Notes under the pieces: model-generated
The model's input: the letters and a program-made list of their open reading frames with translations, nothing else
Database searches by the model: none
Told to the model about the DNA's origin: nothing
Position numbers and translations under genes: made by a program
In this document: one piece after another, positions 1 to 64,000 of the stretch
Position numbering within the stretch: the first letter of the stretch is position 1
How the letters are laid out: the number at the start of each line of letters is the position of its first letter
Source of the DNA: Candidatus Ruminimicrobiellum bubulum
GTDB taxonomy: Bacteria; Elusimicrobiota; Endomicrobiia; Endomicrobiales; Endomicrobiaceae
Length of the DNA: 64,000 nt
Reading direction: 5' to 3'
Assembly (NCBI GenBank): GCA_017651625.1
Contig: JAGCCP010000030.1
Location: 1 to 64,000, forward strand

Positions 1-159
1 ATGGAAGAAAATTTGTATTTTTTGCTTTGCAAAAAATCTAAATTATTATCAAAAATCGCGAAGTGATTTTTACAGAATAGCATCCAATCTTCCAATCATC
101 CAATCTTCAAACCTTCTAAAAATTTATATACTAAAATTTTAAGGAGCAAAATAAATAAT
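1..159. repeat. Intergenic repeats upstream of dapL
   Basis: No gene is seen here. A mini-hairpin with a GAA triloop lies at about 51-71 (AAAAATCGC, GAA, GTGATTTTT). An inverted repeat around TTTGC/GCAAA lies at about 17-36. A CT-rich octamer tandem (TCCAATCT/TCCAATCA units) lies at about 81-117. The same kinds of repeat recur between genes across the window. The last 20 bases carry AAGGAG, the probable ribosome-binding site of dapL, with a rather long spacing of about 13 bases. Confidence 0.7.
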
Positions 160-1329
160 ATGAAGATAACAACAAACAATAAGCTTAGCAAATTACCACC
201 TTATCTTTTTATAGAAATAGACAGAAAGAAAAAAGAAGCTATAGACAGAGGTGCAGATATAATATCGCTGGGAGTTGGTGATCCTGATATGCCTACTCCA
301 GAACATATTGTAATGGCAGGACAACTTGCTCTTTCAAAACCGCAAAACCATCAATATCCGTTCGGTGCAGGTATGCTTTCTTTTAGAAAGGCTGTTGCCG
401 GTTGGTATAAAAAAAGATTTAATGTAGATTTAGATCCTAATAATGAAGTTTGTGCTTTGATAGGTTCAAAAGAAGGTATAGGTCACATGCATTTGGCATT
501 TGTTAACCCCGGTGATGTAGTTTTAATTCCCGAGCCGGGATATCCCGTTTATAACACAGGAACAATATTTACCGATGGTGAACCCTATTTTATGCCTTTG
601 CTTGGAAAAAACGGCTTTTTACCCGATTTAGACGCAATTCCTGAAGATGTTGCTAAAAAAGCAAAGATAATATTTGTTAATTATCCTAACAACCCTACGG
701 CAGCAATTGCACCTAAAGAATTTTATGTTAAACTTATACAGTTTGCTAAGAAATATAACATTATAGTTGCTCACGACAGTGCATATTCCGAAATTTATTA
801 TGATGATAATGAAAAACCTATGAGTTTTTTAGAAGTTGAAGGAGCAAAAGAAGTAGGAGTAGAATTTCATTCATTATCAAAAACTTATAATATGACAGGA
901 TGGAGATTAGGTTGGGTTTGCGGTAACAAAGATATTGTTGCAGCAATAGCAAGAGTAAAAGATAATTATGATTCCGGAGTTTTTCAAGCAGTACAAGAAG
1001 CGGGAATTACGGCATTAACAAGTTCTCAGGAATGCGTGGAAGATATGAGAACGATATATAAGGCAAGAAGAGATGCTTTGTGTGACGGATTAAATGCGCT
1101 TGGTTGGAACGTAACAAAGCCGAAAGCATCGTTTTATGTTTGGGCAAAAGTTCCGAAAGGATATAAATCTTCCGAAGTAGTTGCAAAACTTTTGGATGAA
1201 TGCGCAATAGTTTGTACACCGGGTAACGGTATGGGAAAAAGCGGTGAAGGATATGTCAGGTTTGCATTGACGGTACCGGTTCCGAGAATAAAAGAAGCTT
1301 TGGAGAGAATAAAAAATTGCAAATTTTAG
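160..1329 (+). CDS. dapL: LL-diaminopimelate aminotransferase
   Basis: Fold-type I PLP aminotransferase of 389 residues. It most likely converts tetrahydrodipicolinate plus glutamate to LL-diaminopimelate in one step for lysine and peptidoglycan synthesis. Visible motifs are NNPT (177-180), the cofactor aspartate in AHDSAYSE (about 206), the PLP lysine in SLSKTYNMTGWRLG (K241) and the arginine of GWRLGW. Length and the 'GVGDPDMPTPEHI' start match the DapL/DapL-like branch rather than aspartate aminotransferase, but that family is hard to split by eye. It is flanked by CT-rich octamer repeats upstream and GA-rich ones downstream, forming an inverted pair around the gene. The neighbouring glnA and glutamate synthase supply its amino donor. 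Confidence 0.85.
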   Translation: MKITTNNKLSKLPPYLFIEIDRKKKEAIDRGADIISLGVGDPDMPTPEHIVMAGQLALSKPQNHQYPFGAGMLSFRKAVAGWYKKRFNVDLDPNNEVCALIGSKEGIGHMHLAFVNPGDVVLIPEPGYPVYNTGTIFTDGEPYFMPLLGKNGFLPDLDAIPEDVAKKAKIIFVNYPNNPTAAIAPKEFYVKLIQFAKKYNIIVAHDSAYSEIYYDDNEKPMSFLEVEGAKEVGVEFHSLSKTYNMTGWRLGWVCGNKDIVAAIARVKDNYDSGVFQAVQEAGITALTSSQECVEDMRTIYKARRDALCDGLNALGWNVTKPKASFYVWAKVPKGYKSSEVVAKLLDECAIVCTPGNGMGKSGEGYVRFALTVPVPRIKEALERIKNCKF

Positions 1330-1364
1330 AAGATTGGAAAATTAGAAGATTAGAAGAATAGAAG
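1326..1364. repeat. GA-rich octamer tandem repeat
   Basis: Units of the form GATTRGAA repeat with period about 8 directly after the dapL stop. They are the reverse complement of the CT-rich array at about 81-117, so dapL sits between inverted arms. Confidence 0.7.
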
Positions 1365-1392
1365 TAAAACCGTAAAACTAAATAGGAATTAA

Positions 1393-1436
1393 GCAAAGGC
1401 GCTTAAAGAATTAAATTCTTTAAGTGCCTTTTTTTA
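1393..1436 (+). promoter_or_regulatory. GCAAAGG leader hairpin/terminator before glnA
   Basis: GCAAAGG (1393-1399) opens a 15-bp stem (1396-1410 with 1416-1430, one G-U pair) with loop TTAAA, followed by a T-tract. It has the form of an intrinsic terminator inside the glnA leader, about 45 bases before the start codon. The same design recurs three times before amtB and once before the ANTAR gene. I infer it is a regulated terminator, although it could also end dapL transcription. The canonical two-hairpin ANTAR site with A1/G4 hexaloops is not evident. Confidence 0.75.
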
Positions 1437-1480
1437 TACTGAAACAATTAAGAAAAAATAAATAATAGGAGGAAGTAAAA

Positions 1481-2809
1481 ATGGGTTACACAAAACAAGA
1501 CATTATCAAAATTGTTAAGGAACAGGATGTACAATTTATCAGGTTGCAGTTTACCGATATTTTCGGTCAATTGAAAAATGTTGCAATAACGGCAAGCCAA
1601 ATAGAAAAAGCATTGGACAACAAATGTATGCTTGACGGTTCTTCGATTGAAGGTTTTACAAGAATTGAAGAAAGTGATATGTATCTTTATCCGGATCCCG
1701 ACACATTTGTAATTTTCCCTTGGAGACCGCAAACCGGTAAAGTTGCAAGATTAATCTGCGACATTTATAAGCCCGACGGAAAACCTTTTGAAGGTTGTCC
1801 GAGAAATATTTTAAAAAGGAATTTAAAAGCAGCAGCAAAATTAGGATACACTTTTAATGTCGGCCCGGAACTGGAATTCTTCTTGTTCCATACCGACGAA
1901 AAAGGTAAACCTACAACAGTAACACACGATGATGCGGGATACTTTGATTTAGCACCTATAGATTTAGGTGAAAGTGTAAGAAGAGATATGTGTTTAACTC
2001 TTGAACAAATGGGATTTGAAATTGAAGCATCTCACCATGAAGTTGCAAGAGGACAACACGAAATTGATTTTAAATATGCGGAAGCTTTGAAAACTGCAGA
2101 TAATATCAACACATTTAAATTGGTAGCAAAAACAATTGCACAGAAACACGGACTTCATGCAACATTTATGCCAAAACCTATTTTCGGTATAAACGGTTCG
2201 GGTATGCATACAAATCAATCTTTATTTAAAGACGGCAAAAATGCATTTTATGATCCGAAAGATTCAATTGGTCTTTCAAAAACAGCATACAGTTATATTG
2301 CAGGTATAATGAAACATATAAAATCAATGGCAGCAATATCCAATCCGTTAGTAAATTCTTATAAGAGATTAGTTCCGGGCTATGAAGCACCTGTATACAT
2401 TGCATGGTCTGCAAGTAACAGAAGTCCGTTGATAAGAATCCCTGCTGCAAGAGGAGCATCAACAAGAATAGAATTAAGATGTCCGGATCCGGCAGCAAAT
2501 CCGTATTTCTTACTTTCCGCATGCTTGGCTGCAGGTCTTGACGGAATAAAGAATAAACTTAAAGTAAAACATTCTACAGACAAGAACATATTCAAGATGT
2601 CAAAAGAAGAAAGAGATGCTGCAGGAATAGAAAATTTACCGCACAATTTAATTAATGCGGTAAGAGCAATGCAAAAGAGTGATTTGATGAAACAAACTTT
2701 AGGTGAATATTCGTTTAACCTTTATACACAGGCAAAAACAGAAGAATGGGATAATTACAGAACGAAAGTTCATCAGTGGGAAATAGATCAGTATTTGGTA
2801 AATTATTAA
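1481..2809 (+). CDS. glnA: Glutamine synthetase, type I
   Basis: ATP-dependent ligation of ammonium to glutamate; the entry enzyme of nitrogen assimilation, working as a cytoplasmic dodecamer in this family. At 442 residues it has the length of the GSI-alpha class. Visible blocks include [10 protein letters not shown] near residue 50, the metal-site [10 protein letters not shown] near 125, [12 protein letters not shown] near 185, [10 protein letters not shown] near 240 and the RSPLIRIP and [14 protein letters not shown] blocks. I do not see the NLYDLP adenylylation motif of GSI-beta enzymes, so control is more likely by transcription and feedback. A strong AGGAGGAAG ribosome-binding site precedes the ATG. 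The leader carries the GCAAAGG hairpin, linking it to the ANTAR regulator. Confidence 0.97.
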
Positions 2810-2810
2810 T

Positions 2811-2848
2811 TTTTGCGAAGCAAAATACAACAAATCGCAAAGCGATTT
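2811..2848. repeat. Two mini-hairpins with GAA and AAA triloops
   Basis: TTTTGC-GAA-GCAAAA (2811-2825) and AAATCGC-AAA-GCGATTT (2832-2848) lie directly after glnA. The first tip is the GCGAAGC heptamer, known in DNA biochemistry as an unusually stable minihairpin. Related tips occur at many other intergenic sites in this window. Confidence 0.7.
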
Positions 2849-2852
2849 CCAA

Positions 2853-2961
2853 GACTGAAAGATTTTAAACGAGACAAAGAGTTTTCGAGCCGAAGTGTAT
2901 AAAGTTGGTGAAACATACATGAGGTTCGAAAACTCAAAGTCGCAGTAAAAAGATTTCGGTC
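2853..2961 (+). repeat. GTGTAC-head hairpin element, copy 1
   Basis: Long imperfect inverted repeat: outer GACTGAAA/TTTCGGTC, inner 13-bp stem 2879-2891 with 2923-2935, and a head GTGTAT...ATACA. It belongs to a seven-copy family with different stems and a similar head. It ends about 25 bases before the start of the glutamate synthase amidotransferase gene. Confidence 0.75.
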
Positions 2962-2985
2962 GTCATAGGTAGCAAAGGAGCGAAC

Positions 2986-4071
2986 ATGAAAGAAGGTCAA
3001 GTAAGAATACCGGCGGGATGTGCCATAAGCGGTATCATAGATAAAAAAGGTAACAGATTTAACGGAACCGATATTATAAAATCCATTGCATTGATGCACG
3101 AGAGATCTAACGGACTTGGCGGCGGATTTGCAGGATACGGAATATATCCTCAATATAAAGATTTTTTCGCTTTACACATTTTTTATGATAATAATCAAAT
3201 AAAAGCTAAAACGGAAGAATTTTTAAACGAGCACTTTGAAATAGAAAGTGCGGGAAATATTCCGACAAGAAAAGTTCCGTCAATAAAAAACAAACCTTTA
3301 ATATGGAGATATTTCGTTTTGCCCAGAATTTATAAAGTCAGAAACTTAAATATGGACGAAGACGAATTTACCGCCAGATGTGTAATAAGAATAAATAAAG
3401 AATTCGGCGGTGCTTACGTTTTTTCAAGCGGTAAAAATATGGGTGCATTTAAAGGTGTAGGTTACCCGGAAGATATAGGGAACTTTTATATGCTTGAAAA
3501 TTATGAAGGTTACATTTGGACAGCCCACGGAAGATTTCCTACGAACACTCCCGGATGGTGGGGAGGAGCACATCCTTTTACTATGCTTGACTGGTCTATA
3601 GTTCATAACGGAGAAATTTCTTCTTATGATGCCAACAGAAGATTTGTTGAAATGTTCGGATACAATTGTTCCTTACAAACTGATACTGAAGTAATAACTT
3701 ATCTTTTGGATTTGTTGGTAAGGAAACACAAACTTCCTATGGAAAAAGCATTACAGGTGTTGGTAGCACCTTTTTGGAAAGATATTGAAAATGAAAATCC
3801 TAAAAAAGCACAAGAGTTAAAAGCATTAAGAACGGTATATTCTTCCGCTCTTATAAACGGTCCTTTTTCTATCCTTATAGGATACGAAGACGGACTTATA
3901 GCTTTAAACGACAGAATAAAATTAAGATCAATGGTAAGTGCAACTAAAGGAAGTAAAGTATATTTTGCAAGTGAAGAAAGTGCAATAAGAGTAATTTGCC
4001 CGGAACCTGAAAACATTTATCATCCGAAAGGCGGAGAACCGGTAATCGTTAAGTTGGAGGCAAGACAATGA
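2986..4071 (+). CDS. Glutamate synthase, class II amidotransferase subunit (archaeal-type)
   Basis: Class II glutamine amidotransferase domain as a separate 361-residue protein. It should hydrolyse glutamine and hand ammonia to the FMN synthase subunit encoded next. Seen: RIPAGCAISG with the candidate nucleophile Cys12; 'MHERSNGLGGGFAGYG', 'TAHGRFPTNTPGWWGGAHPF', and the 'HNGEISSY' and 'DTEVITYLLD' blocks of the Ntn-hydrolase fold. The cysteine is at position 12, so an 11-residue propeptide must be removed, as known for some PurF enzymes. The ATG follows AAAGGAG at good distance. It overlaps the next gene by four bases (ATGA), indicating translational coupling. Split subunits of this kind are typical of archaea, Thermotoga and several anaerobes. 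Confidence 0.88.
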   Translation: MKEGQVRIPAGCAISGIIDKKGNRFNGTDIIKSIALMHERSNGLGGGFAGYGIYPQYKDFFALHIFYDNNQIKAKTEEFLNEHFEIESAGNIPTRKVPSIKNKPLIWRYFVLPRIYKVRNLNMDEDEFTARCVIRINKEFGGAYVFSSGKNMGAFKGVGYPEDIGNFYMLENYEGYIWTAHGRFPTNTPGWWGGAHPFTMLDWSIVHNGEISSYDANRRFVEMFGYNCSLQTDTEVITYLLDLLVRKHKLPMEKALQVLVAPFWKDIENENPKKAQELKALRTVYSSALINGPFSILIGYEDGLIALNDRIKLRSMVSATKGSKVYFASEESAIRVICPEPENIYHPKGGEPVIVKLEARQ

Positions 4072-5573
4072 GTTTAAATTTAGTATCGGACAGATTTGAA
4101 GTTTTAAGAGATAATACAAAATGTATCAGGTGCAAAGTTTGTGTAAAACAATGTTCCAACGAAGTTCATATATTTGATGAAGAAGATAATATTGTTTTGT
4201 CTGAAGATTCAAAATGTGTATGTTGTCACAGATGTGTTGCTATGTGCCCGACAAAAGCAATTAAAATAAGAAAAAACACTTTAGAATTTAAAGAAAATGC
4301 TAACTGGACAGGTACTGCAATAGACGAAATTTACAGACAGGCACAAACGGGCGGTATGCTTTTATCCAGTATGGGAAATCCTAAACCGTTTCCTATTTAT
4401 TGGGACAAAATACTGTTAAATGCAAGTCAGGTAACAAATCCTTCTATAGATCCTTTAAGAGAACCTATGGAAACGAAAGTTATGATAGGCAGAAAACCCG
4501 ACAAAATAGAATATGATAAAAACGGTAATATGTTGACGAAAATTCCGCCGCAGATAGAATTAAATATGCCTATAATGTTTTCTGCTATGAGTTACGGTTC
4601 AATATCAAAAAATGCTCATGAAGCGCTTGCAAGAGCCGCAGAAAAGTTGGGAATACTTTACAATACCGGTGAAGGTGGTTTACATAAAGATTTTTATAAA
4701 TACGGTAAAAACACCACAGTTCAAGTTGCTTCGGGAAGATTCGGTGTTCATTTGGATTATTTGAATGCCGGAGCAGCAATAGAAATTAAAATAGGTCAAG
4801 GTGCAAAACCGGGTATAGGAGGCCATTTGCCCGGAATAAAAGTCGGCCCGGACGTTTCGGCAACAAGAATGATACCGGAAGGTTCTGATGCAATTTCTCC
4901 TGCACCGCACCACGATATATATTCGATAGAAGATTTAAGACAATTAATTTTCTCTTTAAAAGAAAGTACAAATTATACAAAACCTGTTTTTGTTAAAATC
5001 GCAGCAGTTCATAATGTTTCCGCAATTGCTTCAGGTATTGCAAGAGCAGGAGCGGATGCTATTGTTATAGACGGTTTCAGGGGCGGAACCGGAGCGGCAC
5101 CTACCAGAGTTAGAGATAATGTAGGAATACCTATAGAACTTGCTTTAGCAAGTGTAGATCAAAGATTAAGAGACGAAGGAATAAGAAATCATATTTCTGT
5201 TATTTGTGCGGGTTCTATAAGAAACAGTGCAGATATAGTAAAAGCAATTGCTTTAGGTGCGGATGCCGTATATATCGCATCGGCAGCTTTAATTGCTATG
5301 GGATGCCATATGTGTCAAAGTTGTTCTACAGGAAAATGTAATTGGGGAATAGCAACACAAAATCCGGAACTTGTAAAGAGATTGAATCCCGATATTGCTT
5401 ACGAAAGATTAATAAACTTGCTTACTGCATGGAATAACGAAATAAAAGAAATGTTAGGCGGAATGGGAATAAATGCAATAGACAGTTTAAGAGGTAACAG
5501 GTTAATGTTGAGAGGAGTAGGTCTTAACCTTAAAGAATTGGAAATCCTCGGAATAAAACATGCGGGAGAATAA
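4068..5573 (+). CDS. Glutamate synthase, FMN/Fe-S synthase subunit (archaeal-type)
   Basis: Central synthase domain, 501 residues, making glutamate from 2-oxoglutarate and ammonia with reduced FMN. The N-terminal 75 residues carry two ferredoxin-type 4Fe-4S motifs (CIRCKVCVKQC and CVCCHRCVAMCP). The TIM-barrel follows, with 'SAMSYGSISKNAHEALARAA', 'NTGEGG', 'IGQGAKPGIGGHLPG', 'DGFRGGTGAAP' and the C-terminal cysteine cluster CHMCQSCSTGKC that in this family binds a 3Fe-4S centre. It is coupled to the amidotransferase by a 4-base overlap and followed eight bases later by a polyferredoxin. The extra ferredoxin domain suggests electrons can arrive from ferredoxin as well as from the oxidoreductase downstream. 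Confidence 0.93.
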   Translation: MSLNLVSDRFEVLRDNTKCIRCKVCVKQCSNEVHIFDEEDNIVLSEDSKCVCCHRCVAMCPTKAIKIRKNTLEFKENANWTGTAIDEIYRQAQTGGMLLSSMGNPKPFPIYWDKILLNASQVTNPSIDPLREPMETKVMIGRKPDKIEYDKNGNMLTKIPPQIELNMPIMFSAMSYGSISKNAHEALARAAEKLGILYNTGEGGLHKDFYKYGKNTTVQVASGRFGVHLDYLNAGAAIEIKIGQGAKPGIGGHLPGIKVGPDVSATRMIPEGSDAISPAPHHDIYSIEDLRQLIFSLKESTNYTKPVFVKIAAVHNVSAIASGIARAGADAIVIDGFRGGTGAAPTRVRDNVGIPIELALASVDQRLRDEGIRNHISVICAGSIRNSADIVKAIALGADAVYIASAALIAMGCHMCQSCSTGKCNWGIATQNPELVKRLNPDIAYERLINLLTAWNNEIKEMLGGMGINAIDSLRGNRLMLRGVGLNLKELEILGIKHAGE

Positions 5574-5581
5574 AAAATAAA

Positions 5582-6037
5582 ATGAAAAAAGTTTATGCTT
5601 TTGAAAAAAATTGTTTGGGGTGTGGGTTATGTGAAGTTTATTGCAGAACCGCACATTCAAAATCAAAAGATATCATAAAAACATACAAGAAAGAAAATGT
5701 TGATTCTGCGATTACGATTGAAGAGATAGAAAAGAACGGAGTAAAAACTTTTTTTGCTCTTCAATGCAGACATTGTGTAGAACCGAAATGTGTTCAGGCT
5801 TGTATTTCCGGTGCAATGTATAAAGATGAAAACGGTATAGTTAGAAACATAAAAGAAAAATGTGTGGGATGTCAGTCTTGTATAATGGCCTGTCCGTTCG
5901 GTGCAATAAAGATGTCCGTATCCGGAACAGTTATTTCAAAATGTGATTTATGCACGGAAAACGGGGATGAACCGGCCTGTGCAAAAAATTGTCCTAACGG
6001 TGCTTTAAAATTTATGGATTTGGAAGAAGATAAGTAA
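5582..6037 (+). CDS. Four-cluster ferredoxin-like subunit of the glutamate synthase cluster
   Basis: 151-residue cytoplasmic iron-sulfur protein of the HycB/DmsB-like dicluster type. Four cysteine groups are visible: CLGCGLCEVYC (about 11-21), CRHCVEPKCVQAC (about 61-73), CVGCQSCIMACP (about 94-105) and CDLCTENGDEPACAKNCP (about 118-135). That is enough for four 4Fe-4S clusters. It sits between the FMN synthase and an FAD/NAD oxidoreductase, so it most likely wires electrons between them. It has no signal peptide, so a periplasmic role is unlikely. Confidence 0.85.
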   Translation: MKKVYAFEKNCLGCGLCEVYCRTAHSKSKDIIKTYKKENVDSAITIEEIEKNGVKTFFALQCRHCVEPKCVQACISGAMYKDENGIVRNIKEKCVGCQSCIMACPFGAIKMSVSGTVISKCDLCTENGDEPACAKNCPNGALKFMDLEEDK

Positions 6038-6112
6038 GTTGAACGGTTGAAAGGTTTAAAAGTTGAAAAGTTATAAGTTTTTTGACATAAAAATTCGTAG
6101 TTGTCGTTAAGA

Positions 6113-6217
6113 GACCTTAAGATTTAAAACGAAACGAAGTATTTGCCGACTGTAGTGTACGGAAGTGTGTGTACATGAAGGAGGCAAATACAAAGTTGCA
6201 GTTTAAATATTAATGTC
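6113..6217 (+). repeat. GTGTAC-head hairpin element, copy 2
   Basis: Outer arms GACCTTAAGATTTAAAAC / GTTTAAATATTAATGTC, inner stem GTATTTGCC (6139-6147) with GGCAAATAC (6183-6191), and head GTGTAC...GTACA. It lies 16 bases before the downstream start codon. It is preceded at 6038-6080 by a different period-8 tandem of GTTGAAAG-like units. Confidence 0.75.
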
Positions 6218-6233
6218 GATATAGGAGTAGTAA

Positions 6234-7484
6234 ATGAATTATGTAATAATCGGGAATAGTTGTGCTGGAACAAGTTGTGCTGCCGAAATCAGAAACACAG
6301 ACAAGAAAGGTAATATAACAATATTGTCGGAAGAAAACTTTCCTGCTTACGGAAGACCGTTGATTTCTTATTTCCTGCAGGGAAAACAGACATTGGAAAC
6401 AATAAAATATAAGAAAGAAGATTTTTATGTAAAAAATAAAATAACGGTTAAATTAAATTCTAAAGTACAAAGTATAAACACAACAAAGAAAGAAGTTGTT
6501 TGTGTAAACAAAGAAACTTATAAATACGATAAACTTCTTATTGCGACGGGAAGTGTTCCTTTTGTTCCACCCGTAAACGGAATAGAAAAACATAAAAATG
6601 TTTATACTTTTTTAAATATTGAATCTGTTCGAAATATACAAAAAGTTGTTAATAAAAATTCAGATGTGGTTATTATCGGTGCAGGGTTGATAGGTTTAAA
6701 AGCCGCGGAAGCATTGGCGGAACAAGTTAAATCCGTTAAAGTTTGCGATATGGCAGACAGAGTTATGGCTTCAGTATTGGATAAAAATACAGCTGCCATT
6801 ATTCAAAATCATATCGAAAAGCATAATGTTACTTTTTATCTTTCGAATACTGCAAAAGAAGTTAAAGAAAATTCGGTAATACTTGCCGACGGAACAGAAT
6901 TAAATTGCGATATTTTGATAATGGCGGTAGGTGTAAGGCCTAATATTTCTATTGCAAAAGATATAAACATAAAAATAAACAGAGGTATTGTTGTTGATAA
7001 ATATATGCAAACATCGGTAAAAGATATTTATGCTGCAGGTGACTGTGTGGAAAGTTTTGATGTTTTATCCGAACAAAACAAGATTCTTGCATTATGGCCG
7101 AATGCTTTTGTTCAAGGTAAACTTGCCGGTTCCAATATGGCAGGAGTAACAAAAGAATTTAGCGGAGCTTTTCCATTAAATGCTATCGGCTTTTTCGGAT
7201 TGCATTTAATTTCTGCGGGAATTGTTGATACAAAACAAGACGGATACAAAGTTTTTATTCAAAAAGATGATAATAAAAATTTACTGAAAAAACTTGTAAT
7301 AAAAGATGATAAGCTTGAAGGATTTGTTCTTATAAATACAAACGAAAGAGCGGGGATATATACTTCTTTAATTAACGATAAAACACTTTTAAGCAGTTTA
7401 AATTACGATATAACAAAACAAAATATAGGATTAAATGTATTTTCTAAAGATATAAGACAAAACAAGATATTCGGAGGCAATTAA
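6234..7484 (+). CDS. FAD/NAD(P)-dependent oxidoreductase of the glutamate synthase cluster
   Basis: 416-residue pyridine nucleotide-disulfide family flavoprotein of the NADH-oxidase/rubredoxin-reductase class. Seen: N-terminal FAD Rossmann start 'MNYVIIGNSCAGTSCAAEIR', 'ILSEENFPAYGRPLISYFL', the 'LLIATGSVPFVPP' ATG motif, a second dinucleotide site 'DVVIIGAGLIGLKAAEAL' near residue 145 and the C-terminal FAD motif 'DIYAAGDCVE'. Placed between the ferredoxin and the GXGXG subunit, it is the probable NAD(P)H input for glutamate synthase. It is not the usual GltD (beta-subunit) type with its fused N-terminal Fe-S domain; the separate ferredoxin seems to fill that role. It is followed one base later by the next gene. 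Confidence 0.85.
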   Translation: MNYVIIGNSCAGTSCAAEIRNTDKKGNITILSEENFPAYGRPLISYFLQGKQTLETIKYKKEDFYVKNKITVKLNSKVQSINTTKKEVVCVNKETYKYDKLLIATGSVPFVPPVNGIEKHKNVYTFLNIESVRNIQKVVNKNSDVVIIGAGLIGLKAAEALAEQVKSVKVCDMADRVMASVLDKNTAAIIQNHIEKHNVTFYLSNTAKEVKENSVILADGTELNCDILIMAVGVRPNISIAKDINIKINRGIVVDKYMQTSVKDIYAAGDCVESFDVLSEQNKILALWPNAFVQGKLAGSNMAGVTKEFSGAFPLNAIGFFGLHLISAGIVDTKQDGYKVFIQKDDNKNLLKKLVIKDDKLEGFVLINTNERAGIYTSLINDKTLLSSLNYDITKQNIGLNVFSKDIRQNKIFGGN

Positions 7485-7485
7485 A

Positions 7486-8226
7486 ATGAAACAAATAGAT
7501 ATCGAAGTTAATAATAAGTTAGCAGAAGATTTGAATAAAGAAATAAGACAATTTGCTTTAAATTACGACAAAATAAATCTTCACGGCGTATGCGGACAAA
7601 GATATATCGGGTGCGGAATAGATCACGATATTAAAATAAATATAGAAGGTGTTCCCGGTAATGATTTGGGTGCATATATGGCAGGACCTGAACTCGAAGT
7701 GTTTTCCAATGCTCAAGATGCTATCGGTAACACAATGAATAAAGGAAGAATTATTGTGCACGGCAGTTGTGGAGATACTACCGGTTATGCCATGAGAGGC
7801 GGGGAAATTTTTGTTAAGGACAGTGTAGGTTACAGAGTAGGTATTCATATGAAAGAATATCTCGATATGAAACCTGTAATAGTTATAGGCTCTTCCGCAG
7901 GTGATTTTTTAGGCGAATATATGGCAGGAGGAATAATAATTTTGCTCGGTATAGGAGTTACAAAAGCGGAAAACTTAACGGGAAAATATCTCGGTACCGG
8001 AATGCATGGCGGAGTAATGTATATTAACGGTTCAATACCTAAAAAGAATATGGGAAAAGAAATAAAGAAAGTTGAAATGACAGATGAAGATAAAAAGATT
8101 CTTAATAAGTATATCAAACAATATAAGAAATATTTTGATTATATGAAAGCAATAAATATTGATAATTTTTCGAAGTACGTTGCTGCGGATAAGAATCCGT
8201 ACCATTTACTTTATACAAAGAATTAA
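7486..8226 (+). CDS. Glutamate synthase GXGXG subunit
   Basis: 246-residue stand-alone version of the C-terminal beta-helix (GXGXG) domain of large glutamate synthase. Repeated glycine-rich turns such as 'NDLGAYMAG', 'GRIIVHGSCGDTTGYAMRGG', 'GDFLGEYMAGGIIILLG' and 'GKYLGTGMHGGVMYING' mark the domain. In complete GltB this domain is structural and helps hold the ammonia tunnel. It is the last gene of the five-gene set, one base after the flavoprotein. Together the set covers amidotransferase, FMN synthase and GXGXG as three separate chains. Confidence 0.9.
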   Translation: MKQIDIEVNNKLAEDLNKEIRQFALNYDKINLHGVCGQRYIGCGIDHDIKINIEGVPGNDLGAYMAGPELEVFSNAQDAIGNTMNKGRIIVHGSCGDTTGYAMRGGEIFVKDSVGYRVGIHMKEYLDMKPVIVIGSSAGDFLGEYMAGGIIILLGIGVTKAENLTGKYLGTGMHGGVMYINGSIPKKNMGKEIKKVEMTDEDKKILNKYIKQYKKYFDYMKAINIDNFSKYVAADKNPYHLLYTKN

Positions 8227-8340
8227 CAAATTTTATTTGTTAATTCTGAAGTATAGAAGTATGGATGCATAGAGGTATAGAAAAAACTTTGAAATCCTTT
8301 GAAAGTTAACAATGACAAAAATGTAGTTTTTATATGTAAC

Positions 8341-8360
8341 AAAAATCGCAAAGCGATTTT
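8341..8360. repeat. Mini-hairpin with AAA triloop
   Basis: AAAAATCGC-AAA-GCGATTTT, identical in plan to copies at 2832 and 41047. The 8227-8340 stretch before it holds period-8 GAAGTATA-like units (about 8249-8280) and no gene. Confidence 0.65.
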
Positions 8361-8379
8361 CACCTCTTAGTTGTTAAAA

Positions 8380-8497
8380 GGTTGAAAGATTTGTTAGTGA
8401 AACGAAGAATTTTAAAGTCGCAGTGTACAAATGTGGTAGCGAAGCGATATGGTACATAAGACTTGAAAATTCAAAGTTGAACTAAAATATTTCGACC
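8380..8497 (+). repeat. GTGTAC-head hairpin element, copy 3
   Basis: Outer arms GGTTGAAAGATTT / AAATATTTCGACC, inner stem 8407-8419 with 8460-8472 (one mismatch), and head GTGTAC...GTACA with an inserted GGTAGCGAAGCGAT also present in copy 7. It lies about 27 bases before purF. Confidence 0.75.
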
Positions 8498-8524
8498 GCC
8501 ATAAGTTTTTTAAGGAGAGTTGAT

Positions 8525-9889
8525 ATGTGCGGAATATTCGGAATAGAAAATAACGAAACAGCCTCAATGATTACATTCGTAGGTCTTTTAACATTACAAC
8601 ACAGAGGAGAAGAGTCCGCAGGTATAACATCAAACAATGACGGGATAGATTATGTTACACATAAGTCTATGGGGCTCGTATCACAAATATTTAAAGAAAA
8701 AATATTAAATACATTAACAGGCAAAGTTGCTATAGGACACGTTCGTTATTCTACACATTCCGAAAGTACATTGTTAAATGCTCAACCTTTTGTTTTTAAC
8801 TGTATTCACGGTAACATTGCAGTTGCTCATAACGGAAACATCACAAACTGTGAAACAATAAAAAAAGAACTTGCGCAATCCGGTTCAATATTTAATCATA
8901 CATCCGACACCGAAATAGTTGCACATTTAGTTGCAAAAAGTAAGGGCTTTTCCGCAGGAGATCTTATAAAAAATGCTGTATCAAGATTGGAAGGTGCATA
9001 TTCTTTAATATTTATTATCGGTAATAAACTTGTTGGTGTTAGAGATCCGTTCGGATACAGGCCGCTTGTTTTAGGTAAAACAAAAGATTCTTATATTTTG
9101 GCTTCGGAAACATCGGCAATAGATGCTGCAGGTGGAAGTTTTATAAGAAATGTTAATCCGGGCGAAATTGTTGTAATAGAAAACGGTAAAATAATAGAAG
9201 ATATTTATCTGGATAGAAAAGAAAAAGAAAAGTTTTGTATTTTCGAACAGGTATATTTTTCAAGACCTGACAGTGTGTTATGTAACAAAAGTGTTAAAAA
9301 TGCCCGTGTGCAAATGGGAAAATATCTTGCAAAACAAATGAAAGATATAAAAGCAGATATCGTTGTTCCCGTTCCCGATACGGGAATATTTTCCGCACAA
9401 GGCTTTGCGGAAGAGTCGGGAATAAAATTTCAAACAGGTTTTATAAGAAACCACTATGTCGGCAGAAGCTTTATAAAACCGTCGCAAAAGATGAGAGAAG
9501 TAACCGCAAGATTAAAATTATTCCCGATAAAAGATGTTATAGACGGTAAAAAAATTGTTCTTATAGATGATTCATTGGTAAGGGGAACAACAGCACAAAA
9601 GATAGTTAAAATTTTAAGAGATGTCGGTGCAAAAGAAATACATTTTGCGTTGTCTTGCCCGCCGGTAATATCACCTTGTTACTATGGTATAGATACACCA
9701 AATAAAGATAAACTTATATCGGCGATGAAAAGTAATGAGGAAATAAAAGAATTTTTAAATGTTGACAGCTTAACATTCCTTGATATTAATAATATGAAAA
9801 AAGCTTGTTGTACCGATGAACATGACACTTCTAAATTCTGTTGCGCTTGTTTTGATGGCATATATCCTTCTAAGATTACCGATAAATAA
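8525..9889 (+). CDS. purF: Amidophosphoribosyltransferase
   Basis: First committed step of purine synthesis: PRPP plus glutamine to phosphoribosylamine. 454 residues. The N-terminal Ntn-hydrolase domain begins MCGIFGIE, so Cys2 is the nucleophile without a propeptide; 'LQHRGEESAG' and 'HVRYSTHS' follow. The phosphoribosyltransferase motif is 'KKIVLIDDSLVRGTTAQK' near residue 345. C-terminal 'FCCACFDGIYP' and upstream cysteines fit the Fe-S form known from Bacillus. The start follows AAGGAGAG. Its placement beside glutamate synthase fits its use of glutamine nitrogen. The last codons (ITDK-stop) are part of a hairpin shared in design with the next gene. Confidence 0.95.
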   Translation: MCGIFGIENNETASMITFVGLLTLQHRGEESAGITSNNDGIDYVTHKSMGLVSQIFKEKILNTLTGKVAIGHVRYSTHSESTLLNAQPFVFNCIHGNIAVAHNGNITNCETIKKELAQSGSIFNHTSDTEIVAHLVAKSKGFSAGDLIKNAVSRLEGAYSLIFIIGNKLVGVRDPFGYRPLVLGKTKDSYILASETSAIDAAGGSFIRNVNPGEIVVIENGKIIEDIYLDRKEKEKFCIFEQVYFSRPDSVLCNKSVKNARVQMGKYLAKQMKDIKADIVVPVPDTGIFSAQGFAEESGIKFQTGFIRNHYVGRSFIKPSQKMREVTARLKLFPIKDVIDGKKIVLIDDSLVRGTTAQKIVKILRDVGAKEIHFALSCPPVISPCYYGIDTPNKDKLISAMKSNEEIKEFLNVDSLTFLDINNMKKACCTDEHDTSKFCCACFDGIYPSKITDK

Positions 9890-9898
9890 TCGGTAATC
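9874..9898 (+). repeat. Inverted repeat across the purF stop codon
   Basis: GATTACCGAT and ATCGGTAATC (9874-9883, 9889-9898) flank AAATA; the stop codon is within the hairpin. There is no T-tract directly after it. A second inverted repeat, AAACGGATTTTT (9906-9917) with AAAAATCCGTTT (9944-9955), follows and ends in Ts; it may be the actual terminator. Confidence 0.7.
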
Positions 9899-9962
9899 CG
9901 GGAAGAAACGGATTTTTCTTTTAAATTATAACTTTGTATTCTAAAAAATCCGTTTTTATGGC

Positions 9963-10075
9963 GACCTTAATATTTTGGTTATAATTTTGCAACTAACTCA
10001 ATCGAGTATGCCCTTGCGGGATCCATATACACTTCATTCGTCAGTTGCTTCATTCTAACCGAAAATCTTAAGGTC
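9963..10075 (-). repeat. GTGTAC-head hairpin element, copy 4 (reverse orientation)
   Basis: Outer GACCTTAA/TTAAGGTC arms extend to an imperfect stem of about 20 bp. The head reads GTGTAT...GCATAC on the minus strand, and an inner GCAACT/AGTTGC stem is present. It is the only copy whose head orientation opposes the downstream gene. Confidence 0.65.
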
Positions 10076-10182
10076 TTGAACGGCAACGGCAAAAACTTGA
10101 AAACTCTTTGAATGCAAAGAACGACAATGACAAAAAATTTAACAACTATTTGAGGTGGAGTTCAATCATTAAAGGGGGAAAT

Positions 10183-12762
10183 ATGGCGGCATTTGACAGA
10201 GTAAAAAGCGGTATTCCCGAGATGGATAAAGCACTTGATAATATCCGACTTGGAGATAATGTTGTATGGCGTGTTTCTTACCTTTCACAGTTTAAACTTT
10301 TTATGGAACCGTATATAAAACAAGCAATAGAGGATAAACGCAACATTATATATTTCAGATTTGCAAGTCATGAACCTCTTCTTGAAGACCGTCCGGAAAT
10401 AAAGATAATAAAAATACCTCTTACTCACAGATTTGAAAACTTTACGGTCGCCATTCATAATGCTATTGAAAAAGAAGGAAAAGATGCTTTTTATGTCTTC
10501 GATTGTTTATCGGATTTACAAATAGCATGGGCTACGGATCTTATGATGGGCAATTTTTTTAGAGTAACATGCCCGTTTCTTTTTATACTTGATACTGTTG
10601 CTTTTTTCCCGATTATAAGAGGAAAACATTCCGTACAGGCAATAAACAAAATTCTAAATACTACCCAACTTTTCTTTGATGTATATTCGGATAATAAAAA
10701 TATCTATGTTCGTCCGCAAAAAGTATGGGAAAGAAATTCCGATACAATGTTTCTTCCTCACATATATAATCCAAAAACAGGAGAGTTTAAACCTATATTA
10801 GACGGTGTACAATCAAGCAGATTTTACCAGACACTCGGACAGGCACAACGTTCTGCAGACGAACAATATTCTGATTCTTGGGACAGATATTTTAATCGTG
10901 TTAAATTGCTTAAAGAAGGCGGCATGGATATAACCGACGAGTGTTCTCAAATGTGCAATATTATGATGACAAGAGATTTCAAAATGCGTCAATTGGTAAA
11001 GAAACATTTTACACCGGAAGACTATTTTGCGGTAAGGGATCATATGATCGGAACCGGAATGATAGGCGGTAAGGCTTGCGGTATGCTTCTTGCAAGAGCA
11101 ATCATAAGAAATAAGGAACACGATATAAGTGAAGTTCTTGAACCGCATGATTCTTTTTATGTGGGTTCCGATCTTTATTATACTTACATCGTTGATAATA
11201 ATCTGTGGGATATCAGAGTTCGGCAGAGAACGGAAGAAGGTTATTTTGAACTGGCACGGGAATTTGCGGATAAGATAATGAAAGGAACATTCTCCGAAGC
11301 CATGCGAAATCAATTCGTAAGAATCATCGAATACTACGGACAGGATCCGTATATTATTCGTTCAAGCAGTATTTTAGAGGACGGATTCGGAAATGCATTT
11401 GCAGGAAAATATGAGTCTGTTTTTTGTGCTAACAGAGGCAGTCTTGAAGAACGACTTGATGAATTTGAGCATGCAATTAAGGTCGTATATGCAAGTTCTA
11501 TGAGCCTTTCAGCTCTTGATTATCGTAAAAGACGCGGGCTGGATAAAAGAGATGAACAGATGGCTCTTCTTATACAGCGTGTTTCCGGTTCTTATTACGG
11601 AAACAACTATATGCCTTGTGCTGCGGGAGTAGGATATTCGTATAGTCCTTACAGAATAATGAAAGACAGTGATCCTGCAGTCGGAATGCTTAGACTTGTT
11701 ATGGGGCTTGGAACATCGGCAGTTGACAGAACGGAAGGTTCATACCCGAGGATAGTTAATCTCGATATGCCGGATAAAAACTTATATTCTTCTTCCGCGG
11801 ATAAACACAAATTCTCGCAAGGCAATACTGAAGTTATCAATATGACAGAAAAGTCTCTTCAAAAACTTTCATTGAGAAACATTGAACCGGATATACCGAA
11901 TTATCTTGGTAAGTTATTATTTGAGCACGATTATGAAGCCGAATCAAGACTGAGAGAAATGGGGATAAAACGTGATGTAAAATTTATTTCGTGTATGGGT
12001 ATTGTATCTAATCTTACTCTAATGGAACAGATGAAGAGATTACTCCATTGTATACAGGAAGAGTACGATTACCCTGTTGATATAGAATTTACCATAAACA
12101 TATCTGAAAGCGGAGAATATTCTATTGATTTGCTTCAATGTCGTCCTCTTCAGATACAAAAAGGAAAATCCGGAACAGTGATTCCGCCGGATGTTAAAAA
12201 GGAAAATATCCTGCTTGAAAGCAAAGGTGCATCGATGGGAATGTGTAAAGCAACTGATCTTGATATAATCGTATATGTAGATCCTGTTAAATACTATAAT
12301 ATGCCTTATAATGATAAATCCTTAGTTGCGAAGTTGGTGGGAAAGATTAACTGGCATTATCGAGACAAAGGTAAACATATGATGTTGATTGTGCCCGGCA
12401 GGGTGGGAACATCTTCTCCGGAACTTGGAGTTCCGACATCATTTTCGGATATAAGTACATATGAAATTATATGCGAGGCAGAAGATTCAAAGGCAGGATT
12501 TAATCCCGAATTATCATATGGAAGCCATATTTTCCAGGATCTTGTCGAAGCTGAAATTTTGTATACGGCAATATTTAACAATGAAAAAACAATACATTTT
12601 TCACCCGAAAAATTGGAATCATCAAAAGATATTGTCTCGGAATTCGAACAGGGAGAAACACTAACCGATATTGTCCATGTATATGATGTATCTGAGAGAA
12701 AATGCAAGGTTTATAATGATGTGGCTAATGAGCACCTATTGATTACAATTACTGATAAGTAA
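10183..12762 (+). CDS. PEP/pyruvate-binding (PPDK N-terminal) ATP-grasp protein with a RecA-like N-terminus
   Basis: 859 residues from the ATG after AAAGGGGG; an in-frame ATG at 10108 lacks a good ribosome-binding site and lies too near the repeat. Residues 1-180 look like a KaiC/RAD55-type RecA fold ('GIPEMDKAL', 'FYVFDCLSDLQIAWATD') but the Walker A region reads GDNVVWRVS, without GKT. From about 300 on it resembles the ATP-grasp domain of pyruvate phosphate dikinase/PEP synthase: 'MIGGKACGMLLARA', 'YIIRSSSILEDGFGNAFAGKYES', 'VMGLGTSAVDRTEGSYPRIV' and 'IDLLQCRPLQ'. I see no phosphohistidine or PEP-binding TIM-barrel domain, so it is not a full PEP synthase. Its role is unknown; it may transfer phosphate to a partner or be a regulator. 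Confidence 0.7.
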   Translation: MAAFDRVKSGIPEMDKALDNIRLGDNVVWRVSYLSQFKLFMEPYIKQAIEDKRNIIYFRFASHEPLLEDRPEIKIIKIPLTHRFENFTVAIHNAIEKEGKDAFYVFDCLSDLQIAWATDLMMGNFFRVTCPFLFILDTVAFFPIIRGKHSVQAINKILNTTQLFFDVYSDNKNIYVRPQKVWERNSDTMFLPHIYNPKTGEFKPILDGVQSSRFYQTLGQAQRSADEQYSDSWDRYFNRVKLLKEGGMDITDECSQMCNIMMTRDFKMRQLVKKHFTPEDYFAVRDHMIGTGMIGGKACGMLLARAIIRNKEHDISEVLEPHDSFYVGSDLYYTYIVDNNLWDIRVRQRTEEGYFELAREFADKIMKGTFSEAMRNQFVRIIEYYGQDPYIIRSSSILEDGFGNAFAGKYESVFCANRGSLEERLDEFEHAIKVVYASSMSLSALDYRKRRGLDKRDEQMALLIQRVSGSYYGNNYMPCAAGVGYSYSPYRIMKDSDPAVGMLRLVMGLGTSAVDRTEGSYPRIVNLDMPDKNLYSSSADKHKFSQGNTEVINMTEKSLQKLSLRNIEPDIPNYLGKLLFEHDYEAESRLREMGIKRDVKFISCMGIVSNLTLMEQMKRLLHCIQEEYDYPVDIEFTINISESGEYSIDLLQCRPLQIQKGKSGTVIPPDVKKENILLESKGASMGMCKATDLDIIVYVDPVKYYNMPYNDKSLVAKLVGKINWHYRDKGKHMMLIVPGRVGTSSPELGVPTSFSDISTYEIICEAEDSKAGFNPELSYGSHIFQDLVEAEILYTAIFNNEKTIHFSPEKLESSKDIVSEFEQGETLTDIVHVYDVSERKCKVYNDVANEHLLITITDK

Positions 12763-12776
12763 TTTATCAGTAATTG
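12746..12776 (+). repeat. Inverted repeat across the stop codon of the ATP-grasp gene
   Basis: CAATTACTGATAA (12746-12758) pairs with TTATCAGTAATTG (12764-12776), loop GTAAT. The TAA stop lies in the loop. It encodes the same final residues (ITDK) as the purF hairpin. Confidence 0.7.
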
Positions 12777-12808
12777 TGAGCGAACCGAGTTGTTAAAAAA
12801 TTTAAAAA

Positions 12809-13315
12809 TTATTTAACTAATATCTTTTGTTGTTGTTCTTTTCCTGTTGAAACTTCTTTACCGAACAATTCATAATATTCTACTTTAGGAATTCCTAATG
12901 CACCGTCTTTAGATTCGATATAAACTTTTTCTAAAAAGCAATCAATATCATTTATCTTTATTACGGCTTTAGGAACATTGTCGTATAAATCCAAGACCAT
13001 AGGCTTTTCTTTAACAGCTTTTAATACAAAATTGAAATTACCTTTTTCTTTGTTATAGGTTGTTTGAAATCCGTAAGCTTTTTTATCGAAAGCACTAAGT
13101 TCTTCTCTTTCACCGTTCTTTTCTGCATATAATAACCAATATGCATCTATGGGATTTTGTTCGTTGATTTTTCCTGCATCGGTTAATACGGCATCATAGT
13201 TTACAACATTGGCATTTTTACTTCTTTCTATAACAAACAAATTACTTGTTTTATCTGCATACAAACTTACAGCTGATAACAAAAACAAAAAACAAAGTGT
13301 AAATATTTTTTTCAT
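12809..13315 (-). CDS. Exported protein of unknown function (DUF4833-like)
   Basis: 168 residues with a clear signal peptide (MKKIFTLCFLFLLSAVSLYA, cleavage about residue 20). The mature part begins 'DKTSNLFVIERSKNANVVNYDAVL' and contains 'PIDAYWLLYAEKNG', which I associate with DUF4833, a small exported family without known function. No cysteines suggest disulfides or lipidation. The ATG has an upstream GGAGAAAG. It is transcribed away from the ATP-grasp gene, toward it in convergence, and appears monocistronic. Confidence 0.6.
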   Translation of the reverse strand: MKKIFTLCFLFLLSAVSLYADKTSNLFVIERSKNANVVNYDAVLTDAGKINEQNPIDAYWLLYAEKNGEREELSAFDKKAYGFQTTYNKEKGNFNFVLKAVKEKPMVLDLYDNVPKAVIKINDIDCFLEKVYIESKDGALGIPKVEYYELFGKEVSTGKEQQQKILVK

Positions 13316-13386
13316 TTTCTTTCTCCGGTATAAAAATTTAAAACTTATATTATTTAGACTTATTTTAACAGCAAATAGTTACAATT

Positions 13387-14439
13387 CTACTGATTTAACA
13401 AAGATTTTCTGTATCTGTTCGTAAATATGATGAATATGTTCTTTAATATGGCAATTGCAGGAACCGCGATAAGCATTCCAAGAATTCCGCCTACATTTGC
13501 GCCGAACAATAAAGCAAAAATCATCGTAACAGGCCCTAAATTTACATTTTTACCGACAATTAACGGTTGAATAATACGGCCATCTATTTGTTGCATAATT
13601 TCTAAAGCGATAAAGACATATAAAACCATTGTAATTGATTTGTATTGTATTGCCGTTGCAAGAATACCGGATATCATAGCTACGGCAGGTCCAAGATAAG
13701 GAATTATATTGAATAAACCGGAAATAACACCTATTATTATTGCGTATTTAACATTAAAACTGAATAAAATTAAACTTGTTACTATTCCTATAAAACAGGC
13801 TTCAATAATTTGACCTCTGATATAACCGCCCAAAACAAAATTTACTTCATATATAAACGATACGAAAAATTCAACATATCTGGCAGGAAGAAACTCAATA
13901 AATGATTCTTTAACTTTGTTTGCACCCAATAACATAAAAAAGGTTATTACCGGAATTAAGATTATAAACGGTATTACAGATACCACTGATGTTATATGTT
14001 GTGTTAAAGTTTCCAATTTGCTTGCAATTAAATCCGTAAGCCCATTTTCTGAATTTTCTGTCGGGTTTGTAATATTGTCGGTATATTTCTTTAAAAATGG
14101 AACTTTTTTAGCAATGTCAGTAGATTGTTCTTTAATAAGTAATTCATATTTGGGATAATTTTCTTTAAATACTTTTATTTCCGTAGTTATAACAGGAATT
14201 AACAAAGTAACAATAAAAGCAAATATAGCTATAATCAACAATGTAATAAAACTAACGGCAACCCATCTTTGCAGACCTAACAACATAATTTTATTTACTA
14301 TAGGGGTAATTAAATAACATATTAAACCTGCTATTATAAAAGGAATAATAATTTGTCTTGATAAATAAAGAACACCGAACAAAAAGAACAATAATAAAAT
14401 AGATATAATAAAAACTTTTGTTACTCTGTTATCTTTCAT
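13387..14439 (-). CDS. AI-2E family (PerM-like) membrane transporter
   Basis: 350-residue integral membrane protein with about seven to eight hydrophobic helices. There is an N-terminal pair (about 10-50), one near 65-85, a soluble loop, and helices from about 150 on. The late segment 'FNIIPYLGPAVAMISGILAT' and 'GRIIQPLIVGKNVNLGPVTMIFALLFGANVGGILGMLIAVPAIAI' motifs are typical of the AI-2E/UPF0118 family. Substrates of the family vary (autoinducer export, Na+/H+ exchange), so none is assigned. Its start overlaps the stop of the upstream cyclic-nucleotide-binding gene by 11 bases, so the two are probably co-translated. Confidence 0.85.
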   Translation of the reverse strand: MKDNRVTKVFIISILLLFFLFGVLYLSRQIIIPFIIAGLICYLITPIVNKIMLLGLQRWVAVSFITLLIIAIFAFIVTLLIPVITTEIKVFKENYPKYELLIKEQSTDIAKKVPFLKKYTDNITNPTENSENGLTDLIASKLETLTQHITSVVSVIPFIILIPVITFFMLLGANKVKESFIEFLPARYVEFFVSFIYEVNFVLGGYIRGQIIEACFIGIVTSLILFSFNVKYAIIIGVISGLFNIIPYLGPAVAMISGILATAIQYKSITMVLYVFIALEIMQQIDGRIIQPLIVGKNVNLGPVTMIFALLFGANVGGILGMLIAVPAIAILKNIFIIFTNRYRKSLLNQ

Positions 14440-14887
14440 TTATTTCTCTCTTATAAAGCATTTTTGATATTCTTTTTAACATGTTGAATCCGATAGCTTT
14501 ATCTTTTTTCATCAAATTTTCAATGTCATCTTTATACATAAAAAATAAATTGCTGTCTTCCAATGCTGTTGCTGTATTGGTATAAACTTCATCATCATTA
14601 AAGGCATATTTTTGGCCGAACAAATCTCTTTTGTTTATAATCTTTTTATTTTTACCGTCATCTAATTCTATTTTGCCTGATCTTACAATACAAAGTAATT
14701 TTGCTTCTTGACCTTTTTTATAAATAACTTCTTTTTGTAAGTAAGTTTTTTTATATATATGAGCTCTTAGTTTTTTTAATTGTGATATATTCAGTTCTTC
14801 AAAAAAATCTATGCTTTTTAGGAATAAAATGTCTTTTTGTAAATCAGTATTAACAAAAATTTTTAAAATTAAATTTTTAATTTTCAT
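14429..14887 (-). CDS. Cyclic nucleotide-binding domain protein without HTH
   Basis: 152 residues with a single cNMP-binding beta-roll: 'FFEELNISQLKKLRAHIYKKTYLQKEVIYKKGQEAKLLCIVRSGKIEL' and 'ALEDSNLFFMYKDDIENLMKK'. The C-terminal helix ends at 'LYKREINER' and there is no helix-turn-helix domain, so it is not a complete Crp/Fnr regulator. The phosphate-binding RxS motif of true cAMP binders is not clear ('TNTATALEDS'). It probably works as a small sensory or adaptor protein for the AI-2E transporter it overlaps. Confidence 0.75.
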   Translation of the reverse strand: MKIKNLILKIFVNTDLQKDILFLKSIDFFEELNISQLKKLRAHIYKKTYLQKEVIYKKGQEAKLLCIVRSGKIELDDGKNKKIINKRDLFGQKYAFNDDEVYTNTATALEDSNLFFMYKDDIENLMKKDKAIGFNMLKRISKMLYKREINER

Positions 14888-15025
14888 AAAAACCTCATAA
14901 TTTTTTTATTGCTGATATTCTATAAAATTGTATATCTTTTCTCAATGATACCAAAAATAGCGTCATTGTCTTTCAAAGGGTTTAAAGATTTTCTTTCTTT
15001 TCTCTTTGTCGTTATGCCGTTAGAG

Positions 15026-15130
15026 AATAAATAGTTTGAAACGAACTGAAGTATTTTAAAATTGCGGTGTACATAAGTGAAACGGTACATAAGATTTTAA
15101 AATACAAAAGTGTAGTTCAAAATATTTATT
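15026..15130 (+). repeat. GTGTAC-head hairpin element, copy 5
   Basis: Perfect 12-bp stem GTATTTTAAAAT (15051-15062) with ATTTTAAAATAC (15094-15105), outer GAACT/AGTTC (15043-15047, 15114-15118) and AATAAATA-like arms. The head contains GTGTAC...GGTACA with AAGTGAAAC between. It lies between two minus-strand genes; the rest of 14888-15157 shows no gene. Confidence 0.8.
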
Positions 15131-15157
15131 TGATATGATGTTTTTAAAAAAAACAAT

Positions 15158-15685
15158 CTAGTCCCAAGTCCAAAACTTTCTTAACTCTGCAACAATATTG
15201 TTCCAATCTTGCATGGTGAAAGCGGCATCTCCCAAAATCATTATTGTCATTTCGAGATTGTCATATTTTTTGTAAAGATTTGTATCACGAAACCCGCTAC
15301 GGATATAAAAGTCGTGTCTTCGAATTCTTTGTTCCGAATTATCACATTCCTGTTTGGGAGATTCCATGTCAAGAACAACATTTTTTCCTTTGTATTTTTC
15401 TATCAGAGCGGCAAGTATTTTTCGTCCTTTACCTTGTCCTCTTAACTCGGGTATTACGGCAAAATACCAAAACCAATTAAACTTCTTATGAGGGAACAGA
15501 ATAGTAAATCCAATGAATTTATCGTCTTCATAATATGCCGTAAAATCAAGATTCATTTGATCTATAAGGGGAATTAAATCGTCCCATGGAATTTGTTCGT
15601 TTTCCGGGAATGCCGTTTGATAAAGTAACTTTATTTGTTCATCATTAGCATTTATTTTTGTTATTTGTTTTGCCTTTGTTATCAT
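15158..15685 (-). CDS. GNAT family N-acetyltransferase
   Basis: 175 residues with the GNAT core: 'FIGFTILFPHKKFNWFWYFAVIPELRGQGKGRKILAALIEKYKGKNVVLDME'. The acetyl-CoA pyrophosphate loop is RGQGKG (about residues 84-89). The C-terminal 'RRHDFYIRSGFRDTNLYKKYDN' matches the FYxRxGF element seen in many GNATs. The substrate cannot be read from sequence. It lies 39 bases downstream of the DUF1848 gene on the same strand and may share its transcript. Confidence 0.85.
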   Translation of the reverse strand: MITKAKQITKINANDEQIKLLYQTAFPENEQIPWDDLIPLIDQMNLDFTAYYEDDKFIGFTILFPHKKFNWFWYFAVIPELRGQGKGRKILAALIEKYKGKNVVLDMESPKQECDNSEQRIRRHDFYIRSGFRDTNLYKKYDNLEMTIMILGDAAFTMQDWNNIVAELRKFWTWD

Positions 15686-15724
15686 ATTAAATAATTATAC
15701 AAATAAATATACATAACGAACAAA

Positions 15725-16675
15725 CTAAAAATCTTTTTCACCAAACAAACTTAAATTGTTATCTTTAATGATAAAACTTGTTTGATTTCCTTCTTGAATG
15801 ATATCTTCTTTTGTAATTTTACCTGTTAAGATGGGGGAATTTTTATCGTGCAGTTTATAGTTTTTTAATGTTTCGGCATGATTTATATTTGCATAGCAAT
15901 ATTTACATCCGTTAGGGCAAGTATTATAAGAACCTATATCTCTTGCTTGTATACAATGACAACCTTTTCTCATTCCTTTATGTTTAATGTTTTTAAATCG
16001 TATACCGTTTGCTTTTGACAATATATCAAGTGTCATACAACCGCTTTTATGTATTCCGTATTCTTCGTAAGTATCGTTTGTTCCGCAAGTTTGTATATAT
16101 ATATTGTACTTTTTTGCTGTAGAGCCGATTTCTTTTGCAATTTTATTTTTTTGTTCTTCAGTGAACAAAATTATTTCCGGCATATTTGTTTGTAGCTTTT
16201 TATACATTTCAACAAAACTGAATATGCAACGATTTATATGTCCGGAAAGTTTTTTTGCCATATAGTCAAAAGTTTTTATGTGACGGCTTATTGTGTATTC
16301 TTTTGTTAATAATATAGGATCATATCTCCAGGCAATTCGTTTTGAACCGACAATTTGTTCCAATTGCAAAAGAGTGTTTATACTTTCATCTATTGACGGA
16401 ACATTCGGTTCTATGTCTTTACCGTAAGCAGTGATAGTGTAATGAAAATATGTGTTGAATTTGTCCGTAATCTCATGTAAGCGGGGTAAAATCGGAGCAT
16501 AATTTTTAGAGCAAAAAATTACACAATCTATTTTGTCGGGCGTTAATATATATTTTGTTACTTTGTTTGGAAACATCGGGTTTCTTGAATAAACAAAACC
16601 TTCTTTAAACCTGTTTAAAAGCCATTGAGAATAATATTGAACGGTATCCGTTCTTCCACCGGTATTTAGTATCAT
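15725..16675 (-). CDS. DUF1848 family Fe-S protein
   Basis: 316 residues opening 'MILNTGGRTDTVQYYSQWLLNRFKEGFVYSRNP', the hallmark of DUF1848, with a radical-SAM-like cysteine cluster near residue 245: 'GCHCIQARDIGSYNTCPNGCKYCYANINH'. The CxxxCxxC motif in 'CPNGCKYCYAN' fits a 4Fe-4S site. The family is often called radical SAM-like, but its chemistry is unknown to me. It is divergently placed from the Cys-rich repeat peptide, with about 135 bases between starts, which makes it a possible modifying enzyme for that peptide. That is an inference from position only. Confidence 0.75.
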   Translation of the reverse strand: MILNTGGRTDTVQYYSQWLLNRFKEGFVYSRNPMFPNKVTKYILTPDKIDCVIFCSKNYAPILPRLHEITDKFNTYFHYTITAYGKDIEPNVPSIDESINTLLQLEQIVGSKRIAWRYDPILLTKEYTISRHIKTFDYMAKKLSGHINRCIFSFVEMYKKLQTNMPEIILFTEEQKNKIAKEIGSTAKKYNIYIQTCGTNDTYEEYGIHKSGCMTLDILSKANGIRFKNIKHKGMRKGCHCIQARDIGSYNTCPNGCKYCYANINHAETLKNYKLHDKNSPILTGKITKEDIIQEGNQTSFIIKDNNLSLFGEKDF

Positions 16676-16742
16676 AATTTATTATTTTAAATTATTATTA
16701 ACCGCTAATCAATTGCTTAAAACGAGTACAAAATTTTTTTTC

Positions 16743-16772
16743 TTGACAAATAGTTAAATGTTTAACTATAAT
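16743..16772 (+). promoter_or_regulatory. Promoter with MarR-type operator
   Basis: TTGACA (16743-16748) and TATAAT (16767-16772) are separated by 18 bases. The spacer and -10 box are filled by a perfect palindrome ATAGTTAAA-TG-TTTAACTAT (16750-16769). This size and AT-rich TTAA core are typical of MarR-family operators. A repressor bound here would block polymerase. The marR gene is the second gene of the unit, so autoregulation is likely. Confidence 0.85.
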
Positions 16773-16810
16773 TCTTTTATTGAAGTAAATTTTATAAACG
16801 GAGGGAGAAA

Positions 16811-16987
16811 ATGGCTTTAAAAAATTTATATGGTTGGAACGGCGGAATATCAAAAATTTCTTCACCATGCGGGTGCGGTTCCAAAAAGAATGCAACTCCA
16901 TGCGGATGCGGTTCTAAAAAGAATGCATCTCCTTGCGGTTGTGGTTCCAAAAAGAATGCATCACCTTGCGGATGCGGTTCAAAGTAA
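16811..16987 (+). CDS. 58-residue Cys-rich tandem-repeat peptide
   Basis: Short gene with a good ribosome-binding site (GGAGGG) 5 bases before ATG. Residues 1-18 form a leader-like part (MALKNLYGWNGGISKISS). Then come four copies of an 11-residue unit P-C-G-C-G-S-K-K-N-A-S/T, the last ending at GSK. It holds eight cysteines in four CGC motifs and no acidic residue. DNA repeats are 33 bp and differ at synonymous sites, so selection acts on the peptide. It resembles in plan the Cys/Gly repeat peptides ('ACGX'-type) known beside radical SAM enzymes, but I cannot confirm membership. It could be a modified peptide (RiPP), a metal-binding peptide or a thiol buffer. Candidate partners are the divergent DUF1848 protein and the MarR and MDR genes downstream. 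Confidence 0.8.
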   Translation: MALKNLYGWNGGISKISSPCGCGSKKNATPCGCGSKKNASPCGCGSKKNASPCGCGSK

Positions 16988-17006
16988 TAAAAAATAGAAA
17001 TAAGAG

Positions 17007-17037
17007 TTGCTCTCTGTAAAAGGAGAGCAATTTTTTT
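17007..17037 (+). terminator. Terminator/attenuator between peptide gene and marR
   Basis: TTGCTCTC (17007-17014) pairs with GAGAGCAA (17023-17030), followed by seven Ts. It sits 20 bases after the peptide stop and 16 before the marR start. It should make the peptide message more abundant than the regulator message. Confidence 0.85.
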
Positions 17038-17052
17038 GTTTTAGAGAAAATA

Positions 17053-17481
17053 ATGAATAATTTGAAAGAAGCATTATCATATATATCAAAAATACAAGAG
17101 AAGGGTAATCGTTTTATTGTTGAACAATTAAATAAAAACGGTATAAAAGAATTAGTGCCGAGCCACGGAGATATTTTAGCTGTTCTTTATAAAGACGGTA
17201 AAACAACAATGAAAGAAATTGCGGATAAAATTCACAGAACAAAACCTAATGTGACTATTTTGGTTAATAAACTTGAAAGGCTGGGATATGTGAAAAGAGA
17301 AGACTCAAAAACAGACAGCAGATACACTTATATAGTGTTGACACAAAAAGGCAAAAGTTTTGAAACTGTGTTTAAAGATATTTCAAAAAAACTAAATAAA
17401 AAACTATATAAAAATTTTTCGGATAATGAGTACAAAAAGCTTGAAACTTATTTAAAGAAGGCTTTTAATAATTTAAAGTAA
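17053..17481 (+). CDS. MarR family transcriptional regulator
   Basis: 142-residue winged-helix repressor. The recognition region 'TTMKEIADKIHRTKPNVTILVNKLERLGYVKREDSKTDSRYTYIVLTQKGK' contains the helix-turn-helix and the wing with the conserved DSRYTYI-type strand. N- and C-terminal helices form the usual dimer interface. Its operator is probably the palindrome at 16750-16769, giving control of the peptide gene, itself and the MDR reductase. Such regulators commonly respond to oxidants, phenolics or metals; the single native ligand cannot be read from the sequence. Confidence 0.92.
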   Translation: MNNLKEALSYISKIQEKGNRFIVEQLNKNGIKELVPSHGDILAVLYKDGKTTMKEIADKIHRTKPNVTILVNKLERLGYVKREDSKTDSRYTYIVLTQKGKSFETVFKDISKKLNKKLYKNFSDNEYKKLETYLKKAFNNLK

Positions 17482-17501
17482 AAATGTTTTTAGGAAAATA
17501 A

Positions 17502-18461
17502 ATGGTTAATTTAATGAAAGCGGTTGTAATAGATAAAATTACACCGGCTGCAAATATAAGAATATCGGAAGTTGAAATACCTGAAATAAAGCCCGGGTGG
17601 GTGCTTATTAAAGTTAAAGCATTCGGCTTGAACCATTCCGAAAAAATCTTAAGGTTAGAAGAAATAAACGAAAGTTATATTCAAAAACCTGTTATTCCCG
17701 GAATAGAATGTGTTGGAATTATAGAAAATCCGTCAGACAGCAATTTTAAAAAGGGGCAAAAAGTTATATCTTTAATGGGAGGTATGGGCAGAAGCTTTAA
17801 CGGAAGTTATTGCCAATATGCTCTTTTACCTGTACATCATGTATTTCCGATAGAAAGTAATTTAACATGGGAACAACTTGCAGCCATACCTGAAACTTTT
17901 TTTACTGCATGGGGTTCACTTTTTGAATGTTTACAGTTAAAACAAACTGATAAACTTCTTGTTCGCGGTGCAACATGTGCTTTGGGATACGCTGCAATAC
18001 AAATAGCAAAAGTGATTGGTTGTAAAGTTGTTGCAACTACACATAAAGAAAATAAACTAAAATATATTAGCAAAGCAGATGAACAAATTTTAGATGAAGG
18101 TATACTTACCGGAAAAGTGAAAGGTATAACAAAAGTTCTTGATTTGGTAGGTCCTAAAAGCTTAAAAGATTCTCTTACGACCGCAGAAAAAGGTGCAATA
18201 GTTTGTAATACCGGAATTTTAGGCGGAATTTATGAACTGAACAGTTTTGACCCTATAAAAGATATTCCTAACGGAGTATATCTTACCGGTTTTTTTTCAA
18301 ATTATCCTACACAACAAATTATTGATGACATTTTCAATTTTATAAATGAAAAAAATATAATTCCTGATTTTGTTAATGTGTTTGATTTTGAAAATGTTAA
18401 AGATGCAATAATCGCACAAGATACAGGCACCGTCAACGGAAAAATAGTTGTAAAACTATAA
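17502..18461 (+). CDS. Zinc-independent MDR quinone oxidoreductase-like protein
   Basis: 319 residues (start chosen by AGGAAA five bases upstream; an internal ATG at 17514 also begins 'MKAVVIDK'). Medium-chain dehydrogenase/reductase with 'GWVLIKVKAFGLNHSE', 'VIPGIECVGII', 'PETFFTAWGSLFE' and an NADPH motif region 'DKLLVRGATCALGYAAIQIAKVIGCKVVATT'. Structural zinc cysteines are absent, placing it with quinone reductase/zeta-crystallin relatives. Typical substrates are quinones or enones. It is 20 bases after marR and very likely in its regulon, which hints at a redox or electrophile stress response. Confidence 0.88.
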   Translation: MVNLMKAVVIDKITPAANIRISEVEIPEIKPGWVLIKVKAFGLNHSEKILRLEEINESYIQKPVIPGIECVGIIENPSDSNFKKGQKVISLMGGMGRSFNGSYCQYALLPVHHVFPIESNLTWEQLAAIPETFFTAWGSLFECLQLKQTDKLLVRGATCALGYAAIQIAKVIGCKVVATTHKENKLKYISKADEQILDEGILTGKVKGITKVLDLVGPKSLKDSLTTAEKGAIVCNTGILGGIYELNSFDPIKDIPNGVYLTGFFSNYPTQQIIDDIFNFINEKNIIPDFVNVFDFENVKDAIIAQDTGTVNGKIVVKL

Positions 18462-18552
18462 ATTTGTTTTAATACCGAAGGATTCGGTTAGCTTTTTTAT
18501 TGCTATTGGATTATGTTACAATCCTGAGTTTTTCAATATATTCTTTTTTGAT

Positions 18553-18581
18553 TTGACAAAAAATTTCTTTTTGTATATAAT
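18553..18581 (+). promoter_or_regulatory. Consensus sigma-70 promoter P1 of the amtB leader
   Basis: TTGACA (18553-18558), 17-base spacer, TATAAT (18576-18581): an exact consensus. Transcription should start near 18588-18590, only about 15 bases before the first GCAAAGG hairpin, so an unregulated transcript would end after about 55 bases. Confidence 0.9.
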
Positions 18582-18602
18582 AATACCAACATAATAGAGT
18601 AA

Positions 18603-18644
18603 GCAAAGGCGCTTAAGGATGAAAATCTTTAAGCGCCTTTTTTT
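18603..18644 (+). promoter_or_regulatory. GCAAAGG leader hairpin 1 before amtB
   Basis: Stem 18606-18620 with 18625-18639 (15 bp, one G-U) capped by GAAA and followed by five Ts. Apart from the loop and single changes it matches the glnA leader hairpin. It has the form of an intrinsic terminator. Confidence 0.85.
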
Positions 18645-18665
18645 GTTAAAGTTAAGTTAAAAATT

Positions 18666-18695
18666 TTGTAGTTTGATTTTTTCTGTAAATATAAT
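18666..18695 (+). promoter_or_regulatory. Possible second promoter in the amtB leader
   Basis: TATAAT at 18690-18695 with a weak TTGTAG at 18666-18671 (18-base spacer). It would place a start about 18702, again immediately before a GCAAAGG hairpin. Confidence 0.45.
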
Positions 18696-18705
18696 AAAGT
18701 ATTAG

Positions 18706-18746
18706 GCAAAGGGGCTTAAAGGCAGATGTCTTTAAGCCCCTTTTTC
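18706..18746 (+). promoter_or_regulatory. GCAAAGG leader hairpin 2 before amtB
   Basis: Stem AAGGGGCTTAAAG (18709-18721) with CTTTAAGCCCCTT (18730-18742), loop GCAGATGT (two more pairs possible), then TTTCTTTT. A C-G to G-C change relative to hairpin 1 is compensated on the other arm. Confidence 0.85.
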
Positions 18747-18771
18747 TTTTTGAAGTTATGTTCTTTTATAG

Positions 18772-18808
18772 ATTCCGTATCAAATACGGGATGACACCGC
18801 CGAGCGGT
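18772..18808. repeat. Two small palindromes between amtB leader hairpins
   Basis: TTCCGTAT-CAA-ATACGGGA (about 18772-18789) followed by ATGACA, then ACCGC-CGA-GCGGT (18796-18808). The first resembles the widespread GATTCC...GGAATGACA type of bacterial dispersed palindrome. Either could serve as an extra stem of the leader. Confidence 0.5.
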
Positions 18809-18822
18809 TATAGTTGTTTAGG

Positions 18823-18867
18823 GCAAAGGAGTCCGGAAGAAATATCTTTCGGACTCCTTTCTTTTTT
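18823..18867 (+). promoter_or_regulatory. GCAAAGG leader hairpin 3 before amtB
   Basis: Stem 18826-18840 with 18845-18859 (15 bp, one G-U) and loop AATA, then CTTTTTTT. The stem sequence (AAGGAGTCCGGAAGA) differs strongly from hairpins 1 and 2 while pairing is kept. Only the GCAAAGG start is shared, which marks it as the conserved recognition part. Confidence 0.85.
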
Positions 18868-18926
18868 TGCAGTAAAAGTTTTTTTTATAAATTACATTAT
18901 TGTTGTCGTAGTTATTGGTAAAACAA

Positions 18927-19035
18927 GAGTTTCTAAGTTTTTACTTATAATAAAACATTTGCCGACTGCGGTGTACAAAAGTGAAACGGTACATAAAGAA
19001 GGCAAATGCGAAATTAGAAGTAAAAAATTAAACTC
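18927..19035 (+). repeat. GTGTAC-head hairpin element, copy 6
   Basis: Inner stem CATTTGCC (18956-18963) with GGCAAATG (19001-19008), outer GAGTTT...TTTTTACTT with AAGTAAAAAATTAAACTC, and head GTGTACAAAAGTGAAACGGTACA. It ends 40 bases before amtB. Confidence 0.8.
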
Positions 19036-19074
19036 GCTTAGCTAATAAAAAAATATAGTAAAAGGAGGAGCAAA

Positions 19075-20403
19075 ATGAGAAAGTTGTTAATCGGTATGTT
19101 CTTGTTTTTAATTTCTTTATGTGTGTTTACTCCCGTATATGCACAAGAAATTGAACAAGAAACAGAAGAAGTTGTAGTTCAGGAGGTAAGTAATGTAAGC
19201 GGTGCGGATACTGCATTTATAATTATATGTGCCGCACTTGTTATGATTATGACTCCGGGAGTAGCATTGTTTTACGGAGGTATGGTAAGAAGAAAAAATG
19301 TTTTAGGTATGTTAATGCAAAGTTTTGTTGTTTTAGGCATTGCTACAGTTATTTGGATGCTTTACGGGTATAGTTTGGCATTCGGGCCTGATGTAGGGCA
19401 TGTAATCGGCAGTTTAAAGTGGGCGTTTTTGGATGGTGTAGGTCTTGAACCTGACCCTACATATTCATCTACGTTGCCGCATCAATTGTATATGGGATTT
19501 CAAATGATGTTTGCCGTATTAACACCGGCACTTATTACCGGTGCTTTTGCGGAAAGATTTAAGTTTAAAGCATTTATAATATTTATTGCTGTTTGGATAA
19601 CAATAGTTTATTGCCCTATAGCTCATTGGGTATGGGGACAAGGTGGTTGGATAGGAAATTTAGGCGGACTCGATTTTGCAGGAGGACTTGTAGTTCATAT
19701 CGCATCGGGAACATCTGCACTTGCCGCAATTTTGGTATTGGGTACAAGAAACGGATATAAGAAAGAAGCAATGCCGCCTCACAATTTGCCTATCACTTTT
19801 ATAGGTGCTGCAATATTGTGGATAGGTTGGTTCGGTTTCAATGCGGGAAGTGCATTGGAAGCTTCGGGACTTGCAGTATCGGCGTTTGTAGTAACTCATA
19901 TTGCTGCCGGAGCAGCTTTACTTTCATGGATGATAGCAGAATGGTTATATAGAGGAAAACCTACCGTATTGGGTGCTGTTTCAGGAGCAGTTGCAGGACT
20001 GGTTGCAATAACACCTGCTGCAGGATTTGTTACTCCGATATCGGCATTAATTATAGGTTTTGCAGGCGGAATAGTATGTTTCCTTGCAGTTAACTTAAAA
20101 GAAAGATTCGGTTATGATGATTCTCTCGATGTTATCGGTGTTCACGGTGTTGGCGGTATTTTAGGTGCTCTTCTTACCGGAATATTTGCAACAACATTAG
20201 TCAATCCTGCCGGAGCTGACGGTGGAGTAGAACTGTTGAAAATTCAAACGATAAGTGTTATATCTACTATAGCATATTCGTTTATAGTATCGTTTATAAT
20301 ATTGAAGATAATTGATAAGTTTGTAGGAATAAGAGTAGAACATAAAGAAGAATTGCAGGGATTAGATTTGTCGCAACACGGTGAAAGCGGTTACCGCTTT
20401 TAG
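19075..20403 (+). CDS. amtB: Ammonium transporter
   Basis: 442-residue Amt/MEP/Rh channel. A cleavable signal peptide (MRKLLIGMFLFLISLCVFTPVYA) is followed by a Glu-rich periplasmic stretch (about 24-42) and eleven membrane helices. Family blocks: 'MIMTPGVALFYGGMVRRKN' (first helix), 'TPALITGAFAERFKFKA', 'WVWGQGGWIGNLGGLDFAGGLVVHIASGTSALAA' with the first pore histidine, and 'VIGVHGVGGILGALLTG' with the second. It ends with a cytoplasmic tail for GlnK docking. AAAGGAGGAG precedes the ATG. Regulation: strong promoter plus three leader terminators far upstream. It is co-transcribed with glnK, 32 bases downstream. Confidence 0.97.
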   Translation: MRKLLIGMFLFLISLCVFTPVYAQEIEQETEEVVVQEVSNVSGADTAFIIICAALVMIMTPGVALFYGGMVRRKNVLGMLMQSFVVLGIATVIWMLYGYSLAFGPDVGHVIGSLKWAFLDGVGLEPDPTYSSTLPHQLYMGFQMMFAVLTPALITGAFAERFKFKAFIIFIAVWITIVYCPIAHWVWGQGGWIGNLGGLDFAGGLVVHIASGTSALAAILVLGTRNGYKKEAMPPHNLPITFIGAAILWIGWFGFNAGSALEASGLAVSAFVVTHIAAGAALLSWMIAEWLYRGKPTVLGAVSGAVAGLVAITPAAGFVTPISALIIGFAGGIVCFLAVNLKERFGYDDSLDVIGVHGVGGILGALLTGIFATTLVNPAGADGGVELLKIQTISVISTIAYSFIVSFIILKIIDKFVGIRVEHKEELQGLDLSQHGESGYRF

Positions 20404-20430
20404 AAGATTGGAAGATTAGAAGATTGGAGG
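20401..20430. repeat. Octamer tandem repeat containing the glnK ribosome-binding site
   Basis: GATTGGAA-GATTAGAA-GATTGGAG units start at the amtB stop. The last unit ends in GGAGG, which is the Shine-Dalgarno sequence of glnK five bases before its ATG. Confidence 0.75.
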
Positions 20431-20435
20431 AAAAA

Positions 20436-20774
20436 ATGAAAAAGATTTGTGCAATAGTAAAGCCTTATATCGTAGAAGATATTAAAAATGCTCTTACGGA
20501 AATAGGAGTAAACGGACTTACAAAATCTAACGTTGAAGGGTTCGGTAAGCAAGGCGGACATAAAGAAATTTACAGAAGTAAGGAATACAGTGTAAATTTT
20601 ATCATGAAGAGTAAAATTGAAGTTATTGTAAAAGATGATATGGTTGATAAAGTTATAGATCTTATAGTACGAATCGCAAGAACAGGAGATATCGGAGACG
20701 GAAAGATATTTGTTTATCCTGTAGAGAGAGTTATAAGAATAAGAACTGGTGAAGAAGGCGAAACCGCAGTATAA
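20436..20774 (+). CDS. glnK: PII nitrogen regulatory protein
   Basis: 112 residues from the ATG after GGAGG (the longer frame starts at a TTG overlapping the Shine-Dalgarno). PII signal protein binding ATP/ADP and 2-oxoglutarate. It begins MKKICAIVKPYIVEDIKNAL and carries the T-loop 'GKQGGHKEIYRSKEYSVNF' with Gln39 and Tyr51 (the uridylylation position). The B-loop region is 'RTGDIGDGKIFVYPVERVIRIRTGEEG'. Next to amtB it should gate the channel. No uridylyltransferase gene (glnD) is in the window, so modification is unproven. Confidence 0.96.
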   Translation: MKKICAIVKPYIVEDIKNALTEIGVNGLTKSNVEGFGKQGGHKEIYRSKEYSVNFIMKSKIEVIVKDDMVDKVIDLIVRIARTGDIGDGKIFVYPVERVIRIRTGEEGETAV

Positions 20775-20793
20775 TACGGAGGAAAATATTAAA

Positions 20794-21915
20794 ATGAAAA
20801 AAATAATAATATTTTTGTTGTTTGTTTTATCAGTAAGTTTGTTGCAAAATGTTTATGCACAAGAAAATGAATTTCTGGAAGGTTTTACAATAGGTGGCGG
20901 TATTACATTGAATTTGCAAAATCTGCAGAATTCAAATGTGATTGATCCCATAAGTGCCGATGGGGAAGTATTAGAAACAAACAAAACTCCTACTATCGGA
21001 CAATATTCGGTAGATTTAACAATCGAAAAAGCTTTTGACGACAACAATAAAGCTTTTATTCATTTGGAGACAGGGAAAGGTAATATAAACTATTATTTAG
21101 ATTCTTATGCCGGTATTAACAGAGATGCCGACGATACCGGAGTAGTAAGAGTAAGCGAAGCTTGGTTTGAACATAAATTTACCGACAATTTTTCAATGAG
21201 TGCCGGTGTTTTGGATCCTACATTGTCATTAGATAACAATGCTTATGCAAACAATGAAACAACACAGTTTATAGGAAATATGTTCAGAAATGCCGTAAAT
21301 ATCAATTTTTCGGATAATGCTTTCGGTATAAAAGCAATTTACGAAACGGATTTTGCGGATTTTGCGGTACAATATCTTGATGCAAGTAATTATCAGGATT
21401 TAACAAAATACGGTTTTGCTTCCGCACAGGTAAATTTTAAACCGAACTTTATAGATGATATGGAAGGCAATTATAGAATTTACGGTTGGACAAATACAAA
21501 TGATTACGGAAAAATAGATGACAACGAAAACACCGAAAAAGATTACGGGTTCGGTATCAGCATAGATCAGCAACTTTCCGATATTTTCGGCGCTTTTGCA
21601 AGATACAGCTTAAGCAACAAAAACATTGACAGTGCTTCGCAAACTTGGAGTTTGGGCTTACAGGCAAAAGTAAGTCTTATAGGAGAAGAAGATATTGTAG
21701 CATTAGCTTACGGACAAGTTGATCCTTCGGAGAAATATAAAGATTATGTTAATGAAAATGCAAAAGCCGAAAGTCATTTGGAACTTTATTACAGTTGGAA
21801 TGTGACAAGTTATTTAGCAATTTCACCGGATTTTCAAATAGTGGAAAATCCTTACTTCGACGAAAATGCTGATACGGCTTATGTAAGTTCGATAAGAATG
21901 CAAATCAGTTTTTAA
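20794..21915 (+). CDS. Outer membrane beta-barrel porin-like protein
   Basis: 373 residues from the ATG after ACGGAGGAAAA; an in-frame ATG inside glnK (20749) is less likely. The signal peptide is MKKIIIFLLFVLSVSLLQNVYA. The rest alternates short polar turns and amphipathic strands ('FTIGGGITLNLQNLQ', 'GQYSVDLTIEKAF', 'WFEHKFTDNFSMSAGVLDP') and ends in SSIRMQISF, the terminal phenylalanine expected of BamA-inserted barrels. It resembles OprB/phosphate-selective-type porins in general plan. Being third in the amtB-glnK unit, it probably provides an outer membrane path for ammonium or another nitrogen source. Specificity is unknown. Confidence 0.75.
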   Translation: MKKIIIFLLFVLSVSLLQNVYAQENEFLEGFTIGGGITLNLQNLQNSNVIDPISADGEVLETNKTPTIGQYSVDLTIEKAFDDNNKAFIHLETGKGNINYYLDSYAGINRDADDTGVVRVSEAWFEHKFTDNFSMSAGVLDPTLSLDNNAYANNETTQFIGNMFRNAVNINFSDNAFGIKAIYETDFADFAVQYLDASNYQDLTKYGFASAQVNFKPNFIDDMEGNYRIYGWTNTNDYGKIDDNENTEKDYGFGISIDQQLSDIFGAFARYSLSNKNIDSASQTWSLGLQAKVSLIGEEDIVALAYGQVDPSEKYKDYVNENAKAESHLELYYSWNVTSYLAISPDFQIVENPYFDENADTAYVSSIRMQISF

Positions 21916-21943
21916 TCTGCACAATACCAATACAAAAAAAATA

Positions 21944-21972
21944 TTGACACCAATAAAAAAAAAGAGTACAAT
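21944..21972 (+). promoter_or_regulatory. Promoter of the ANTAR regulator gene
   Basis: TTGACA (21944-21949), 17-base spacer, TACAAT (21967-21972). The start is expected near 21979, about 20 bases before the leader hairpin. Confidence 0.85.
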
Positions 21973-21998
21973 TAAAAGAAACTAAATAAAGATATTGA

Positions 21999-22037
21999 GC
22001 AAAGGTGCTTAAAGCAAGAGTCTTTAAGCACCTTTAT
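21999..22037 (+). promoter_or_regulatory. GCAAAGG leader hairpin before the ANTAR gene
   Basis: GCAAAGG start, stem AAGGTGCTTAAAG (22002-22014) with CTTTAAGCACCTT (22022-22034), 7-base loop, then only TTTATC. The T-tract is shorter than in the other four copies, so termination may be leaky. It implies autoregulation of the regulator. Confidence 0.8.
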
Positions 22038-22134
22038 CTGTGAAAAAACAAGAGTTCTTATAAAAGTGCACAATGTTAAGTTTAGTTTTAAACCTATAAA
22101 TATGTATTTTATATGGTTTAAGGAGGTACCTTTT

Positions 22135-22731
22135 ATGAACGAAACAAATTTGTTGTTGGTATGTTCAGAAAAACAAGCAGAAGAATTAAAGGCCCTTCTA
22201 TCACTATCAGCAAGTAATTTTGTAATCACACATATAGATAAATCAGGAAATGAAGTTTTAAGAAAAGTTAACCAGGTTGTGCCGGACATTATTATAACCG
22301 ATTATTCATTGGATGATATGAACGGCTACGAACTTGCCGTAAAAATAGAAGAATTAAATATTTGTCCTACGATAATTCTTGCAAATTCTTTACAAAGCGA
22401 TAATATAGATGAACTGAAACAAGGTTCTTTAGATATATTTTGTATCACCAAACCGATAAATAAACAAGTTTTAATACATACTACAGAACTTGCGGTAAGA
22501 TTATCACACAAGTTTAGAAGTATAGAAGAAAAAATCAATAGTCTCGAATATCAAATAGAAGAAAGAAAAAATGTTGACAGAGCAAGAGGTATATTGATGA
22601 AAAAGTTTGATATGGATGAAGATAGCGCATATAAAAATTTAAGGAAAAAAGCTATGGATTCCGGAAGAACGATAAACGATATAGCAAAAACGATAATAAA
22701 GATGTTTGAAAAGTTTAAAGAAGAAGAGTAA
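22135..22731 (+). CDS. ANTAR-domain RNA-binding response regulator
   Basis: 198 residues (ATG after AAGGAGG). Residues 1-120 form a receiver-like domain with Asp56 in 'DIIITDYSLDDMNGYE' and Lys106 in 'CITKP'. The acidic pair usually found after strand 1 is reduced to a single Glu12 (CSEKQ). A coiled helix (about 125-145) leads to an ANTAR domain: 'RARGILMKKFDMDEDSAYKNLRKKAMDSGRTINDIAKTII'. ANTAR proteins (AmiR, NasR, NasT, EutV) bind leader RNA and prevent termination. Its gene lies directly after amtB-glnK-porin and carries the same leader hairpin as amtB and glnA. I infer it antiterminates these nitrogen genes. A cognate sensor kinase or NasS-type partner is not in the window. Confidence 0.9.
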   Translation: MNETNLLLVCSEKQAEELKALLSLSASNFVITHIDKSGNEVLRKVNQVVPDIIITDYSLDDMNGYELAVKIEELNICPTIILANSLQSDNIDELKQGSLDIFCITKPINKQVLIHTTELAVRLSHKFRSIEEKINSLEYQIEERKNVDRARGILMKKFDMDEDSAYKNLRKKAMDSGRTINDIAKTIIKMFEKFKEEE

Positions 22732-22737
22732 AATAAC

Positions 22738-22898
22738 GACAGCTTAAAGCTGAAAGCTGAAAGTTTAAAGTTTGTTGTAAAAATTTACAAAGTAAATTTT
22801 TGATGTTTAATTAGAAAATTTTGTGAAACAAAATTTTACCGAAAACTATAAGCTGTAAGCTATAAACTATAAGCTAAAAATTTTCGGAGAAAATTTTT
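22738..22898 (+). repeat. Composite inverted-arm element before carA
   Basis: Left arm of period-7 units (AAGCTGA, AAGTTTA), hairpin AAAAATTTAC-AAA-GTAAATTTTT, hairpin AAAATTTTGT...ACAAAATTTT, right arm of period-7 units (CTATAAG, CTGTAAG, CTATAAA), then AAAAATTTTC-GGA-GAAAATTTTT directly before ATG. About 160 bp, and closely similar to 43080-43235 before the rRNA methyltransferase gene. The final hairpin holds the carA Shine-Dalgarno (CGGAG). Confidence 0.85.
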
Positions 22899-24026
22899 AT
22901 GATAGACAACTTGAAAAGGAAAAAAGCGGTACTTGAACTTTCAAATGGTATGAAGTTCGAAGGTAAACTTATAGGATACGATGGTGCTGTAAGCGGAGAA
23001 ATGGTTTTTAATACCGGAATGCTCGGTTACAGTGAATCAATGTCGGATCCTTCTTATATCGGACAAATTCTTGTCTTTAGTTTTTGTCTTATAGGAAATT
23101 ACGGAGTTCCTAAATTAGAAAACGATAATTTTTTAACGGCACTCGGTCATGAAAGTTCATCGATAAAAACACAAGGAATTATAGTGTCTGAAATATTTGA
23201 CGAGAGTTATCATTACGGAAGCATGATACCTCTTGAACAGTGGATGATAGAACAAAAAGTTCCCGGAATTGCAGGAATAGATACAAGATATTTAGTTCAA
23301 ACAATAAGAAATACAAGAAACCTTTTCGGTTGGATAGTTCCCGAAGGTTGTAAAAAAGAAAATACAATAAGAAAATTCCCTTTCATAGAAAACTTTAAAA
23401 AAGATGAATATATAGATCCGTCAAAATTTAATCTTATGCCGACGGTATCCACAAAAGAAAGAAAGGTATTCGGAACAGGCAATAAAAAAGTTGCCGTTGT
23501 AGATTGCGGTGTAAAATGGAATATTTTAAGAATGCTTGTAGATAGAGGTTGTCAAATAGAGTTGGTACCTTGGGATACGGACTTTTCTACCGTTGAAGCA
23601 GACGGTTGGCTCATAAGTAACGGTCCCGGAGATCCGAGAAATACGGGAGATTTGGTAGAAAGAGTAAAAGTTTTGTTAAAAGGTAACAAACCTGTTTTAG
23701 GTATTTGTTTGGGGCACCAAATAATATCTCTTGCAAGCGGTGCAAAAATAAAAAAGATGCCTTACGGTCACAGAAGTCATAACCAACCGGTATTTATTAT
23801 ACCGGAACAGAAGGCATTTATGACGAGCCAAAATCACAGTTATACTGTGGATCCGTCAACAATTACAAAAGATTGGTCTTTATGGTTTGAAAATGCAAAC
23901 GATAAAGGTGTTGAAGGTATAAGACATAAAACAAAACCGTTTATGTCGGTACAGTTCCATCCCGAAGCATCAAGCGGTCCTAACGATACTGCATGGATAC
24001 TTTCGGAATTTATTGAAAAATTATAA
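22899..24026 (+). CDS. carA: Carbamoyl-phosphate synthase small subunit
   Basis: 375 residues. It hydrolyses glutamine and channels ammonia to CarB for arginine and pyrimidine synthesis. The N-terminal CPSase_sm domain begins 'KAVLELSNGMKFEGKLIG' and includes 'GMLGYSESMSDPSYIGQIL'. The class I amidotransferase has the nucleophile in 'VLGICLGHQIISLASG' and the His/Glu pair in 'SVQFHPEASSGP'. Its ribosome-binding site lies in the loop of a 10-bp palindrome that ends at the base before ATG, so initiation could depend on that structure. carB follows after 227 bases of repeat DNA. Confidence 0.96.
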   Translation: MIDNLKRKKAVLELSNGMKFEGKLIGYDGAVSGEMVFNTGMLGYSESMSDPSYIGQILVFSFCLIGNYGVPKLENDNFLTALGHESSSIKTQGIIVSEIFDESYHYGSMIPLEQWMIEQKVPGIAGIDTRYLVQTIRNTRNLFGWIVPEGCKKENTIRKFPFIENFKKDEYIDPSKFNLMPTVSTKERKVFGTGNKKVAVVDCGVKWNILRMLVDRGCQIELVPWDTDFSTVEADGWLISNGPGDPRNTGDLVERVKVLLKGNKPVLGICLGHQIISLASGAKIKKMPYGHRSHNQPVFIIPEQKAFMTSQNHSYTVDPSTITKDWSLWFENANDKGVEGIRHKTKPFMSVQFHPEASSGPNDTAWILSEFIEKL

Positions 24027-24088
24027 AATTGCCAAAGGCAAATTTGATAAATTATTAGGTTTTTTTGCAAAGCAAAAAAAATACAACT

Positions 24089-24107
24089 GAAATCACGGAG
24101 TGATTTC
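24089..24107. repeat. Mini-hairpins between carA and carB
   Basis: GAAATCAC-GGA-GTGATTTC at 24089-24107, and TTTTTTGC-AAA-GCAAAAAA just upstream (about 24060-24078). Both have the triloop design found at many other sites in the window. Confidence 0.65.
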
Positions 24108-24110
24108 AAA

Positions 24111-24227
24111 GACCGCAGAGTTGCAGACGAACCGAAGTATTTTGCGACTGCAGTGTACAAAGTAAAAGCGGTAGCGGATGGTACATAAGGGAGCAAAATA
24201 CAAAGGTGTAGACAAAAATATGCGGTC
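24111..24227 (+). repeat. GTGTAC-head hairpin element, copy 7
   Basis: Perfect ends GACCGCA (24111-24117) and TGCGGTC (24221-24227), inner stem GTATTTTGC (24137-24145) with GCAAAATAC (24193-24201), and head GTGTAC...GGTACA with the GGTAGCGGAT insertion. It ends 26 bases before carB. Confidence 0.85.
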
Positions 24228-24253
24228 GCTATAATCTGTTTAAGGAAAATTCT

Positions 24254-27200
24254 ATGATACTAAACTTTTTAAAGCCCAAAGGAAATAAAAAACAAAAAGT
24301 AATTTTGCTCGGTTCGGGAGCATTATCTATAGGTCAAGCGGGAGAATTTGATTATTCCGGTTCTCAGGCCGTAAAAGCTTTGCAGGAAGAAAACCTTGAA
24401 GTTATAGTCGTTAATCCGAATATTGCTTCGGTTCAAACAAACAAAGATATCGATAAAAAAGTTTATCTTTATCCCGTAACACCGTTTTGGGTGAAAAAAG
24501 TTATAGAAAAAGAAAAACCGGTCGGAATAATATCAAGTTTCGGCGGACAAACTGCTTTAAATTGTGTTATAGAACTTTATAAATCGGGAGTTTTACAAAA
24601 ATACGGAGTTGAAGTTTTGGGAACATCTGTTGATTCTCTGGAAATGTCGGAAAACAGAGATTTGTTTGCCGCAAAGATGAAAGAGATAAATGTTCCTATT
24701 CCTGCAAGTAAAGCGGTATCCACCGTTAAAGAAGCATTAAAAGTTGCGGAAGAAATAGGTTATCCGGTAATAACAAGATCCGCATTTGCTTTAGGCGGAC
24801 TTGGTAGCGGTCTTGCGGAAAACAAAGAAAAACTTGAACAACTTGCATCTGCTGCTTTAATGAGTGTTCCTCAAATTTTAATAGAAAAATCGTTATATGG
24901 TTGGAAAGAAATAGAATATGAAGTGATGAGAGACAGACAAGGTAATTGTATAACCATTTGTAACATGGAAAATTTTGACCCGATGGGAATACATACCGGT
25001 GACTCAATAGTTGTTGCACCGTGCCAAACGATAGATAATATCGAAAACAATATGTTGAGAGATACTGCGATAAAAATTGTTCACAATATCGGTGTAATAG
25101 GGGAATGTAATGTTCAGTTTGCATTAAGTCCTTACACAAAAGAATTTTATGTTATAGAAATAAATGCAAGACTCTCGAGATCTTCCGCTCTTGCATCAAA
25201 AGCTACGGGTTATCCTATAGCATACATTGCCGCAAAAGTTGTATCGGGATTCAATTTACTTGAACTTAAAAATCCCGTAACACAAACAACGTCGGCATTT
25301 TATGAACCGTCATTAGATTATGTAACTTTAAAAGTACCGAGATGGGACTTAACAAAATTTACCGGAGTTTCAAAACTTTTGGGAACTCAGATGAAATCCG
25401 TCGGTGAAGTTATGGCTATAGGAAGAAATTTTTGTGAAATAACACAAAAAGCCATAAGAATGGTTAATGAAAACGATGAAGGAATAACTGTCGGAAGATT
25501 TAAAGATGCAACAAAAAAAGAGCTCGAATATGAAATAGCAAATCCTACGAATTTAAGATTGTTTGCAATATATGAAGTGTTTAAAAGAGGTTATTCTATA
25601 GATAAAATTGCAGATTTGTCAAAAATTTCAAGATGGTTTTTAGCACATATAAAACATCTTGCAGATACGGAAAACGAGCTTGTTGAGTTAATAAAAAAGA
25701 GTAAAGCAAAATCCGTTTATGATGCTTTTAAAAATTTAGGGAAAGATTATATAAGAAACTTAAAAAAACTCGGGTTTTCCGACTATCAATTAGTAAAGTT
25801 TTTTCTTAGTATAAAAGAACCTAACAAAAAACATACACAAAAAGATATTAAAAAACTTTCACTTGAAATAAGAAAATTGAGAAAAAAATTAAATATTGTT
25901 CCTGTAGTAAAACAAATAGATACGACATCTGCCGAATATCCTACAGGTTCAAATTATTTATATTTGTCTTATGACGGTACACATAACGATATAATACTCA
26001 CAAAGAAAAATTCCGGTATTATTACACTCGGCAGCGGAAGTTACAGAATAGGTAGCAGTTGCGAGTTTGATTGGTGTTCCGTAATGACAAGTAAATATTT
26101 TAAAACAAAAAGAGCAGACAGTATAATTATAAATTGTAATCCGGAAACCGTATCGACGGATTTTTCAACATCCAACAGACTGTATTTCGAAGAATTATCT
26201 TTTGAAAGAGTATTGGATATTGTTGATATGGAAAAACCGAAAGGTGTTATAGCTTGTATGGGCGGACAAAACCCGAACAATCTTATACCGTCTTTAAATG
26301 AAGCTAAAGTTAAAATTTTGGGACATAGTGCAAAAACCGTTGATATGGCGGAAGACAGAAACAAATTTTCCGCCTTGCTGGATAAAATGGGTATAGATCA
26401 ACCCGAATGGATATCTGCAACTTCAAGGAAAGAAATAGATGAGTTTATTAACAGAGTAGGATATCCTGTTCTTATAAGACCAAGTTTTGTTTTATCCGGA
26501 ACACTTATGAATGTTGCCGGAGATGAAAAGAGTTTGGATTATTTTCTTTCATTAACTAAAGATATTTCGGATGATTATCCGGTAGTAATTTCAAAGTTTA
26601 TCCTCGATGCAAAAGAAGTTGAATGTGACGGAGTCGCCAAAAACGGAGAAGTAATAATTTCGCTGGTAAGCGAACATGTTGAAAATGCCGGTATTCACAG
26701 CGGTGATGCAACACTTGTTTTCCCGCCGGAAAAACTTTATGTAAAGACAGTAAATACAATAAAAGATATCGTTAGAAAAATTGCAAGAGGATTAAATCTT
26801 AACGGACCGTTCAATATCCAGTTTATTGCGAAAGATAACGATGTTAAAGTTATAGAGTGTAACTCGAGAGCTTCAAGGTCATTCCCTTTCATTTCAAAAG
26901 TTTCGGGTAAAAATCTTGCAGAAATTTCTTGTAAGGTTATGAACAACGAAAAGATAAGTAAAATTATGATAGATGAAAGCGAAATTCCTTTTGTAGGAAT
27001 GAAAGCATCAATGTTCAGTTATCAAAGACTCGACGGAGCAGATCCCGTAACCGGTGTAGAAATGGGTTCTACCGGTGAAGTCGGTTGCTTAGGTAAAGAT
27101 TTTAATCAGGCAATGATATTGTCGCTTGAAGCAACACAAATTAAAAAGCCGGTTAAAGGTATATTGGTAAGTTCCGGAAGAGAAAGAGATAAAATAAAAT

Positions 27201-27538
27201 TTATGGAAGTGGTAGAAAATTTATATAAGTTAAATGTTCCGGTATATGCAACGACGGGAACAGCAAACTATTTAAGATCCAGAGGATACAATGTTCATTT
27301 GGTTAATTGGACGGAGGATCCTAAAGCTATAGATGTTATAAAAGACGGAAAAGTTGATTTTGTTGTAAATATTCATAAAACATTTGATATTGCCGAAAGA
27401 AAAGAAAATGCAATTATAAGAAAAGCTGCAATTAAGTGCGGTTGTTCATTATTAACCAATATGGAAAAAGTTATTGCATATTTAAAATCTCTCGACGAAT
27501 ACGATAAACTTCAAGACATAGAATGTATTAACTTATAA
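24254..27538 (+). CDS. carB: Carbamoyl-phosphate synthase large subunit
   Basis: 1094 residues, full length for the family. Two homologous ATP-grasp halves are visible. The first begins 'KKQKVILLGSGALSIGQAGEFDYSGSQAVKAL' and contains 'VIEINARLSRSSALASKATGYPIAYIAAK'. The second begins 'GIITLGSGSYRIGSSCEFDWCSV' and contains 'VIECNSRASRSFPFISKVSG'. The C-terminal MGS-like allosteric domain is 'KGILVSSGRERDKIKFMEVVENLYKLNVPVYATTGTANYL'. It makes carbamoyl phosphate from bicarbonate, ammonia delivered by CarA and two ATP. It is preceded by hairpin element copy 7 and convergent with recG. Confidence 0.97.
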   Translation: MILNFLKPKGNKKQKVILLGSGALSIGQAGEFDYSGSQAVKALQEENLEVIVVNPNIASVQTNKDIDKKVYLYPVTPFWVKKVIEKEKPVGIISSFGGQTALNCVIELYKSGVLQKYGVEVLGTSVDSLEMSENRDLFAAKMKEINVPIPASKAVSTVKEALKVAEEIGYPVITRSAFALGGLGSGLAENKEKLEQLASAALMSVPQILIEKSLYGWKEIEYEVMRDRQGNCITICNMENFDPMGIHTGDSIVVAPCQTIDNIENNMLRDTAIKIVHNIGVIGECNVQFALSPYTKEFYVIEINARLSRSSALASKATGYPIAYIAAKVVSGFNLLELKNPVTQTTSAFYEPSLDYVTLKVPRWDLTKFTGVSKLLGTQMKSVGEVMAIGRNFCEITQKAIRMVNENDEGITVGRFKDATKKELEYEIANPTNLRLFAIYEVFKRGYSIDKIADLSKISRWFLAHIKHLADTENELVELIKKSKAKSVYDAFKNLGKDYIRNLKKLGFSDYQLVKFFLSIKEPNKKHTQKDIKKLSLEIRKLRKKLNIVPVVKQIDTTSAEYPTGSNYLYLSYDGTHNDIILTKKNSGIITLGSGSYRIGSSCEFDWCSVMTSKYFKTKRADSIIINCNPETVSTDFSTSNRLYFEELSFERVLDIVDMEKPKGVIACMGGQNPNNLIPSLNEAKVKILGHSAKTVDMAEDRNKFSALLDKMGIDQPEWISATSRKEIDEFINRVGYPVLIRPSFVLSGTLMNVAGDEKSLDYFLSLTKDISDDYPVVISKFILDAKEVECDGVAKNGEVIISLVSEHVENAGIHSGDATLVFPPEKLYVKTVNTIKDIVRKIARGLNLNGPFNIQFIAKDNDVKVIECNSRASRSFPFISKVSGKNLAEISCKVMNNEKISKIMIDESEIPFVGMKASMFSYQRLDGADPVTGVEMGSTGEVGCLGKDFNQAMILSLEATQIKKPVKGILVSSGRERDKIKFMEVVENLYKLNVPVYATTGTANYLRSRGYNVHLVNWTEDPKAIDVIKDGKVDFVVNIHKTFDIAERKENAIIRKAAIKCGCSLLTNMEKVIAYLKSLDEYDKLQDIECINL

Positions 27539-27546
27539 TCTGGCTT

Positions 27547-29643
27547 TTATCCTACTTGAATGATTTTCGAAAGTTGTGAATATTTTGTGTTAATTAAATA
27601 ATTTATATTTGTGTGATCCGGGGTGATAAGCTCCGGATCTTTTGCAATAATATCCACAGCAACCTGTTTTGCATATTCTATAAGTTTTACATCTTTTATA
27701 ATATCACCGGCTTTAAATTCCGGAAAGCCGTGTTGTAATGTGCCCGTAAATTCTCCCGGTCCTCTCATTTTTAAATCTTCGGAAGCTATTTTAAATCCGT
27801 CGGTAGTAGAAGTCATTATTTGCAATCTTTGTTTTGCCGTTTGCCCTTTTGCACTTGATACAAGTATACAATAAGATTTTTTCTGCCCTCTGCCGACTCT
27901 GCCTCTTAATTGGTGTAATGTGGCAAGTCCGTATCTGTCTGCATGTTGAATTATTATCATTGTTGCATTCGGAACATCAATACCTACTTCAATAACGGTA
28001 GTTGATATTAAAATATCAAATTCTCTGTTTTTAAATTTTATCATTACATCATTTTTTTCTTTGGGTTTCATTTTTCCGTGAAGCAATGCAACTCTGTTAT
28101 TTTTAAAAACCGTTTTTGAAAGCTTTTCTGCTTCCTGTGTTGCGGATTTTAGTTCAATTTTATCCGATTCGTCTACCAGGGGATAAACTATATATATTTG
28201 ATTACCTTTTTCTATTTCTTCCAAGGCATAATCGTAAGCAATGTTTTCGGATAAACAATAAGTTTGTATAGGAGTTCTGTTCGGCGGTAACTCATCCAAT
28301 ACGCTTACAGCCATTTCTCCGTATATCGTCATTGCAAGCCCTCTCGGTATAGGGGTGGCTGTCATCATTAAAACATCGGGATTGTTTCCTTTTGCAAGGG
28401 CGGAAGCTTTTTGTAAAACTCCGAATCGGTGTTGTTCATCTATAATTACAAGACTTAAATTTTTAAATTCTATTCTGTCTTGCATTACGGAATGTGTCCC
28501 TACAATTATATTTACGGTTCCGTCTTTTATTGCAGGTAAAACGTCTTTCTGTTTTTTCTTTGACTTTAAACTTGAAGATGTAACAAGTTCAATATTCACA
28601 TTCAAACCTTCAAGCATATTTTTGAACGTAAGATAATGTTGTTCCGCAAGAAGTTCTGTTGGCGCTATTATTGCCGTTTGGTAACCGTTTTCTACAGCAA
28701 GAAGTATTGCGCTTAAAGCAACTACGGTTTTACCGGAACCTACATCACCCATAAGCATCCTGTTCATTGCTTTTTTACTCATCATATCGTTAAAAATTTC
28801 ATTTATTGCTTTTTTTTGTGCTCGTGTAAATTCAAACTTAAGCTGATTTTTAAACGGAGTTAATAATTTTTTTGTTATTTTATAGTTGCTTGTTTTAGGT
28901 TTTATTATATTTTTTTGTTTTGCTTTTGTAAGAACTATCTGTAACAGTAAAAACTCTTGTAAAGCAAAAGACTGTCTTGCGAGTTCCGCTTCTTGTAACG
29001 TTTTAGGAAAATGTATAGTCTTTATTGCTTTACCTATAGGCATAAGTTTTGTTTTATATTGTTCGTTATTTGATATTATGTCCGGATAAAGGTTTGCCAT
29101 ATCGTTTAAAACAAGTTTTAGTGCCGATAAAATTGTTTTTTGAGTTATTCCTGCGGTTAAATCGTAAACAGGAATAAGTTTGTTGAATTGTTCGCTAACC
29201 GAATCTTTGTTTTCTACTATTTCGTAATCTTCAACCGAAACCTGTTTTTGCCCGAATTTCAGTTCGCATATACCGTATATATAAGCAAAAGAATTTTGCT
29301 TGAAAGCGTTTTTTATTGTTGCAAAGATATCGAATTTTGAGTACGGGTTAACTTTTCTGAAAAAATTTGCGGTAATTGTGCCTGAACCGTCATCTATTTC
29401 CACAGAAAATATAGATAAATTCATAGATAGTTTTTTTGTGTAAGTATTTACAATTTTACCGAATATGCAATAATGTTGGCTGAAAAGAATGTTTGATATT
29501 TTTGTTATTACGGTTCTGTCTTGGTATGTTCTGGGGAAAAACGTTATCAAATCTTCAACATTATTTATTGAAAGTTTAGATAATGCTAAAGCTCTTTTAG
29601 GCCCTATACCTTTAATATATTTAATATCCGTAGATAAATTCAT
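27547..29643 (-). CDS. recG: ATP-dependent DNA helicase RecG
   Basis: 698 residues from the ATG at 29643 (MNLSTDIKYIKGIGPKRALALSKL); the open frame extends 53 codons further with hydrophobic non-family sequence, so I chose this start. Wedge/OB domain about 55-150. Helicase motifs: Walker A 'MGDVGSGKTVVALSAI', 'APTELLAEQH', DEQH in 'VIIDEQHRFGVLQK', 'MMTATPIPR', 'STTVIEVGIDVPNATMIII', 'HQLRGRVGRG'. It reverses stalled replication forks and processes branched recombination intermediates. No strong ribosome-binding site is seen; it is divergent from yggS with less than 100 bases between the two starts. Confidence 0.95.
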   Translation of the reverse strand: MNLSTDIKYIKGIGPKRALALSKLSINNVEDLITFFPRTYQDRTVITKISNILFSQHYCIFGKIVNTYTKKLSMNLSIFSVEIDDGSGTITANFFRKVNPYSKFDIFATIKNAFKQNSFAYIYGICELKFGQKQVSVEDYEIVENKDSVSEQFNKLIPVYDLTAGITQKTILSALKLVLNDMANLYPDIISNNEQYKTKLMPIGKAIKTIHFPKTLQEAELARQSFALQEFLLLQIVLTKAKQKNIIKPKTSNYKITKKLLTPFKNQLKFEFTRAQKKAINEIFNDMMSKKAMNRMLMGDVGSGKTVVALSAILLAVENGYQTAIIAPTELLAEQHYLTFKNMLEGLNVNIELVTSSSLKSKKKQKDVLPAIKDGTVNIIVGTHSVMQDRIEFKNLSLVIIDEQHRFGVLQKASALAKGNNPDVLMMTATPIPRGLAMTIYGEMAVSVLDELPPNRTPIQTYCLSENIAYDYALEEIEKGNQIYIVYPLVDESDKIELKSATQEAEKLSKTVFKNNRVALLHGKMKPKEKNDVMIKFKNREFDILISTTVIEVGIDVPNATMIIIQHADRYGLATLHQLRGRVGRGQKKSYCILVSSAKGQTAKQRLQIMTSTTDGFKIASEDLKMRGPGEFTGTLQHGFPEFKAGDIIKDVKLIEYAKQVAVDIIAKDPELITPDHTNINYLINTKYSQLSKIIQVG

Positions 29644-29695
29644 TCTGATATTATACAAAAATATTATATAAAAGGATAGACATTTAGTAATATTA

Positions 29696-29724
29696 TTAAC
29701 AAGTGGCACAAAATATGGTATAAT
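29696..29724 (+). promoter_or_regulatory. Promoter of the yggS-proC unit
   Basis: TTAACA (29696-29701), 17-base spacer, TATAAT (29719-29724). The expected start, near 29731, is only about seven bases before the GTG codon. Confidence 0.8.
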
Positions 29725-29737
29725 AAGCGGATAAATT

Positions 29738-30430
29738 GTGGATACTATAGCTAAAAATATTAATGATATACAAAAGAGAATAGAAAAGGTATCAAACGGC
29801 AAGAAAATAACGTTGCTTGCCGTTACTAAGACTTTTTCCGCGGAATGTGCTAAACAGGCTATAGATGCGGGAATTTTAGATATTGCCGAAAGTAAAATAC
29901 AGGAAGCTTTACCTAAATTCGAAGTTCTTTCAAATAGTTTAAATGGTATAAGTAAGCATTTTATAGGTCATTTACAATCAAATAAGGCTAAAAAAGCGGT
30001 ATTAAATTTCGATTTAATACAGTCTTTGGACAGTGTGGATTTAGCAAAAGATATAAACAGACATGCGAAAGATATCGGAAAAGTTCAAAAATGTTTAATT
30101 GAACTTAAAGTTTCTACCGAAGAAACAAAATATGGTGCATCAAAAGAAAAGGTTAGCGAAATATACGATTATTGCATTTCAAATTGTCCTAATATTTCTA
30201 TTTGCGGAATAATGACAATAGCGCCTTATTTTGATGATAAGGAATTGGTTAGACCTTATTTTAAATTAGCTTATAATGTTTTTGAAAATATAAGAAAAAT
30301 TAGAAACGATAGCAATTTCAATGTTTTGTCGATGGGAATGTCTGATGATTTTGAAATTGCAATACAAGAAGGTTCGAATATGGTAAGAGTTGGAACTGCT
30401 ATATTCGGGGAGAGAAATTATGATAAGTAA
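29738..30430 (+). CDS. yggS: YggS family pyridoxal phosphate homeostasis protein
   Basis: 230 residues, GTG start. Alanine-racemase-like TIM barrel that binds PLP through the lysine of 'LLAVTKTFSAE' (about residue 31). Other family blocks: 'ESKIQEALPKFEVL', 'HFIGHLQSNKAKKAV', 'IELKVSTEETKYGAS', 'CGIMTIAP', 'LSMGMSDDFEIAIQEGSNMVRVGTAIFGER'. It maintains PLP and amino-acid balance. There is no Shine-Dalgarno and the transcript should begin about seven bases upstream, so it may be translated as a leaderless message. It overlaps proC by 11 bases, a pairing common in bacteria. Confidence 0.92.
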   Translation: MDTIAKNINDIQKRIEKVSNGKKITLLAVTKTFSAECAKQAIDAGILDIAESKIQEALPKFEVLSNSLNGISKHFIGHLQSNKAKKAVLNFDLIQSLDSVDLAKDINRHAKDIGKVQKCLIELKVSTEETKYGASKEKVSEIYDYCISNCPNISICGIMTIAPYFDDKELVRPYFKLAYNVFENIRKIRNDSNFNVLSMGMSDDFEIAIQEGSNMVRVGTAIFGERNYDK

Positions 30431-31238
30431 AAAGTTTTACGACAAAAAGGTCGTTTTTATCGGTTCCGGTAATATGGCGGAAGCGATAATATCCGGTTTT
30501 GTAAAATACGATATTATAAAAGCTGCAAATATTGTTTGTAATGATATTTCAAGAGACAGATTACAATATATGTCTCAGAAGTATGCAGTATCCGCTCAAC
30601 AGGATAAAGGTGAAGCTTTAGATAAAGCTGATATTGTTTTCTTAACGATAAAGCCACAAACTTTTAAAGGTGTTTTGGAAGAATACGGCAAACAAATAGG
30701 AAAAGCAAAAATGGTTGTTACTATTGCTGCCGGTATTACGACTGAATTCGTAGAAAAATATCTTTCCAAGAAATCCGTTCTTATAAGAGTTATGCCTAAT
30801 ACTCCGGCACTTGTAGGAAAAGGTGCTATGGCTGTTTGCGGCGGAAAGAATGCAACAAAAGAAAATATAAACGATATAGCAGATTTATTTTCCGTTATCG
30901 GAAGAGTAGTTGTTGTTAAAGAAAAGCTAATAAATGCAATTACTGCGGTTTCCGGTTCAGGCCCTGCATACGTATTTTATTTTTCCGAAGTTATGAGACA
31001 AGCTGCCGAGAATTTAGGTATTCCCGCAGATATGGCTAAAGAGTTGGTTTATCAAACCATATTCGGTTCGGGGAAAATGCTTATTGAAAGCGGACTTGAT
31101 GATACGGTTTTAAGAAAAAATGTTACTTCTCCCGGAGGAACAACAGAAAAAGCTATGGAAGAATTTTTGAACAGTGATTTTAAACAAGTTGTTTTTTCTG
31201 CTATCGAAAAAGCTAAACAAAGGGCAGAAGAACTTTAA
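30420..31238 (+). CDS. proC: Pyrroline-5-carboxylate reductase
   Basis: 272 residues from the ATG after GGGGAGAG. NAD(P)H-dependent last step of proline synthesis. N-terminal Rossmann motif 'KVVFIGSGNMAEAIISGF'; 'VFLTIKPQTF', 'VTIAAGITTEFVE', 'VIRVMPNTPALVGKGAMAV' and the C-terminal dimer/active-site block 'AVSGSGPAYVFYFSEVM' and 'TSPGGTTEKAMEEF'. It overlaps yggS and is followed by the YggU-like gene, giving the common yggS-proC-yggU order. Confidence 0.95.
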   Translation: MISKKFYDKKVVFIGSGNMAEAIISGFVKYDIIKAANIVCNDISRDRLQYMSQKYAVSAQQDKGEALDKADIVFLTIKPQTFKGVLEEYGKQIGKAKMVVTIAAGITTEFVEKYLSKKSVLIRVMPNTPALVGKGAMAVCGGKNATKENINDIADLFSVIGRVVVVKEKLINAITAVSGSGPAYVFYFSEVMRQAAENLGIPADMAKELVYQTIFGSGKMLIESGLDDTVLRKNVTSPGGTTEKAMEEFLNSDFKQVVFSAIEKAKQRAEEL

Positions 31239-31272
31239 TATATAATAAGTAATAAGTAGAGAGGTAAAAGTA

Positions 31273-31536
31273 ATGATTATTAAAGTAAGAGTAATTCCTA
31301 ATTCAAAAAGAAATGATGTTGTTAGCAGAATTGGGTCTATTTTGAGAGTAAAAATTGCTGCTCCTGCAGTTGAAGGAAAAGCAAATGAAGAATTGTGTGA
31401 ATATTTGTCGGACTTTTTCGATGTTAACAGATCTCATGTTCTCTTAAGAAAAGGAGAAAGAGGAAGAGAGAAAACTATAGAAATTACAGGCAGAACAGAA
31501 GAAGAATTGGAAGAAGTTTTAGATACAATACCGTAG
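31273..31536 (+). CDS. DUF167/YggU family protein
   Basis: 87 residues: 'IKVRVIPNSKRNDVV', 'LRVKIAAPAVEGKANEELCEYLSDFF', 'VLLRKGERGREKTIEI'. This small alpha/beta family commonly sits after proC or yggT; its function is not established. AGAGAGG lies before the ATG. It is 34 bases downstream of proC, so it is likely in the same transcript. Confidence 0.85.
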   Translation: MIIKVRVIPNSKRNDVVSRIGSILRVKIAAPAVEGKANEELCEYLSDFFDVNRSHVLLRKGERGREKTIEITGRTEEELEEVLDTIP

Positions 31537-31564
31537 AAATTAACTTGAAGTTTAAGAGATATAT

Positions 31565-32608
31565 ATGAACAAGAAAATGCCGGAAACATTATATTGGGAA
31601 AAAGGCACACTGTTTTTATTGGATCAGTTAGAACTTCCGGGTAAAGTTATATACAGAAAATGTAAGACGTATACGGATGTTATAAAAGCAATAAAAAATA
31701 TGATTGTCAGAGGTGCTCCCGCAATAGGTGTTAGTGCAGCATACGGTGTTGTTCTTGCGGGGATGAAAGCGGCAAAGCTTTCTCCTACGGAAAAAGTAAA
31801 ATTCGTAAATAAAGTTTCACAAGAAATGATAGATGCAAGACCTACAGCCGTTAATTTAAAGTGGGCTGTGGACAAGATGTGTGGTGTGGTAGAAAGCTCT
31901 TTAAAATTGAATCCCGAAAATTTTATTGCTGCTTTGGAATCGGCGGCAAATGAAATTTACGACGAAGATATAGAAAGTAATAAGTTGATGGGAGATTTCG
32001 GCGCAAGACTTTTAAAAAAGAATTCAACAGTTCTTACTCATTGTAATGCCGGAGCACTTGCTACGGCAGGTTACGGAACGGCACTCGGAATGATAAGAAC
32101 AGGATATAAAAACGGAAAAATAAAGAAAGTTTTTGTTGATGAAACAAGACCTTATTTACAAGGTGCAAGACTTACCGCTTGGGAATTGGAACAGGAAAAA
32201 ATCCCGTATACTTTAATTACCGATAATATGGCAGGATATATGATGAAAACCGAAAATATAGATGCTGTTATTGTCGGTGCGGACAGAATTGCTTCAAACG
32301 GTGATGTTGCAAATAAAATAGGAACTTATTCCTTATCGATACTTGCAAAATATCATAAGATACCGTTTTATGTTGTTGCTCCGAGTTCTACGATAGATTT
32401 TTCAACATTGTACGGTACAAAAATAAAAATAGAAGAAAGATCTGCCGAAGAAGTTTTGAAAATAAACGGCAAAGAAATTGCTCCTAAAGGTGCACAAGTA
32501 AGACATCCCGGTTTTGATATCACTCCTGCATCAAATATTACAATGATTATCACGGAAAAAGGTGTTTTCAAACCAAACAAAATTTCTACACTAAAAAAAA
32601 TTAAATAA
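31565..32608 (+). CDS. mtnA: S-methyl-5-thioribose-1-phosphate isomerase
   Basis: 347 residues of the eIF2B-like isomerase family. It converts methylthioribose-1-phosphate to the ribulose form in the methionine salvage pathway. Key blocks: 'KAIKNMIVRGAPAIGVSAAYGVVLA', the active-site cysteine in 'VLTHCNAGALATAGYGTALG' (about residue 160), 'VDETRPYLQGARLTAWEL' and the catalytic aspartate in 'VIVGADRIASNGDVANKIGTYSLSILAKYH'. No other methionine salvage gene is in the window. Such solitary mtnA genes in anaerobes may also serve 5-deoxyribose disposal, so the exact pathway is open. Confidence 0.93.
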   Translation: MNKKMPETLYWEKGTLFLLDQLELPGKVIYRKCKTYTDVIKAIKNMIVRGAPAIGVSAAYGVVLAGMKAAKLSPTEKVKFVNKVSQEMIDARPTAVNLKWAVDKMCGVVESSLKLNPENFIAALESAANEIYDEDIESNKLMGDFGARLLKKNSTVLTHCNAGALATAGYGTALGMIRTGYKNGKIKKVFVDETRPYLQGARLTAWELEQEKIPYTLITDNMAGYMMKTENIDAVIVGADRIASNGDVANKIGTYSLSILAKYHKIPFYVVAPSSTIDFSTLYGTKIKIEERSAEEVLKINGKEIAPKGAQVRHPGFDITPASNITMIITEKGVFKPNKISTLKKIK

Positions 32609-32633
32609 AAATATAAAAAGGTTAAACAAGAAA

Positions 32634-35420
32634 ATGGAAAACGAAAAAAAAGATTATTCAAAAACTGTTAATTTACCTAAAACAGACTTTCAAATGAAAG
32701 CAAATTTAGCTCAAAGAGAACCGGACTTTTTAAAAGAGTTATACGACGCTAAAATTTACGAGAAGATGAGAGCAAAAAATCAAGGTAAGAAAAAATTTAT
32801 TCTTCACGACGGACCTCCGTATGCCAACGGAAATATGCACAGCGGACATGCTTTGAATAAAATTTTAAAAGATTTTATTTTGAAATATAAAAACATGAAA
32901 GGTTTTGACACTCCTTATACACCCGGTTGGGACTGTCACGGTCTTCCTATAGAAACTCAATGTTTAAAAGAATTAAAGACAGATAAACATAAAGTAGATA
33001 AAAAAGTTTTCAGACAACAGGCAAGTGATTTTGCAAAAAGATTCGTTTCTATACAGAGAGAAGGGTTTAAAAGATTGGGAGTATTTGCGGATTGGGAGAA
33101 ACCTTATCTTACATTAGATCCTAAATATGAAGCATCAATAGTAAAAGTTTTCGGTGAACTTGTAGAAAAAAATTATTTGTTCAGAAAGAAAAAACCTGTT
33201 TATTGGTGTTCATCGTGCGAAACAGCTCTTGCGGATGCTGAAGTTGAATATGCGGATGTTACATCCGATTCAATATTTGTAAAATTTAAAATTGTTGAAT
33301 TGAGTGATGCATTAAAAGATAAACAGGATTTATTAAAATATTATTCAGTGTTGATATGGACAACAACACCTTGGACATTACCGTCCAACGTGGCACTTGC
33401 ATTTTCACCTGTAGCAAAATATGTTGCCTGTGAATATATATTAAACGGCAAAGTTGAAAAAATAATTGTTGCAAGAGATTTGGCGGAAAATGTTAAGAAC
33501 AAAATCTCTGCGGAAAGTTTTACCGTAAAAGCGGAAGTTGACGGTAAAGATTTGGAATATATCAAATGTCAAAATCCTATAGTAGACAGAAAATCGCTCG
33601 GTATTTTGGCTGATTATGTCAGTATGGAAGACGGTTCCGGTATAGTTCATATTGCTCCGGGACACGGTCAGGAAGACTATCAGGCGGGATTAGCATACAA
33701 ACTTGATATTATTTCACCTTTAAATGACAGAGGACAATTTACAAAAGAAGTTCCCGAATTTGAAGGAATAAATGTGTTTAAAGCAAATCCTTTAATAATC
33801 GAAAAACTTACAAAAGAAGGAACACTTCTTGCAAGTATAAAAATAAGTCACTCTTATCCTCATTGTTGGAGATGTAAGAAACCTGTAATATTCAGAGCAA
33901 CTCCTCAATGGTTTATGGGTGTGGATTTGAACGATTTGAGACAAAATCTTCTTAAAGAAATTAAGAATGTTAATTGGGTTCCTAAATACGGAGAATCCAG
34001 AATTACCGGAATGATACAAACAAGACCTGATTGGTGCTTAAGCCGTCAGAGATTGTGGGGAGTTCCGTTACCGATATTCTATTGTAAAGAATGCGGTGAA
34101 CCTATATTGGATAAAAAAATTATAGATAAAGTTGTTGAAGAATTTAAAGTTCACGGTGCAGGTATTTGGTACGAAAAATCCGCAGAAGATTGGCTTAAAG
34201 GCTTTGATGTAAAATGCCCGAAATGCGGTAAAACGGAATTTAAGAAAGAAGAAGATATTCTTGATGTTTGGTTTGATTCCGGAGTATCAAGTGAAGCCGT
34301 ATTGTCGAGCGGAAACTATGATTCTTTGGAATTTCCCGCGGATTTATATCTTGAAGGCAGCGACCAGCACAGAGGTTGGTTTCAAAGTTCATTGCTTCCT
34401 GCGGTTGCAATAAAAGGAAAAGCTCCTTACAAAACAGTTCTTACTCACGGTTTTTTGGTTGACGGTCAAGGCAGAAAGATGTCTAAATCTTTGGGTAACG
34501 GACTTGATCCTTTACAAATAATAAATAAGTACGGTGCGGATATTTTAAGATTGTGGGTTGCATCTTGCGATTACAGAGAAGATGTAAGAATTTCAGACGA
34601 AATTATAAAAGGTCATACCGATACTTACAGAAAGATAAGAAATACAATAAGATTTATGCTCGGAAATATCAGTGATATGAAAAAAGAAGATATAGTAAAA
34701 TTTGCGGATATGAACGAGATAGATAAATATGCTTTATGGACATTAAACGAAGTTGTAAAACAAGCAGAAACAGGTTTTGAAAATTATGAGTTTCATAAAA
34801 CAGTAAAAGTTATAAACGATTTCTGCACGGTATTTTTAAGCGGATTTTATCTTGATGCATTAAAAGATATTTTATATTGCGATAAAGTTAACAGTAAGGC
34901 AAGAAGAAGTGCACAATCCGCAATGCTTGAAATTGTTACTGCATTGGTAGAAGTAATGTCACCGATATTAACTTTTACAATGCATGAAGCATGGAAAGAA
35001 ATAAAGAAAATAAAACAAGATTTACCTGAATTTGTAACATTGGTGGATTTCCCTGCGGTAAATGAAGAATATAAGTTGGAAAAAGATGTTCTTGCAAAGT
35101 GGGAAACTCTTGTAAAAATAAAACAACAAGTTTTGGCAGAAACGGAAAAATTAAGAAAAGATAAAATTATCGGTTCCAACTTGGAATCAAGTTTAACAAT
35201 AAAGTATGGTTCAAAGTATGAGAAAGCATTGAACGATATCGATTTGATAAACATTGTATTCGGCAGTTGGGATATTAAGTTGGAAAAATCCGATAATGCG
35301 GAAGAAATTTCCGTTGTTGCGGGAAAATCTTCTTACGGCAAATGTGAAAGATGTTGGAGACATATTGATGGTATAAACGAAGATGGTTTATGCCATAGAT
35401 GTAACGAAGCAGTAAAATAA
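32634..35420 (+). CDS. ileS: Isoleucine-tRNA ligase
   Basis: 928 residues, class I aminoacyl-tRNA synthetase. HIGH-type motif in 'GPPYANGNMHSGHALNKILKD' (about residues 60-75); the editing domain includes 'WTTTPWTLPSNVALAFSP'. KMSKS is in 'DGQGRKMSKSLGNGLDP' (about 620). The anticodon-binding helical domain follows, and a C-terminal zinc finger is CERCWRHIDGINEDGLCHRC (about 905-924). The zinc finger marks the bacterial type-1 form sensitive in other species to mupirocin-like inhibitors. Start ATG at 32634 has weak Shine-Dalgarno (AAAAAGG). Confidence 0.97.
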   Translation: MENEKKDYSKTVNLPKTDFQMKANLAQREPDFLKELYDAKIYEKMRAKNQGKKKFILHDGPPYANGNMHSGHALNKILKDFILKYKNMKGFDTPYTPGWDCHGLPIETQCLKELKTDKHKVDKKVFRQQASDFAKRFVSIQREGFKRLGVFADWEKPYLTLDPKYEASIVKVFGELVEKNYLFRKKKPVYWCSSCETALADAEVEYADVTSDSIFVKFKIVELSDALKDKQDLLKYYSVLIWTTTPWTLPSNVALAFSPVAKYVACEYILNGKVEKIIVARDLAENVKNKISAESFTVKAEVDGKDLEYIKCQNPIVDRKSLGILADYVSMEDGSGIVHIAPGHGQEDYQAGLAYKLDIISPLNDRGQFTKEVPEFEGINVFKANPLIIEKLTKEGTLLASIKISHSYPHCWRCKKPVIFRATPQWFMGVDLNDLRQNLLKEIKNVNWVPKYGESRITGMIQTRPDWCLSRQRLWGVPLPIFYCKECGEPILDKKIIDKVVEEFKVHGAGIWYEKSAEDWLKGFDVKCPKCGKTEFKKEEDILDVWFDSGVSSEAVLSSGNYDSLEFPADLYLEGSDQHRGWFQSSLLPAVAIKGKAPYKTVLTHGFLVDGQGRKMSKSLGNGLDPLQIINKYGADILRLWVASCDYREDVRISDEIIKGHTDTYRKIRNTIRFMLGNISDMKKEDIVKFADMNEIDKYALWTLNEVVKQAETGFENYEFHKTVKVINDFCTVFLSGFYLDALKDILYCDKVNSKARRSAQSAMLEIVTALVEVMSPILTFTMHEAWKEIKKIKQDLPEFVTLVDFPAVNEEYKLEKDVLAKWETLVKIKQQVLAETEKLRKDKIIGSNLESSLTIKYGSKYEKALNDIDLINIVFGSWDIKLEKSDNAEEISVVAGKSSYGKCERCWRHIDGINEDGLCHRCNEAVK

Positions 35421-35437
35421 AAAAGTTAATAAATATA

Positions 35438-35470
35438 AAAACAGGGAGAGATAATCTCCCTGTTTTTTTT
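35438..35470 (+). terminator. Intrinsic terminator after ileS
   Basis: AAAACAGGGAGA (35438-35449), loop GATAA, TCTCCCTGTTTT, T-tract to 35470. It is almost symmetric, so it can also act on the convergent glycosyltransferase gene. The rest of 35421-35542 shows nothing else. Confidence 0.92.
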
Positions 35471-35542
35471 GTTACCTTTGCTTGATAAATCTAAAATTCT
35501 TATTCAAAAATTTTAAGGCCTTTAACAAAAAGTTATAACTGT

Positions 35543-36448
35543 TTATTTAGAACGGAAAAATCTGTTAAATGTTTTTTTGATAAAGTATTTCGTTTGATAT
35601 TTAATGTTTTTTCGCAGCATCCATAGTGGACCAAAAAAGAATTTAATTCTGTTTTTAAGAGAAATAATATCTTTAAAAGGTACTAAATTAGTATATTTTA
35701 GATACCTGTCACCTAAAAATGTTATTGATTTCCACGGCTTTAATTGTCCTATATAGTGAATTATACAAACATCGTCTAAACTTTTTAATAAAGCCGTTTC
35801 GTTATCATATTTAAAACGATGAGTATATACATAAAGATAGGCGCTATTTTGTAAATTATATTTCAAATCTAAAGGTTTTATTTTACCTTTTAAAACATAA
35901 TTAATGACTATTTGGTCATTAACTTTATTTTTTATTGCATAATCTATTAATTTTGGCTCTATTTGTTCTTGTCTCCATAATTTTAAATTTATCAATAATA
36001 CTCCGGCATTTATAAAAAACATATTGTGAAGATTATATTCCCAAACATCTTCACTTGCACCGGCAAAATAGTTGTCAATATCTTCCGAAAACAATTCTTT
36101 TAAACTTTTTAGTACAAGAATATCACAATCTAAATATATAACTTTATCTATATCTTTAGGTAATAAACTGGCAATTTGCAATCTGTAATAGGTTGCTACG
36201 GAAATATAATTTGTTTGTATGGCAAAATCTTGTAAGTTGCTTGTATTAGGACTAACAAAAGAAATACTACATTTCTTTATTTTGTTCAATTCTAAAATTT
36301 TTGTTTTATTGGCTTCTTCTATTCCACCGTCCAATATATAAAAAAACAACTCATCATCAATATTAGCATTTTTTAATATTGATGCCATTGTTACTGCCAA
36401 ATATTTTGAGTAATTATTATCACTTGCTAAACAAACATTTATTCTCAT
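35543..36448 (-). CDS. Glycosyltransferase family 8 protein
   Basis: 301 residues, LgtC/RfaI-like retaining glycosyltransferase. N-terminal 'INVCLASDNNYSKYLAVTMASILKNANIDDELFFYILDGG', the DxD metal motif in 'VIYLDCDILVLKSLKELF' (about residues 100-110), 'FFINAGVLLINLKLWR', 'QIVINYVLKGKIKPLDLKYN' and the C-terminal 'IIHYIGQLKPWK'. It most likely adds a galactosyl or glucosyl unit to lipopolysaccharide or another surface glycan. The basic C-terminus (about 270-301) could bind membrane. It stands alone, so it may be an acquired accessory gene. Confidence 0.9.
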   Translation of the reverse strand: MRINVCLASDNNYSKYLAVTMASILKNANIDDELFFYILDGGIEEANKTKILELNKIKKCSISFVSPNTSNLQDFAIQTNYISVATYYRLQIASLLPKDIDKVIYLDCDILVLKSLKELFSEDIDNYFAGASEDVWEYNLHNMFFINAGVLLINLKLWRQEQIEPKLIDYAIKNKVNDQIVINYVLKGKIKPLDLKYNLQNSAYLYVYTHRFKYDNETALLKSLDDVCIIHYIGQLKPWKSITFLGDRYLKYTNLVPFKDIISLKNRIKFFFGPLWMLRKNIKYQTKYFIKKTFNRFFRSK

Positions 36449-36524
36449 AATCCGTCAATGCATTATATCAAAAAAATATAATAATATACAGAAAAATTTT
36501 ATAATTTGATAAAATAAGAAAATC

Positions 36525-36995
36525 ATGAAAAAGTATTTGTATTTTTTATTACCTTTAATTTATGTTACATTGGATCATATAACAAAATTTCTTGTTATAA
36601 AGAATATTCCGTATTTTTCTTCTATAAAAATTAATGATTATTTTAGTATAGTAAATGTATCAAATACCGGTGTAGCTTTCAGTATGTTCCAAAATAATAA
36701 TTTGTTTTTTATTATTTTGGTATCCTTGGTAATAATATTTTTAATATGGTTTATTATTAAAAATAAAAAAGAACTTACAAAACTCCAAATACATTCGTTA
36801 CTGTTAATATTGGCGGGGGGAATAGGTAACCTTATAGACAGACTTTTTAGAGGGGCTGTAGTAGATTTTATAGATGTAGGATATAAAACTGTTTACAGGT
36901 GGCCTGCATTTAATGTTGCCGATTCCTGTGTGTGTATCGGTGTGACTCTATTTGTTATCTCTCTATTGTTCTTCAATAAAAAAGCCAAAGTATAA
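36525..36995 (+). CDS. lspA: Lipoprotein signal peptidase
   Basis: 156 residues with four membrane helices. Aspartyl peptidase that removes the signal peptide of diacylated prolipoproteins. Catalytic aspartates are in 'GGIGNLIDRLFRGAVVDFID' and 'FNVADSCVCIG'. The conserved 'VSNTGVAFSMF' is near residue 46. TAAAAT at 36510-36515 lies ten bases before the ATG and no Shine-Dalgarno is seen, so short-leader or leaderless translation is possible. The stop codon is inside a terminator hairpin. Confidence 0.95.
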   Translation: MKKYLYFLLPLIYVTLDHITKFLVIKNIPYFSSIKINDYFSIVNVSNTGVAFSMFQNNNLFFIILVSLVIIFLIWFIIKNKKELTKLQIHSLLLILAGGIGNLIDRLFRGAVVDFIDVGYKTVYRWPAFNVADSCVCIGVTLFVISLLFFNKKAKV

Positions 36996-37020
36996 ATTTT
37001 ATACCTTGGCCTTTTATTTT
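36980..37020 (+). terminator. Terminator overlapping the lspA stop codon
   Basis: AAAAGCCAAAGTATAAA (36980-36996) pairs with TTTATACCTTGGCCTTTT (36998-37015, two imperfections), followed by ATTTT. The last lspA codons (KAKV-stop) form the 5' arm. Downstream to 37081 are AACCTTAT-like tandem units and a GCAAAGC mini-hairpin. Confidence 0.7.
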
Positions 37021-37081
37021 TAAACCTATAACCTGATAACCTTATAAATTAATAACCTAAAAATTTTGCAAAGCAAATTTT

Positions 37082-38608
37082 TTACTCCCATTCGATTGTC
37101 GCAGGTGGTTTTTGAGAAATGTCGTAAACAACTCTGTTTGCACCTTTAACTTCGTTTATTATTCTTGAAGATATTTTACCTAAAATTTCGTAAGGCAATT
37201 TTACCCAATCTGCAGTCATTGCATCTACGGAATTCACGGCTCTTATCACTATAACGTGCTCATAAGTTCTTTGGTCGCCCATAACACCTACGGTTTTTAC
37301 AGGAAGAATTATTGCAAAAGATTGCCAAATCTTTTCATACAATCCCGCTTTTCTTATTTCTTGATCAACGATTGCATCCGCTTCTTTAACTATTCTTAAC
37401 TTTTCTTCCGTTATTTCGCCGAGTGTTCTTATTGCAAGTCCGGGACCGGGGAAAGGTTGTCTGTCTATAATTTCGTTGGGGATACCTAATTCTCTACCCA
37501 ACTGTCTTACTTCATCTTTAAACAAAGATTTTAAAGGTTCAACCAATTTCATCTTCATCTTTTCCGGCAAGCCGCCAACATTGTGATGGCTCTTAATCGT
37601 TACGGCTTTGCCTATTTTTGCACTTTCTATAACATCAGGGTAAATTGTACCTTGTAATAAGAAAGATATGCTTTTTACCTTCTTTGCTTGCTTTTCAAAT
37701 ACATCTATAAAAGTATGACCTATAATTTTTCTCTTTTGTTCCGGTTCCGTTACACCTTTTAACTTATTTAAGAATAATTTCTTTGCATCAACTATTATTA
37801 AATTCTTGCCGAATTTTTTACCGAATATTTTCCTGACTCTTTCCGTTTCACCTAATTTCTGTAAACCGTGATCAACATAAACACTTACCAACTGTTTACC
37901 TATTGCTTTATGCATCATTATTGCTGCTACGGAAGAATCCACTCCGCCGGACAATGCACATAAAACTTTACCTTTACCGACTTGTTTTTTTATTCTTGCG
38001 ATTTCGTCTTTAATATAGTTTTTCATTGTCCAATCTTTTTTTACTTTACAAACTTTGAACAAGAAATTATCCAATATTTGTTTTCCGAACGGAGAATGGT
38101 GAACTTCCGGATGGAATTGAACTCCGTAAATCGTTCCTTTATCGTTTACTATTGTTGCGTTAGGACAATTTTTTGAACTTGCAACAACCTTAAATCCTTT
38201 AGGCAATTTTGTTAATTTGTCGCCGTGACTCATCCATACAGGCATCTTATTCTTTAAACCTGCATAAAGTAATGATTTTGATTTTATAACTATATCTGCT
38301 AAGCCGTACTCTCTGTTTTTGGAATGTTGAACTTTTCCGCCCAACTGTTGAGCGATTAATTGCATACCGTAACATATTCCCAATACCGGAACATTCATTT
38401 GCCATACTTCCGGATCCGGTTTCGGAGCATCTTTTTCATATACGCTTGCAGGACCGCCGGAAAGAATTATTGCTTCAACCGTACTTAAATTTTCTATTTC
38501 ATCTAATTTTTTGTTTCCCGGAAAAATTTCGCAATAAACTTGAGATTCTCTTATTTTTCTTGCGATAACTTGAGTATACTGTGAGCCGAAATCTAAAATC
38601 AAAATCAT
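37082..38608 (-). CDS. guaA: GMP synthase (glutamine-hydrolysing)
   Basis: 508 residues. XMP to GMP using glutamine nitrogen. The N-terminal class I amidotransferase has the nucleophile cysteine in 'VLGICYGMQLIAQQLGG' (about residue 78) and the His/Glu pair in 'GVQFHPEVHHSPFG'. The ATP pyrophosphatase has the PP-loop 'ALSGGVDSSVAAI' near residue 217. The C-terminal dimer domain contains 'RQPFPGPGLAIR' and ends 'GANRVVYDISQKPPATIEWE'. It is a stand-alone transcript with the octamer array upstream. Confidence 0.97.
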   Translation of the reverse strand: MILILDFGSQYTQVIARKIRESQVYCEIFPGNKKLDEIENLSTVEAIILSGGPASVYEKDAPKPDPEVWQMNVPVLGICYGMQLIAQQLGGKVQHSKNREYGLADIVIKSKSLLYAGLKNKMPVWMSHGDKLTKLPKGFKVVASSKNCPNATIVNDKGTIYGVQFHPEVHHSPFGKQILDNFLFKVCKVKKDWTMKNYIKDEIARIKKQVGKGKVLCALSGGVDSSVAAIMMHKAIGKQLVSVYVDHGLQKLGETERVRKIFGKKFGKNLIIVDAKKLFLNKLKGVTEPEQKRKIIGHTFIDVFEKQAKKVKSISFLLQGTIYPDVIESAKIGKAVTIKSHHNVGGLPEKMKMKLVEPLKSLFKDEVRQLGRELGIPNEIIDRQPFPGPGLAIRTLGEITEEKLRIVKEADAIVDQEIRKAGLYEKIWQSFAIILPVKTVGVMGDQRTYEHVIVIRAVNSVDAMTADWVKLPYEILGKISSRIINEVKGANRVVYDISQKPPATIEWE

Positions 38609-38671
38609 AAAACTGCTCCTTTATAAATTAAAGAATTGTAAATTAAACAAGAAGCATTATACTAAAATAAA

Positions 38672-38714
38672 ACCAATCTTCCAATCATCCAATCTTCCAA
38701 TCATCCGATCTTCT
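38672..38714. repeat. CT-rich octamer tandem repeat
   Basis: Five units of CCAATCTT/CCAATCAT between divergent guaA and aroE. It faces the GA-rich array at 41000-41039, so the aroE-PIN-ispD group is bracketed by inverted arms. Confidence 0.75.
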
Positions 38715-38780
38715 GTAGTTTTATTGCCTTTTCGGTGTATATTTAATAAAATAAGTCTGTTGTTTTTAGAGAGATTTTAT

Positions 38781-39617
38781 ATGAATAAAAATGTTAATGC
38801 ATCTACAAAACTTTTAGGCATTTTCGGTAACCCTGTTTCACACTCATTATCGCCGATAATGCATAACGATTGGTTTGCAAAATATAAATTGAATTGTTTA
38901 TATGTTGCATTTGATGTTTTACCTGAAAATTTAAAGTCGGCCGTAGAATCTGTAAGAACTTTAAATATTTCAGGTGTAAATGTTACCGTGCCTCATAAAG
39001 TTGAAGTGATGAAATATATTGATACCGTAGATGATGCCGCAAAAACTATAGGCAGTGTAAACACAATCGTTAATAAGAACGGTAAATTGTGCGGTTATAA
39101 TACCGATTGGCAAGGTTTTATTACCGATTTAAAATCTAAAAAGATAAATTTAAAAAATAAAACAGTGCTTGTTGTAGGCGCCGGCGGGGCATCAAAAGCA
39201 ATTCTTTATGCTTTAACAAAATTAAAGGTTAAACATGTTTACTTAACATCGAGAACTTTTGATAAAGCCAAACTTGTTGCTGAAAAGTATAAAAATATTT
39301 CCGTTATAGATATAAATAAAATTCCGGAAAAATTCTTTAATAATATCGATTGTTTGGTTAACTGTTCCACTTGCGGAATGAAAAAAGAAGATAAACTTCC
39401 TTTTACAATAAAAGAATTTAATAAAAAAATTGTTTTTTATGATATTATATACAACAAAGAAACACCGTTTAAAAAGTTTGCCGCAAAAAATAAAATAAAA
39501 TATTTTTCCGGTGAAGGAATGTTAATATATCAAGGTGCTGTTTCTTTTGATAAGTGGACAGGAATATTTCCCGATACCAAAAAGACTTTTCCGCTTATCA
39601 AAAAATTTATGAGGTAA
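38781..39617 (+). CDS. aroE: Shikimate dehydrogenase
   Basis: 278 residues from the ATG at 38781 (upstream frame begins with a non-ATG codon and non-family sequence). NADP-dependent reduction of 3-dehydroshikimate. Substrate site 'GNPVSHSLSPIMHNDWF', catalytic lysine in 'GVNVTVPHKVEVM', aspartate in 'GYNTDWQGFI', NADP-binding 'KTVLVVGAGGASKAILYAL' and the C-terminal 'GEGMLIYQGAVSFDKWTG'. Other aromatic genes are absent here except an isolated trpF. The next gene begins four bases after the stop. Confidence 0.95.
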   Translation: MNKNVNASTKLLGIFGNPVSHSLSPIMHNDWFAKYKLNCLYVAFDVLPENLKSAVESVRTLNISGVNVTVPHKVEVMKYIDTVDDAAKTIGSVNTIVNKNGKLCGYNTDWQGFITDLKSKKINLKNKTVLVVGAGGASKAILYALTKLKVKHVYLTSRTFDKAKLVAEKYKNISVIDINKIPEKFFNNIDCLVNCSTCGMKKEDKLPFTIKEFNKKIVFYDIIYNKETPFKKFAAKNKIKYFSGEGMLIYQGAVSFDKWTGIFPDTKKTFPLIKKFMR

Positions 39618-39621
39618 AAAA

Positions 39622-40347
39622 TTGTTAATATTATTAGTTTTATTTATATTGTTTCCTGCAGTTATATTTTTTTTAGTATCTAACACGATAAATGCAATAA
39701 TCGTTTCTTATTGTTTGGCAGTTCTTCTCTATATTTTTATAAGAAGAAGTAACAGAAAAGAAATTGTGTTGCTTGATACAACGGTAATAAACGATGACAG
39801 AATCATAGATTTTATCAATTCCAATGTATACCAACAGTTTTTGTTACCGAGGTTTGTAATAAGAGAAGTAGAGAATAAAATAGAAAACTTAAAAGATAAA
39901 CATTTGGAAGAAAATTTGGAAAAAATAAAACAAAATAAAAAGGTAAAAGTTCTTTACAGAAATTACTATAAGATAAAGTCGTCCGACTTTAAAATAGTAA
40001 AATTGGCAAAATCTCTGAATGCAAAAATAGTAACGGTAAATTTCAGTTTGAATAAGATGTCTATATTGGAAGGTGTAAAAGTTATAGATTTAAACGATAT
40101 GTACGAAAGATTAAAACCCACAATTTTGCCGGGACACAAAATTACTATATTTTTGGTAAAAGAAGGCAGAGATAAAAACCAAGCAATAGGCTTTTTAGAT
40201 GACGGCACAACCGTTGTTGCGGAAAACGGCAGAAATTTTGTAGGTAAAAGAGTTAATTTAAAAATAACATCAATGTTACATTCATCCGATAACAAAATGT
40301 TGTTCGGAAAGATACCTAACGAAGATATTTTGGAAGGAAAACTATAA
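39622..40347 (+). CDS. Membrane-anchored PIN-TRAM domain protein (YacL-like)
   Basis: 241 residues, TTG start with GAGGT upstream. Two N-terminal hydrophobic helices (about 1-20 and 22-40) precede a PIN nuclease domain: 'EIVLLDTTVINDDRIIDFI' (first acidic residue), 'FLLPRFVIREVE', 'NAKIVTVNFSLNKMSILEG'. The C-terminal TRAM domain is 'ILPGHKITIFLVKEGRDKNQAIGFLDDGTTVVAENGRNFVGKRVNLKIT'. The plan matches Bacillus YacL, which commonly precedes ispD/ispF as it does here. It is probably a membrane-bound ribonuclease, but the family's function is not settled. Confidence 0.87.
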   Translation: MLILLVLFILFPAVIFFLVSNTINAIIVSYCLAVLLYIFIRRSNRKEIVLLDTTVINDDRIIDFINSNVYQQFLLPRFVIREVENKIENLKDKHLEENLEKIKQNKKVKVLYRNYYKIKSSDFKIVKLAKSLNAKIVTVNFSLNKMSILEGVKVIDLNDMYERLKPTILPGHKITIFLVKEGRDKNQAIGFLDDGTTVVAENGRNFVGKRVNLKITSMLHSSDNKMLFGKIPNEDILEGKL

Positions 40348-40348
40348 T

Positions 40349-41014
40349 ATGAATTTTGCAGCTGTTATTGTTGCCGGCGGTGCAGGTAAAAGATTCGGTT
40401 CAAAAGAGCCGAAACAATTTTTGCTTTTAAACAAGAAAAAAATGTTTGAGTGGAGCATACTTGCATTTAAGAAAGTTAAAGAATGTAAACAAATTATACT
40501 TGTTGTTCCGGAATATAAACTTTTCGAAATGGAAAAATATAAAAAGTTGTATAAAATAGATGTTGTTTGCGGCGGTAAAGAAAGATACAATTCCGTTCAA
40601 AACGGTTTAAATATAGTTAAAGATGATATAGATATCGTTGCCGTTCACGATGCTGCAAGGCCGCTTATAACTTCTAAAATAATAAAAGAAGTGTTCGACA
40701 GTGCGGTTAAATACGGCGGAGCGATAGCGGCAAGTGTTGCAAGAGATACAATAAAATTTTCCAAAAACGGTAAGAATATAACAAAGTCTATAGACAGAAA
40801 CAATATTTGGCAGGCTCAGACTCCGCAGATGTTTAAAACTAAAATATTAAAGAAAGTTTATTCGCAAAAAATACCGAAAACAGTTACCGATGATGCACAA
40901 CTTGTAGAAAAATTCGGTAAAAAGGTAATGTTGGTTGACGGTGGTTACGAAAATTTCAAAGTAACTCAACCGATAGATTTTAAGTTGGCGGAAGCAATAT
41001 TGAAGATTAGATGA
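40349..41014 (+). CDS. ispD: 2-C-methyl-D-erythritol 4-phosphate cytidylyltransferase
   Basis: 221 residues; CTP-dependent step of the MEP isoprenoid pathway. Nucleotide loop 'AVIVAGGAGKRFGSKEPKQFLLL', 'DIVAVHDAARPLITSKII', 'SVARDTIKF', 'IWQAQTPQMFKTKIL', and 'VTDDAQLVEKFGKKVMLVDGG'. It starts one base after the PIN-TRAM stop. The last codons (LKIR-stop) are the first octamers of the downstream repeat array. With ispF and dxr in this window, three MEP enzymes are present. Confidence 0.95.
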   Translation: MNFAAVIVAGGAGKRFGSKEPKQFLLLNKKKMFEWSILAFKKVKECKQIILVVPEYKLFEMEKYKKLYKIDVVCGGKERYNSVQNGLNIVKDDIDIVAVHDAARPLITSKIIKEVFDSAVKYGGAIAASVARDTIKFSKNGKNITKSIDRNNIWQAQTPQMFKTKILKKVYSQKIPKTVTDDAQLVEKFGKKVMLVDGGYENFKVTQPIDFKLAEAILKIR

Positions 41015-41158
41015 TTGGAGGATTGGAAGATTGGAAGTTGTTTTGTAAAAATCGCAAAGCGATTTTTTTGATAATAAATATATTTTTCGCAAAGCAAAAA
41101 ATACAACTTTTCGTCTAATCTTCTATTCTTCAAATCTTCTAATCTTCCAAATTGCGGA
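41000..41158. repeat. Composite inverted-arm element between ispD and ispF
   Basis: Left arm of GATTGGAA-type octamers (about 41000-41039), mini-hairpin AAAAATCGC-AAA-GCGATTTTT (41047-41067), second hairpin around CGCAAAG (41081-41101), right arm of CT-rich octamers (about 41113-41150), and AAATTGC-GGA-GCAATTT (41149-41165) just before the ispF Shine-Dalgarno. The order matches the carA and rRNA-methyltransferase leader elements, but with octamers in place of heptamers. Confidence 0.8.
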
Positions 41159-41178
41159 GCAATTTTTAAGGAGTAAAA

Positions 41179-41649
41179 ATGTTTGTAGGATTCGGATACG
41201 ATGTTCACAGATTTAAAAAATCAAGAAAACTCTTTTTAGGTGGAGTAAAAATATCGGATACTAACGGCCTTGACGGACACAGTGATGCGGACGTTTTGGT
41301 ACATGCATTAATGGATTCTTTGCTCGGTGCCGCGGGGGAAAACGATATAGGGCACTTTTTTCCTACAAATGACGACAGATATAAAGGTATATCAAGTATA
41401 GAGCTTTTAAAAATTGTAGTTAAAACTTTAAAAAAGAAAAAATTTAAAATAATAAATACGGATATGACAATAGTTGCCGAAAAACCGAAAATATATCCGT
41501 ATATAGATGAAATGAAAAATATACTTTCAAAAACTATGGGTATATCAAAAGCAAGAATTGCGATAAAAGCAACTACCAATGAGAAAATGGGATTTATCGG
41601 CAGGGGAGAAGGTATTTGCGCGATGGCCGTAGCTTCATTGAAAAAATAA
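41179..41649 (+). CDS. ispF: 2-C-methyl-D-erythritol 2,4-cyclodiphosphate synthase
   Basis: 156 residues; cyclises CDP-ME-2-phosphate in the MEP pathway. Zinc site 'GFGYDVHRF' (Asp, His), 'LGGVKI', '[33 protein letters not shown]', '[13 protein letters not shown]' and the C-terminal '[26 protein letters not shown]'. AAGGAG lies five bases before the ATG. cysS follows after 18 bases. Confidence 0.96.
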
Positions 41650-41667
41650 GTTTTTAAGGAAAATAAG

Positions 41668-43056
41668 ATGATAAAATTTTATAACACATTAACAAACAAA
41701 GTTGAAGAATTTAAACCTATAAAAGAAAACAATGTATCGATATATATTTGCGGTGTTACACCTTACGATGTTTGTCATTTGGGACATGCGAGAGCATACG
41801 TAACATTCGATGTTATTAAAAGACATTTTATGAGAAGCGGATATACGGTTAATCATGTTCAAAATTTTACCGATGTTGACGATAAAATTATAAACAGATC
41901 ATTGGAAAAACAAATTTCTCCGATAGATTTGGCAAAACAATTTATCGATGACTACTTTATGCAGATGGATAAACTTAACGTTATAAAAGCAAACACTTAT
42001 CCGCAGGTTACAAAGATGATACCTCAAATTGTTGAGTTTATAAAAAAACTTGAAGAAAAAGGTTATGCTTACAATGTTGACGGAGACGTTTATTTTTCCG
42101 TAGACAAATTTAAAGATTACGGAAAACTCTCAAAAAGAAAATTTGAAGAAATGAGTGTCGGTGCAAGAGTAGAAAAAGATTCCAAGAAAAAAAATCCTTA
42201 CGATTTTATATTATGGAAAAAAACAAAAGAAAACGAACCTCAGGAAGTTTCCTGGGACAGTTTTTGGGGAAAAGGCAGACCCGGCTGGCACATAGAATGT
42301 TCCGTTATGTCCACAACATTGTTGGGGAATACAATAGATATTCACGGGGGAGGACAAGATTTAATATTTCCTCATCATGAAAATGAAATCGCACAAAGTG
42401 AAAGTTGCACCGGACAACAGTTTGCAAATTATTGGATACATAACGGATTTGTTACGGTAAACAAAGAAAAGATGTCTAAAAGTTTAGGAAACTTTTTTAC
42501 ATTAAAAGATATCTTCGAACAATACGATCCGAGAGTAGTAAGATATTATTTACTTACACAACATTACAGAACACCGCTCGATTTTTCGCACGACAATTTA
42601 AACAGTGCAAAAGCTGCATTGCAAGGTCTTGACGAGGCGTATTCAAGACTTGTCGCGATTGTTAAAGACAGCGATAACAACTTAAAAGATGAAAGTTTAG
42701 TAAAGATACAAAAACAAGTTAAGGATTCGTTGGACGATGATTTTAATTTCGAAAGAGCATTATCTTACTTGCACGAACTTAAAAATATAATTTTGAACAA
42801 TTTGTCGCAAGATAAACAAGATTTATTAAAACAAGCAAAATGGTTGTTTGAAGATATATTGGAAGGTGCTTTAGGAGTAAGAGTATTAAAAGAAGAAACA
42901 ACGGATGAATTGCAAGACCTTTTAAACAAAAGAAACCAGGCAAGAAAAGAAAAGAATTGGGCAGTTGCAGACGAGTGCAGAAACAAACTTTCCGAACTCG
43001 GTTACAAAATTATAGATAACAAAGACGGAAGTTCAACATTAGTAAAAAAGATATAA
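41668..43056 (+). CDS. cysS: Cysteine-tRNA ligase
   Basis: 462 residues, class I synthetase. Zinc-binding cysteine in 'SIYICGVTPYD', HIGH-type 'CHLGHARAYVTFDVI' (about residues 35-50), 'PGWHIECSVMS' and 'DLIFPHHENEIAQSE' zinc ligands, KMSKS in 'NKEKMSKSLGNFFTL' (about 270). The C-terminal DALR-type helical domain ends in a short tRNA-binding segment. The ispD-ispF-cysS-rlmB order is common in Firmicutes and other phyla, so the context is ordinary. Confidence 0.97.
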   Translation: MIKFYNTLTNKVEEFKPIKENNVSIYICGVTPYDVCHLGHARAYVTFDVIKRHFMRSGYTVNHVQNFTDVDDKIINRSLEKQISPIDLAKQFIDDYFMQMDKLNVIKANTYPQVTKMIPQIVEFIKKLEEKGYAYNVDGDVYFSVDKFKDYGKLSKRKFEEMSVGARVEKDSKKKNPYDFILWKKTKENEPQEVSWDSFWGKGRPGWHIECSVMSTTLLGNTIDIHGGGQDLIFPHHENEIAQSESCTGQQFANYWIHNGFVTVNKEKMSKSLGNFFTLKDIFEQYDPRVVRYYLLTQHYRTPLDFSHDNLNSAKAALQGLDEAYSRLVAIVKDSDNNLKDESLVKIQKQVKDSLDDDFNFERALSYLHELKNIILNNLSQDKQDLLKQAKWLFEDILEGALGVRVLKEETTDELQDLLNKRNQARKEKNWAVADECRNKLSELGYKIIDNKDGSSTLVKKI

Positions 43057-43079
43057 TGATTTTTGCAAGACAAAAATCA

Positions 43080-43235
43080 GCTTATAGCTTAAAGCTGAAA
43101 GTTTAAAGTTTGTTGTAAAAATTCATGAAATGAATTTTTGATATTTAATTAGAAAATTTTGTTTAACAAAATTTTACCGAAAACTATAAGCTATAAACTT
43201 TAAACTATAAACTAAAAAATTACGGAGTAATTTTT
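43080..43235 (+). repeat. Composite inverted-arm element before the rRNA methyltransferase gene
   Basis: Near-copy of the element before carA: period-7 left arm, hairpin AAAAATTCATGAAATGAATTTTT, hairpin AAAATTTTGTTTAACAAAATTTT, period-7 right arm, then AAAAATTAC-GGA-GTAATTTTT (43215-43235) one base before ATG, with the Shine-Dalgarno in its loop. Stem bases differ from the carA copy but remain paired. Confidence 0.85.
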
Positions 43236-43236
43236 A

Positions 43237-43962
43237 ATGGATAAATTATTCGGCAGGAATGCCGTACTTGAAGCAATAAAGTCCGGTAACAGAACAATAA
43301 ATAAGATTTTTATATCTAAAACCGCTCACGGCAGCAGTATAAGTGAAATTATTAAACTTGCCAAAGCAAAAGGTATAGTTATAAATAACGTTCCTCCGGA
43401 AAAGCTCGATAAGTTCGAACAGGAAAATACTCAAGGTGTTGTTGCCGAAGTTTCTTCTACAAATTATGTTGAACTTGAAGATCTAATAAATATAGTAAAA
43501 AATAAACAAAACGGATTGTTGTTATTACTTGATTCAATAGAAGATCCGCACAATTTAGGTGCAATTATAAGAAATGCCGTATGTTTCGGTGTAGACGGGG
43601 TAATTATACCGAAATGGAGAAGTGCAACGGTAAATGAAACCGTTGAAAGAACTTCTGCAGGTGCAATAGAACACATAAAAATAGCAAGAGTTACAAATTC
43701 ATCACAAGCAATATTAAAGTTGAAAGATAACGGTTTCTGGGTGCTTGGTGCGGAAAACGGTAATAATTCGATAACGGATACAAAAGTTCCTTTTCCTGCG
43801 GTTTTGGTTATGGGCAGTGAAGGGTTCGGAATACATCAAAAAATAAAAGAAAAGTGTGACCTTATTATAACCATACCGCAAAAGAGCACGATTTCATCGT
43901 TAAATGTATCTTGTGCCAGTGCAGTAATCCTTTATGAAATCTTTAAGCAAATTAGCAAGTAG
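43237..43962 (+). CDS. rlmB: TrmH family 23S rRNA (guanosine-2'-O-)-methyltransferase
   Basis: 241 residues. N-terminal L30e-like substrate domain (about 1-75, 'LFGRNAVLEAIKSGNRTINKIFIS'), then the SPOUT methyltransferase with its three motifs: 'DSIEDPHNLGAIIRNAVCFGVDGVI', 'PAVLVMGSEGFGIHQKIKEKCDLIITIPQ' and 'ISSLNVSCASAVILYEIFKQ'. It methylates a 2'-hydroxyl of rRNA using SAM. RlmB is the best guess because of its position after cysS, but other TrmH members are hard to exclude. Its Shine-Dalgarno lies in a hairpin loop. Confidence 0.88.
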   Translation: MDKLFGRNAVLEAIKSGNRTINKIFISKTAHGSSISEIIKLAKAKGIVINNVPPEKLDKFEQENTQGVVAEVSSTNYVELEDLINIVKNKQNGLLLLLDSIEDPHNLGAIIRNAVCFGVDGVIIPKWRSATVNETVERTSAGAIEHIKIARVTNSSQAILKLKDNGFWVLGAENGNNSITDTKVPFPAVLVMGSEGFGIHQKIKEKCDLIITIPQKSTISSLNVSCASAVILYEIFKQISK

Positions 43963-43964
43963 AG

Positions 43965-44186
43965 CATCTTTTAAAATTTCTCATTTACAAGCAAAAAAGC
44001 CATTCGTTTGAAATTTTTAAAGCCGTGCTCCAACTTGAAAAATCCTAACAACCTAGTGTAACGGATTTTTCTTCAATCATGTTCGCACTAAAAAGCTTTC
44101 TAAATTTATAGCTTTTTACTTTAAAAATTTCTGCACTCATAGACGGCTTTAATCATGCTTGTAAACGAAAATTTTAAAAGCTTATG
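43965..44186. repeat. Nested multi-arm inverted repeat before hisD
   Basis: Outer arms of about 26 pairs: 43965-43993 with 44156-44186. Inside are GAAATTTTTAAAG (44010-44022) with CTTTAAAAATTTC (44119-44131), GTGC/GCAC (44025-44028, 44085-44088), GAAAAATCC (44037-44045) with GGATTTTTC (44063-44071) and AAAAAGCT (44090-44097) with AGCTTTTT (44110-44117). Also AAAGCCG (44020-44026) could pair with CGGCTTT (44144-44150) as an alternative fold. No coding frame of note. It could be a structured RNA or a non-autonomous element; no similar copy occurs in the window. Confidence 0.8.
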
Positions 44187-44204
44187 AAATATTGTAATTT
44201 CTAA

Positions 44205-44233
44205 TTGAAAAGGTATTTCCTTTTTGGTAAAAT
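44205..44233 (+). promoter_or_regulatory. Promoter of the his genes
   Basis: TTGAAA (44205-44210), 17-base spacer, TAAAAT (44228-44233). Transcription should begin near 44240, three bases before the hisD ATG. Confidence 0.75.
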
Positions 44234-44242
44234 TATAGGACA

Positions 44243-45415
44243 ATGAATACAGATATAATTAATGCAGTAACGGATATTATAAAGAACATACAAACGAAAG
44301 GGGATAGTGCTGTAATAAGCTATCTTAAAAAGTTTGACGGTGTAACGTTTAAAACAGCAAAGGATTTAAAGGTTACCGATAAACAAATAAATGAAGCGGT
44401 CAAAAAGGTTAGTCCTTCCTTAAAGAAGGCAATAAAGGCTTCTTATGCCAACGTTTTGGCTTTTCATAAGAAAGAATACTCAAACATAAAAAAACAATGG
44501 TTACTATCGGATAGCATAAAATCGGTAGGACAGATATACAGACCCATAGAAGCGGCAGGTATATATGTTCCGGGCGGAAGATTTTCTTATCCGTCATCAG
44601 TTATTATGAATGCCGTTGCGGCTAAAGTTGCCGGTGTTAAAAGAATAGTTATGATGACACCTCCGAAAAAGATGAGCAATGAAGTTCTTTTTGCGGCAAA
44701 ACTTTGCGGAATAACGGAAATATACACTATAGGCGGAGCGGTGGCAATAGCGGCTCTTGCTTACGGGACAAAAACGATAAAACCGGTAAATATGATAGTA
44801 GGTCCCGGAAATGCTTATGTAAACGAAGCCAAAAGACTTGTTTTCGGTAAAGTGGGTATAGATTCTTTGGCGGGACCGAGCGAAGTTGCCATTATTGCTG
44901 ACAGCGGTGCGGACAAAGATTATGTTTTATATGATTTATTGGCACAAGCCGAACACGATACGATGGCAAAAGCATACTTGTTGAGCAGTTCAAAAGAAAT
45001 AATAAATTACATAAAGAAAAATTTTGATAAAGAGAAATTAAAACAAATTAAAATTTATAATGTAGATACAAAGAAAGCCATAGAAATGGTTAACGATATA
45101 GCTCCGGAACATTTGGAGCTGTTGGTAAAAAATGCAAAACAGGTTGTAACGAAAATTTATAATGCCGGAGCGATATTTGTAGGTTATAACACTGCAACGG
45201 CTGTAGGGGATTATTGGGCGGGACCTTCTCATGTATTACCTACGAATGCGTCCGCAAAATATTCGAGCGGACTTTCAGTTATGACATTTATGAAAAGAAG
45301 CAGTTATATTGAGTTGAAAAAAGTTACGGCTTCGGTAAAAAAACAAATTGCCGATTTTGCGGCAGCCGAAGGGTTGGTAAATCATAAAAAATCGGTAGAG
45401 GTTAGAAAAATATAA
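44243..45415 (+). CDS. hisD: Histidinol dehydrogenase
   Basis: 390 residues; oxidises histidinol to histidine in the last two steps. Family blocks: 'IYRPIEAAGIYVPGGRFSYPSSVIMNAVAAKVAGV', 'YTIGGAVAIAALAYGTKTIKPVNMIVGPGNAYVNEAKR', 'GIDSLAGPSEVAIIAD', the zinc-ligand region 'LAQAEHDTMAKAYLL' and 'GPSHVLPTNASAKYSSGLSVMTF'. At 390 residues it is somewhat short of the usual 420-430, mainly at the N-terminus, which begins directly at 'MNTDIINAVTDIIKNIQ'. The ATG is about three bases after the predicted transcript start, with no Shine-Dalgarno. Confidence 0.95.
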   Translation: MNTDIINAVTDIIKNIQTKGDSAVISYLKKFDGVTFKTAKDLKVTDKQINEAVKKVSPSLKKAIKASYANVLAFHKKEYSNIKKQWLLSDSIKSVGQIYRPIEAAGIYVPGGRFSYPSSVIMNAVAAKVAGVKRIVMMTPPKKMSNEVLFAAKLCGITEIYTIGGAVAIAALAYGTKTIKPVNMIVGPGNAYVNEAKRLVFGKVGIDSLAGPSEVAIIADSGADKDYVLYDLLAQAEHDTMAKAYLLSSSKEIINYIKKNFDKEKLKQIKIYNVDTKKAIEMVNDIAPEHLELLVKNAKQVVTKIYNAGAIFVGYNTATAVGDYWAGPSHVLPTNASAKYSSGLSVMTFMKRSSYIELKKVTASVKKQIADFAAAEGLVNHKKSVEVRKI

Positions 45416-45627
45416 TGCAAGTAGATCTTTCCGAAAGAGAAATTGAATTGATAATACATATGCTTACCGAAGAGGTAAGTAAAGTTAACGACGGTAAGGC
45501 TAAATTAAATTTTTCCGTTGATGAGATTATTTTACTTGAAAAATTGGATCAAGCTTTAAAATTAAAAGATGTAGATGATAATATTTCAGAAAATAAAGTT
45601 GCACAAAAAACAAAATATTTGAATTAG
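45415..45627 (+). CDS. Small protein between hisD and hisB, unknown function
   Basis: 70 residues. Its ATG overlaps the hisD stop by one base (TAATG), so it is translationally coupled. It is acidic and helical ('LSEREIELIIHMLTEEVSKV', 'FSVDEIILLEKLDQALKL') with no cysteine or membrane segment. I recognise no family. Coupling and its even spacing with hisB (nine bases) support a real gene. Possible roles are a hisD accessory or regulator; this is a guess. Confidence 0.65.
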   Translation: MQVDLSEREIELIIHMLTEEVSKVNDGKAKLNFSVDEIILLEKLDQALKLKDVDDNISENKVAQKTKYLN

Positions 45628-45636
45628 AGAGAAAAA

Positions 45637-46221
45637 ATGAGAAAAGCACACATTCACAGAAAAACTTTTGAAACAGATGTTGATATTGAATTGAATTTGG
45701 ATTCAAATAAAAAATCTTCAATCAATACAACGATACCGTTTATGGATCATATGCTTACATTGTTTGCCGCTCATGCCGGACTATATCTCAAAATAAATGC
45801 TAAAGGTGACACGGAAATTGATGATCATCATTTAGTTGAAGATATGGGTATTACTTTAGGACAGGTGTTTAAACAAGCATTGGGGGACAAAAAAGGTATA
45901 GTAAGATACGGACACTTTTTGTTACCGATGGACGAAGCATTAGCTTATATTGCTCTCGATATTTCGGGAAGACCTTTTTTAAGTTATGAAGCTAAAATAG
46001 AGTTTCAAAAAACAGGTTTTAATTACGATTTAATACAAGAGTTTTTTATTGCTTTTGTTAATAATGCGGCAATAACGCTCCACATAAAAATGATGAAAGG
46101 CAGAAACAATCATCATATTGCCGAATCTATTTTTAAAGGTTTCGGAAGAGCGTTGGCAATAGCAATAAGTATAAATAAAAAAATAAAAAATAAGATACCT
46201 TCGACGAAAGGTTCTATTTAA
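45637..46221 (+). CDS. hisB: Imidazoleglycerol-phosphate dehydratase
   Basis: 194 residues, the stand-alone dehydratase domain without the phosphatase found fused in enterics. Metal-binding motifs: '[15 protein letters not shown]', '[18 protein letters not shown]' and '[19 protein letters not shown]'. Start after AGAGAG. It is part of the hisD-(small protein)-hisB-hisA-hisI run. Confidence 0.96.
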
Positions 46222-46234
46222 GGATGAGATAAAA

Positions 46235-46966
46235 ATGATAATAATACCTGCAGTGGATATCAGACAAGGAAATTGTGTAATGCTTAAACAGGGTAAAATA
46301 GCCGACGAGACTATTTATTCCAAAGATCCCGTGTTTATGGCAAAACTTTGGAAAGCTAAAGGTGCCGAAAGATTGCATGTCGTCGATTTAGACGGTTCTT
46401 TTTCCGGTAACCAATCGAATAATCAAATTATAGGAAATATTTGTTTAAGTGTTGATATTCCGGTTGAAGTCGGTGGCGGAATAAGAAATATGAAAAGAAT
46501 AGACGATATTTTTACTTTGGGAGCATCTTATGCAATATTGGGAACGGTAGCCATTTATAATCCCGATATAGTAAGACAAGCAATAGAAAAATACGGAGCC
46601 GAAAAGATTATAGTTGCTCTCGATGTTTATGAAGGAAAAATCGCTATAGGCGGATGGAAAGAAATTACTCCGGTAACGACGGAAGAAATGTTGGAAAAAT
46701 TGAGAAATATGGGTGTTACCGAAATTATTTATACCGATATATCGAAAGACGGAATGTTGAAAGGCCCTAATATCGACGGATTAAAGAGAATTGCAAAAGC
46801 AAGTAAAATGAATGTTATAGCTTCCGGCGGAGTAACAACCGTAGACGATGTTAAAAAAATCGCAAAACTTGAAAAATACGGTGTAACGGGAGCAATTGTA
46901 GGTAAGGCATTATACACGGAAGATTTTAAATTGGAAGAAGCAATAAGAGTTTTAAATAAAAAATAA
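46235..46966 (+). CDS. hisA: ProFAR isomerase
   Basis: 243 residues, TIM barrel: phosphoribosylformimino-AICAR-phosphate isomerase. Catalytic Asp8 in '[18 protein letters not shown]', '[12 protein letters not shown]', '[10 protein letters not shown]'-type block '[17 protein letters not shown]', second catalytic aspartate in '[20 protein letters not shown]' and the phosphate loop '[13 protein letters not shown]'. A trpF lies nearby, so HisA need not be the bifunctional PriA form. Confidence 0.95.
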
Positions 46967-46992
46967 AAAAGAAGTTGCGGGGGGACGTAAAG

Positions 46993-47382
46993 ATGTTGGA
47001 AATTACAAAACAATTAAAATTTGATAAGAACGGATTGATACCGGCTGTTGTTCAAGATTATAAAGACGGTGCAATTTTGATGGTTGCATATATGAATGCC
47101 GAATCATTCGAAAGAACTTTGAAGACGAAAAAAGCTACTTATTGGAGCAGATCAAGACAAAAATTTTGGGTAAAAGGTGAAGAATCCGGAAATATACAAA
47201 AAGTAAAAGAAATTTATTATGATTGTGATGCTGATTGTATATTGTTGAAAGTTATTCAGGTAGGCGGTTCTGCTTGTCACACGGGATATAGAAGTTGCTT
47301 CTATAGAAAATTATCTTTCACCGGTAATACAAGAATTGTAGGTAAAAAAGTTTTTGATCCAAAAAAAATATACGGAAAATAG
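46993..47382 (+). CDS. hisI: Phosphoribosyl-AMP cyclohydrolase
   Basis: 129 residues from the ATG after GGGGGGAC. Zinc enzyme of histidine synthesis: '[29 protein letters not shown]', '[20 protein letters not shown]', '[30 protein letters not shown]'. The metal aspartates and cysteines are present. The hisE domain is not fused. hisG, hisC, hisF, hisH and hisE are not in the window. Confidence 0.95.
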
Positions 47383-47449
47383 AAATTTTTGCAAAGCAAA
47401 GATTTGAAGTATGAATGCATGAAAACAACTTTAATTGTTTGAGGATATA

Positions 47450-48079
47450 ATGTTAAAAGTAAAAATTTGCGGTATAACAAATTATGACGATGCTTTAAAC
47501 GCAACAAATTTGGGAGCAGATTATTTAGGGTTTCAATTAGTAAAAGATTCTCCTAAAAAAGTTTCCGATAAAATGTTAAAAGAAGTTAACGAAAAACTTC
47601 CTCCTTTTGTTTTGGCTGTGGGAATATTCGTAGATCAAGACAGTAAAGCAATAACAAAAGTTGTAAAAAAGACCGGAATAAAAGTTGTTCAGTTAAACGG
47701 TTCGGAAACCCCGGAATTTTGTAAGGCATTGGCTGTATCGTTAAGTATAAAAGTTTTCAAATATATGAAATTTACAAGTGTTACCGATGTAATAAAATTA
47801 CAACCTTATATCGGTAATGTAGATTATTTTGTATTGGACATTTCTACAAAAGATGAACAAGGTAATGACATGCTTGCTCTTGAGGCTCTTTCAGGACTTG
47901 AACAAGTATCAGTTCCTTATTTTATAACAGGCAATATATCGTCTGAAAATGTCGGCGAAGTTATGGAAAAATCAAAACCGTTCGGCGTTGAAGCTGATAC
48001 AAGTATAGAAAGATTACAAAGAAGAAAAGATTTTAATAAGATGGCAGATTTTATTAAAAATGCTCACAGTTTAAGGTAA
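47450..48079 (+). CDS. trpF: Phosphoribosylanthranilate isomerase
   Basis: 209 residues from the ATG after GAGGAT. TIM-barrel enzyme of tryptophan synthesis. 'KVKICGITNYDDALNATNLGADYLGFQLVKDSPKKV' contains the catalytic cysteine; 'AVGIFVDQDSKAI', 'IKVVQLNGSETPEFCKAL' and 'ITGNISSENVGEV' follow. Some positions differ from the usual pattern (GFQLVKDSPKKV where GFIFYPKSPRYV is common, GNISSENV for GGLxPENV), so it is a divergent member. It is the only trp gene here. Its place after his genes fits the shared chemistry of HisA and TrpF. Confidence 0.82.
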   Translation: MLKVKICGITNYDDALNATNLGADYLGFQLVKDSPKKVSDKMLKEVNEKLPPFVLAVGIFVDQDSKAITKVVKKTGIKVVQLNGSETPEFCKALAVSLSIKVFKYMKFTSVTDVIKLQPYIGNVDYFVLDISTKDEQGNDMLALEALSGLEQVSVPYFITGNISSENVGEVMEKSKPFGVEADTSIERLQRRKDFNKMADFIKNAHSLR

Positions 48080-48084
48080 TTGCA

Positions 48085-49050
48085 ATGGAAATAAACATAC
48101 AAAGAGCTATAGATACATTAAATTTGGAAGCTGAAGCCGTAAAAGATCAAATAAACCACTTAGATGATCAGTTTGTAAAAGCTATTTCTTTAATAGAAAA
48201 ATCGTCAGGCAGAGTTGTTATTATAGGTCTCGGAAAATCCGGACATATAGGCAGGAAAATAGCGGCAACAATGGCTTCTATAGGAGTTCCTGCAATATAT
48301 TTACATCCTGCGGAATGTTTGCACGGTGATTTGGGTATGATAATGAAGGAAGATGTTGTTATAATGTTATCATATTCCGGTGAAACGGAAGAAATTAAAC
48401 AAGTTTTACCTGTATTACATAAAATGAATTTAAAGATTATAGCAATTACCGGTAAAACAGATTCTCCTACATGGAAAAACTGTGACGTTATTATAGATTC
48501 TTCGGTAAAAAAAGAAGCTTGTCCTTATAATTTGGCACCAACATCTTCCACAACAGCATTACTTGCTTTAGGTGATGCTTTGGCACTTGTTTTATCGGAA
48601 AGGAAAGGTTTTAAGAAAGAAGATTTTGCTATATTTCATCCTTTGGGTGCTATCGGTAACAAAATTAAAAGATTAACGATGAAAGTTAAAGAAATAATGA
48701 GACAAGGTAAAGCAAATCCTGTAGTTAAAGATACAGCTACAGTCCAAGATGCGTTGTTAATTATGACAGGAACAAGAGTCGGTGCAACAAGTATTGTTGA
48801 TGAAAACGGTAAACTTGTAGGTTTTTTTACCGATGGAGATTTGAGAAGACAAATTCAATTGCATGATAATTTGTTAAAGAAAAAAATATCCGAAGTTATG
48901 ACAAAAAAACCTTCAACGTTATCACCGGATATGCTTGTTGCCGAAGCTGAAAAAATATTACAGAATAAAAATATAGATAATATACCTGTAGTAGATGAAA
49001 ATGGAAAACCTATAGGTATTCTCGATGAAAGAGATTTGTTTGCAGAATAG
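48085..49050 (+). CDS. kdsD: D-arabinose-5-phosphate isomerase
   Basis: 321 residues of the KpsF/GutQ family. SIS sugar isomerase domain (about 35-170): 'GRVVIIGLGKSGHIGRKIAATMASIGVPAIYLHPAECLHGDLGMI', 'SYSGETEEIKQVLP', 'APTSSTTALLALGDALALVLSERKGF'. Two CBS domains (about 205-320) follow. It converts ribulose-5-phosphate to arabinose-5-phosphate for KDO, which implies lipopolysaccharide. It starts five bases after trpF. Confidence 0.94.
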   Translation: MEINIQRAIDTLNLEAEAVKDQINHLDDQFVKAISLIEKSSGRVVIIGLGKSGHIGRKIAATMASIGVPAIYLHPAECLHGDLGMIMKEDVVIMLSYSGETEEIKQVLPVLHKMNLKIIAITGKTDSPTWKNCDVIIDSSVKKEACPYNLAPTSSTTALLALGDALALVLSERKGFKKEDFAIFHPLGAIGNKIKRLTMKVKEIMRQGKANPVVKDTATVQDALLIMTGTRVGATSIVDENGKLVGFFTDGDLRRQIQLHDNLLKKKISEVMTKKPSTLSPDMLVAEAEKILQNKNIDNIPVVDENGKPIGILDERDLFAE

Positions 49051-49073
49051 TTTTTAATATTTTATTTAATTAT

Positions 49074-49107
49074 AGACAGATTACTTTATTGTAATCTGTC
49101 TTTTTTT
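49074..49107. terminator. Bidirectional terminator between kdsD and the export operon
   Basis: AGACAGATTAC (49074-49084), loop TTTATT, GTAATCTGTCT (49091-49101), T-tract on the plus strand. The stop codon of the minus-strand permease lies inside the stem. Confidence 0.9.
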
Positions 49108-50253
49108 ATTGTATGCGATTTTAAGTTTGAATATTACAAAGTTTAATATAAGACAAATCAAAAAGAAGACGGTTAAACTTAATACACAATATGTCGCATA
49201 ACCTATCCAAATGGTATTTAAAGAATAAAACCTGAAAATGTTCACAAAATATGTGGAAGGGAAAATATAAGCTGCTATCTTTAAATATGAAGGTAACATA
49301 TATATCGGCCAAGCAAAACCGGAAATTAACAGAACAGGCATGGAATAAAATGTTAATGCACATAAAGACACTACCGGGCTTTTGAATAAGTGGGATATTA
49401 ACATGGCAAAAAATACGATAACAAAAGAATATATTAACGATAATAATAAAAGATTTATTATTGAAGTTTGAAATATGGAATTGAACGGGAAAACAAAAAA
49501 TATGAACAATAATACCATCGAAATAGCCGCACATACATAAGGAATAGCTTTTCCGAATAAAATAGGCATAATTTTATTGTTTGTTATTTTATACAAATCC
49601 GTCCAAGTCTTTTCTTGTGTTTCCAAACTCATTGTATGACAAACTGCCACTATGAGAATTTGTTGAAATATCGCAAATAAAACAAACGGAACGAAAAAGT
49701 TTGCATAAGTCTTTGTGGGGTTAAACATCCATTTAAAATTACCTTTTATAGGTTGTATCATTTGCATTGCGGAATTTTTTGAAATACCGTTTTTTATTAA
49801 GAATTTCGCAGATACTTGTGCCGACAGGAACTGAGAAGTCATAACTATTGTTTTTATTGCTGTACTTGAAACCATAAAGTTACTTGCATTTGCCCCGATA
49901 AAAGCGAAAGTACTTTTAGCTCTTTTTAAGTTTGTTGAAAAATTGCTTGGTATAAAATAAAACAAATCAACTTTGTTTGTGAAAATTGCATTGTAAGCCG
50001 CATATGTGGACGGAAAATAATCAACAATATTAAGTTCCGGTGTAGAATCTATCATCCTTCCGTATTGTCTTGATACTGCGGAATTATCTTGATTTACAAG
50101 TGCGATTTTTATATCTCTCGGATTTTGTTTTTGATATATATATGTTATACCGAAAGAATATACAATAGGAGCAATAATACATATCAAAATTAAATCTTTT
50201 GATGTGAAAAATCTCTTTATTTCTCTTAATAATACTTGTCTAAATGCTTTCAT
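49081..50253 (-). CDS. ABC-2 type transporter permease (second)
   Basis: 390-residue ABC-2 permease of the YhhJ/YbhR group. One N-terminal helix (about 20-40), a large periplasmic domain ('NPRDIKIALVNQDNSAVSRQYGRMIDSTPELNI'), then five helices from about 185. The conserved 'MPVLLISGFAWPIYMLPSYLKIAAYIFPSTYFVNIFRF' is near residue 310. It is the last gene of the tolC-hlyD-permease-permease unit, six bases after the first permease. With that partner it should form a heterodimeric membrane channel. No ATPase gene is present in the operon. Confidence 0.88.
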   Translation of the reverse strand: MKAFRQVLLREIKRFFTSKDLILICIIAPIVYSFGITYIYQKQNPRDIKIALVNQDNSAVSRQYGRMIDSTPELNIVDYFPSTYAAYNAIFTNKVDLFYFIPSNFSTNLKRAKSTFAFIGANASNFMVSSTAIKTIVMTSQFLSAQVSAKFLIKNGISKNSAMQMIQPIKGNFKWMFNPTKTYANFFVPFVLFAIFQQILIVAVCHTMSLETQEKTWTDLYKITNNKIMPILFGKAIPYVCAAISMVLLFIFFVFPFNSIFQTSIINLLLLSLIYSFVIVFFAMLISHLFKSPVVSLCALTFYSMPVLLISGFAWPIYMLPSYLKIAAYIFPSTYFVNIFRFYSLNTIWIGYATYCVLSLTVFFLICLILNFVIFKLKIAYNKKRQITIK

Positions 50254-50259
50254 AATTTT

Positions 50260-51399
50260 TTAATTCTTTAATGCTTTATTCCTTATAGTTAAAAATATAT
50301 AAGTAATTAAGAAATATAAAATAAGCAAAGTTATTAATATTTTAGCAAAGGGTATTATATACTCCGGTTGCATGTTTTGTTGAAATATTTTCCTAAAACC
50401 TTCCAAATAAGCAGAAAGGGGAATAAACTTTGCAATTGTTCTCATTAATATCGGCATTTGTTCTAAAGGCCATGTGTAACCCGATAATAAAAAAGCCGGA
50501 GCACCTATTAAAAGACACCCCTTCAGTGCATCAAGCCTGTTTCCCGTTACTGCAGGCATAAGCATGCCGAGTAAAATTGTTGAAATAACAAACAGTATGC
50601 TTAAAATTATTGCACCGGAAGTATTTCCATCGAAAGGAATTTGAAATGCGGGGAAAAAGACTCTGAAAAGTATTTCGAAGTATACAACCGATATTACTGT
50701 ATAAACAAAAAGTTTTCCGAATATAAACAGAAAAATGGAATTTTTATTTTTTTCTTTTCTTTCAAGTTCTCTTCCTATTGTTAAAGTTCCGAACATTAAA
50801 AAGAGTTGCCCCAAAATAGAAATCCATAATCCCGGAGTTAGGAAATATCCGTAATGATATGTTGGATTAAATAGTTTGGACGTGTCGTTTTGTATAGGCA
50901 ACATCATTGCTTTTGCCTGTTTGGATTGAATACCCTTTTTTTTCATCATTGTGTTTTTGAGACCGGCATTTATTGTTCCAAGTATATTTGCACCTTCTAT
51001 TTCCGAAAGGTTTGCTGTAAGGTAATTTGAGCCGTCTATATAAAAACTTATTTCCGCAGGTAAAGATTTTTTTATATTCTTTTGTGTATCTTTGGGTATA
51101 TAAACACCCATATATATCTTGTTTTCGGCAATCAAATATCTGAAATCTTCAACGTCATCCAACTTGTATTTAACATCAAAAGCATAAGAGGTATCAAAAA
51201 ATCTTGAAACAGTTCTTGATATTTTAGAATGGTCTTTATCTATTATGGCAATAGGCATGTTTTGAACATTGCCGTAATAATATATTCCACCCAAGAAAAT
51301 AAAATCTATGAATGGCCACAAACATATCAAAAACAAATAGTATTTGCTTGTAAATATGTGTTTTATTTCTTTTATGATTACATCAACAAGATAACTCAT
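50260..51399 (-). CDS. ABC-2 type transporter permease (first)
   Basis: 379 residues, paralogue of the next gene downstream. One N-terminal helix, a periplasmic domain starting 'QNMPIAIIDKDHSKISRTVSRFFDTSYAFDVKY', then five helices with 'APAFLLSGYTWPLEQMPILMRTIAKFIPLSAYLEGFRKIF'. The plan is that of YbhS/YhhJ-like drug or macromolecule exporters working with a periplasmic adaptor and TolC. A CT-rich octamer stub (about 51404-51415) separates it from the adaptor gene. Confidence 0.88.
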   Translation of the reverse strand: MSYLVDVIIKEIKHIFTSKYYLFLICLWPFIDFIFLGGIYYYGNVQNMPIAIIDKDHSKISRTVSRFFDTSYAFDVKYKLDDVEDFRYLIAENKIYMGVYIPKDTQKNIKKSLPAEISFYIDGSNYLTANLSEIEGANILGTINAGLKNTMMKKKGIQSKQAKAMMLPIQNDTSKLFNPTYHYGYFLTPGLWISILGQLFLMFGTLTIGRELERKEKNKNSIFLFIFGKLFVYTVISVVYFEILFRVFFPAFQIPFDGNTSGAIILSILFVISTILLGMLMPAVTGNRLDALKGCLLIGAPAFLLSGYTWPLEQMPILMRTIAKFIPLSAYLEGFRKIFQQNMQPEYIIPFAKILITLLILYFLITYIFLTIRNKALKN

Positions 51400-51408
51400 T
51401 ACAATCTT

Positions 51409-52206
51409 CTAATCTTTTATTACTGCCGTCATTCCGGGTCTTAAATTTTCTACTTTTTCGTTCGGCTTGGCTCTTACTTCAAAAGTTTTTAAATCGTAAT
51501 TGTTTTGTTGATTAGTCGGTTTCCATGAGGCAAAACTTGCCATGGCGGAAACATAACTTATTTTCATGTTTAAAGTTTCTTTTATTGCAGGAATATAAAC
51601 TTTTATTTCTTTATCTTTTTGAAGATTATCTAAAAGATCTTCTCTTATATTGAATACAACCCACATGTCATCAGTATTAAGCAATGTGATAATAGGGTAC
51701 CCGGTAGCAACGAGTTCTCCGGGATTAGATATAACTTGAGTTACTTCACCATCAATAGGAGCAACTATTGTAAGTTCGTCGTAATAAGCCATAATCTCAT
51801 TTTTCTGACCTTGAGTTGCATTTATTTTTTGTAATGCAGCATTATATTTGTATTCAACCTCATCATATTGCTGTTTTGGAACAATACCGTCATTATAAAG
51901 AGTTTTTATTCTGTTATATGTTTTCTCGGCAAGTAAAAATTGATCTTGAGCTTCTTTTAGTGCCGCATTAATTGTCTTCAATTTTGCATCAAGTTCTTTT
52001 CCTTCAAGCCTTCCCAAAAGATCACCTTTTTTTACAGCTTGTCCTTCGGTAATAAATATTTCGGCAATTCTTCCGGGGACTTTTACTCCGATATCAATTT
52101 CCGTTGCATCAACTTCTCCGGAAATAGTTTGTTTCTGCCTGTTAGAGCAAGAAATCATGCATACAGTAAAAGATAGTAACAAAAATAATAAAATTTTATT
52201 TTTCAT
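51409..52206 (-). CDS. HlyD family periplasmic adaptor, lipoprotein
   Basis: 265 residues. The signal sequence ends in a lipobox (MISC, Cys about 20), so it is probably lipid-anchored. Barrel-sandwich hybrid ('IDIGVKVPGRIAEIFITEGQAVKKGDLLGRLEG'), an alpha-hairpin coiled coil (about 75-130), the second half 'LTIVAPIDGEVTQVISNPGELVATGYPIITLLN' and a beta-barrel ending 'LRPGMTAVIKD'. It links inner membrane permeases to TolC. It overlaps the tolC-like gene by 11 bases. It is short compared with EmrA/MacA and resembles YbhG/YhiI. Confidence 0.9.
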   Translation of the reverse strand: MKNKILLFLLLSFTVCMISCSNRQKQTISGEVDATEIDIGVKVPGRIAEIFITEGQAVKKGDLLGRLEGKELDAKLKTINAALKEAQDQFLLAEKTYNRIKTLYNDGIVPKQQYDEVEYKYNAALQKINATQGQKNEIMAYYDELTIVAPIDGEVTQVISNPGELVATGYPIITLLNTDDMWVVFNIREDLLDNLQKDKEIKVYIPAIKETLNMKISYVSAMASFASWKPTNQQNNYDLKTFEVRAKPNEKVENLRPGMTAVIKD

Positions 52207-53629
52207 TGTTTTCAGTTTCTCCTATAATATTGTCCATTAGTATTTGCGAATTACCACATATATCCATAAGTTTTGCATAAGCAACATTAAAATCAAACAG
52301 TGCCTGAGATTGCTCCAATCTTACTTTTTCCAAAGCAAGTTCGGCATCGATTACTTCTATTGATGTTGCAAGACCTTCCTTAAATGATTTTTTATAAAGA
52401 TTCAAGTTCTCTTCGGTTAAATCCTGAGAACTCTTTAAACTTTCATATTGTTCAAGAGCAGCTTGTGCTTCATGATGATATTTTTGTACGGCGGTATCAA
52501 TCATTTTGTTCGCATTTTGAATGTATAAATCTAAAACTTCAACTTGTTTTGAATATGCTTTATACTCGTCGTAATCTTCTCCGCCTTTAAAGATATCAAG
52601 TCTTGCATTTAAACCGGCAACCCATTCCGGTTCAAAGAGTGTAAGATCATCTTTATATAGTTCATATTTTCCGAAAGCCGCTACGGTAGGTAAGAAATTT
52701 CCTTTGATTGCTTTTTTCTTTTGGTTTAGCATTTCTTTTTTTTGTTGCATATCTTTTAATGTTATATTGTTTGAATATGCAACATCCTTGAAATAATCAG
52801 CTTCACGAACATAATCGATTTTTTTGAAATCGGTAATAAGATTTACTTTATCCAGCTCTACACCTATAATATTCGACAATACAACCAGTGCCAGTTCCAA
52901 ATCTCTTTCGGATTTTTGATATTCTCTTGTTGCGTCAGCAAGAGCAACTTCCGCTCTTAATTTGTTTGTTCTTGATATCATACCTACTTTAAATAATTTT
53001 TCGGCATTGTCGTTATGTTGAATAATATCATCCAAATAATCTTGTCTTATGTTTCTTGCTTCTTGTGCAAGTTTTGCTCTGAAATAACTTTCTATTACGG
53101 ATGTTATTGTAGAGTTTAAAGTTTTTGTATATTCCATTTCGGAAATGGCAAGTTCCGCTTTTTTTGCCTGGGAATTTGCTGCAATTTTTCCTCCGGTATA
53201 TAAAGGCCAAACAACGGCAGCCGTAAGTTTATAAAACAAATCATCTTGAAATTTCATACTGAAATCGGGAATAGCTTGTTCAAGCTTTTGTTTGAATGCT
53301 GCAACTGCCGGGTCAGGAGCACCGGATGCTGCTTGAAAAGATGCCACACTTGCACCGATAACCGCCGATCTTGCGTCATTCAAATTTAACGATATCGAAT
53401 CGTTTATTTTATTTACCGAACCTTCGACATAAACATTGGGATAATGTTTTCCTCTTGCCGATTTTAAATGGTATTCGGAAACTTCTTTTGTCTTTGCCGC
53501 AGCATTTATTAATTCATTGTTGGCTATTGCACATTTTAACGCTTCCGCCAATGTTAAAGAATATTCCGCATATAACGTTGAGTTAAAAGCGAAAAACAAA
53601 CAAAGTAATACTGCTATATATTTTTTCAT
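52196..53629 (-). CDS. TolC family outer membrane efflux protein
   Basis: 477 residues with signal peptide MKKYIAVLLCLFFAFNSTLYA. It begins 'EYSLTLAEALKCAIANNELINAA' and has long alternating helices of the OEP repeat, e.g. 'LDDIIQHNDNAEKLFKVGMISRTNKLRAEVALADATREYQ' and 'NLNLYKKSFKEGLATSIEVIDAELALEKVRLEQSQALFDFNVAYAKL'. Two OEP repeats make the barrel and the periplasmic tunnel. It is the first gene of the export operon, so the outer membrane channel is dedicated rather than shared. Confidence 0.92.
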   Translation of the reverse strand: MKKYIAVLLCLFFAFNSTLYAEYSLTLAEALKCAIANNELINAAAKTKEVSEYHLKSARGKHYPNVYVEGSVNKINDSISLNLNDARSAVIGASVASFQAASGAPDPAVAAFKQKLEQAIPDFSMKFQDDLFYKLTAAVVWPLYTGGKIAANSQAKKAELAISEMEYTKTLNSTITSVIESYFRAKLAQEARNIRQDYLDDIIQHNDNAEKLFKVGMISRTNKLRAEVALADATREYQKSERDLELALVVLSNIIGVELDKVNLITDFKKIDYVREADYFKDVAYSNNITLKDMQQKKEMLNQKKKAIKGNFLPTVAAFGKYELYKDDLTLFEPEWVAGLNARLDIFKGGEDYDEYKAYSKQVEVLDLYIQNANKMIDTAVQKYHHEAQAALEQYESLKSSQDLTEENLNLYKKSFKEGLATSIEVIDAELALEKVRLEQSQALFDFNVAYAKLMDICGNSQILMDNIIGETENNEK

Positions 53630-53666
53630 ATTTGAATATACCTTTTATAATATAATTTAAATTAAA

Positions 53667-53695
53667 ATTTTATTATTTTTTACAATAATAGTCAA
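53667..53695 (-). promoter_or_regulatory. Promoter of the tolC export operon
   Basis: On the minus strand: TTGACT (53695-53690), 17-base spacer, TAAAAT (53672-53667). A second TTGACT lies ten bases upstream as a direct repeat. Confidence 0.7.
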
Positions 53696-53740
53696 AAATA
53701 GTCAAAGTTTTTAAGGGCTATTTTATATATGAAAACAGGT

Positions 53741-53769
53741 TTGACAATAAATTAGTTTTATGTTATATT
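53741..53769 (+). promoter_or_regulatory. Promoter of the DUF374 gene
   Basis: TTGACA (53741-53746), 17-base spacer, TATATT (53764-53769). The start is expected near 53776, inside the palindrome at 53773-53784. Confidence 0.8.
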
Positions 53770-53772
53770 GTC

Positions 53773-53784
53773 TACCGAGCGGTA
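53773..53784. promoter_or_regulatory. TetR-type operator candidate
   Basis: TACCG-AG-CGGTA, a perfect 12-base palindrome at the expected transcript start, G+C-rich in AT-rich surroundings. The ACCGnnCGGT core is common among TetR/AcrR operators. No TetR gene is in the window. Confidence 0.55.
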
Positions 53785-53812
53785 AACAAAACTTTTCGGA
53801 TTTTAACACAAA

Positions 53813-54745
53813 ATGGATTCAAGAAAAATATTATCAAAAATAGCATATTATTATATTGCTTTTACCAAAATGACATTAAGAGTAAGAAGTATAGATTTGG
53901 TAGGCAGATTCAAAGAACAAAGTGTGTATGCGCTTTGGCACGGAGAACAAATTCTTCCTTTGTGTCTTAATTCCGGAAGACAAATTGTTGCTATGTGCAG
54001 TATGTCTAAAGACGGGGAAATTCAAGCCGGAGTGTTGAGAGATTTTGATTTTATAGCCGTAAGAGGTTCTTCATCTAAAAGAGCGGAAAGAGCATTAATC
54101 GAAACGATAAGGTATGCAAGGAAAGGCCATTTTGTCGCATTTACCGTTGATGGCCCCAGAGGTCCTATACACAAAGTAAAATCAGGCCTACTTTTAGTAT
54201 CTCAAAAAATAGGTATAAGATTAATACCTATATCCGCAATAGCAAAAAATTCTTTAACATTTAAAAAAGCATGGGATAAGTTTAAAGTGCCTCTTCCTTT
54301 CTCAAAAACGGTTGCCGTATATGGTAATCCGATAAAAATAGAAAAAGATGATAATTTGGAAGAAAAAGCATTAATTGTTGAGCAGGAATTGAATAAGTTA
54401 AGCGAATTTGCAAATAAGTATTATTGGTCTAAAGACATGGATGAATATTTAAGTCATCATCCTAAACCGAAAATTCTGATAAAATGTAAAAATAATATGA
54501 AGGCTTGTATAGATAAAATAAATGTATTGAAACAAAAATATCCGTTAGCAGTATTTACTTTATGTGTTTCCGATAAAGAAAGTAAAAACACTTCGTTACC
54601 TCAAAATGTTTCCGTTATAAACAAGGTAACTTCTAAACTTAAAGAAGAAAATATTGATGTTTGTTACGGAACATCTTTCTTCGATAACATTTGCATAAAA
54701 CCAAACTTTAAACAACCTCTGAAGAATAGAAGATTAGAAGATTAG
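53813..54745 (+). CDS. DUF374 family lysophospholipid/lipid A acyltransferase-like protein
   Basis: 310 residues. The core (about 25-210) shows the DUF374 pattern: 'VYALWHGEQILPLCL' (HX4-like site), 'MCSMSKDGEIQAGVLRDFDFIAVRGSSSKRAERALIETIRYARKGHFVAFTVDGPRGPIHKVKSGLLLVSQKIGIRLIPI'. It probably acylates lipid A or a phospholipid at the inner membrane. DUF374 proteins are usually about 200-230 residues; here about 90 extra C-terminal residues ('ILIKCKNNMKACIDKINVLKQ' onward) form an unrecognised extra domain. The last residues (NRRLED-stop) are encoded by GA-rich octamers, so the original end was probably altered by the repeat. Confidence 0.8.
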   Translation: MDSRKILSKIAYYYIAFTKMTLRVRSIDLVGRFKEQSVYALWHGEQILPLCLNSGRQIVAMCSMSKDGEIQAGVLRDFDFIAVRGSSSKRAERALIETIRYARKGHFVAFTVDGPRGPIHKVKSGLLLVSQKIGIRLIPISAIAKNSLTFKKAWDKFKVPLPFSKTVAVYGNPIKIEKDDNLEEKALIVEQELNKLSEFANKYYWSKDMDEYLSHHPKPKILIKCKNNMKACIDKINVLKQKYPLAVFTLCVSDKESKNTSLPQNVSVINKVTSKLKEENIDVCYGTSFFDNICIKPNFKQPLKNRRLED

Positions 54746-54840
54746 AGGATAATAGGTTTTTATAAATAATAACAAAAATTGCAAAGCAATTTTTACAAAT
54801 CTTCTTCCAATCCTCAAATCATCCAATCTTCCAATCATCC
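54721..54840. repeat. Inverted octamer arms with central mini-hairpin
   Basis: GA-rich octamers (about 54721-54756) overlap the DUF374 stop. AAAAATTGC-AAA-GCAATTTTT lies at 54774-54794. CT-rich octamers (about 54796-54840) complete an inverted pair. Confidence 0.8.
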
Positions 54841-54844
54841 GTCG

Positions 54845-54873
54845 TTGAATTGTTTTCGATAAAGATGTAAAAT
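54845..54873 (+). promoter_or_regulatory. Promoter of the TauE-like gene
   Basis: TTGAAT (54845-54850), 17-base spacer, TAAAAT (54868-54873). The start is expected about 54880, four bases before ATG, leaving no room for a Shine-Dalgarno. Confidence 0.75.
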
Positions 54874-54883
54874 ATCAACCGTT

Positions 54884-55804
54884 ATGTATATTTATTTTTT
54901 AATGCCTTTAATCGGTTTTATAGGAATGTTTTCAGGCGGCTACTGGGGAGTAGGGTGCGGTTGGCTTATAGTTCCAACCATGCTTATTTTCGGCTTTACT
55001 CCGAACGAAGCTGTGGGGGTAGGCTTATTACAAATGGTGCCTTCCATTCTTATGACTACAGTTCATGATATAAAAAGTTTAGATTGGCACAAAGAATCCG
55101 TTGCCGTAAAATTAGTTATTCCGTTGGGAGTAGGCGCTTTCTTGCTTGCATTTAGCGGAAAAATAGTAAACAGATTTTTTTATGAAAGGTTCGGATCTAT
55201 AGCATTACTTGTTATATTCTGTGTTTTTATGGTTACTTTAGGTTCTTTAGTTCTATTCGGAAAAACGACCGAATATGAAACGGATGTTCCTAAAATTTCA
55301 AATACACAATCACTAATAGCTTTTTTTATAGGCATGGTTGTGGGCGTGTGCAGTTCCATTATGGGTGTCGGCGGTGCAATATTTTTCAGACCTACACTTG
55401 CCAATATTTTTAAAGTACCAGAAATGATAACGGCGAAATCAATAAGAATACTTTTACTTGTTACAACTTTTACAGGCGGTATGTATTATACTTTTGCCGA
55501 CGGTAAGCCCGATTGGACGATAATAATAATGTCTTTAATAATCGCAGCGGGCGGTATGATAGGATTTCCTATGGGAATAAAAATTCATAATACGATACTA
55601 GCTAACGGATACGGTAAATATGTAAACAAAAGTTTTGCAATCGTTACTTTGATAGTTCTTACAAACACATTGTTAAATATTTTCGGCTTTATAATTTTCA
55701 GCAGATATTTAATGATAACTATTGCCGTATTATTGTTTATTTCAATAAATATATTTAAAAATTATACCGATAAGCACAAGATAAATATAGATAATATACA
55801 ATAA
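54884..55804 (+). CDS. TauE/SafE family sulfite/anion exporter
   Basis: 306 residues with eight hydrophobic helices. The two family repeats are visible: 'GFIGMFSGGYWGVGCGWLIVPTMLIFGFTPNEAVGVGLLQM' near the N-terminus and 'FFIGMVVGVCSSIMGVGGAIFFRPTLANIFKVPEMITAKSIR' near residue 150. The family moves sulfite, sulfoacetate or other organosulfur anions; the substrate is not readable. The start lies about four bases after the predicted transcript start, as for hisD. Confidence 0.88.
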   Translation: MYIYFLMPLIGFIGMFSGGYWGVGCGWLIVPTMLIFGFTPNEAVGVGLLQMVPSILMTTVHDIKSLDWHKESVAVKLVIPLGVGAFLLAFSGKIVNRFFYERFGSIALLVIFCVFMVTLGSLVLFGKTTEYETDVPKISNTQSLIAFFIGMVVGVCSSIMGVGGAIFFRPTLANIFKVPEMITAKSIRILLLVTTFTGGMYYTFADGKPDWTIIIMSLIIAAGGMIGFPMGIKIHNTILANGYGKYVNKSFAIVTLIVLTNTLLNIFGFIIFSRYLMITIAVLLFISINIFKNYTDKHKINIDNIQ

Positions 55805-55851
55805 AACCGTAAAATGATATAATAAATAAAATTTATTTTTAAAGGGACAGC

Positions 55852-57012
55852 ATGAAAAATATTTCAATATTGGGTTCGTCGGGTTCTATAGGTACACAAG
55901 CTCTTGAGCTTATTTCGAAAACAAGAAAAGAATTTAAAGTTTGCGGATTATCCGTTCATTCAAATATAGAATTGTTAAAAAAGCAAATAATTAAATTTAA
56001 ACCTTCTGTTGTATCTGTTTTCGATAAAGAAAATGCAGAAAAACTACAAAAATGGTGTAACGATAAAAAACTCAAAGTAAAAGTTTATTACGGTAAAGAA
56101 GGTTTAAATAAAGTTGCTACGATAAAATCTGCGGATATGGTTTTATCGTCGGTGGTAGGTTCAATAGGGCTTGAGCCTTTACTTGCTGCAATTGACAGCC
56201 GTAAAGATGTTGCTATAGCAAATAAAGAAGCGTTGGTGATGGCAGGCAACATAATAATGAAGAAAGCAAAAGATAAAGGCGTTACCGTTCTTCCGGTAGA
56301 CAGTGAACATTCCGCTATATTTCAATGTATAGGAAAAGAAAATAAAAAGTCAATAAAAAGAATACTTCTTACCGCATCCGGCGGTCCTTTTTATAAATCA
56401 AATAAAAATTTTAAAGATATAACGGTAGAAGATGCTCTTGCTCATCCCACGTGGAAAATGGGTAAAAAAATAACTGTTGATTCCGCCACGTTGATGAATA
56501 AGGGATTGGAAGCAATAGAAGCATCAGTTCTTTTTGATATTCCGATAGATAAAATAGATATTATTATTCATCCTCAATCCGTAGTTCATTCTATGATAGA
56601 ATTTAACGATGGTTGTGTTATGGCACAGTTATCAAATCCGGATATGACTTTACCGATACAGTATGCATTATCTTATCCTAACAGAACAAATTGCTATATT
56701 AAAAGATTGGATTTAACCGAGATTGCGAAATTAGAGTTCTTTAAACCTGATTTTAAGAAATTTAAATGTTTAAATATAGCATATAAGTGTGCAAAAATCG
56801 GCGGTACCATGACTGCCGTAATGAGTGCGGCAAACGAAATTGCGGTAAGATATTTTCTTAACGGAAAAATCAGATTTGATATGATTCCCGTTGTTGTTGA
56901 AAAGGTAATAAATAAACATAAAGTTATAAAAACGAAAGATTTGTCGAAATACATAAAAGCCGATTTATGGGCAAGGCAACAAGCAGAAAGTATTATAAAA
57001 AACTTAATATAG
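55852..57012 (+). CDS. dxr: 1-deoxy-D-xylulose 5-phosphate reductoisomerase
   Basis: 386 residues; second enzyme of the MEP isoprenoid pathway. NADPH site 'MKNISILGSSGSIGTQALELI', 'DVAIANKEALVMAGNIIM', substrate/metal site 'VLPVDSEHSAIFQCI', the flexible loop 'LLTASGGPFY', 'HPTWKMGKKITVDSATLMNKGLEAIEA' and 'IIHPQSVVHSMIEFNDG'. AAAGGGACAG precedes the ATG. In other bacteria dxr often precedes rseP or uppS; here an exported glycoside hydrolase-like gene follows after 13 bases. Confidence 0.97.
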   Translation: MKNISILGSSGSIGTQALELISKTRKEFKVCGLSVHSNIELLKKQIIKFKPSVVSVFDKENAEKLQKWCNDKKLKVKVYYGKEGLNKVATIKSADMVLSSVVGSIGLEPLLAAIDSRKDVAIANKEALVMAGNIIMKKAKDKGVTVLPVDSEHSAIFQCIGKENKKSIKRILLTASGGPFYKSNKNFKDITVEDALAHPTWKMGKKITVDSATLMNKGLEAIEASVLFDIPIDKIDIIIHPQSVVHSMIEFNDGCVMAQLSNPDMTLPIQYALSYPNRTNCYIKRLDLTEIAKLEFFKPDFKKFKCLNIAYKCAKIGGTMTAVMSAANEIAVRYFLNGKIRFDMIPVVVEKVINKHKVIKTKDLSKYIKADLWARQQAESIIKNLI

Positions 57013-57025
57013 AGGAAAGTAAAAA

Positions 57026-58399
57026 ATGAGAAAAATAAGCTTAGCTTTAATTTTATTATCATTTTGTTTAGTATCAACAAATATTTTTGCGGAACAAGAA
57101 ATAGAATCTGTAGAAATTCTTGTTCAACAAGATAAAGTTGCAGGTTCCGAACAAGTACAAAAAACGGAACAAATCGAAGAAGAACAACCTAAAGAAGAGG
57201 AAAAACCTCAAGTAGAACAGATTTCGGCGGATCAAGCAAAAGGTATGCATTTAACAATTTATGCAGCAGCCTCTCAACAACACAAAATAAGAACAAACGA
57301 TTTATTGGATAATACGGAAATGAATGCTGTTGTTATCGATATAAAAGAAATAGATGGTGATATCTCCGTAAAAAATGTTGCAAACGGATTATCTTATTCA
57401 AAGAGTGTTCCCAGTGTATTACCTTATTTGAAACAAGTTAAAGAAAAGGGAATGTATGCAATAGCAAGAATTGTAGTTTTCAGAGATAATGTTATGCCGA
57501 GAAAAAGACCGGATCTTGCCGTAAAAAATCCGGACGGTTCGCTTTGGCAAGACAGAAAACAACTTACATGGTTAAACCCTTATAAACAGGGTGCTGTTGA
57601 TTATATTCTTGAACTTGCCGAAAAAACAGCAGATATGGGATTTGATGAAATACAGTTCGATTATATAAGATTTCCTTCCGATGGTAACACTAAAAATTGC
57701 AGATACGGAGTTGAACATTCTTCCACAACAGCTTCCGCTGCAATAGTAGATTTCTTAAAACAAGCAAAAAAAAGATTAGCTCCGAAAGGAATAAAAGTAT
57801 CTATAGATGTGTTCGGCCTTACAACTACGGAAAAAACGGATATGGGTATAGGCCAGAAAATAGTAGAAATGACCGAACAAGTAGATTATGTTAGCCCTAT
57901 GATATATCCTTCTCATTATAATAACGGAGAGTACGGAATACCTAACCCTAACAAAGAACCTTACAGAACGGTTTATATTGCTTTACAAGGTGCAAAAAAG
58001 AGAATCCCCGTAGAAAAATTAAGACCATGGTTACAAGATTTTTCAATGAAGGGTGTAAAATACGGTCCTGCCGAAATTCAGGCTCAAATTCAAGCTTGTT
58101 ACGATTGCGGTGTAAAAACATGGTTATTATGGAATGCGGCTTGCAGATATACAAAAGGCGGATTAAAATCGAAAAAAGATCAATTTTCTTATAAAAAATC
58201 CTCTGATGAGAAAATAAAAGAATTGTTGAAATATAAAGATCCTAATACCTCAATGCAAACAAGAGCAAATAACGTTAATAAACCGGCAAATAACGGTGCC
58301 GTAAAAAAGCCTGCCGGAACTTCTGCGGCAAAACCGGCAGCACAGAAAGCAGCAACAAACAATGTTAAAAAAAGTACAAAAACAGCAACACAAAAATAA
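57026..58399 (+). CDS. Exported putative glycoside hydrolase (DUF4015/GH13-like barrel)
   Basis: 457 residues. Signal peptide (MRKISLALILLSFCLVSTNIFA), an E/Q-rich linker (about 23-65), a TIM-barrel domain (about 75-385), and a Lys/Ala/Pro/Asn-rich tail (about 410-457). Barrel motifs: 'NAVVIDIKEIDGDISV', 'ARIVVFRDNVMPRKRPDLAVKNPDGSLWQD', 'GFDEIQFDYIRFPSDGN' with acidic residues fitting a retaining hydrolase, 'DYVSPMIYPSHY' and 'KTWLLWNAACRYTKGGL'. It matches COG1306-type predicted glycosidases; the substrate may be peptidoglycan or another wall glycan. The basic tail could bind cell wall or lipopolysaccharide. Confidence 0.8.
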   Translation: MRKISLALILLSFCLVSTNIFAEQEIESVEILVQQDKVAGSEQVQKTEQIEEEQPKEEEKPQVEQISADQAKGMHLTIYAAASQQHKIRTNDLLDNTEMNAVVIDIKEIDGDISVKNVANGLSYSKSVPSVLPYLKQVKEKGMYAIARIVVFRDNVMPRKRPDLAVKNPDGSLWQDRKQLTWLNPYKQGAVDYILELAEKTADMGFDEIQFDYIRFPSDGNTKNCRYGVEHSSTTASAAIVDFLKQAKKRLAPKGIKVSIDVFGLTTTEKTDMGIGQKIVEMTEQVDYVSPMIYPSHYNNGEYGIPNPNKEPYRTVYIALQGAKKRIPVEKLRPWLQDFSMKGVKYGPAEIQAQIQACYDCGVKTWLLWNAACRYTKGGLKSKKDQFSYKKSSDEKIKELLKYKDPNTSMQTRANNVNKPANNGAVKKPAGTSAAKPAAQKAATNNVKKSTKTATQK

Positions 58400-58440
58400 G
58401 TGTAACTTTTTTTAATACTAAGGAGTCTAATGTATAGTTT

Positions 58441-59013
58441 ATGGAAGACAAAGAGCTGATTGAAAAAATAATTCAAGGACAAGAAGATCTTTTCAGTATC
58501 ATAATAGACAGGTATAAAAACAAGGTCTTTAGCATAATTTACTCTTTCTGCGGACAGACAAGCGATTGTGAAGATATAGCTCAAAATGTGTTTATTAAGA
58601 TTTTCAAAGCGTTGCCGAAATTCAAATTTGAGTCTGAATTCTCCACTTGGATGTACAGAATAGTGATAAACGAAACGATAACGATATCCAAGAAAAAGAA
58701 ACATAATATTGTTCCTTTAGATATAAATAACAGTGAAGATGAAGAAAAGAGTAACTTAATTGATTTTTTGAAGTCTAATGATAATACGGAAAAAGAGTTG
58801 ATGCAAAAAGAGACACAGAAAATGGTACAAGAAGCATTAGCGAAACTGAAAGATAATTACAAAATGGTCTTAACTTTAAGAGATATAGAAGATTATTCTT
58901 ACGAAGAGATAGCTCAAATGATGAATGCATCGGTAGAAAATGTAAAAATTTGGATTTTTAGGGCAAGAAACAGATTGAAAGAAATTTTAACGGAAGGGGG
59001 TAATTTAAAATGA
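58441..59013 (+). CDS. ECF-type RNA polymerase sigma factor
   Basis: 190 residues. Region 2 'YKNKVFSIIYSFCGQTSDCEDIAQNVFIKIFKALPKFKFESEFSTWMYRIVINETI' binds core polymerase and the -10 element. Region 4 'LKDNYKMVLTLRDIEDYSYEEIAQMMNASVENVKIWIFRARNRLKEIL' is the -35 helix-turn-helix. No region 3. Its stop overlaps the anti-sigma start by four bases. The start has only AAGGAG far upstream (about 58420), so an upstream start cannot be excluded. Confidence 0.94.
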   Translation: MEDKELIEKIIQGQEDLFSIIIDRYKNKVFSIIYSFCGQTSDCEDIAQNVFIKIFKALPKFKFESEFSTWMYRIVINETITISKKKKHNIVPLDINNSEDEEKSNLIDFLKSNDNTEKELMQKETQKMVQEALAKLKDNYKMVLTLRDIEDYSYEEIAQMMNASVENVKIWIFRARNRLKEILTEGGNLK

Positions 59014-59486
59014 ACTGCAATAAAGCACAAGAATTAATTTCTCAATACATAGATAATAAATTATCCGCTCAATCTGTTTCCGAATTACAAAAACATTTTG
59101 AAGAATGTTCTAAATGTAAACAAGATTACATTATGCTTAAAAATATAAAGGCGGTTTTATCAAAAACTCCTAAAAAAGAATTGAGTTCCGATTTTACGGC
59201 TTCCGTTATGAATAAGATTAAAAACGAGAACGTTAAAAAAGATGATAATGTGGTAATGTTTGGTTCTTTCTTCAATTCGTTTAAGAAGAAAATGGTGATG
59301 GCTGCAGGGTTCTTATTTATTGTTGCATCTTCGACTTTCTTCTTTATGCATGGTCCAACCATAAACCAACAAAATGGTGATAGCTATGCTTCGTCAGGAA
59401 TGGAGTATTATTTCGGATATAACAGTTATTACGATAGTGATATGGATGACGATGATTATGAAGAGTATATTTCGATGTTTTGTTAA
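59010..59486 (+). CDS. Membrane anti-sigma factor (zinc-finger, zf-HC2)
   Basis: 158 residues, single-pass. The N-terminal zinc-binding anti-sigma domain has Cys3, 'ISQYIDNKLSAQSVSELQKHFEECSKCKQDY' with the HxxxCxxC motif (about 30-37). A helix at about 92-112 ('MVMAAGFLFIVASSTFFFM') crosses the membrane. The outer part is short and very acidic, ending DSDMDDDDYEEYISMFC. It should hold the preceding sigma factor at the membrane until a signal or proteolysis releases it. A four-base overlap couples the two genes. The acidic tail might sense metal or cationic peptides. Confidence 0.9.
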   Translation: MNCNKAQELISQYIDNKLSAQSVSELQKHFEECSKCKQDYIMLKNIKAVLSKTPKKELSSDFTASVMNKIKNENVKKDDNVVMFGSFFNSFKKKMVMAAGFLFIVASSTFFFMHGPTINQQNGDSYASSGMEYYFGYNSYYDSDMDDDDYEEYISMFC

Positions 59487-59502
59487 TATTGTTTAATTCT
59501 TA

Positions 59503-59548
59503 TAAAAAATAACCGTCGGAATTTTGGTTCCGGCGGCTATTTTTTTTA
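59503..59548 (+). terminator. Terminator after the sigma/anti-sigma pair
   Basis: AAAATA-ACCGTCGGAA pairs with TTCCGGCGG-CTATTTT across a six-base loop, followed by a T-tract. It can also serve the convergent ACT gene. Confidence 0.88.
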
Positions 59549-59560
59549 CTTATCGAAAAA

Positions 59561-59989
59561 TTAGTATTTATAAATTTTTTCCGAACTTAATACATCAAAA
59601 CCTTTATCGCACAAGAATTTTGCGGTATCCGGATAATTTTCTATTTCCAAAACAATGGCTGCCGTTGTTCCGTTACTTAATAAAAATCCGTAACAATCTT
59701 CAATGTTTATTTTGTTTGCAGATAATGTTAATAACAATTTATTGAAACTGCCGGGAACATTATCTACAACAACCCCAATGATTTGTCTTTTGCTTACGGC
59801 AATTTTGTTTTCTCTTAAAATATCAAAAGCTTTATCAGGATCATCAACCAACAATTTCATTACACCGAAATCACCTGAACTTGCAAGTGACATTGCTCTT
59901 AAGTTTATGCCGTTATCGGACAAAATTGTTGTTATTTTTTCCAATTTTCCCGGATTGTTTTCTAAAAATACTGATATATGATATGCCAT
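59561..59989 (-). CDS. Tandem ACT-domain amino acid-binding protein
   Basis: 142 residues made of two ACT domains: 'YHISVFLENNPGKLEKITTILSDNGINLRAMSLASSGDFGVMKLLVDDPDKAF' and 'GVVVDNVPGSFNKLLLTLSANKINIEDCYGFLLSNGTTAAIVLEIENYP'. ACT domains bind amino acids, often as regulators. It lies 17 bases after the CoA ligase on the same strand, a pairing common in amino-acid-fermenting anaerobes, where ior genes are often nearby. It probably senses an aromatic or branched amino acid. Confidence 0.9.
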   Translation of the reverse strand: MAYHISVFLENNPGKLEKITTILSDNGINLRAMSLASSGDFGVMKLLVDDPDKAFDILRENKIAVSKRQIIGVVVDNVPGSFNKLLLTLSANKINIEDCYGFLLSNGTTAAIVLEIENYPDTAKFLCDKGFDVLSSEKIYKY

Positions 59990-60006
59990 TTTTTATCTCC
60001 TTTTTT

Positions 60007-61296
60007 TTATTTTTTTGCTCTTAAATCTACTACTCTTTTTGCTTTACCTTCGCTTACGGGTAAACTTCCTGCTTCAACAAACTGAACAATAGGGGTAACA
60101 TCAAGTTCTTGTTTTAATTCGCTTATTAATCTGTTCTGTAAAATTTCCAAGTCTTTTAACGTACCTTTAAATGTATCGTTATTTATTTCTATTTTTATTC
60201 TCAATTTATCCATACAATTGTGATCAATCAATTCAATAACATAATTTTTACCGGCTTCAGGTATAGACAAAATTGTTTTTTCGATTTGAATAGGGAAAAT
60301 GTTTACTCCGTTAATAATCATCATATCATCTGTTCTTGCGGTTATTCTTGCTATTCTTCTGTGTGTTCTTCCGCAAGCACAAGGTTCCGATATAATTCTT
60401 GTTAAATCTTTTGTTCTGTATCTCATAAGAGGCATTGCCTGTCTTTGCAATGTTGTTAATACGAGTTCACCTTCTTCACCGTCGGGCAAAGGTTCAAATG
60501 TTTTAGGATCTACAACTTCAGGATATACATAATCTTCCCAAATATGTAAATGTTGCTGACATTGACACTCAAAAGCTATTCCCGGACCCGATATTTCCGA
60601 TAATCCGTAAGAATTATAAGCTTTAACATTATATAACTCTTCTATTTTCTTTCTCATTGCTTCGCTGTGAGGCTCTGCACCTATAAAAAATATTCTTAAA
60701 TTTAAATCTTTTTTTACATCTATACCGAGCTCTTTAACGGTATTTGATAATCTTAATGCATAGCTCGGCAAAATATGAACAACCGTTGTCTTAAAATGTT
60801 GCATAAACCAAAGCTGTCTTTTACTGTTTCCCGGGCCTATAGGAATAGTCATCATTCCCAGTCTTTCACCGCCGTAATGAAAGCCCAAGCCACCGGAAAA
60901 TAATCCGTATCCCATTGTGTTTTGGAAAACGTCGGTGCTTCTTGCACCTGCACAATACATTGATCTGGCAGATATATTTGCCCAGTTTGCAATATCATCT
61001 TTTGTGTGAAATACTACAGTAGGGTTACCGGTAGTTCCCGACGAAGAATGCATTCTTACAACATCTTTTAAATCCGTTACCAAACAACCGTAAGGAAAAG
61101 AATCTCTTAAATCTTGTTTTGTCGTGAAAGGAAGTTTTGTTACTTCATCCAATGATTTTAATTCGCCTATTTTTGCGAGTTTGTCTTTGTAGAATTGTGA
61201 TTTTTTTGCAAGAGCAATTTGTTTGTTGATACAATCCAACTGAAATTTTCTTAAGTCTTTCCTGTCCATCGTTTCAATGTCTTTTTGCCAAAACAT
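60007..61296 (-). CDS. paaK: Phenylacetate-CoA ligase
   Basis: 429 residues of the adenylate-forming PaaK family. AMP/phosphate loop 'HSSSGTTGNPTVVFHTKDD' (about residues 88-106), 'AYNSYGLSEISGPGIAFECQ', 'DGEEGELVLTTLQRQAMPLMRYRTKDLT', the C-terminal domain with 'MIINGVNIFPIQIEKTIL'. It makes aryl-CoA from phenylacetate or indoleacetate. In anaerobes with ferredoxin oxidoreductases such ligases often run in reverse to gain ATP. No ior or por gene is in the window. Confidence 0.92.
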   Translation of the reverse strand: MFWQKDIETMDRKDLRKFQLDCINKQIALAKKSQFYKDKLAKIGELKSLDEVTKLPFTTKQDLRDSFPYGCLVTDLKDVVRMHSSSGTTGNPTVVFHTKDDIANWANISARSMYCAGARSTDVFQNTMGYGLFSGGLGFHYGGERLGMMTIPIGPGNSKRQLWFMQHFKTTVVHILPSYALRLSNTVKELGIDVKKDLNLRIFFIGAEPHSEAMRKKIEELYNVKAYNSYGLSEISGPGIAFECQCQQHLHIWEDYVYPEVVDPKTFEPLPDGEEGELVLTTLQRQAMPLMRYRTKDLTRIISEPCACGRTHRRIARITARTDDMMIINGVNIFPIQIEKTILSIPEAGKNYVIELIDHNCMDKLRIKIEINNDTFKGTLKDLEILQNRLISELKQELDVTPIVQFVEAGSLPVSEGKAKRVVDLRAKK

Positions 61297-61392
61297 TTTA
61301 TACTTTCTCCTGTAGTAAATATTTTAAAAAAAATACAATTTTAATATAATAATTAATTATAGCACATTTAAAATTAAAAAGGCACAAATAAA

Positions 61393-62208
61393 ATGGTAAT
61401 AGGAATAATATACAATCATTTAAAACCTAATACAAAACAATATTGTGATAAAATTTCCGATTGGTTGAAAAATAAGAATATAAAAGTAAAAAATATTTCA
61501 TATAAACTTAACAGAAACCCCGGAGTTGATTTTATAATTTCTCTCGGCGGTGACGGAACAATGTTGAGAATAAGCAGACTTGTTGCAAAATATTCGGTTC
61601 CTGTTATGGGAGTAAATTTAGGAACTTTAGGCTTTTTAACCGATACCGATACAAAAAATGTTTTTAATTCTTTGGAAAATATTTTAAGTAACGGTATAGA
61701 ATATGAAGAAAGAATGATGTTGGATATAGAGATTGCCACGAAAAGCGGAACAGTAAAAACAACGGCATTAAACGATTGTGTTATAAGATCTATATACAAC
61801 GGAAGGCTTACCTCAATAGATTCTTTTATAAATAAGAAGTTTTTATCGAGTTATAAAGGTGACGGTATAGTAATAGCTACACCCACAGGATCAACAGCTT
61901 ATTCGTTGGCTCTTTCAGGTCCTATAATTTATCCGACGTTATCGTTATTTATTATATCTCCGATATCTCCGCATACACTAACTCACAGACCTATGATTTT
62001 AGATTGTAATAATGTTTTAGAATTTACTTCTACCGATGACAGTAAAAAATCGGATTTAATAGTATCTGTCGACGGACAGGAAAATTATATTTTAGATAAA
62101 AATAAAAAAGTTAAAATAAAGATGTTTTCAAAAAAAGCAAAACTTATAAGAGACAGAAACTATTCTTATTTTGGTACTCTTAAAACAAAATTAAAGTGGG
62201 GAGTTTAG
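61393..62208 (+). CDS. nadK: NAD kinase
   Basis: 271 residues. 'GVDFIISLGGDGTMLRISRL' holds the GGDGT phosphate-binding motif and catalytic aspartate (about residue 55). 'VNLGTLGFLTDTD', 'NDCVIRS' and 'SYKGDGIVIATPTGSTAYSLALSGPIIYP' follow. It makes NADP. Start ATG with weak AAAAAGG. It is five bases before recN, the usual nadK-recN order. Confidence 0.95.
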   Translation: MVIGIIYNHLKPNTKQYCDKISDWLKNKNIKVKNISYKLNRNPGVDFIISLGGDGTMLRISRLVAKYSVPVMGVNLGTLGFLTDTDTKNVFNSLENILSNGIEYEERMMLDIEIATKSGTVKTTALNDCVIRSIYNGRLTSIDSFINKKFLSSYKGDGIVIATPTGSTAYSLALSGPIIYPTLSLFIISPISPHTLTHRPMILDCNNVLEFTSTDDSKKSDLIVSVDGQENYILDKNKKVKIKMFSKKAKLIRDRNYSYFGTLKTKLKWGV

Positions 62209-62213
62209 ATTAA

Positions 62214-63869
62214 GTGCTTACCACATTAACCGTGAAAAATTATGCTCTTATAGAAAGTATTACGATAGATTTCAAAAAAGGACTTACCGTTATAACAGGT
62301 GAAACCGGTGCCGGGAAATCTATAATTATGGATTCGATTGATTTGTTATTGGGTGCAAGAGCAAGTACAACCATAATAAGAACCGGAACAACTTTTTGTT
62401 CGGTTGTTGCGGAATTTAATATTTCAAATAATTTTAATGTAAAAAATATTCTTTCCGAACTGTCTATAGATGCTGACGATGAAATCATAATAAGAAGACA
62501 AATAGATGTTGCCGGAAAAAGTAAAGCTTTTATTAATGATGTTTCCGTTAGTGTAAACACTCTTTCTAACATAGGAAAACATTTGGTTGATTTTTATGCA
62601 CAACATAAAAGTAACATGTTGTTTGAACAAAGTTATCAAAGACAAATCGTCGACAATATGGCAGGCAATGATTCTTTGTTGGAACAACTTTCCGAAAAAT
62701 ATGATGAATTCGAAAAATTAAAGAAGACTAAAGAAGAAATAGAAAAAGCCAATACCGACAGAGAAAGATTGTTGGATTTGTACAAATATCAAATAAACGA
62801 AATAAACAAAGCAAATTTGAATTCCGACGAGGAAGGAAAAATCGATCAGGAATTGCCTAAATTAAAAAATGCGGAAAAAATAAAAAATGTTACTAACGAA
62901 ATGTTAGCTGTATTGTATAAACAGGATCATTCGGTTATGGATAATCTGTCCGTAATAAACAAACAAATTTCTCTTTTAGAAAAATACGGAGTAAATATTG
63001 AAACTATTTCCGAAAATATAAATTCGGCAATCAGTGAAATAGACGATGCTTACAAAGAAATTGAAAGTTTATCAAACAATATGGATGCTTCTCCGGAAAA
63101 ATTGGACAGTATGCAGGAAAGACAACAATTGATAAAAAAATTAAAGGCAAAATACGGCAAAGATATACAAGAAATTATCGACTATGGGGAACAATTGGAA
63201 GAGAAAGTAAAAGATCTTGAAAACTATGACGTAAATATTGATAAAATTCAAAAAGAAATAGATGCGGTACTAAAAGAAATTATAAAAATTTGTACACAAA
63301 TATCCGATAAAAGAAAAAAAGTAGCAAAAAAAATATCCAAGCAAATTATATCCGAACTTGCGGATTTGAATATGAAAAATTCTCAATTTGAAATTGAGAT
63401 AAAAGAGGGAGATATATCAAGAACGGGATTTGATGATTTGGAATTTATGTTTAGTGCAAATAAAGGAGAAGCATTATATCCTTTAGCCGATGTTGCTTCC
63501 GGCGGAGAAATTTCCAGAGTATTATTGGCATTATCGACCGCGATATCCGGTAATTATAATGTTGATACTATTGTTTTCGATGAAATAGATACGGGAACAA
63601 GCGGAAAAACAGGGGAAAAAATCGGTAAAAAATTGAAAAGTTTATCGAAAGAAAGACAAATTATTTCCATTTCTCATTTGGCTCAAATTGCTTCAAATGC
63701 AGATAATCATATAAAAATATATAAAGAAGCCGAAAACGGCAGAAATATAACGAAAGCTAAAGTTTTAAACGATAAAGAAAGAGTAGAAGAAATAGCAAAA
63801 ATCATTTCCGGTGAAAAAGTAACGGAACATGCCATAAAACATGCCGAAGAAATGCTAAGCGACAATTAA
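62214..63869 (+). CDS. recN: DNA repair protein RecN
   Basis: 551 residues, GTG start. SMC-like ATPase of double-strand break repair. N-terminal 'LTTLTVKNYALIESITIDFKKGLTVITGETGAGKSIIMDSIDLLLGARAS' (Walker A), a central coiled coil (about 155-375), and the C-terminal signature and Walker B: 'DVASGGEISRVLLALSTAI', 'TIVFDEIDTGTSGKTGEKIG', 'ISISHLAQIASNADNHI'. The end of the coding frame (LSDN-stop) is normal for the family. Confidence 0.96.
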   Translation: MLTTLTVKNYALIESITIDFKKGLTVITGETGAGKSIIMDSIDLLLGARASTTIIRTGTTFCSVVAEFNISNNFNVKNILSELSIDADDEIIIRRQIDVAGKSKAFINDVSVSVNTLSNIGKHLVDFYAQHKSNMLFEQSYQRQIVDNMAGNDSLLEQLSEKYDEFEKLKKTKEEIEKANTDRERLLDLYKYQINEINKANLNSDEEGKIDQELPKLKNAEKIKNVTNEMLAVLYKQDHSVMDNLSVINKQISLLEKYGVNIETISENINSAISEIDDAYKEIESLSNNMDASPEKLDSMQERQQLIKKLKAKYGKDIQEIIDYGEQLEEKVKDLENYDVNIDKIQKEIDAVLKEIIKICTQISDKRKKVAKKISKQIISELADLNMKNSQFEIEIKEGDISRTGFDDLEFMFSANKGEALYPLADVASGGEISRVLLALSTAISGNYNVDTIVFDEIDTGTSGKTGEKIGKKLKSLSKERQIISISHLAQIASNADNHIKIYKEAENGRNITKAKVLNDKERVEEIAKIISGEKVTEHAIKHAEEMLSDN

Positions 63870-63916
63870 CAAGCATTTTACTGTTTTTTTGCTTATAGTT
63901 TGATTTCTTTGCCGTT

Positions 63917-63951
63917 GCAAATCTTCTAATCTTCCAATCTTCTATTCTTCC
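63917..63951. repeat. CT-rich octamer repeat at the right end
   Basis: AATCTTCTAATCTTCCAATCTTCTATTCTTCC-type units after recN, the same family as the arrays before dapL and aroE. Confidence 0.7.
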
Positions 63952-63958
63952 GTAGTGT

Positions 63959-64000
63959 TTATCTCGTGATTTTTACTATTTCAAATTTCATGGTTCCCGC
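63959..64000 (-). CDS. Possible 3' end of a minus-strand gene, truncated by the window
   Basis: On the minus strand 13 codons (AGTMKFEIVKITR) read into a TAA at 63961-63959. Being at the edge, it could be the C-terminus of a gene beyond the window. No family can be named from so few residues. Confidence 0.3.
   Translation of the reverse strand, partial: AGTMKFEIVKITR

Follow-up and report, generated by a model that had tools for sequence, protein, structure and literature searches.

The window analyzed here is the whole stretch of 64,000 nucleotides from Candidatus Ruminimicrobiellum bubulum (assembly GCA_017651625.1, contig JAGCCP010000030.1, positions 1 to 64,000; the genome is here named G000). 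It contains a small operon with the gene order peptide, marR and MDR reductase, and a divergently oriented gene next to it. A sigma-70-type promoter of the form TTGACA-18-TATAAT is located at 16743-16772 (+) and matches the consensus at 12 of 12 positions. It is overlapped by a perfect 20-bp palindrome, ATAGTTAAATGTTTAACTAT (16750-16769), the probable MarR operator. The ORF of a 58-aa peptide follows at 16811-16987 (+), with the SD-like sequence GGAGGGAG at 16800-16807. Between this ORF and marR lies a terminator-like hairpin with a T tract (17002-17035, +; fold z-score -5.7). The MarR-family regulator, a candidate repressor of the unit, is encoded at 17053-17481 (+; Pfam MarR_2, 3.1e-12), and an MDR-family NAD(P)H reductase (quinone oxidoreductase/PIG3-like) at 17502-18461 (+). 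The divergent gene (15725-16675, -) encodes a DUF1848 protein with a CX3CX2C motif near the C terminus (PF08902, 326 bits). A first-pass annotation of the same DNA had named the promoter, the overlapping palindrome, the hairpin, marR, the MDR reductase and the DUF1848 gene, and each of them was recovered at its place.

The same annotation had described the peptide as four PCGCGSKKNA repeats. Three full 11-residue PCGCGSKKNA[TS] units are indeed present, whereas the fourth is truncated to PCGCGSK. At the DNA level the array is a tandem repeat (16865-16980) with a period of 33 and 3.5 copies. The peptide carries 8 cysteines in 58 residues, arranged in four CXC motifs. It scored 28.5 bits with the NCBIfam model TIGR04341 (ACGX-repeat peptide, acgA; E 1.7e-6), a margin of 0.5 bits over the cut-off of 28, and its orthologues in two related genomes (here named G010 and G003) stayed below that cut-off with 27.5 and 23.3 bits, respectively. 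The leader MALKNLYGWNGGISKISS, with its start MALKNLYGWN, fits the leader of the family (compared: MALSNLFGWH, MALSNILGWN and MSLANLAEWN). The four Cys-Gly units of the core read P-C-G and not A-C-G; in the G003 orthologue A-C-G is found in every unit. Judged by its sequence, this short cysteine-rich ORF is a genuine gene and encodes a member of the little-studied ACGX-repeat (acgA) family, whose peptides are putative substrates of the radical SAM/SPASM enzyme AcgM. A tblastn search with the window peptide against plasmids and phages gave no match.

The acgM gene is absent from the 64-kb window. The genome carries exactly one AcgM (TIGR04340) on another contig (G000:C35:44516-45529), with 570.9 bits against a cut-off of 400. 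A second small precursor, beginning MSLSNLYDWNEGIQKK, adjoins this acgM, and its leader is similar to MALKNLYGWNGGISKI, the leader of the window peptide. All radical SAM cysteines and most cysteines of the SPASM region are conserved in 40-41 of 41 AcgM sequences, and in a tree of these sequences the three Elusimicrobiota acgM formed one clade. The closest solved structures were SkfB (6efn), 5v1q and 5wgg. The earlier proposal of a new RiPP was thus right in kind but not in novelty, since the peptide belongs to the ACGX-repeat family with AcgM in the same genome. This family has already been named, and what is new is the split layout and the redox neighbourhood. A literature search on ACGX, TIGR04340/04341, DUF1848 and HxlR-radical SAM RiPPs yielded no publication, and no product or function.

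Comparison with relatives indicated that the peptide itself is selected, as the first-pass annotation had claimed. Its reading frame has not been lost in G010 and G003, and its sequence is kept as well (97% and 65%, respectively). The genes of the window and of G010 differ at 14 nucleotides, of which 12 are third codon positions, and only 2 amino-acid changes result. When the same substitutions were placed at random, a mean of 9.7 amino-acid changes was obtained, and two or fewer occurred in 0 of 20,000 trials. With dN 0.015 and dS 0.39, the window peptide is under strong purifying selection relative to G010. The corresponding values for the acgM-adjacent precursor are dN 0.49 and dS 0.95. The unlinked precursor is therefore better conserved in G000 and G010 than the one beside acgM, which fits the view that it may be the main substrate.

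Among 341 Elusimicrobiota genomes, TIGR04340 was over the cut-off in G000, G003 and G010 only, and the peptide was present in the same three. The near relatives of G000 are rumen Elusimicrobia, and G003 is Ca. Ruminimicrobiellum ovillum. MAGs make up most of the genomes, G003 and G010 among them; the contig that holds the G010 unit measures 5.7 kb and comes from a bin with 5% contamination. In G003 the operon runs aldo/keto reductase, peptide, acgM, marR, PNPOx/ferredoxin and MDR. The G010 operon has the order aldo/keto reductase, peptide, marR, PNPOx/ferredoxin and MDR, with acgM on another contig. The PNPOx-ferredoxin gene of these two operons is missing from that of the window.

Each of the three genomes has one acgM, at one of two places. 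In G000 and G010 a cassette composed of precursor, acgM and a TupA-like ATP-grasp gene is located between proS and lpd, which are directly adjacent in G003. Synonymous divergence between G000 and G003 was 0.37-0.61 for core genes, 0.19 for MDR, 1.2 for acgM and approximately 1.7 for the peptide. These contrasts suggest that the operon was probably exchanged between species and that the peptide-acgM segment has a history of its own. A recent move of the C35 acgM out of the window operon is disfavoured by the dS of acgM when compared to those of MDR and the core genes. Loss, gain or cassette exchange of acgM are each compatible with the data. The TupA-like ATP-grasp gene (PF14305) overlaps acgM in both cassettes (L023 6585-8536 on G000:C35, L022 6064-8030 on G010:C58). 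Its product is 70.5% identical between the two species, whose proS is 98.8% identical, and is possibly a second tailoring enzyme or cargo.

The palindrome alone is unremarkable, because five palindromes meeting the same criterion occur in the window; its significance derives from the identity of the surrounding site in three species. The 27-bp promoter/operator (TTGACA plus palindrome) is identical at 27 of 27 positions in G000, G003 and G010, where it is present as a single copy per genome, and it was not found in 8 congeners without the system. Orthologues of the MarR with 82-86% identity are found beside this unit only, in G003 and G010. The control by MarR suggested in the first-pass annotation is well supported by the conserved operator, and the MarR is probably the repressor of the peptide unit. 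Since the three MarR orthologues contain 0 cysteines, the inducer is probably a bound small molecule rather than an oxidation of MarR thiols. No copy of the MarR operator was found at the C35 acgM, so that the precursor unit and acgM would not be co-regulated through this site. An assignment of the MarR to the radical SAM mobile pair regulators (TIGR04472) was rejected (66.3 bits, cut-off 240).

A hairpin with T tract is located 3' of all five Elusimicrobiota precursors, with fold z-scores from -3.5 to -6.8. In three of the five (G003, G000-C35 and G010-C58) acgM follows the hairpin directly. It probably serves as a partial terminator that sets the precursor far above the downstream products. 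An Rfam search over 16000-19100 returned no match.

The MDR reductase scored 145 bits with TIGR02824, below the cut-off of that model, and represents an ACGX-associated subfamily. Copies near acgM are 57-69% identical to it in Clostridia and 48% in Methanosphaera. Relatives with E <= 1e-80 were present in 14 of 50 acgM-positive and in 0 of 30 acgM-negative Clostridial genomes, and all 15 Clostridial copies lie within ~1 kb of acgM. Within the Elusimicrobiota, the subfamily was found in the three ACGX genomes and as a fragment at a contig end in a further genome (G002). By this distribution, the MDR beside the window peptide is a partner of the ACGX system and not a chance neighbour. The first-pass annotation had read the adjacent reductase as a sign of metal sequestration or oxidant buffering and not of radical modification. 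This preference finds no support, because the same subfamily recurs as a partner of acgM; its recurrence beside the radical SAM gene rather indicates that the redox genes and the radical enzyme form one system.

The DUF1848 gene may be an accessory gene of the ACGX system. Relatives are located inside the ACGX clusters of genome G415 and of Roseburia sp. 831b, the latter with 39% identity, which amounts to three occurrences beside ACGX genes in all; the units of G003 and G010 have no such neighbour. The structure predicted from the single sequence had a pLDDT of 48 and a pTM of 0.50, and TIM-barrel-like matches of the model (old yellow enzymes, spore photoproduct lyase) were discarded as too weak (TM < 0.35). 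A rearranged radical SAM enzyme is one conceivable identity of the protein. PADLOC matched the protein to 'RTasDUF1848', an RT-associated gene. No reverse transcriptase was recognised when the neighbouring ORFs were read by eye.

The Clostridial sample consisted of 397 genomes of the family which holds an uncultured Hungatella relative, and acgM was over the cut-off in 51 of them. Where a Clostridial genome had an acgM match, TIGR04341 peptides were found in 48 of 53 cases, compared to 0 of 27 where it had none; the sampled genomes are related, so that Fisher values overstate their independence, but the pattern is nonetheless clean. Practically all Clostridial precursors found adjoin acgM. The Lachnospiraceae-type arrangement is a divergent HxlR gene followed by acgA-acgM, together with genes for MDR reductase, nitroreductase, flavin/ferredoxin proteins and SirTM/Zn-macro. 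Within 1.5 kb of 30 Clostridial acgM loci we counted HxlR at 26, nitroreductase at 17, PNPOx-ferredoxin at 16 and MDR at 8, and 25 of the 26 HxlR-type regulators carry an N-terminal Cys. In wider regions, SirTM (best PDB match 5a3a) and Zn-macro genes are located near many of the Clostridial loci; SirTM was not found in the window by tblastn. The residue at position +4 of the core cysteines in Clostridia is Asp for 122 of 239 Cys and Cys for 95 of 239.

The plasmid NZ_CP135163.1 of Roseburia sp. 831b carries an HTH gene divergent from acgA, acgM, nitroreductase, 4Fe-4S protein, ADP-ribose hydrolase, Sir2 and DUF1848. In a Synergistales MAG the cluster reads peptide, acgM and nitroreductase. 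The archaeal example is plasmid pNP174 (L170) of Methanosphaera sp. ISO3-F5, where an HTH gene is divergent from an ACG-repeat peptide, a radical SAM gene split into two frames and the MDR mentioned above, with a PNPOx-ferredoxin gene alongside. Further along the same stretch of this plasmid brxL (BREX) is located.

The closest known arrangement is the acgA/acgM system (TIGR04341/TIGR04340), whose gene names are those annotated on the Roseburia sp. 831b plasmid. The window shares with it the leader M[AS]LxN[LI]xxW[NH] and the Cys-Gly repeats. Moreover, an AcgM over the cut-off in the genome, the linked MDR and the PNPOx-ferredoxin gene of the sister operons are alike. It differs from the usual form in having acgM on another contig and a MarR within the operon instead of a divergent HxlR. 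The core units differ as well (PCGCGSKKNAS in the window, ACGSACGAGDKPEEKPA in the acgA/acgM system), and when the Clostridial core CGSACGAGDK is compared to CGCGSK of the window, the acceptor residue may not be the same.

For the chemistry, the PapA/PapB ranthipeptides (freyrasin) offer a comparison, as they also have a multi-repeat Cys precursor. PapB forms thioether cross-links at CX3D spacing (PMC9413430), and this spacing is found in Clostridial ACGX cores. However, AcgM reached only 79.8 bits against the PapB cut-off of 340, and position +4 in the window core is Ser or Lys and not Asp; PapB-type thioether chemistry is therefore a lead only. The best sub-threshold maturase family of AcgM was SbtM, the thio(seleno)oxazole radical SAM maturase (TIGR04082), with 183.5 bits. 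This is below the cut-off of 350, and AcgM (340 aa) is without the N-terminal part of the model, which spans ~195 positions. The SirTM/Zn-macro redox ADP-ribosylation operon is a third point of likeness, because SirTM and macrodomain genes adjoin many Clostridial acgM clusters. In contrast to that operon, GcvH-L and LplA were not noted in ACGX clusters.

We consider the locus to be the precursor unit of a split ACGX (acgA/acgM) RiPP system whose maturase would be supplied in trans and which may have a role in redox stress, and give this reading a probability of about 0.65. Several points weigh against it: the narrow margin over the TIGR04341 cut-off with two orthologues below it, the separation of acgM from this precursor where Clostridial precursors adjoin theirs, the missing MarR operator at the C35 acgM, the deviating core, and the MAG origin of G003 and G010. 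MarR bound to the palindrome would repress the promoter until an inducer releases it. Transcription would then yield much AcgA precursor and smaller amounts of MarR and MDR reductase, whose genes lie beyond the partial terminator. The leader M[AS]LxN[LI]xxWN would be recognised by the single AcgM of the genome, produced from another contig. AcgM would modify the repeated Cys-Gly core, most plausibly with thioether cross-links, and the modified product would be kept within the cell, where it could act together with NAD(P)H and flavin reductases. It may serve to counter thiol-reactive stress, for instance from quinones, nitro compounds or aldehydes. In Bacillus, quinones, HOCl and diamide are signals for HxlR/DUF24 regulators, which govern nitroreductase and azoreductase (PMC6943732), and the SirTM/Zn-macro pair has been linked to oxidative stress (PMC11490716); together, both point to a response to thiol-reactive compounds.

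An alternative starts from the same redox partners. Processing of the modified peptide could yield an electron carrier or small redox cofactor comparable to PQQ or mycofactocin, for use by the linked MDR and flavin enzymes. In favour of this, genes for NAD(P)H and flavin oxidoreductases repeatedly accompany the precursor in Clostridia, in Elusimicrobiota and in one archaeon. Nevertheless, we regard this as unlikely, since the many-repeat core differs from the single-site cores of PQQ and mycofactocin, neither a dedicated peptidase nor a further tailoring enzyme recurs in the clusters, and the reductase partner is not constant (MDR at some loci, nitroreductase or neither at others), which is unexpected for one cofactor-dependent enzyme. 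The peptide could also remain unmodified and buffer metals like a metallothionein with four Cys-Gly-Cys sites, a notion suggested by its cysteine content and CXC motifs, by acgM not being adjacent and by a weak sub-threshold similarity to the metallothionein MymT. The latter match reached only 12 bits against a cut-off of 80 (E 0.14), and membership in that family was rejected. Moreover, the CXC spacing is not conserved (two of the four units in G003 have a single Cys, and Clostridial cores are CX3C or CX3D), ACGX clusters show no recurrent metal transporter or metal sensor, and peptide and radical SAM gene strictly co-occur. Metal buffering is thus quite improbable.

Sactipeptides and SCIFF peptides are products of radical SAM/SPASM maturases, and with SkfB, 5v1q and 5wgg as the nearest solved relatives of AcgM an exported antimicrobial or signalling RiPP of the sactipeptide/ranthipeptide type comes into consideration. 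This is very improbable: at 23 acgM loci no recurrent ABC exporter, C39 peptidase or immunity gene was present, the end of the leader is not of the Gly-Gly type, and the genes that do recur belong to redox metabolism and ADP-ribosylation. That no exporter, peptidase or immunity gene recurs argues at the same time for an intracellular product. Finally, the unit of the window, being without acgM and without the PNPOx-ferredoxin gene of G003 and G010, might be a relic whose peptide is neither modified nor needed any more. We give this little credence, given that purifying selection on its peptide is stronger than on the acgM-adjacent precursor and that the unit has kept an intact promoter, operator, hairpin, MarR and MDR.

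The split ACGX reading extends the family to Elusimicrobiota and provides a natural case of a precursor apart from its maturase. In three bacterial phyla and on one archaeal plasmid, the ACGX peptide is now tied to MDR, nitroreductase, PNPOx-ferredoxin, HxlR/MarR, SirTM/Zn-macro and sometimes DUF1848. This set of partners turns a 'putative RiPP' into a testable proposal, namely a peptide with which anaerobes of gut and rumen respond to stress. A bolder generalization is tentative and, in our estimation, rather doubtful. According to it, AcgA peptides would be intracellular multi-thiol/thioether proteins built by a radical SAM enzyme, not antibiotics, and part of an electrophile response widespread among anaerobes, with Clostridia, Elusimicrobiota, Synergistales and a methanogen sharing it. 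The AcgM product would have an MDR or nitroreductase dedicated to it and, in many lineages, a tie to SirTM ADP-ribosylation. The rumen Elusimicrobia would operate the system in split form, with a single maturase for two precursors, one of them regulated and the other not.

Some further features of the window were recorded. A perfect consensus promoter (TTGACA-17-TATAAT) is located at 18553-18581 with no listed ORF directly downstream. Three strong tandem terminator-like hairpins follow at 18605-18640, 18708-18743 and 18825-18860, before an ammonium-transporter-like gene. The segment 18553-18860, without an Rfam match, is a candidate for one or more small RNAs. The 29-nt sequence GCGGTGTACAnAAGTGAAACGGTACATAA has two near-identical intergenic copies, with 0 expected by chance. 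One (15064-15092) is located upstream of the gene at 14429-14887 (-), the other (18968-18996) upstream of the ammonium-transporter-like gene at 19075. Short tandem arrays of related 8/16-bp units (CCAATCTT, AATCTTCTAATCTTCC) are present at 38673-38713, 41002-41152, 54806-54840 and 63920-63951.
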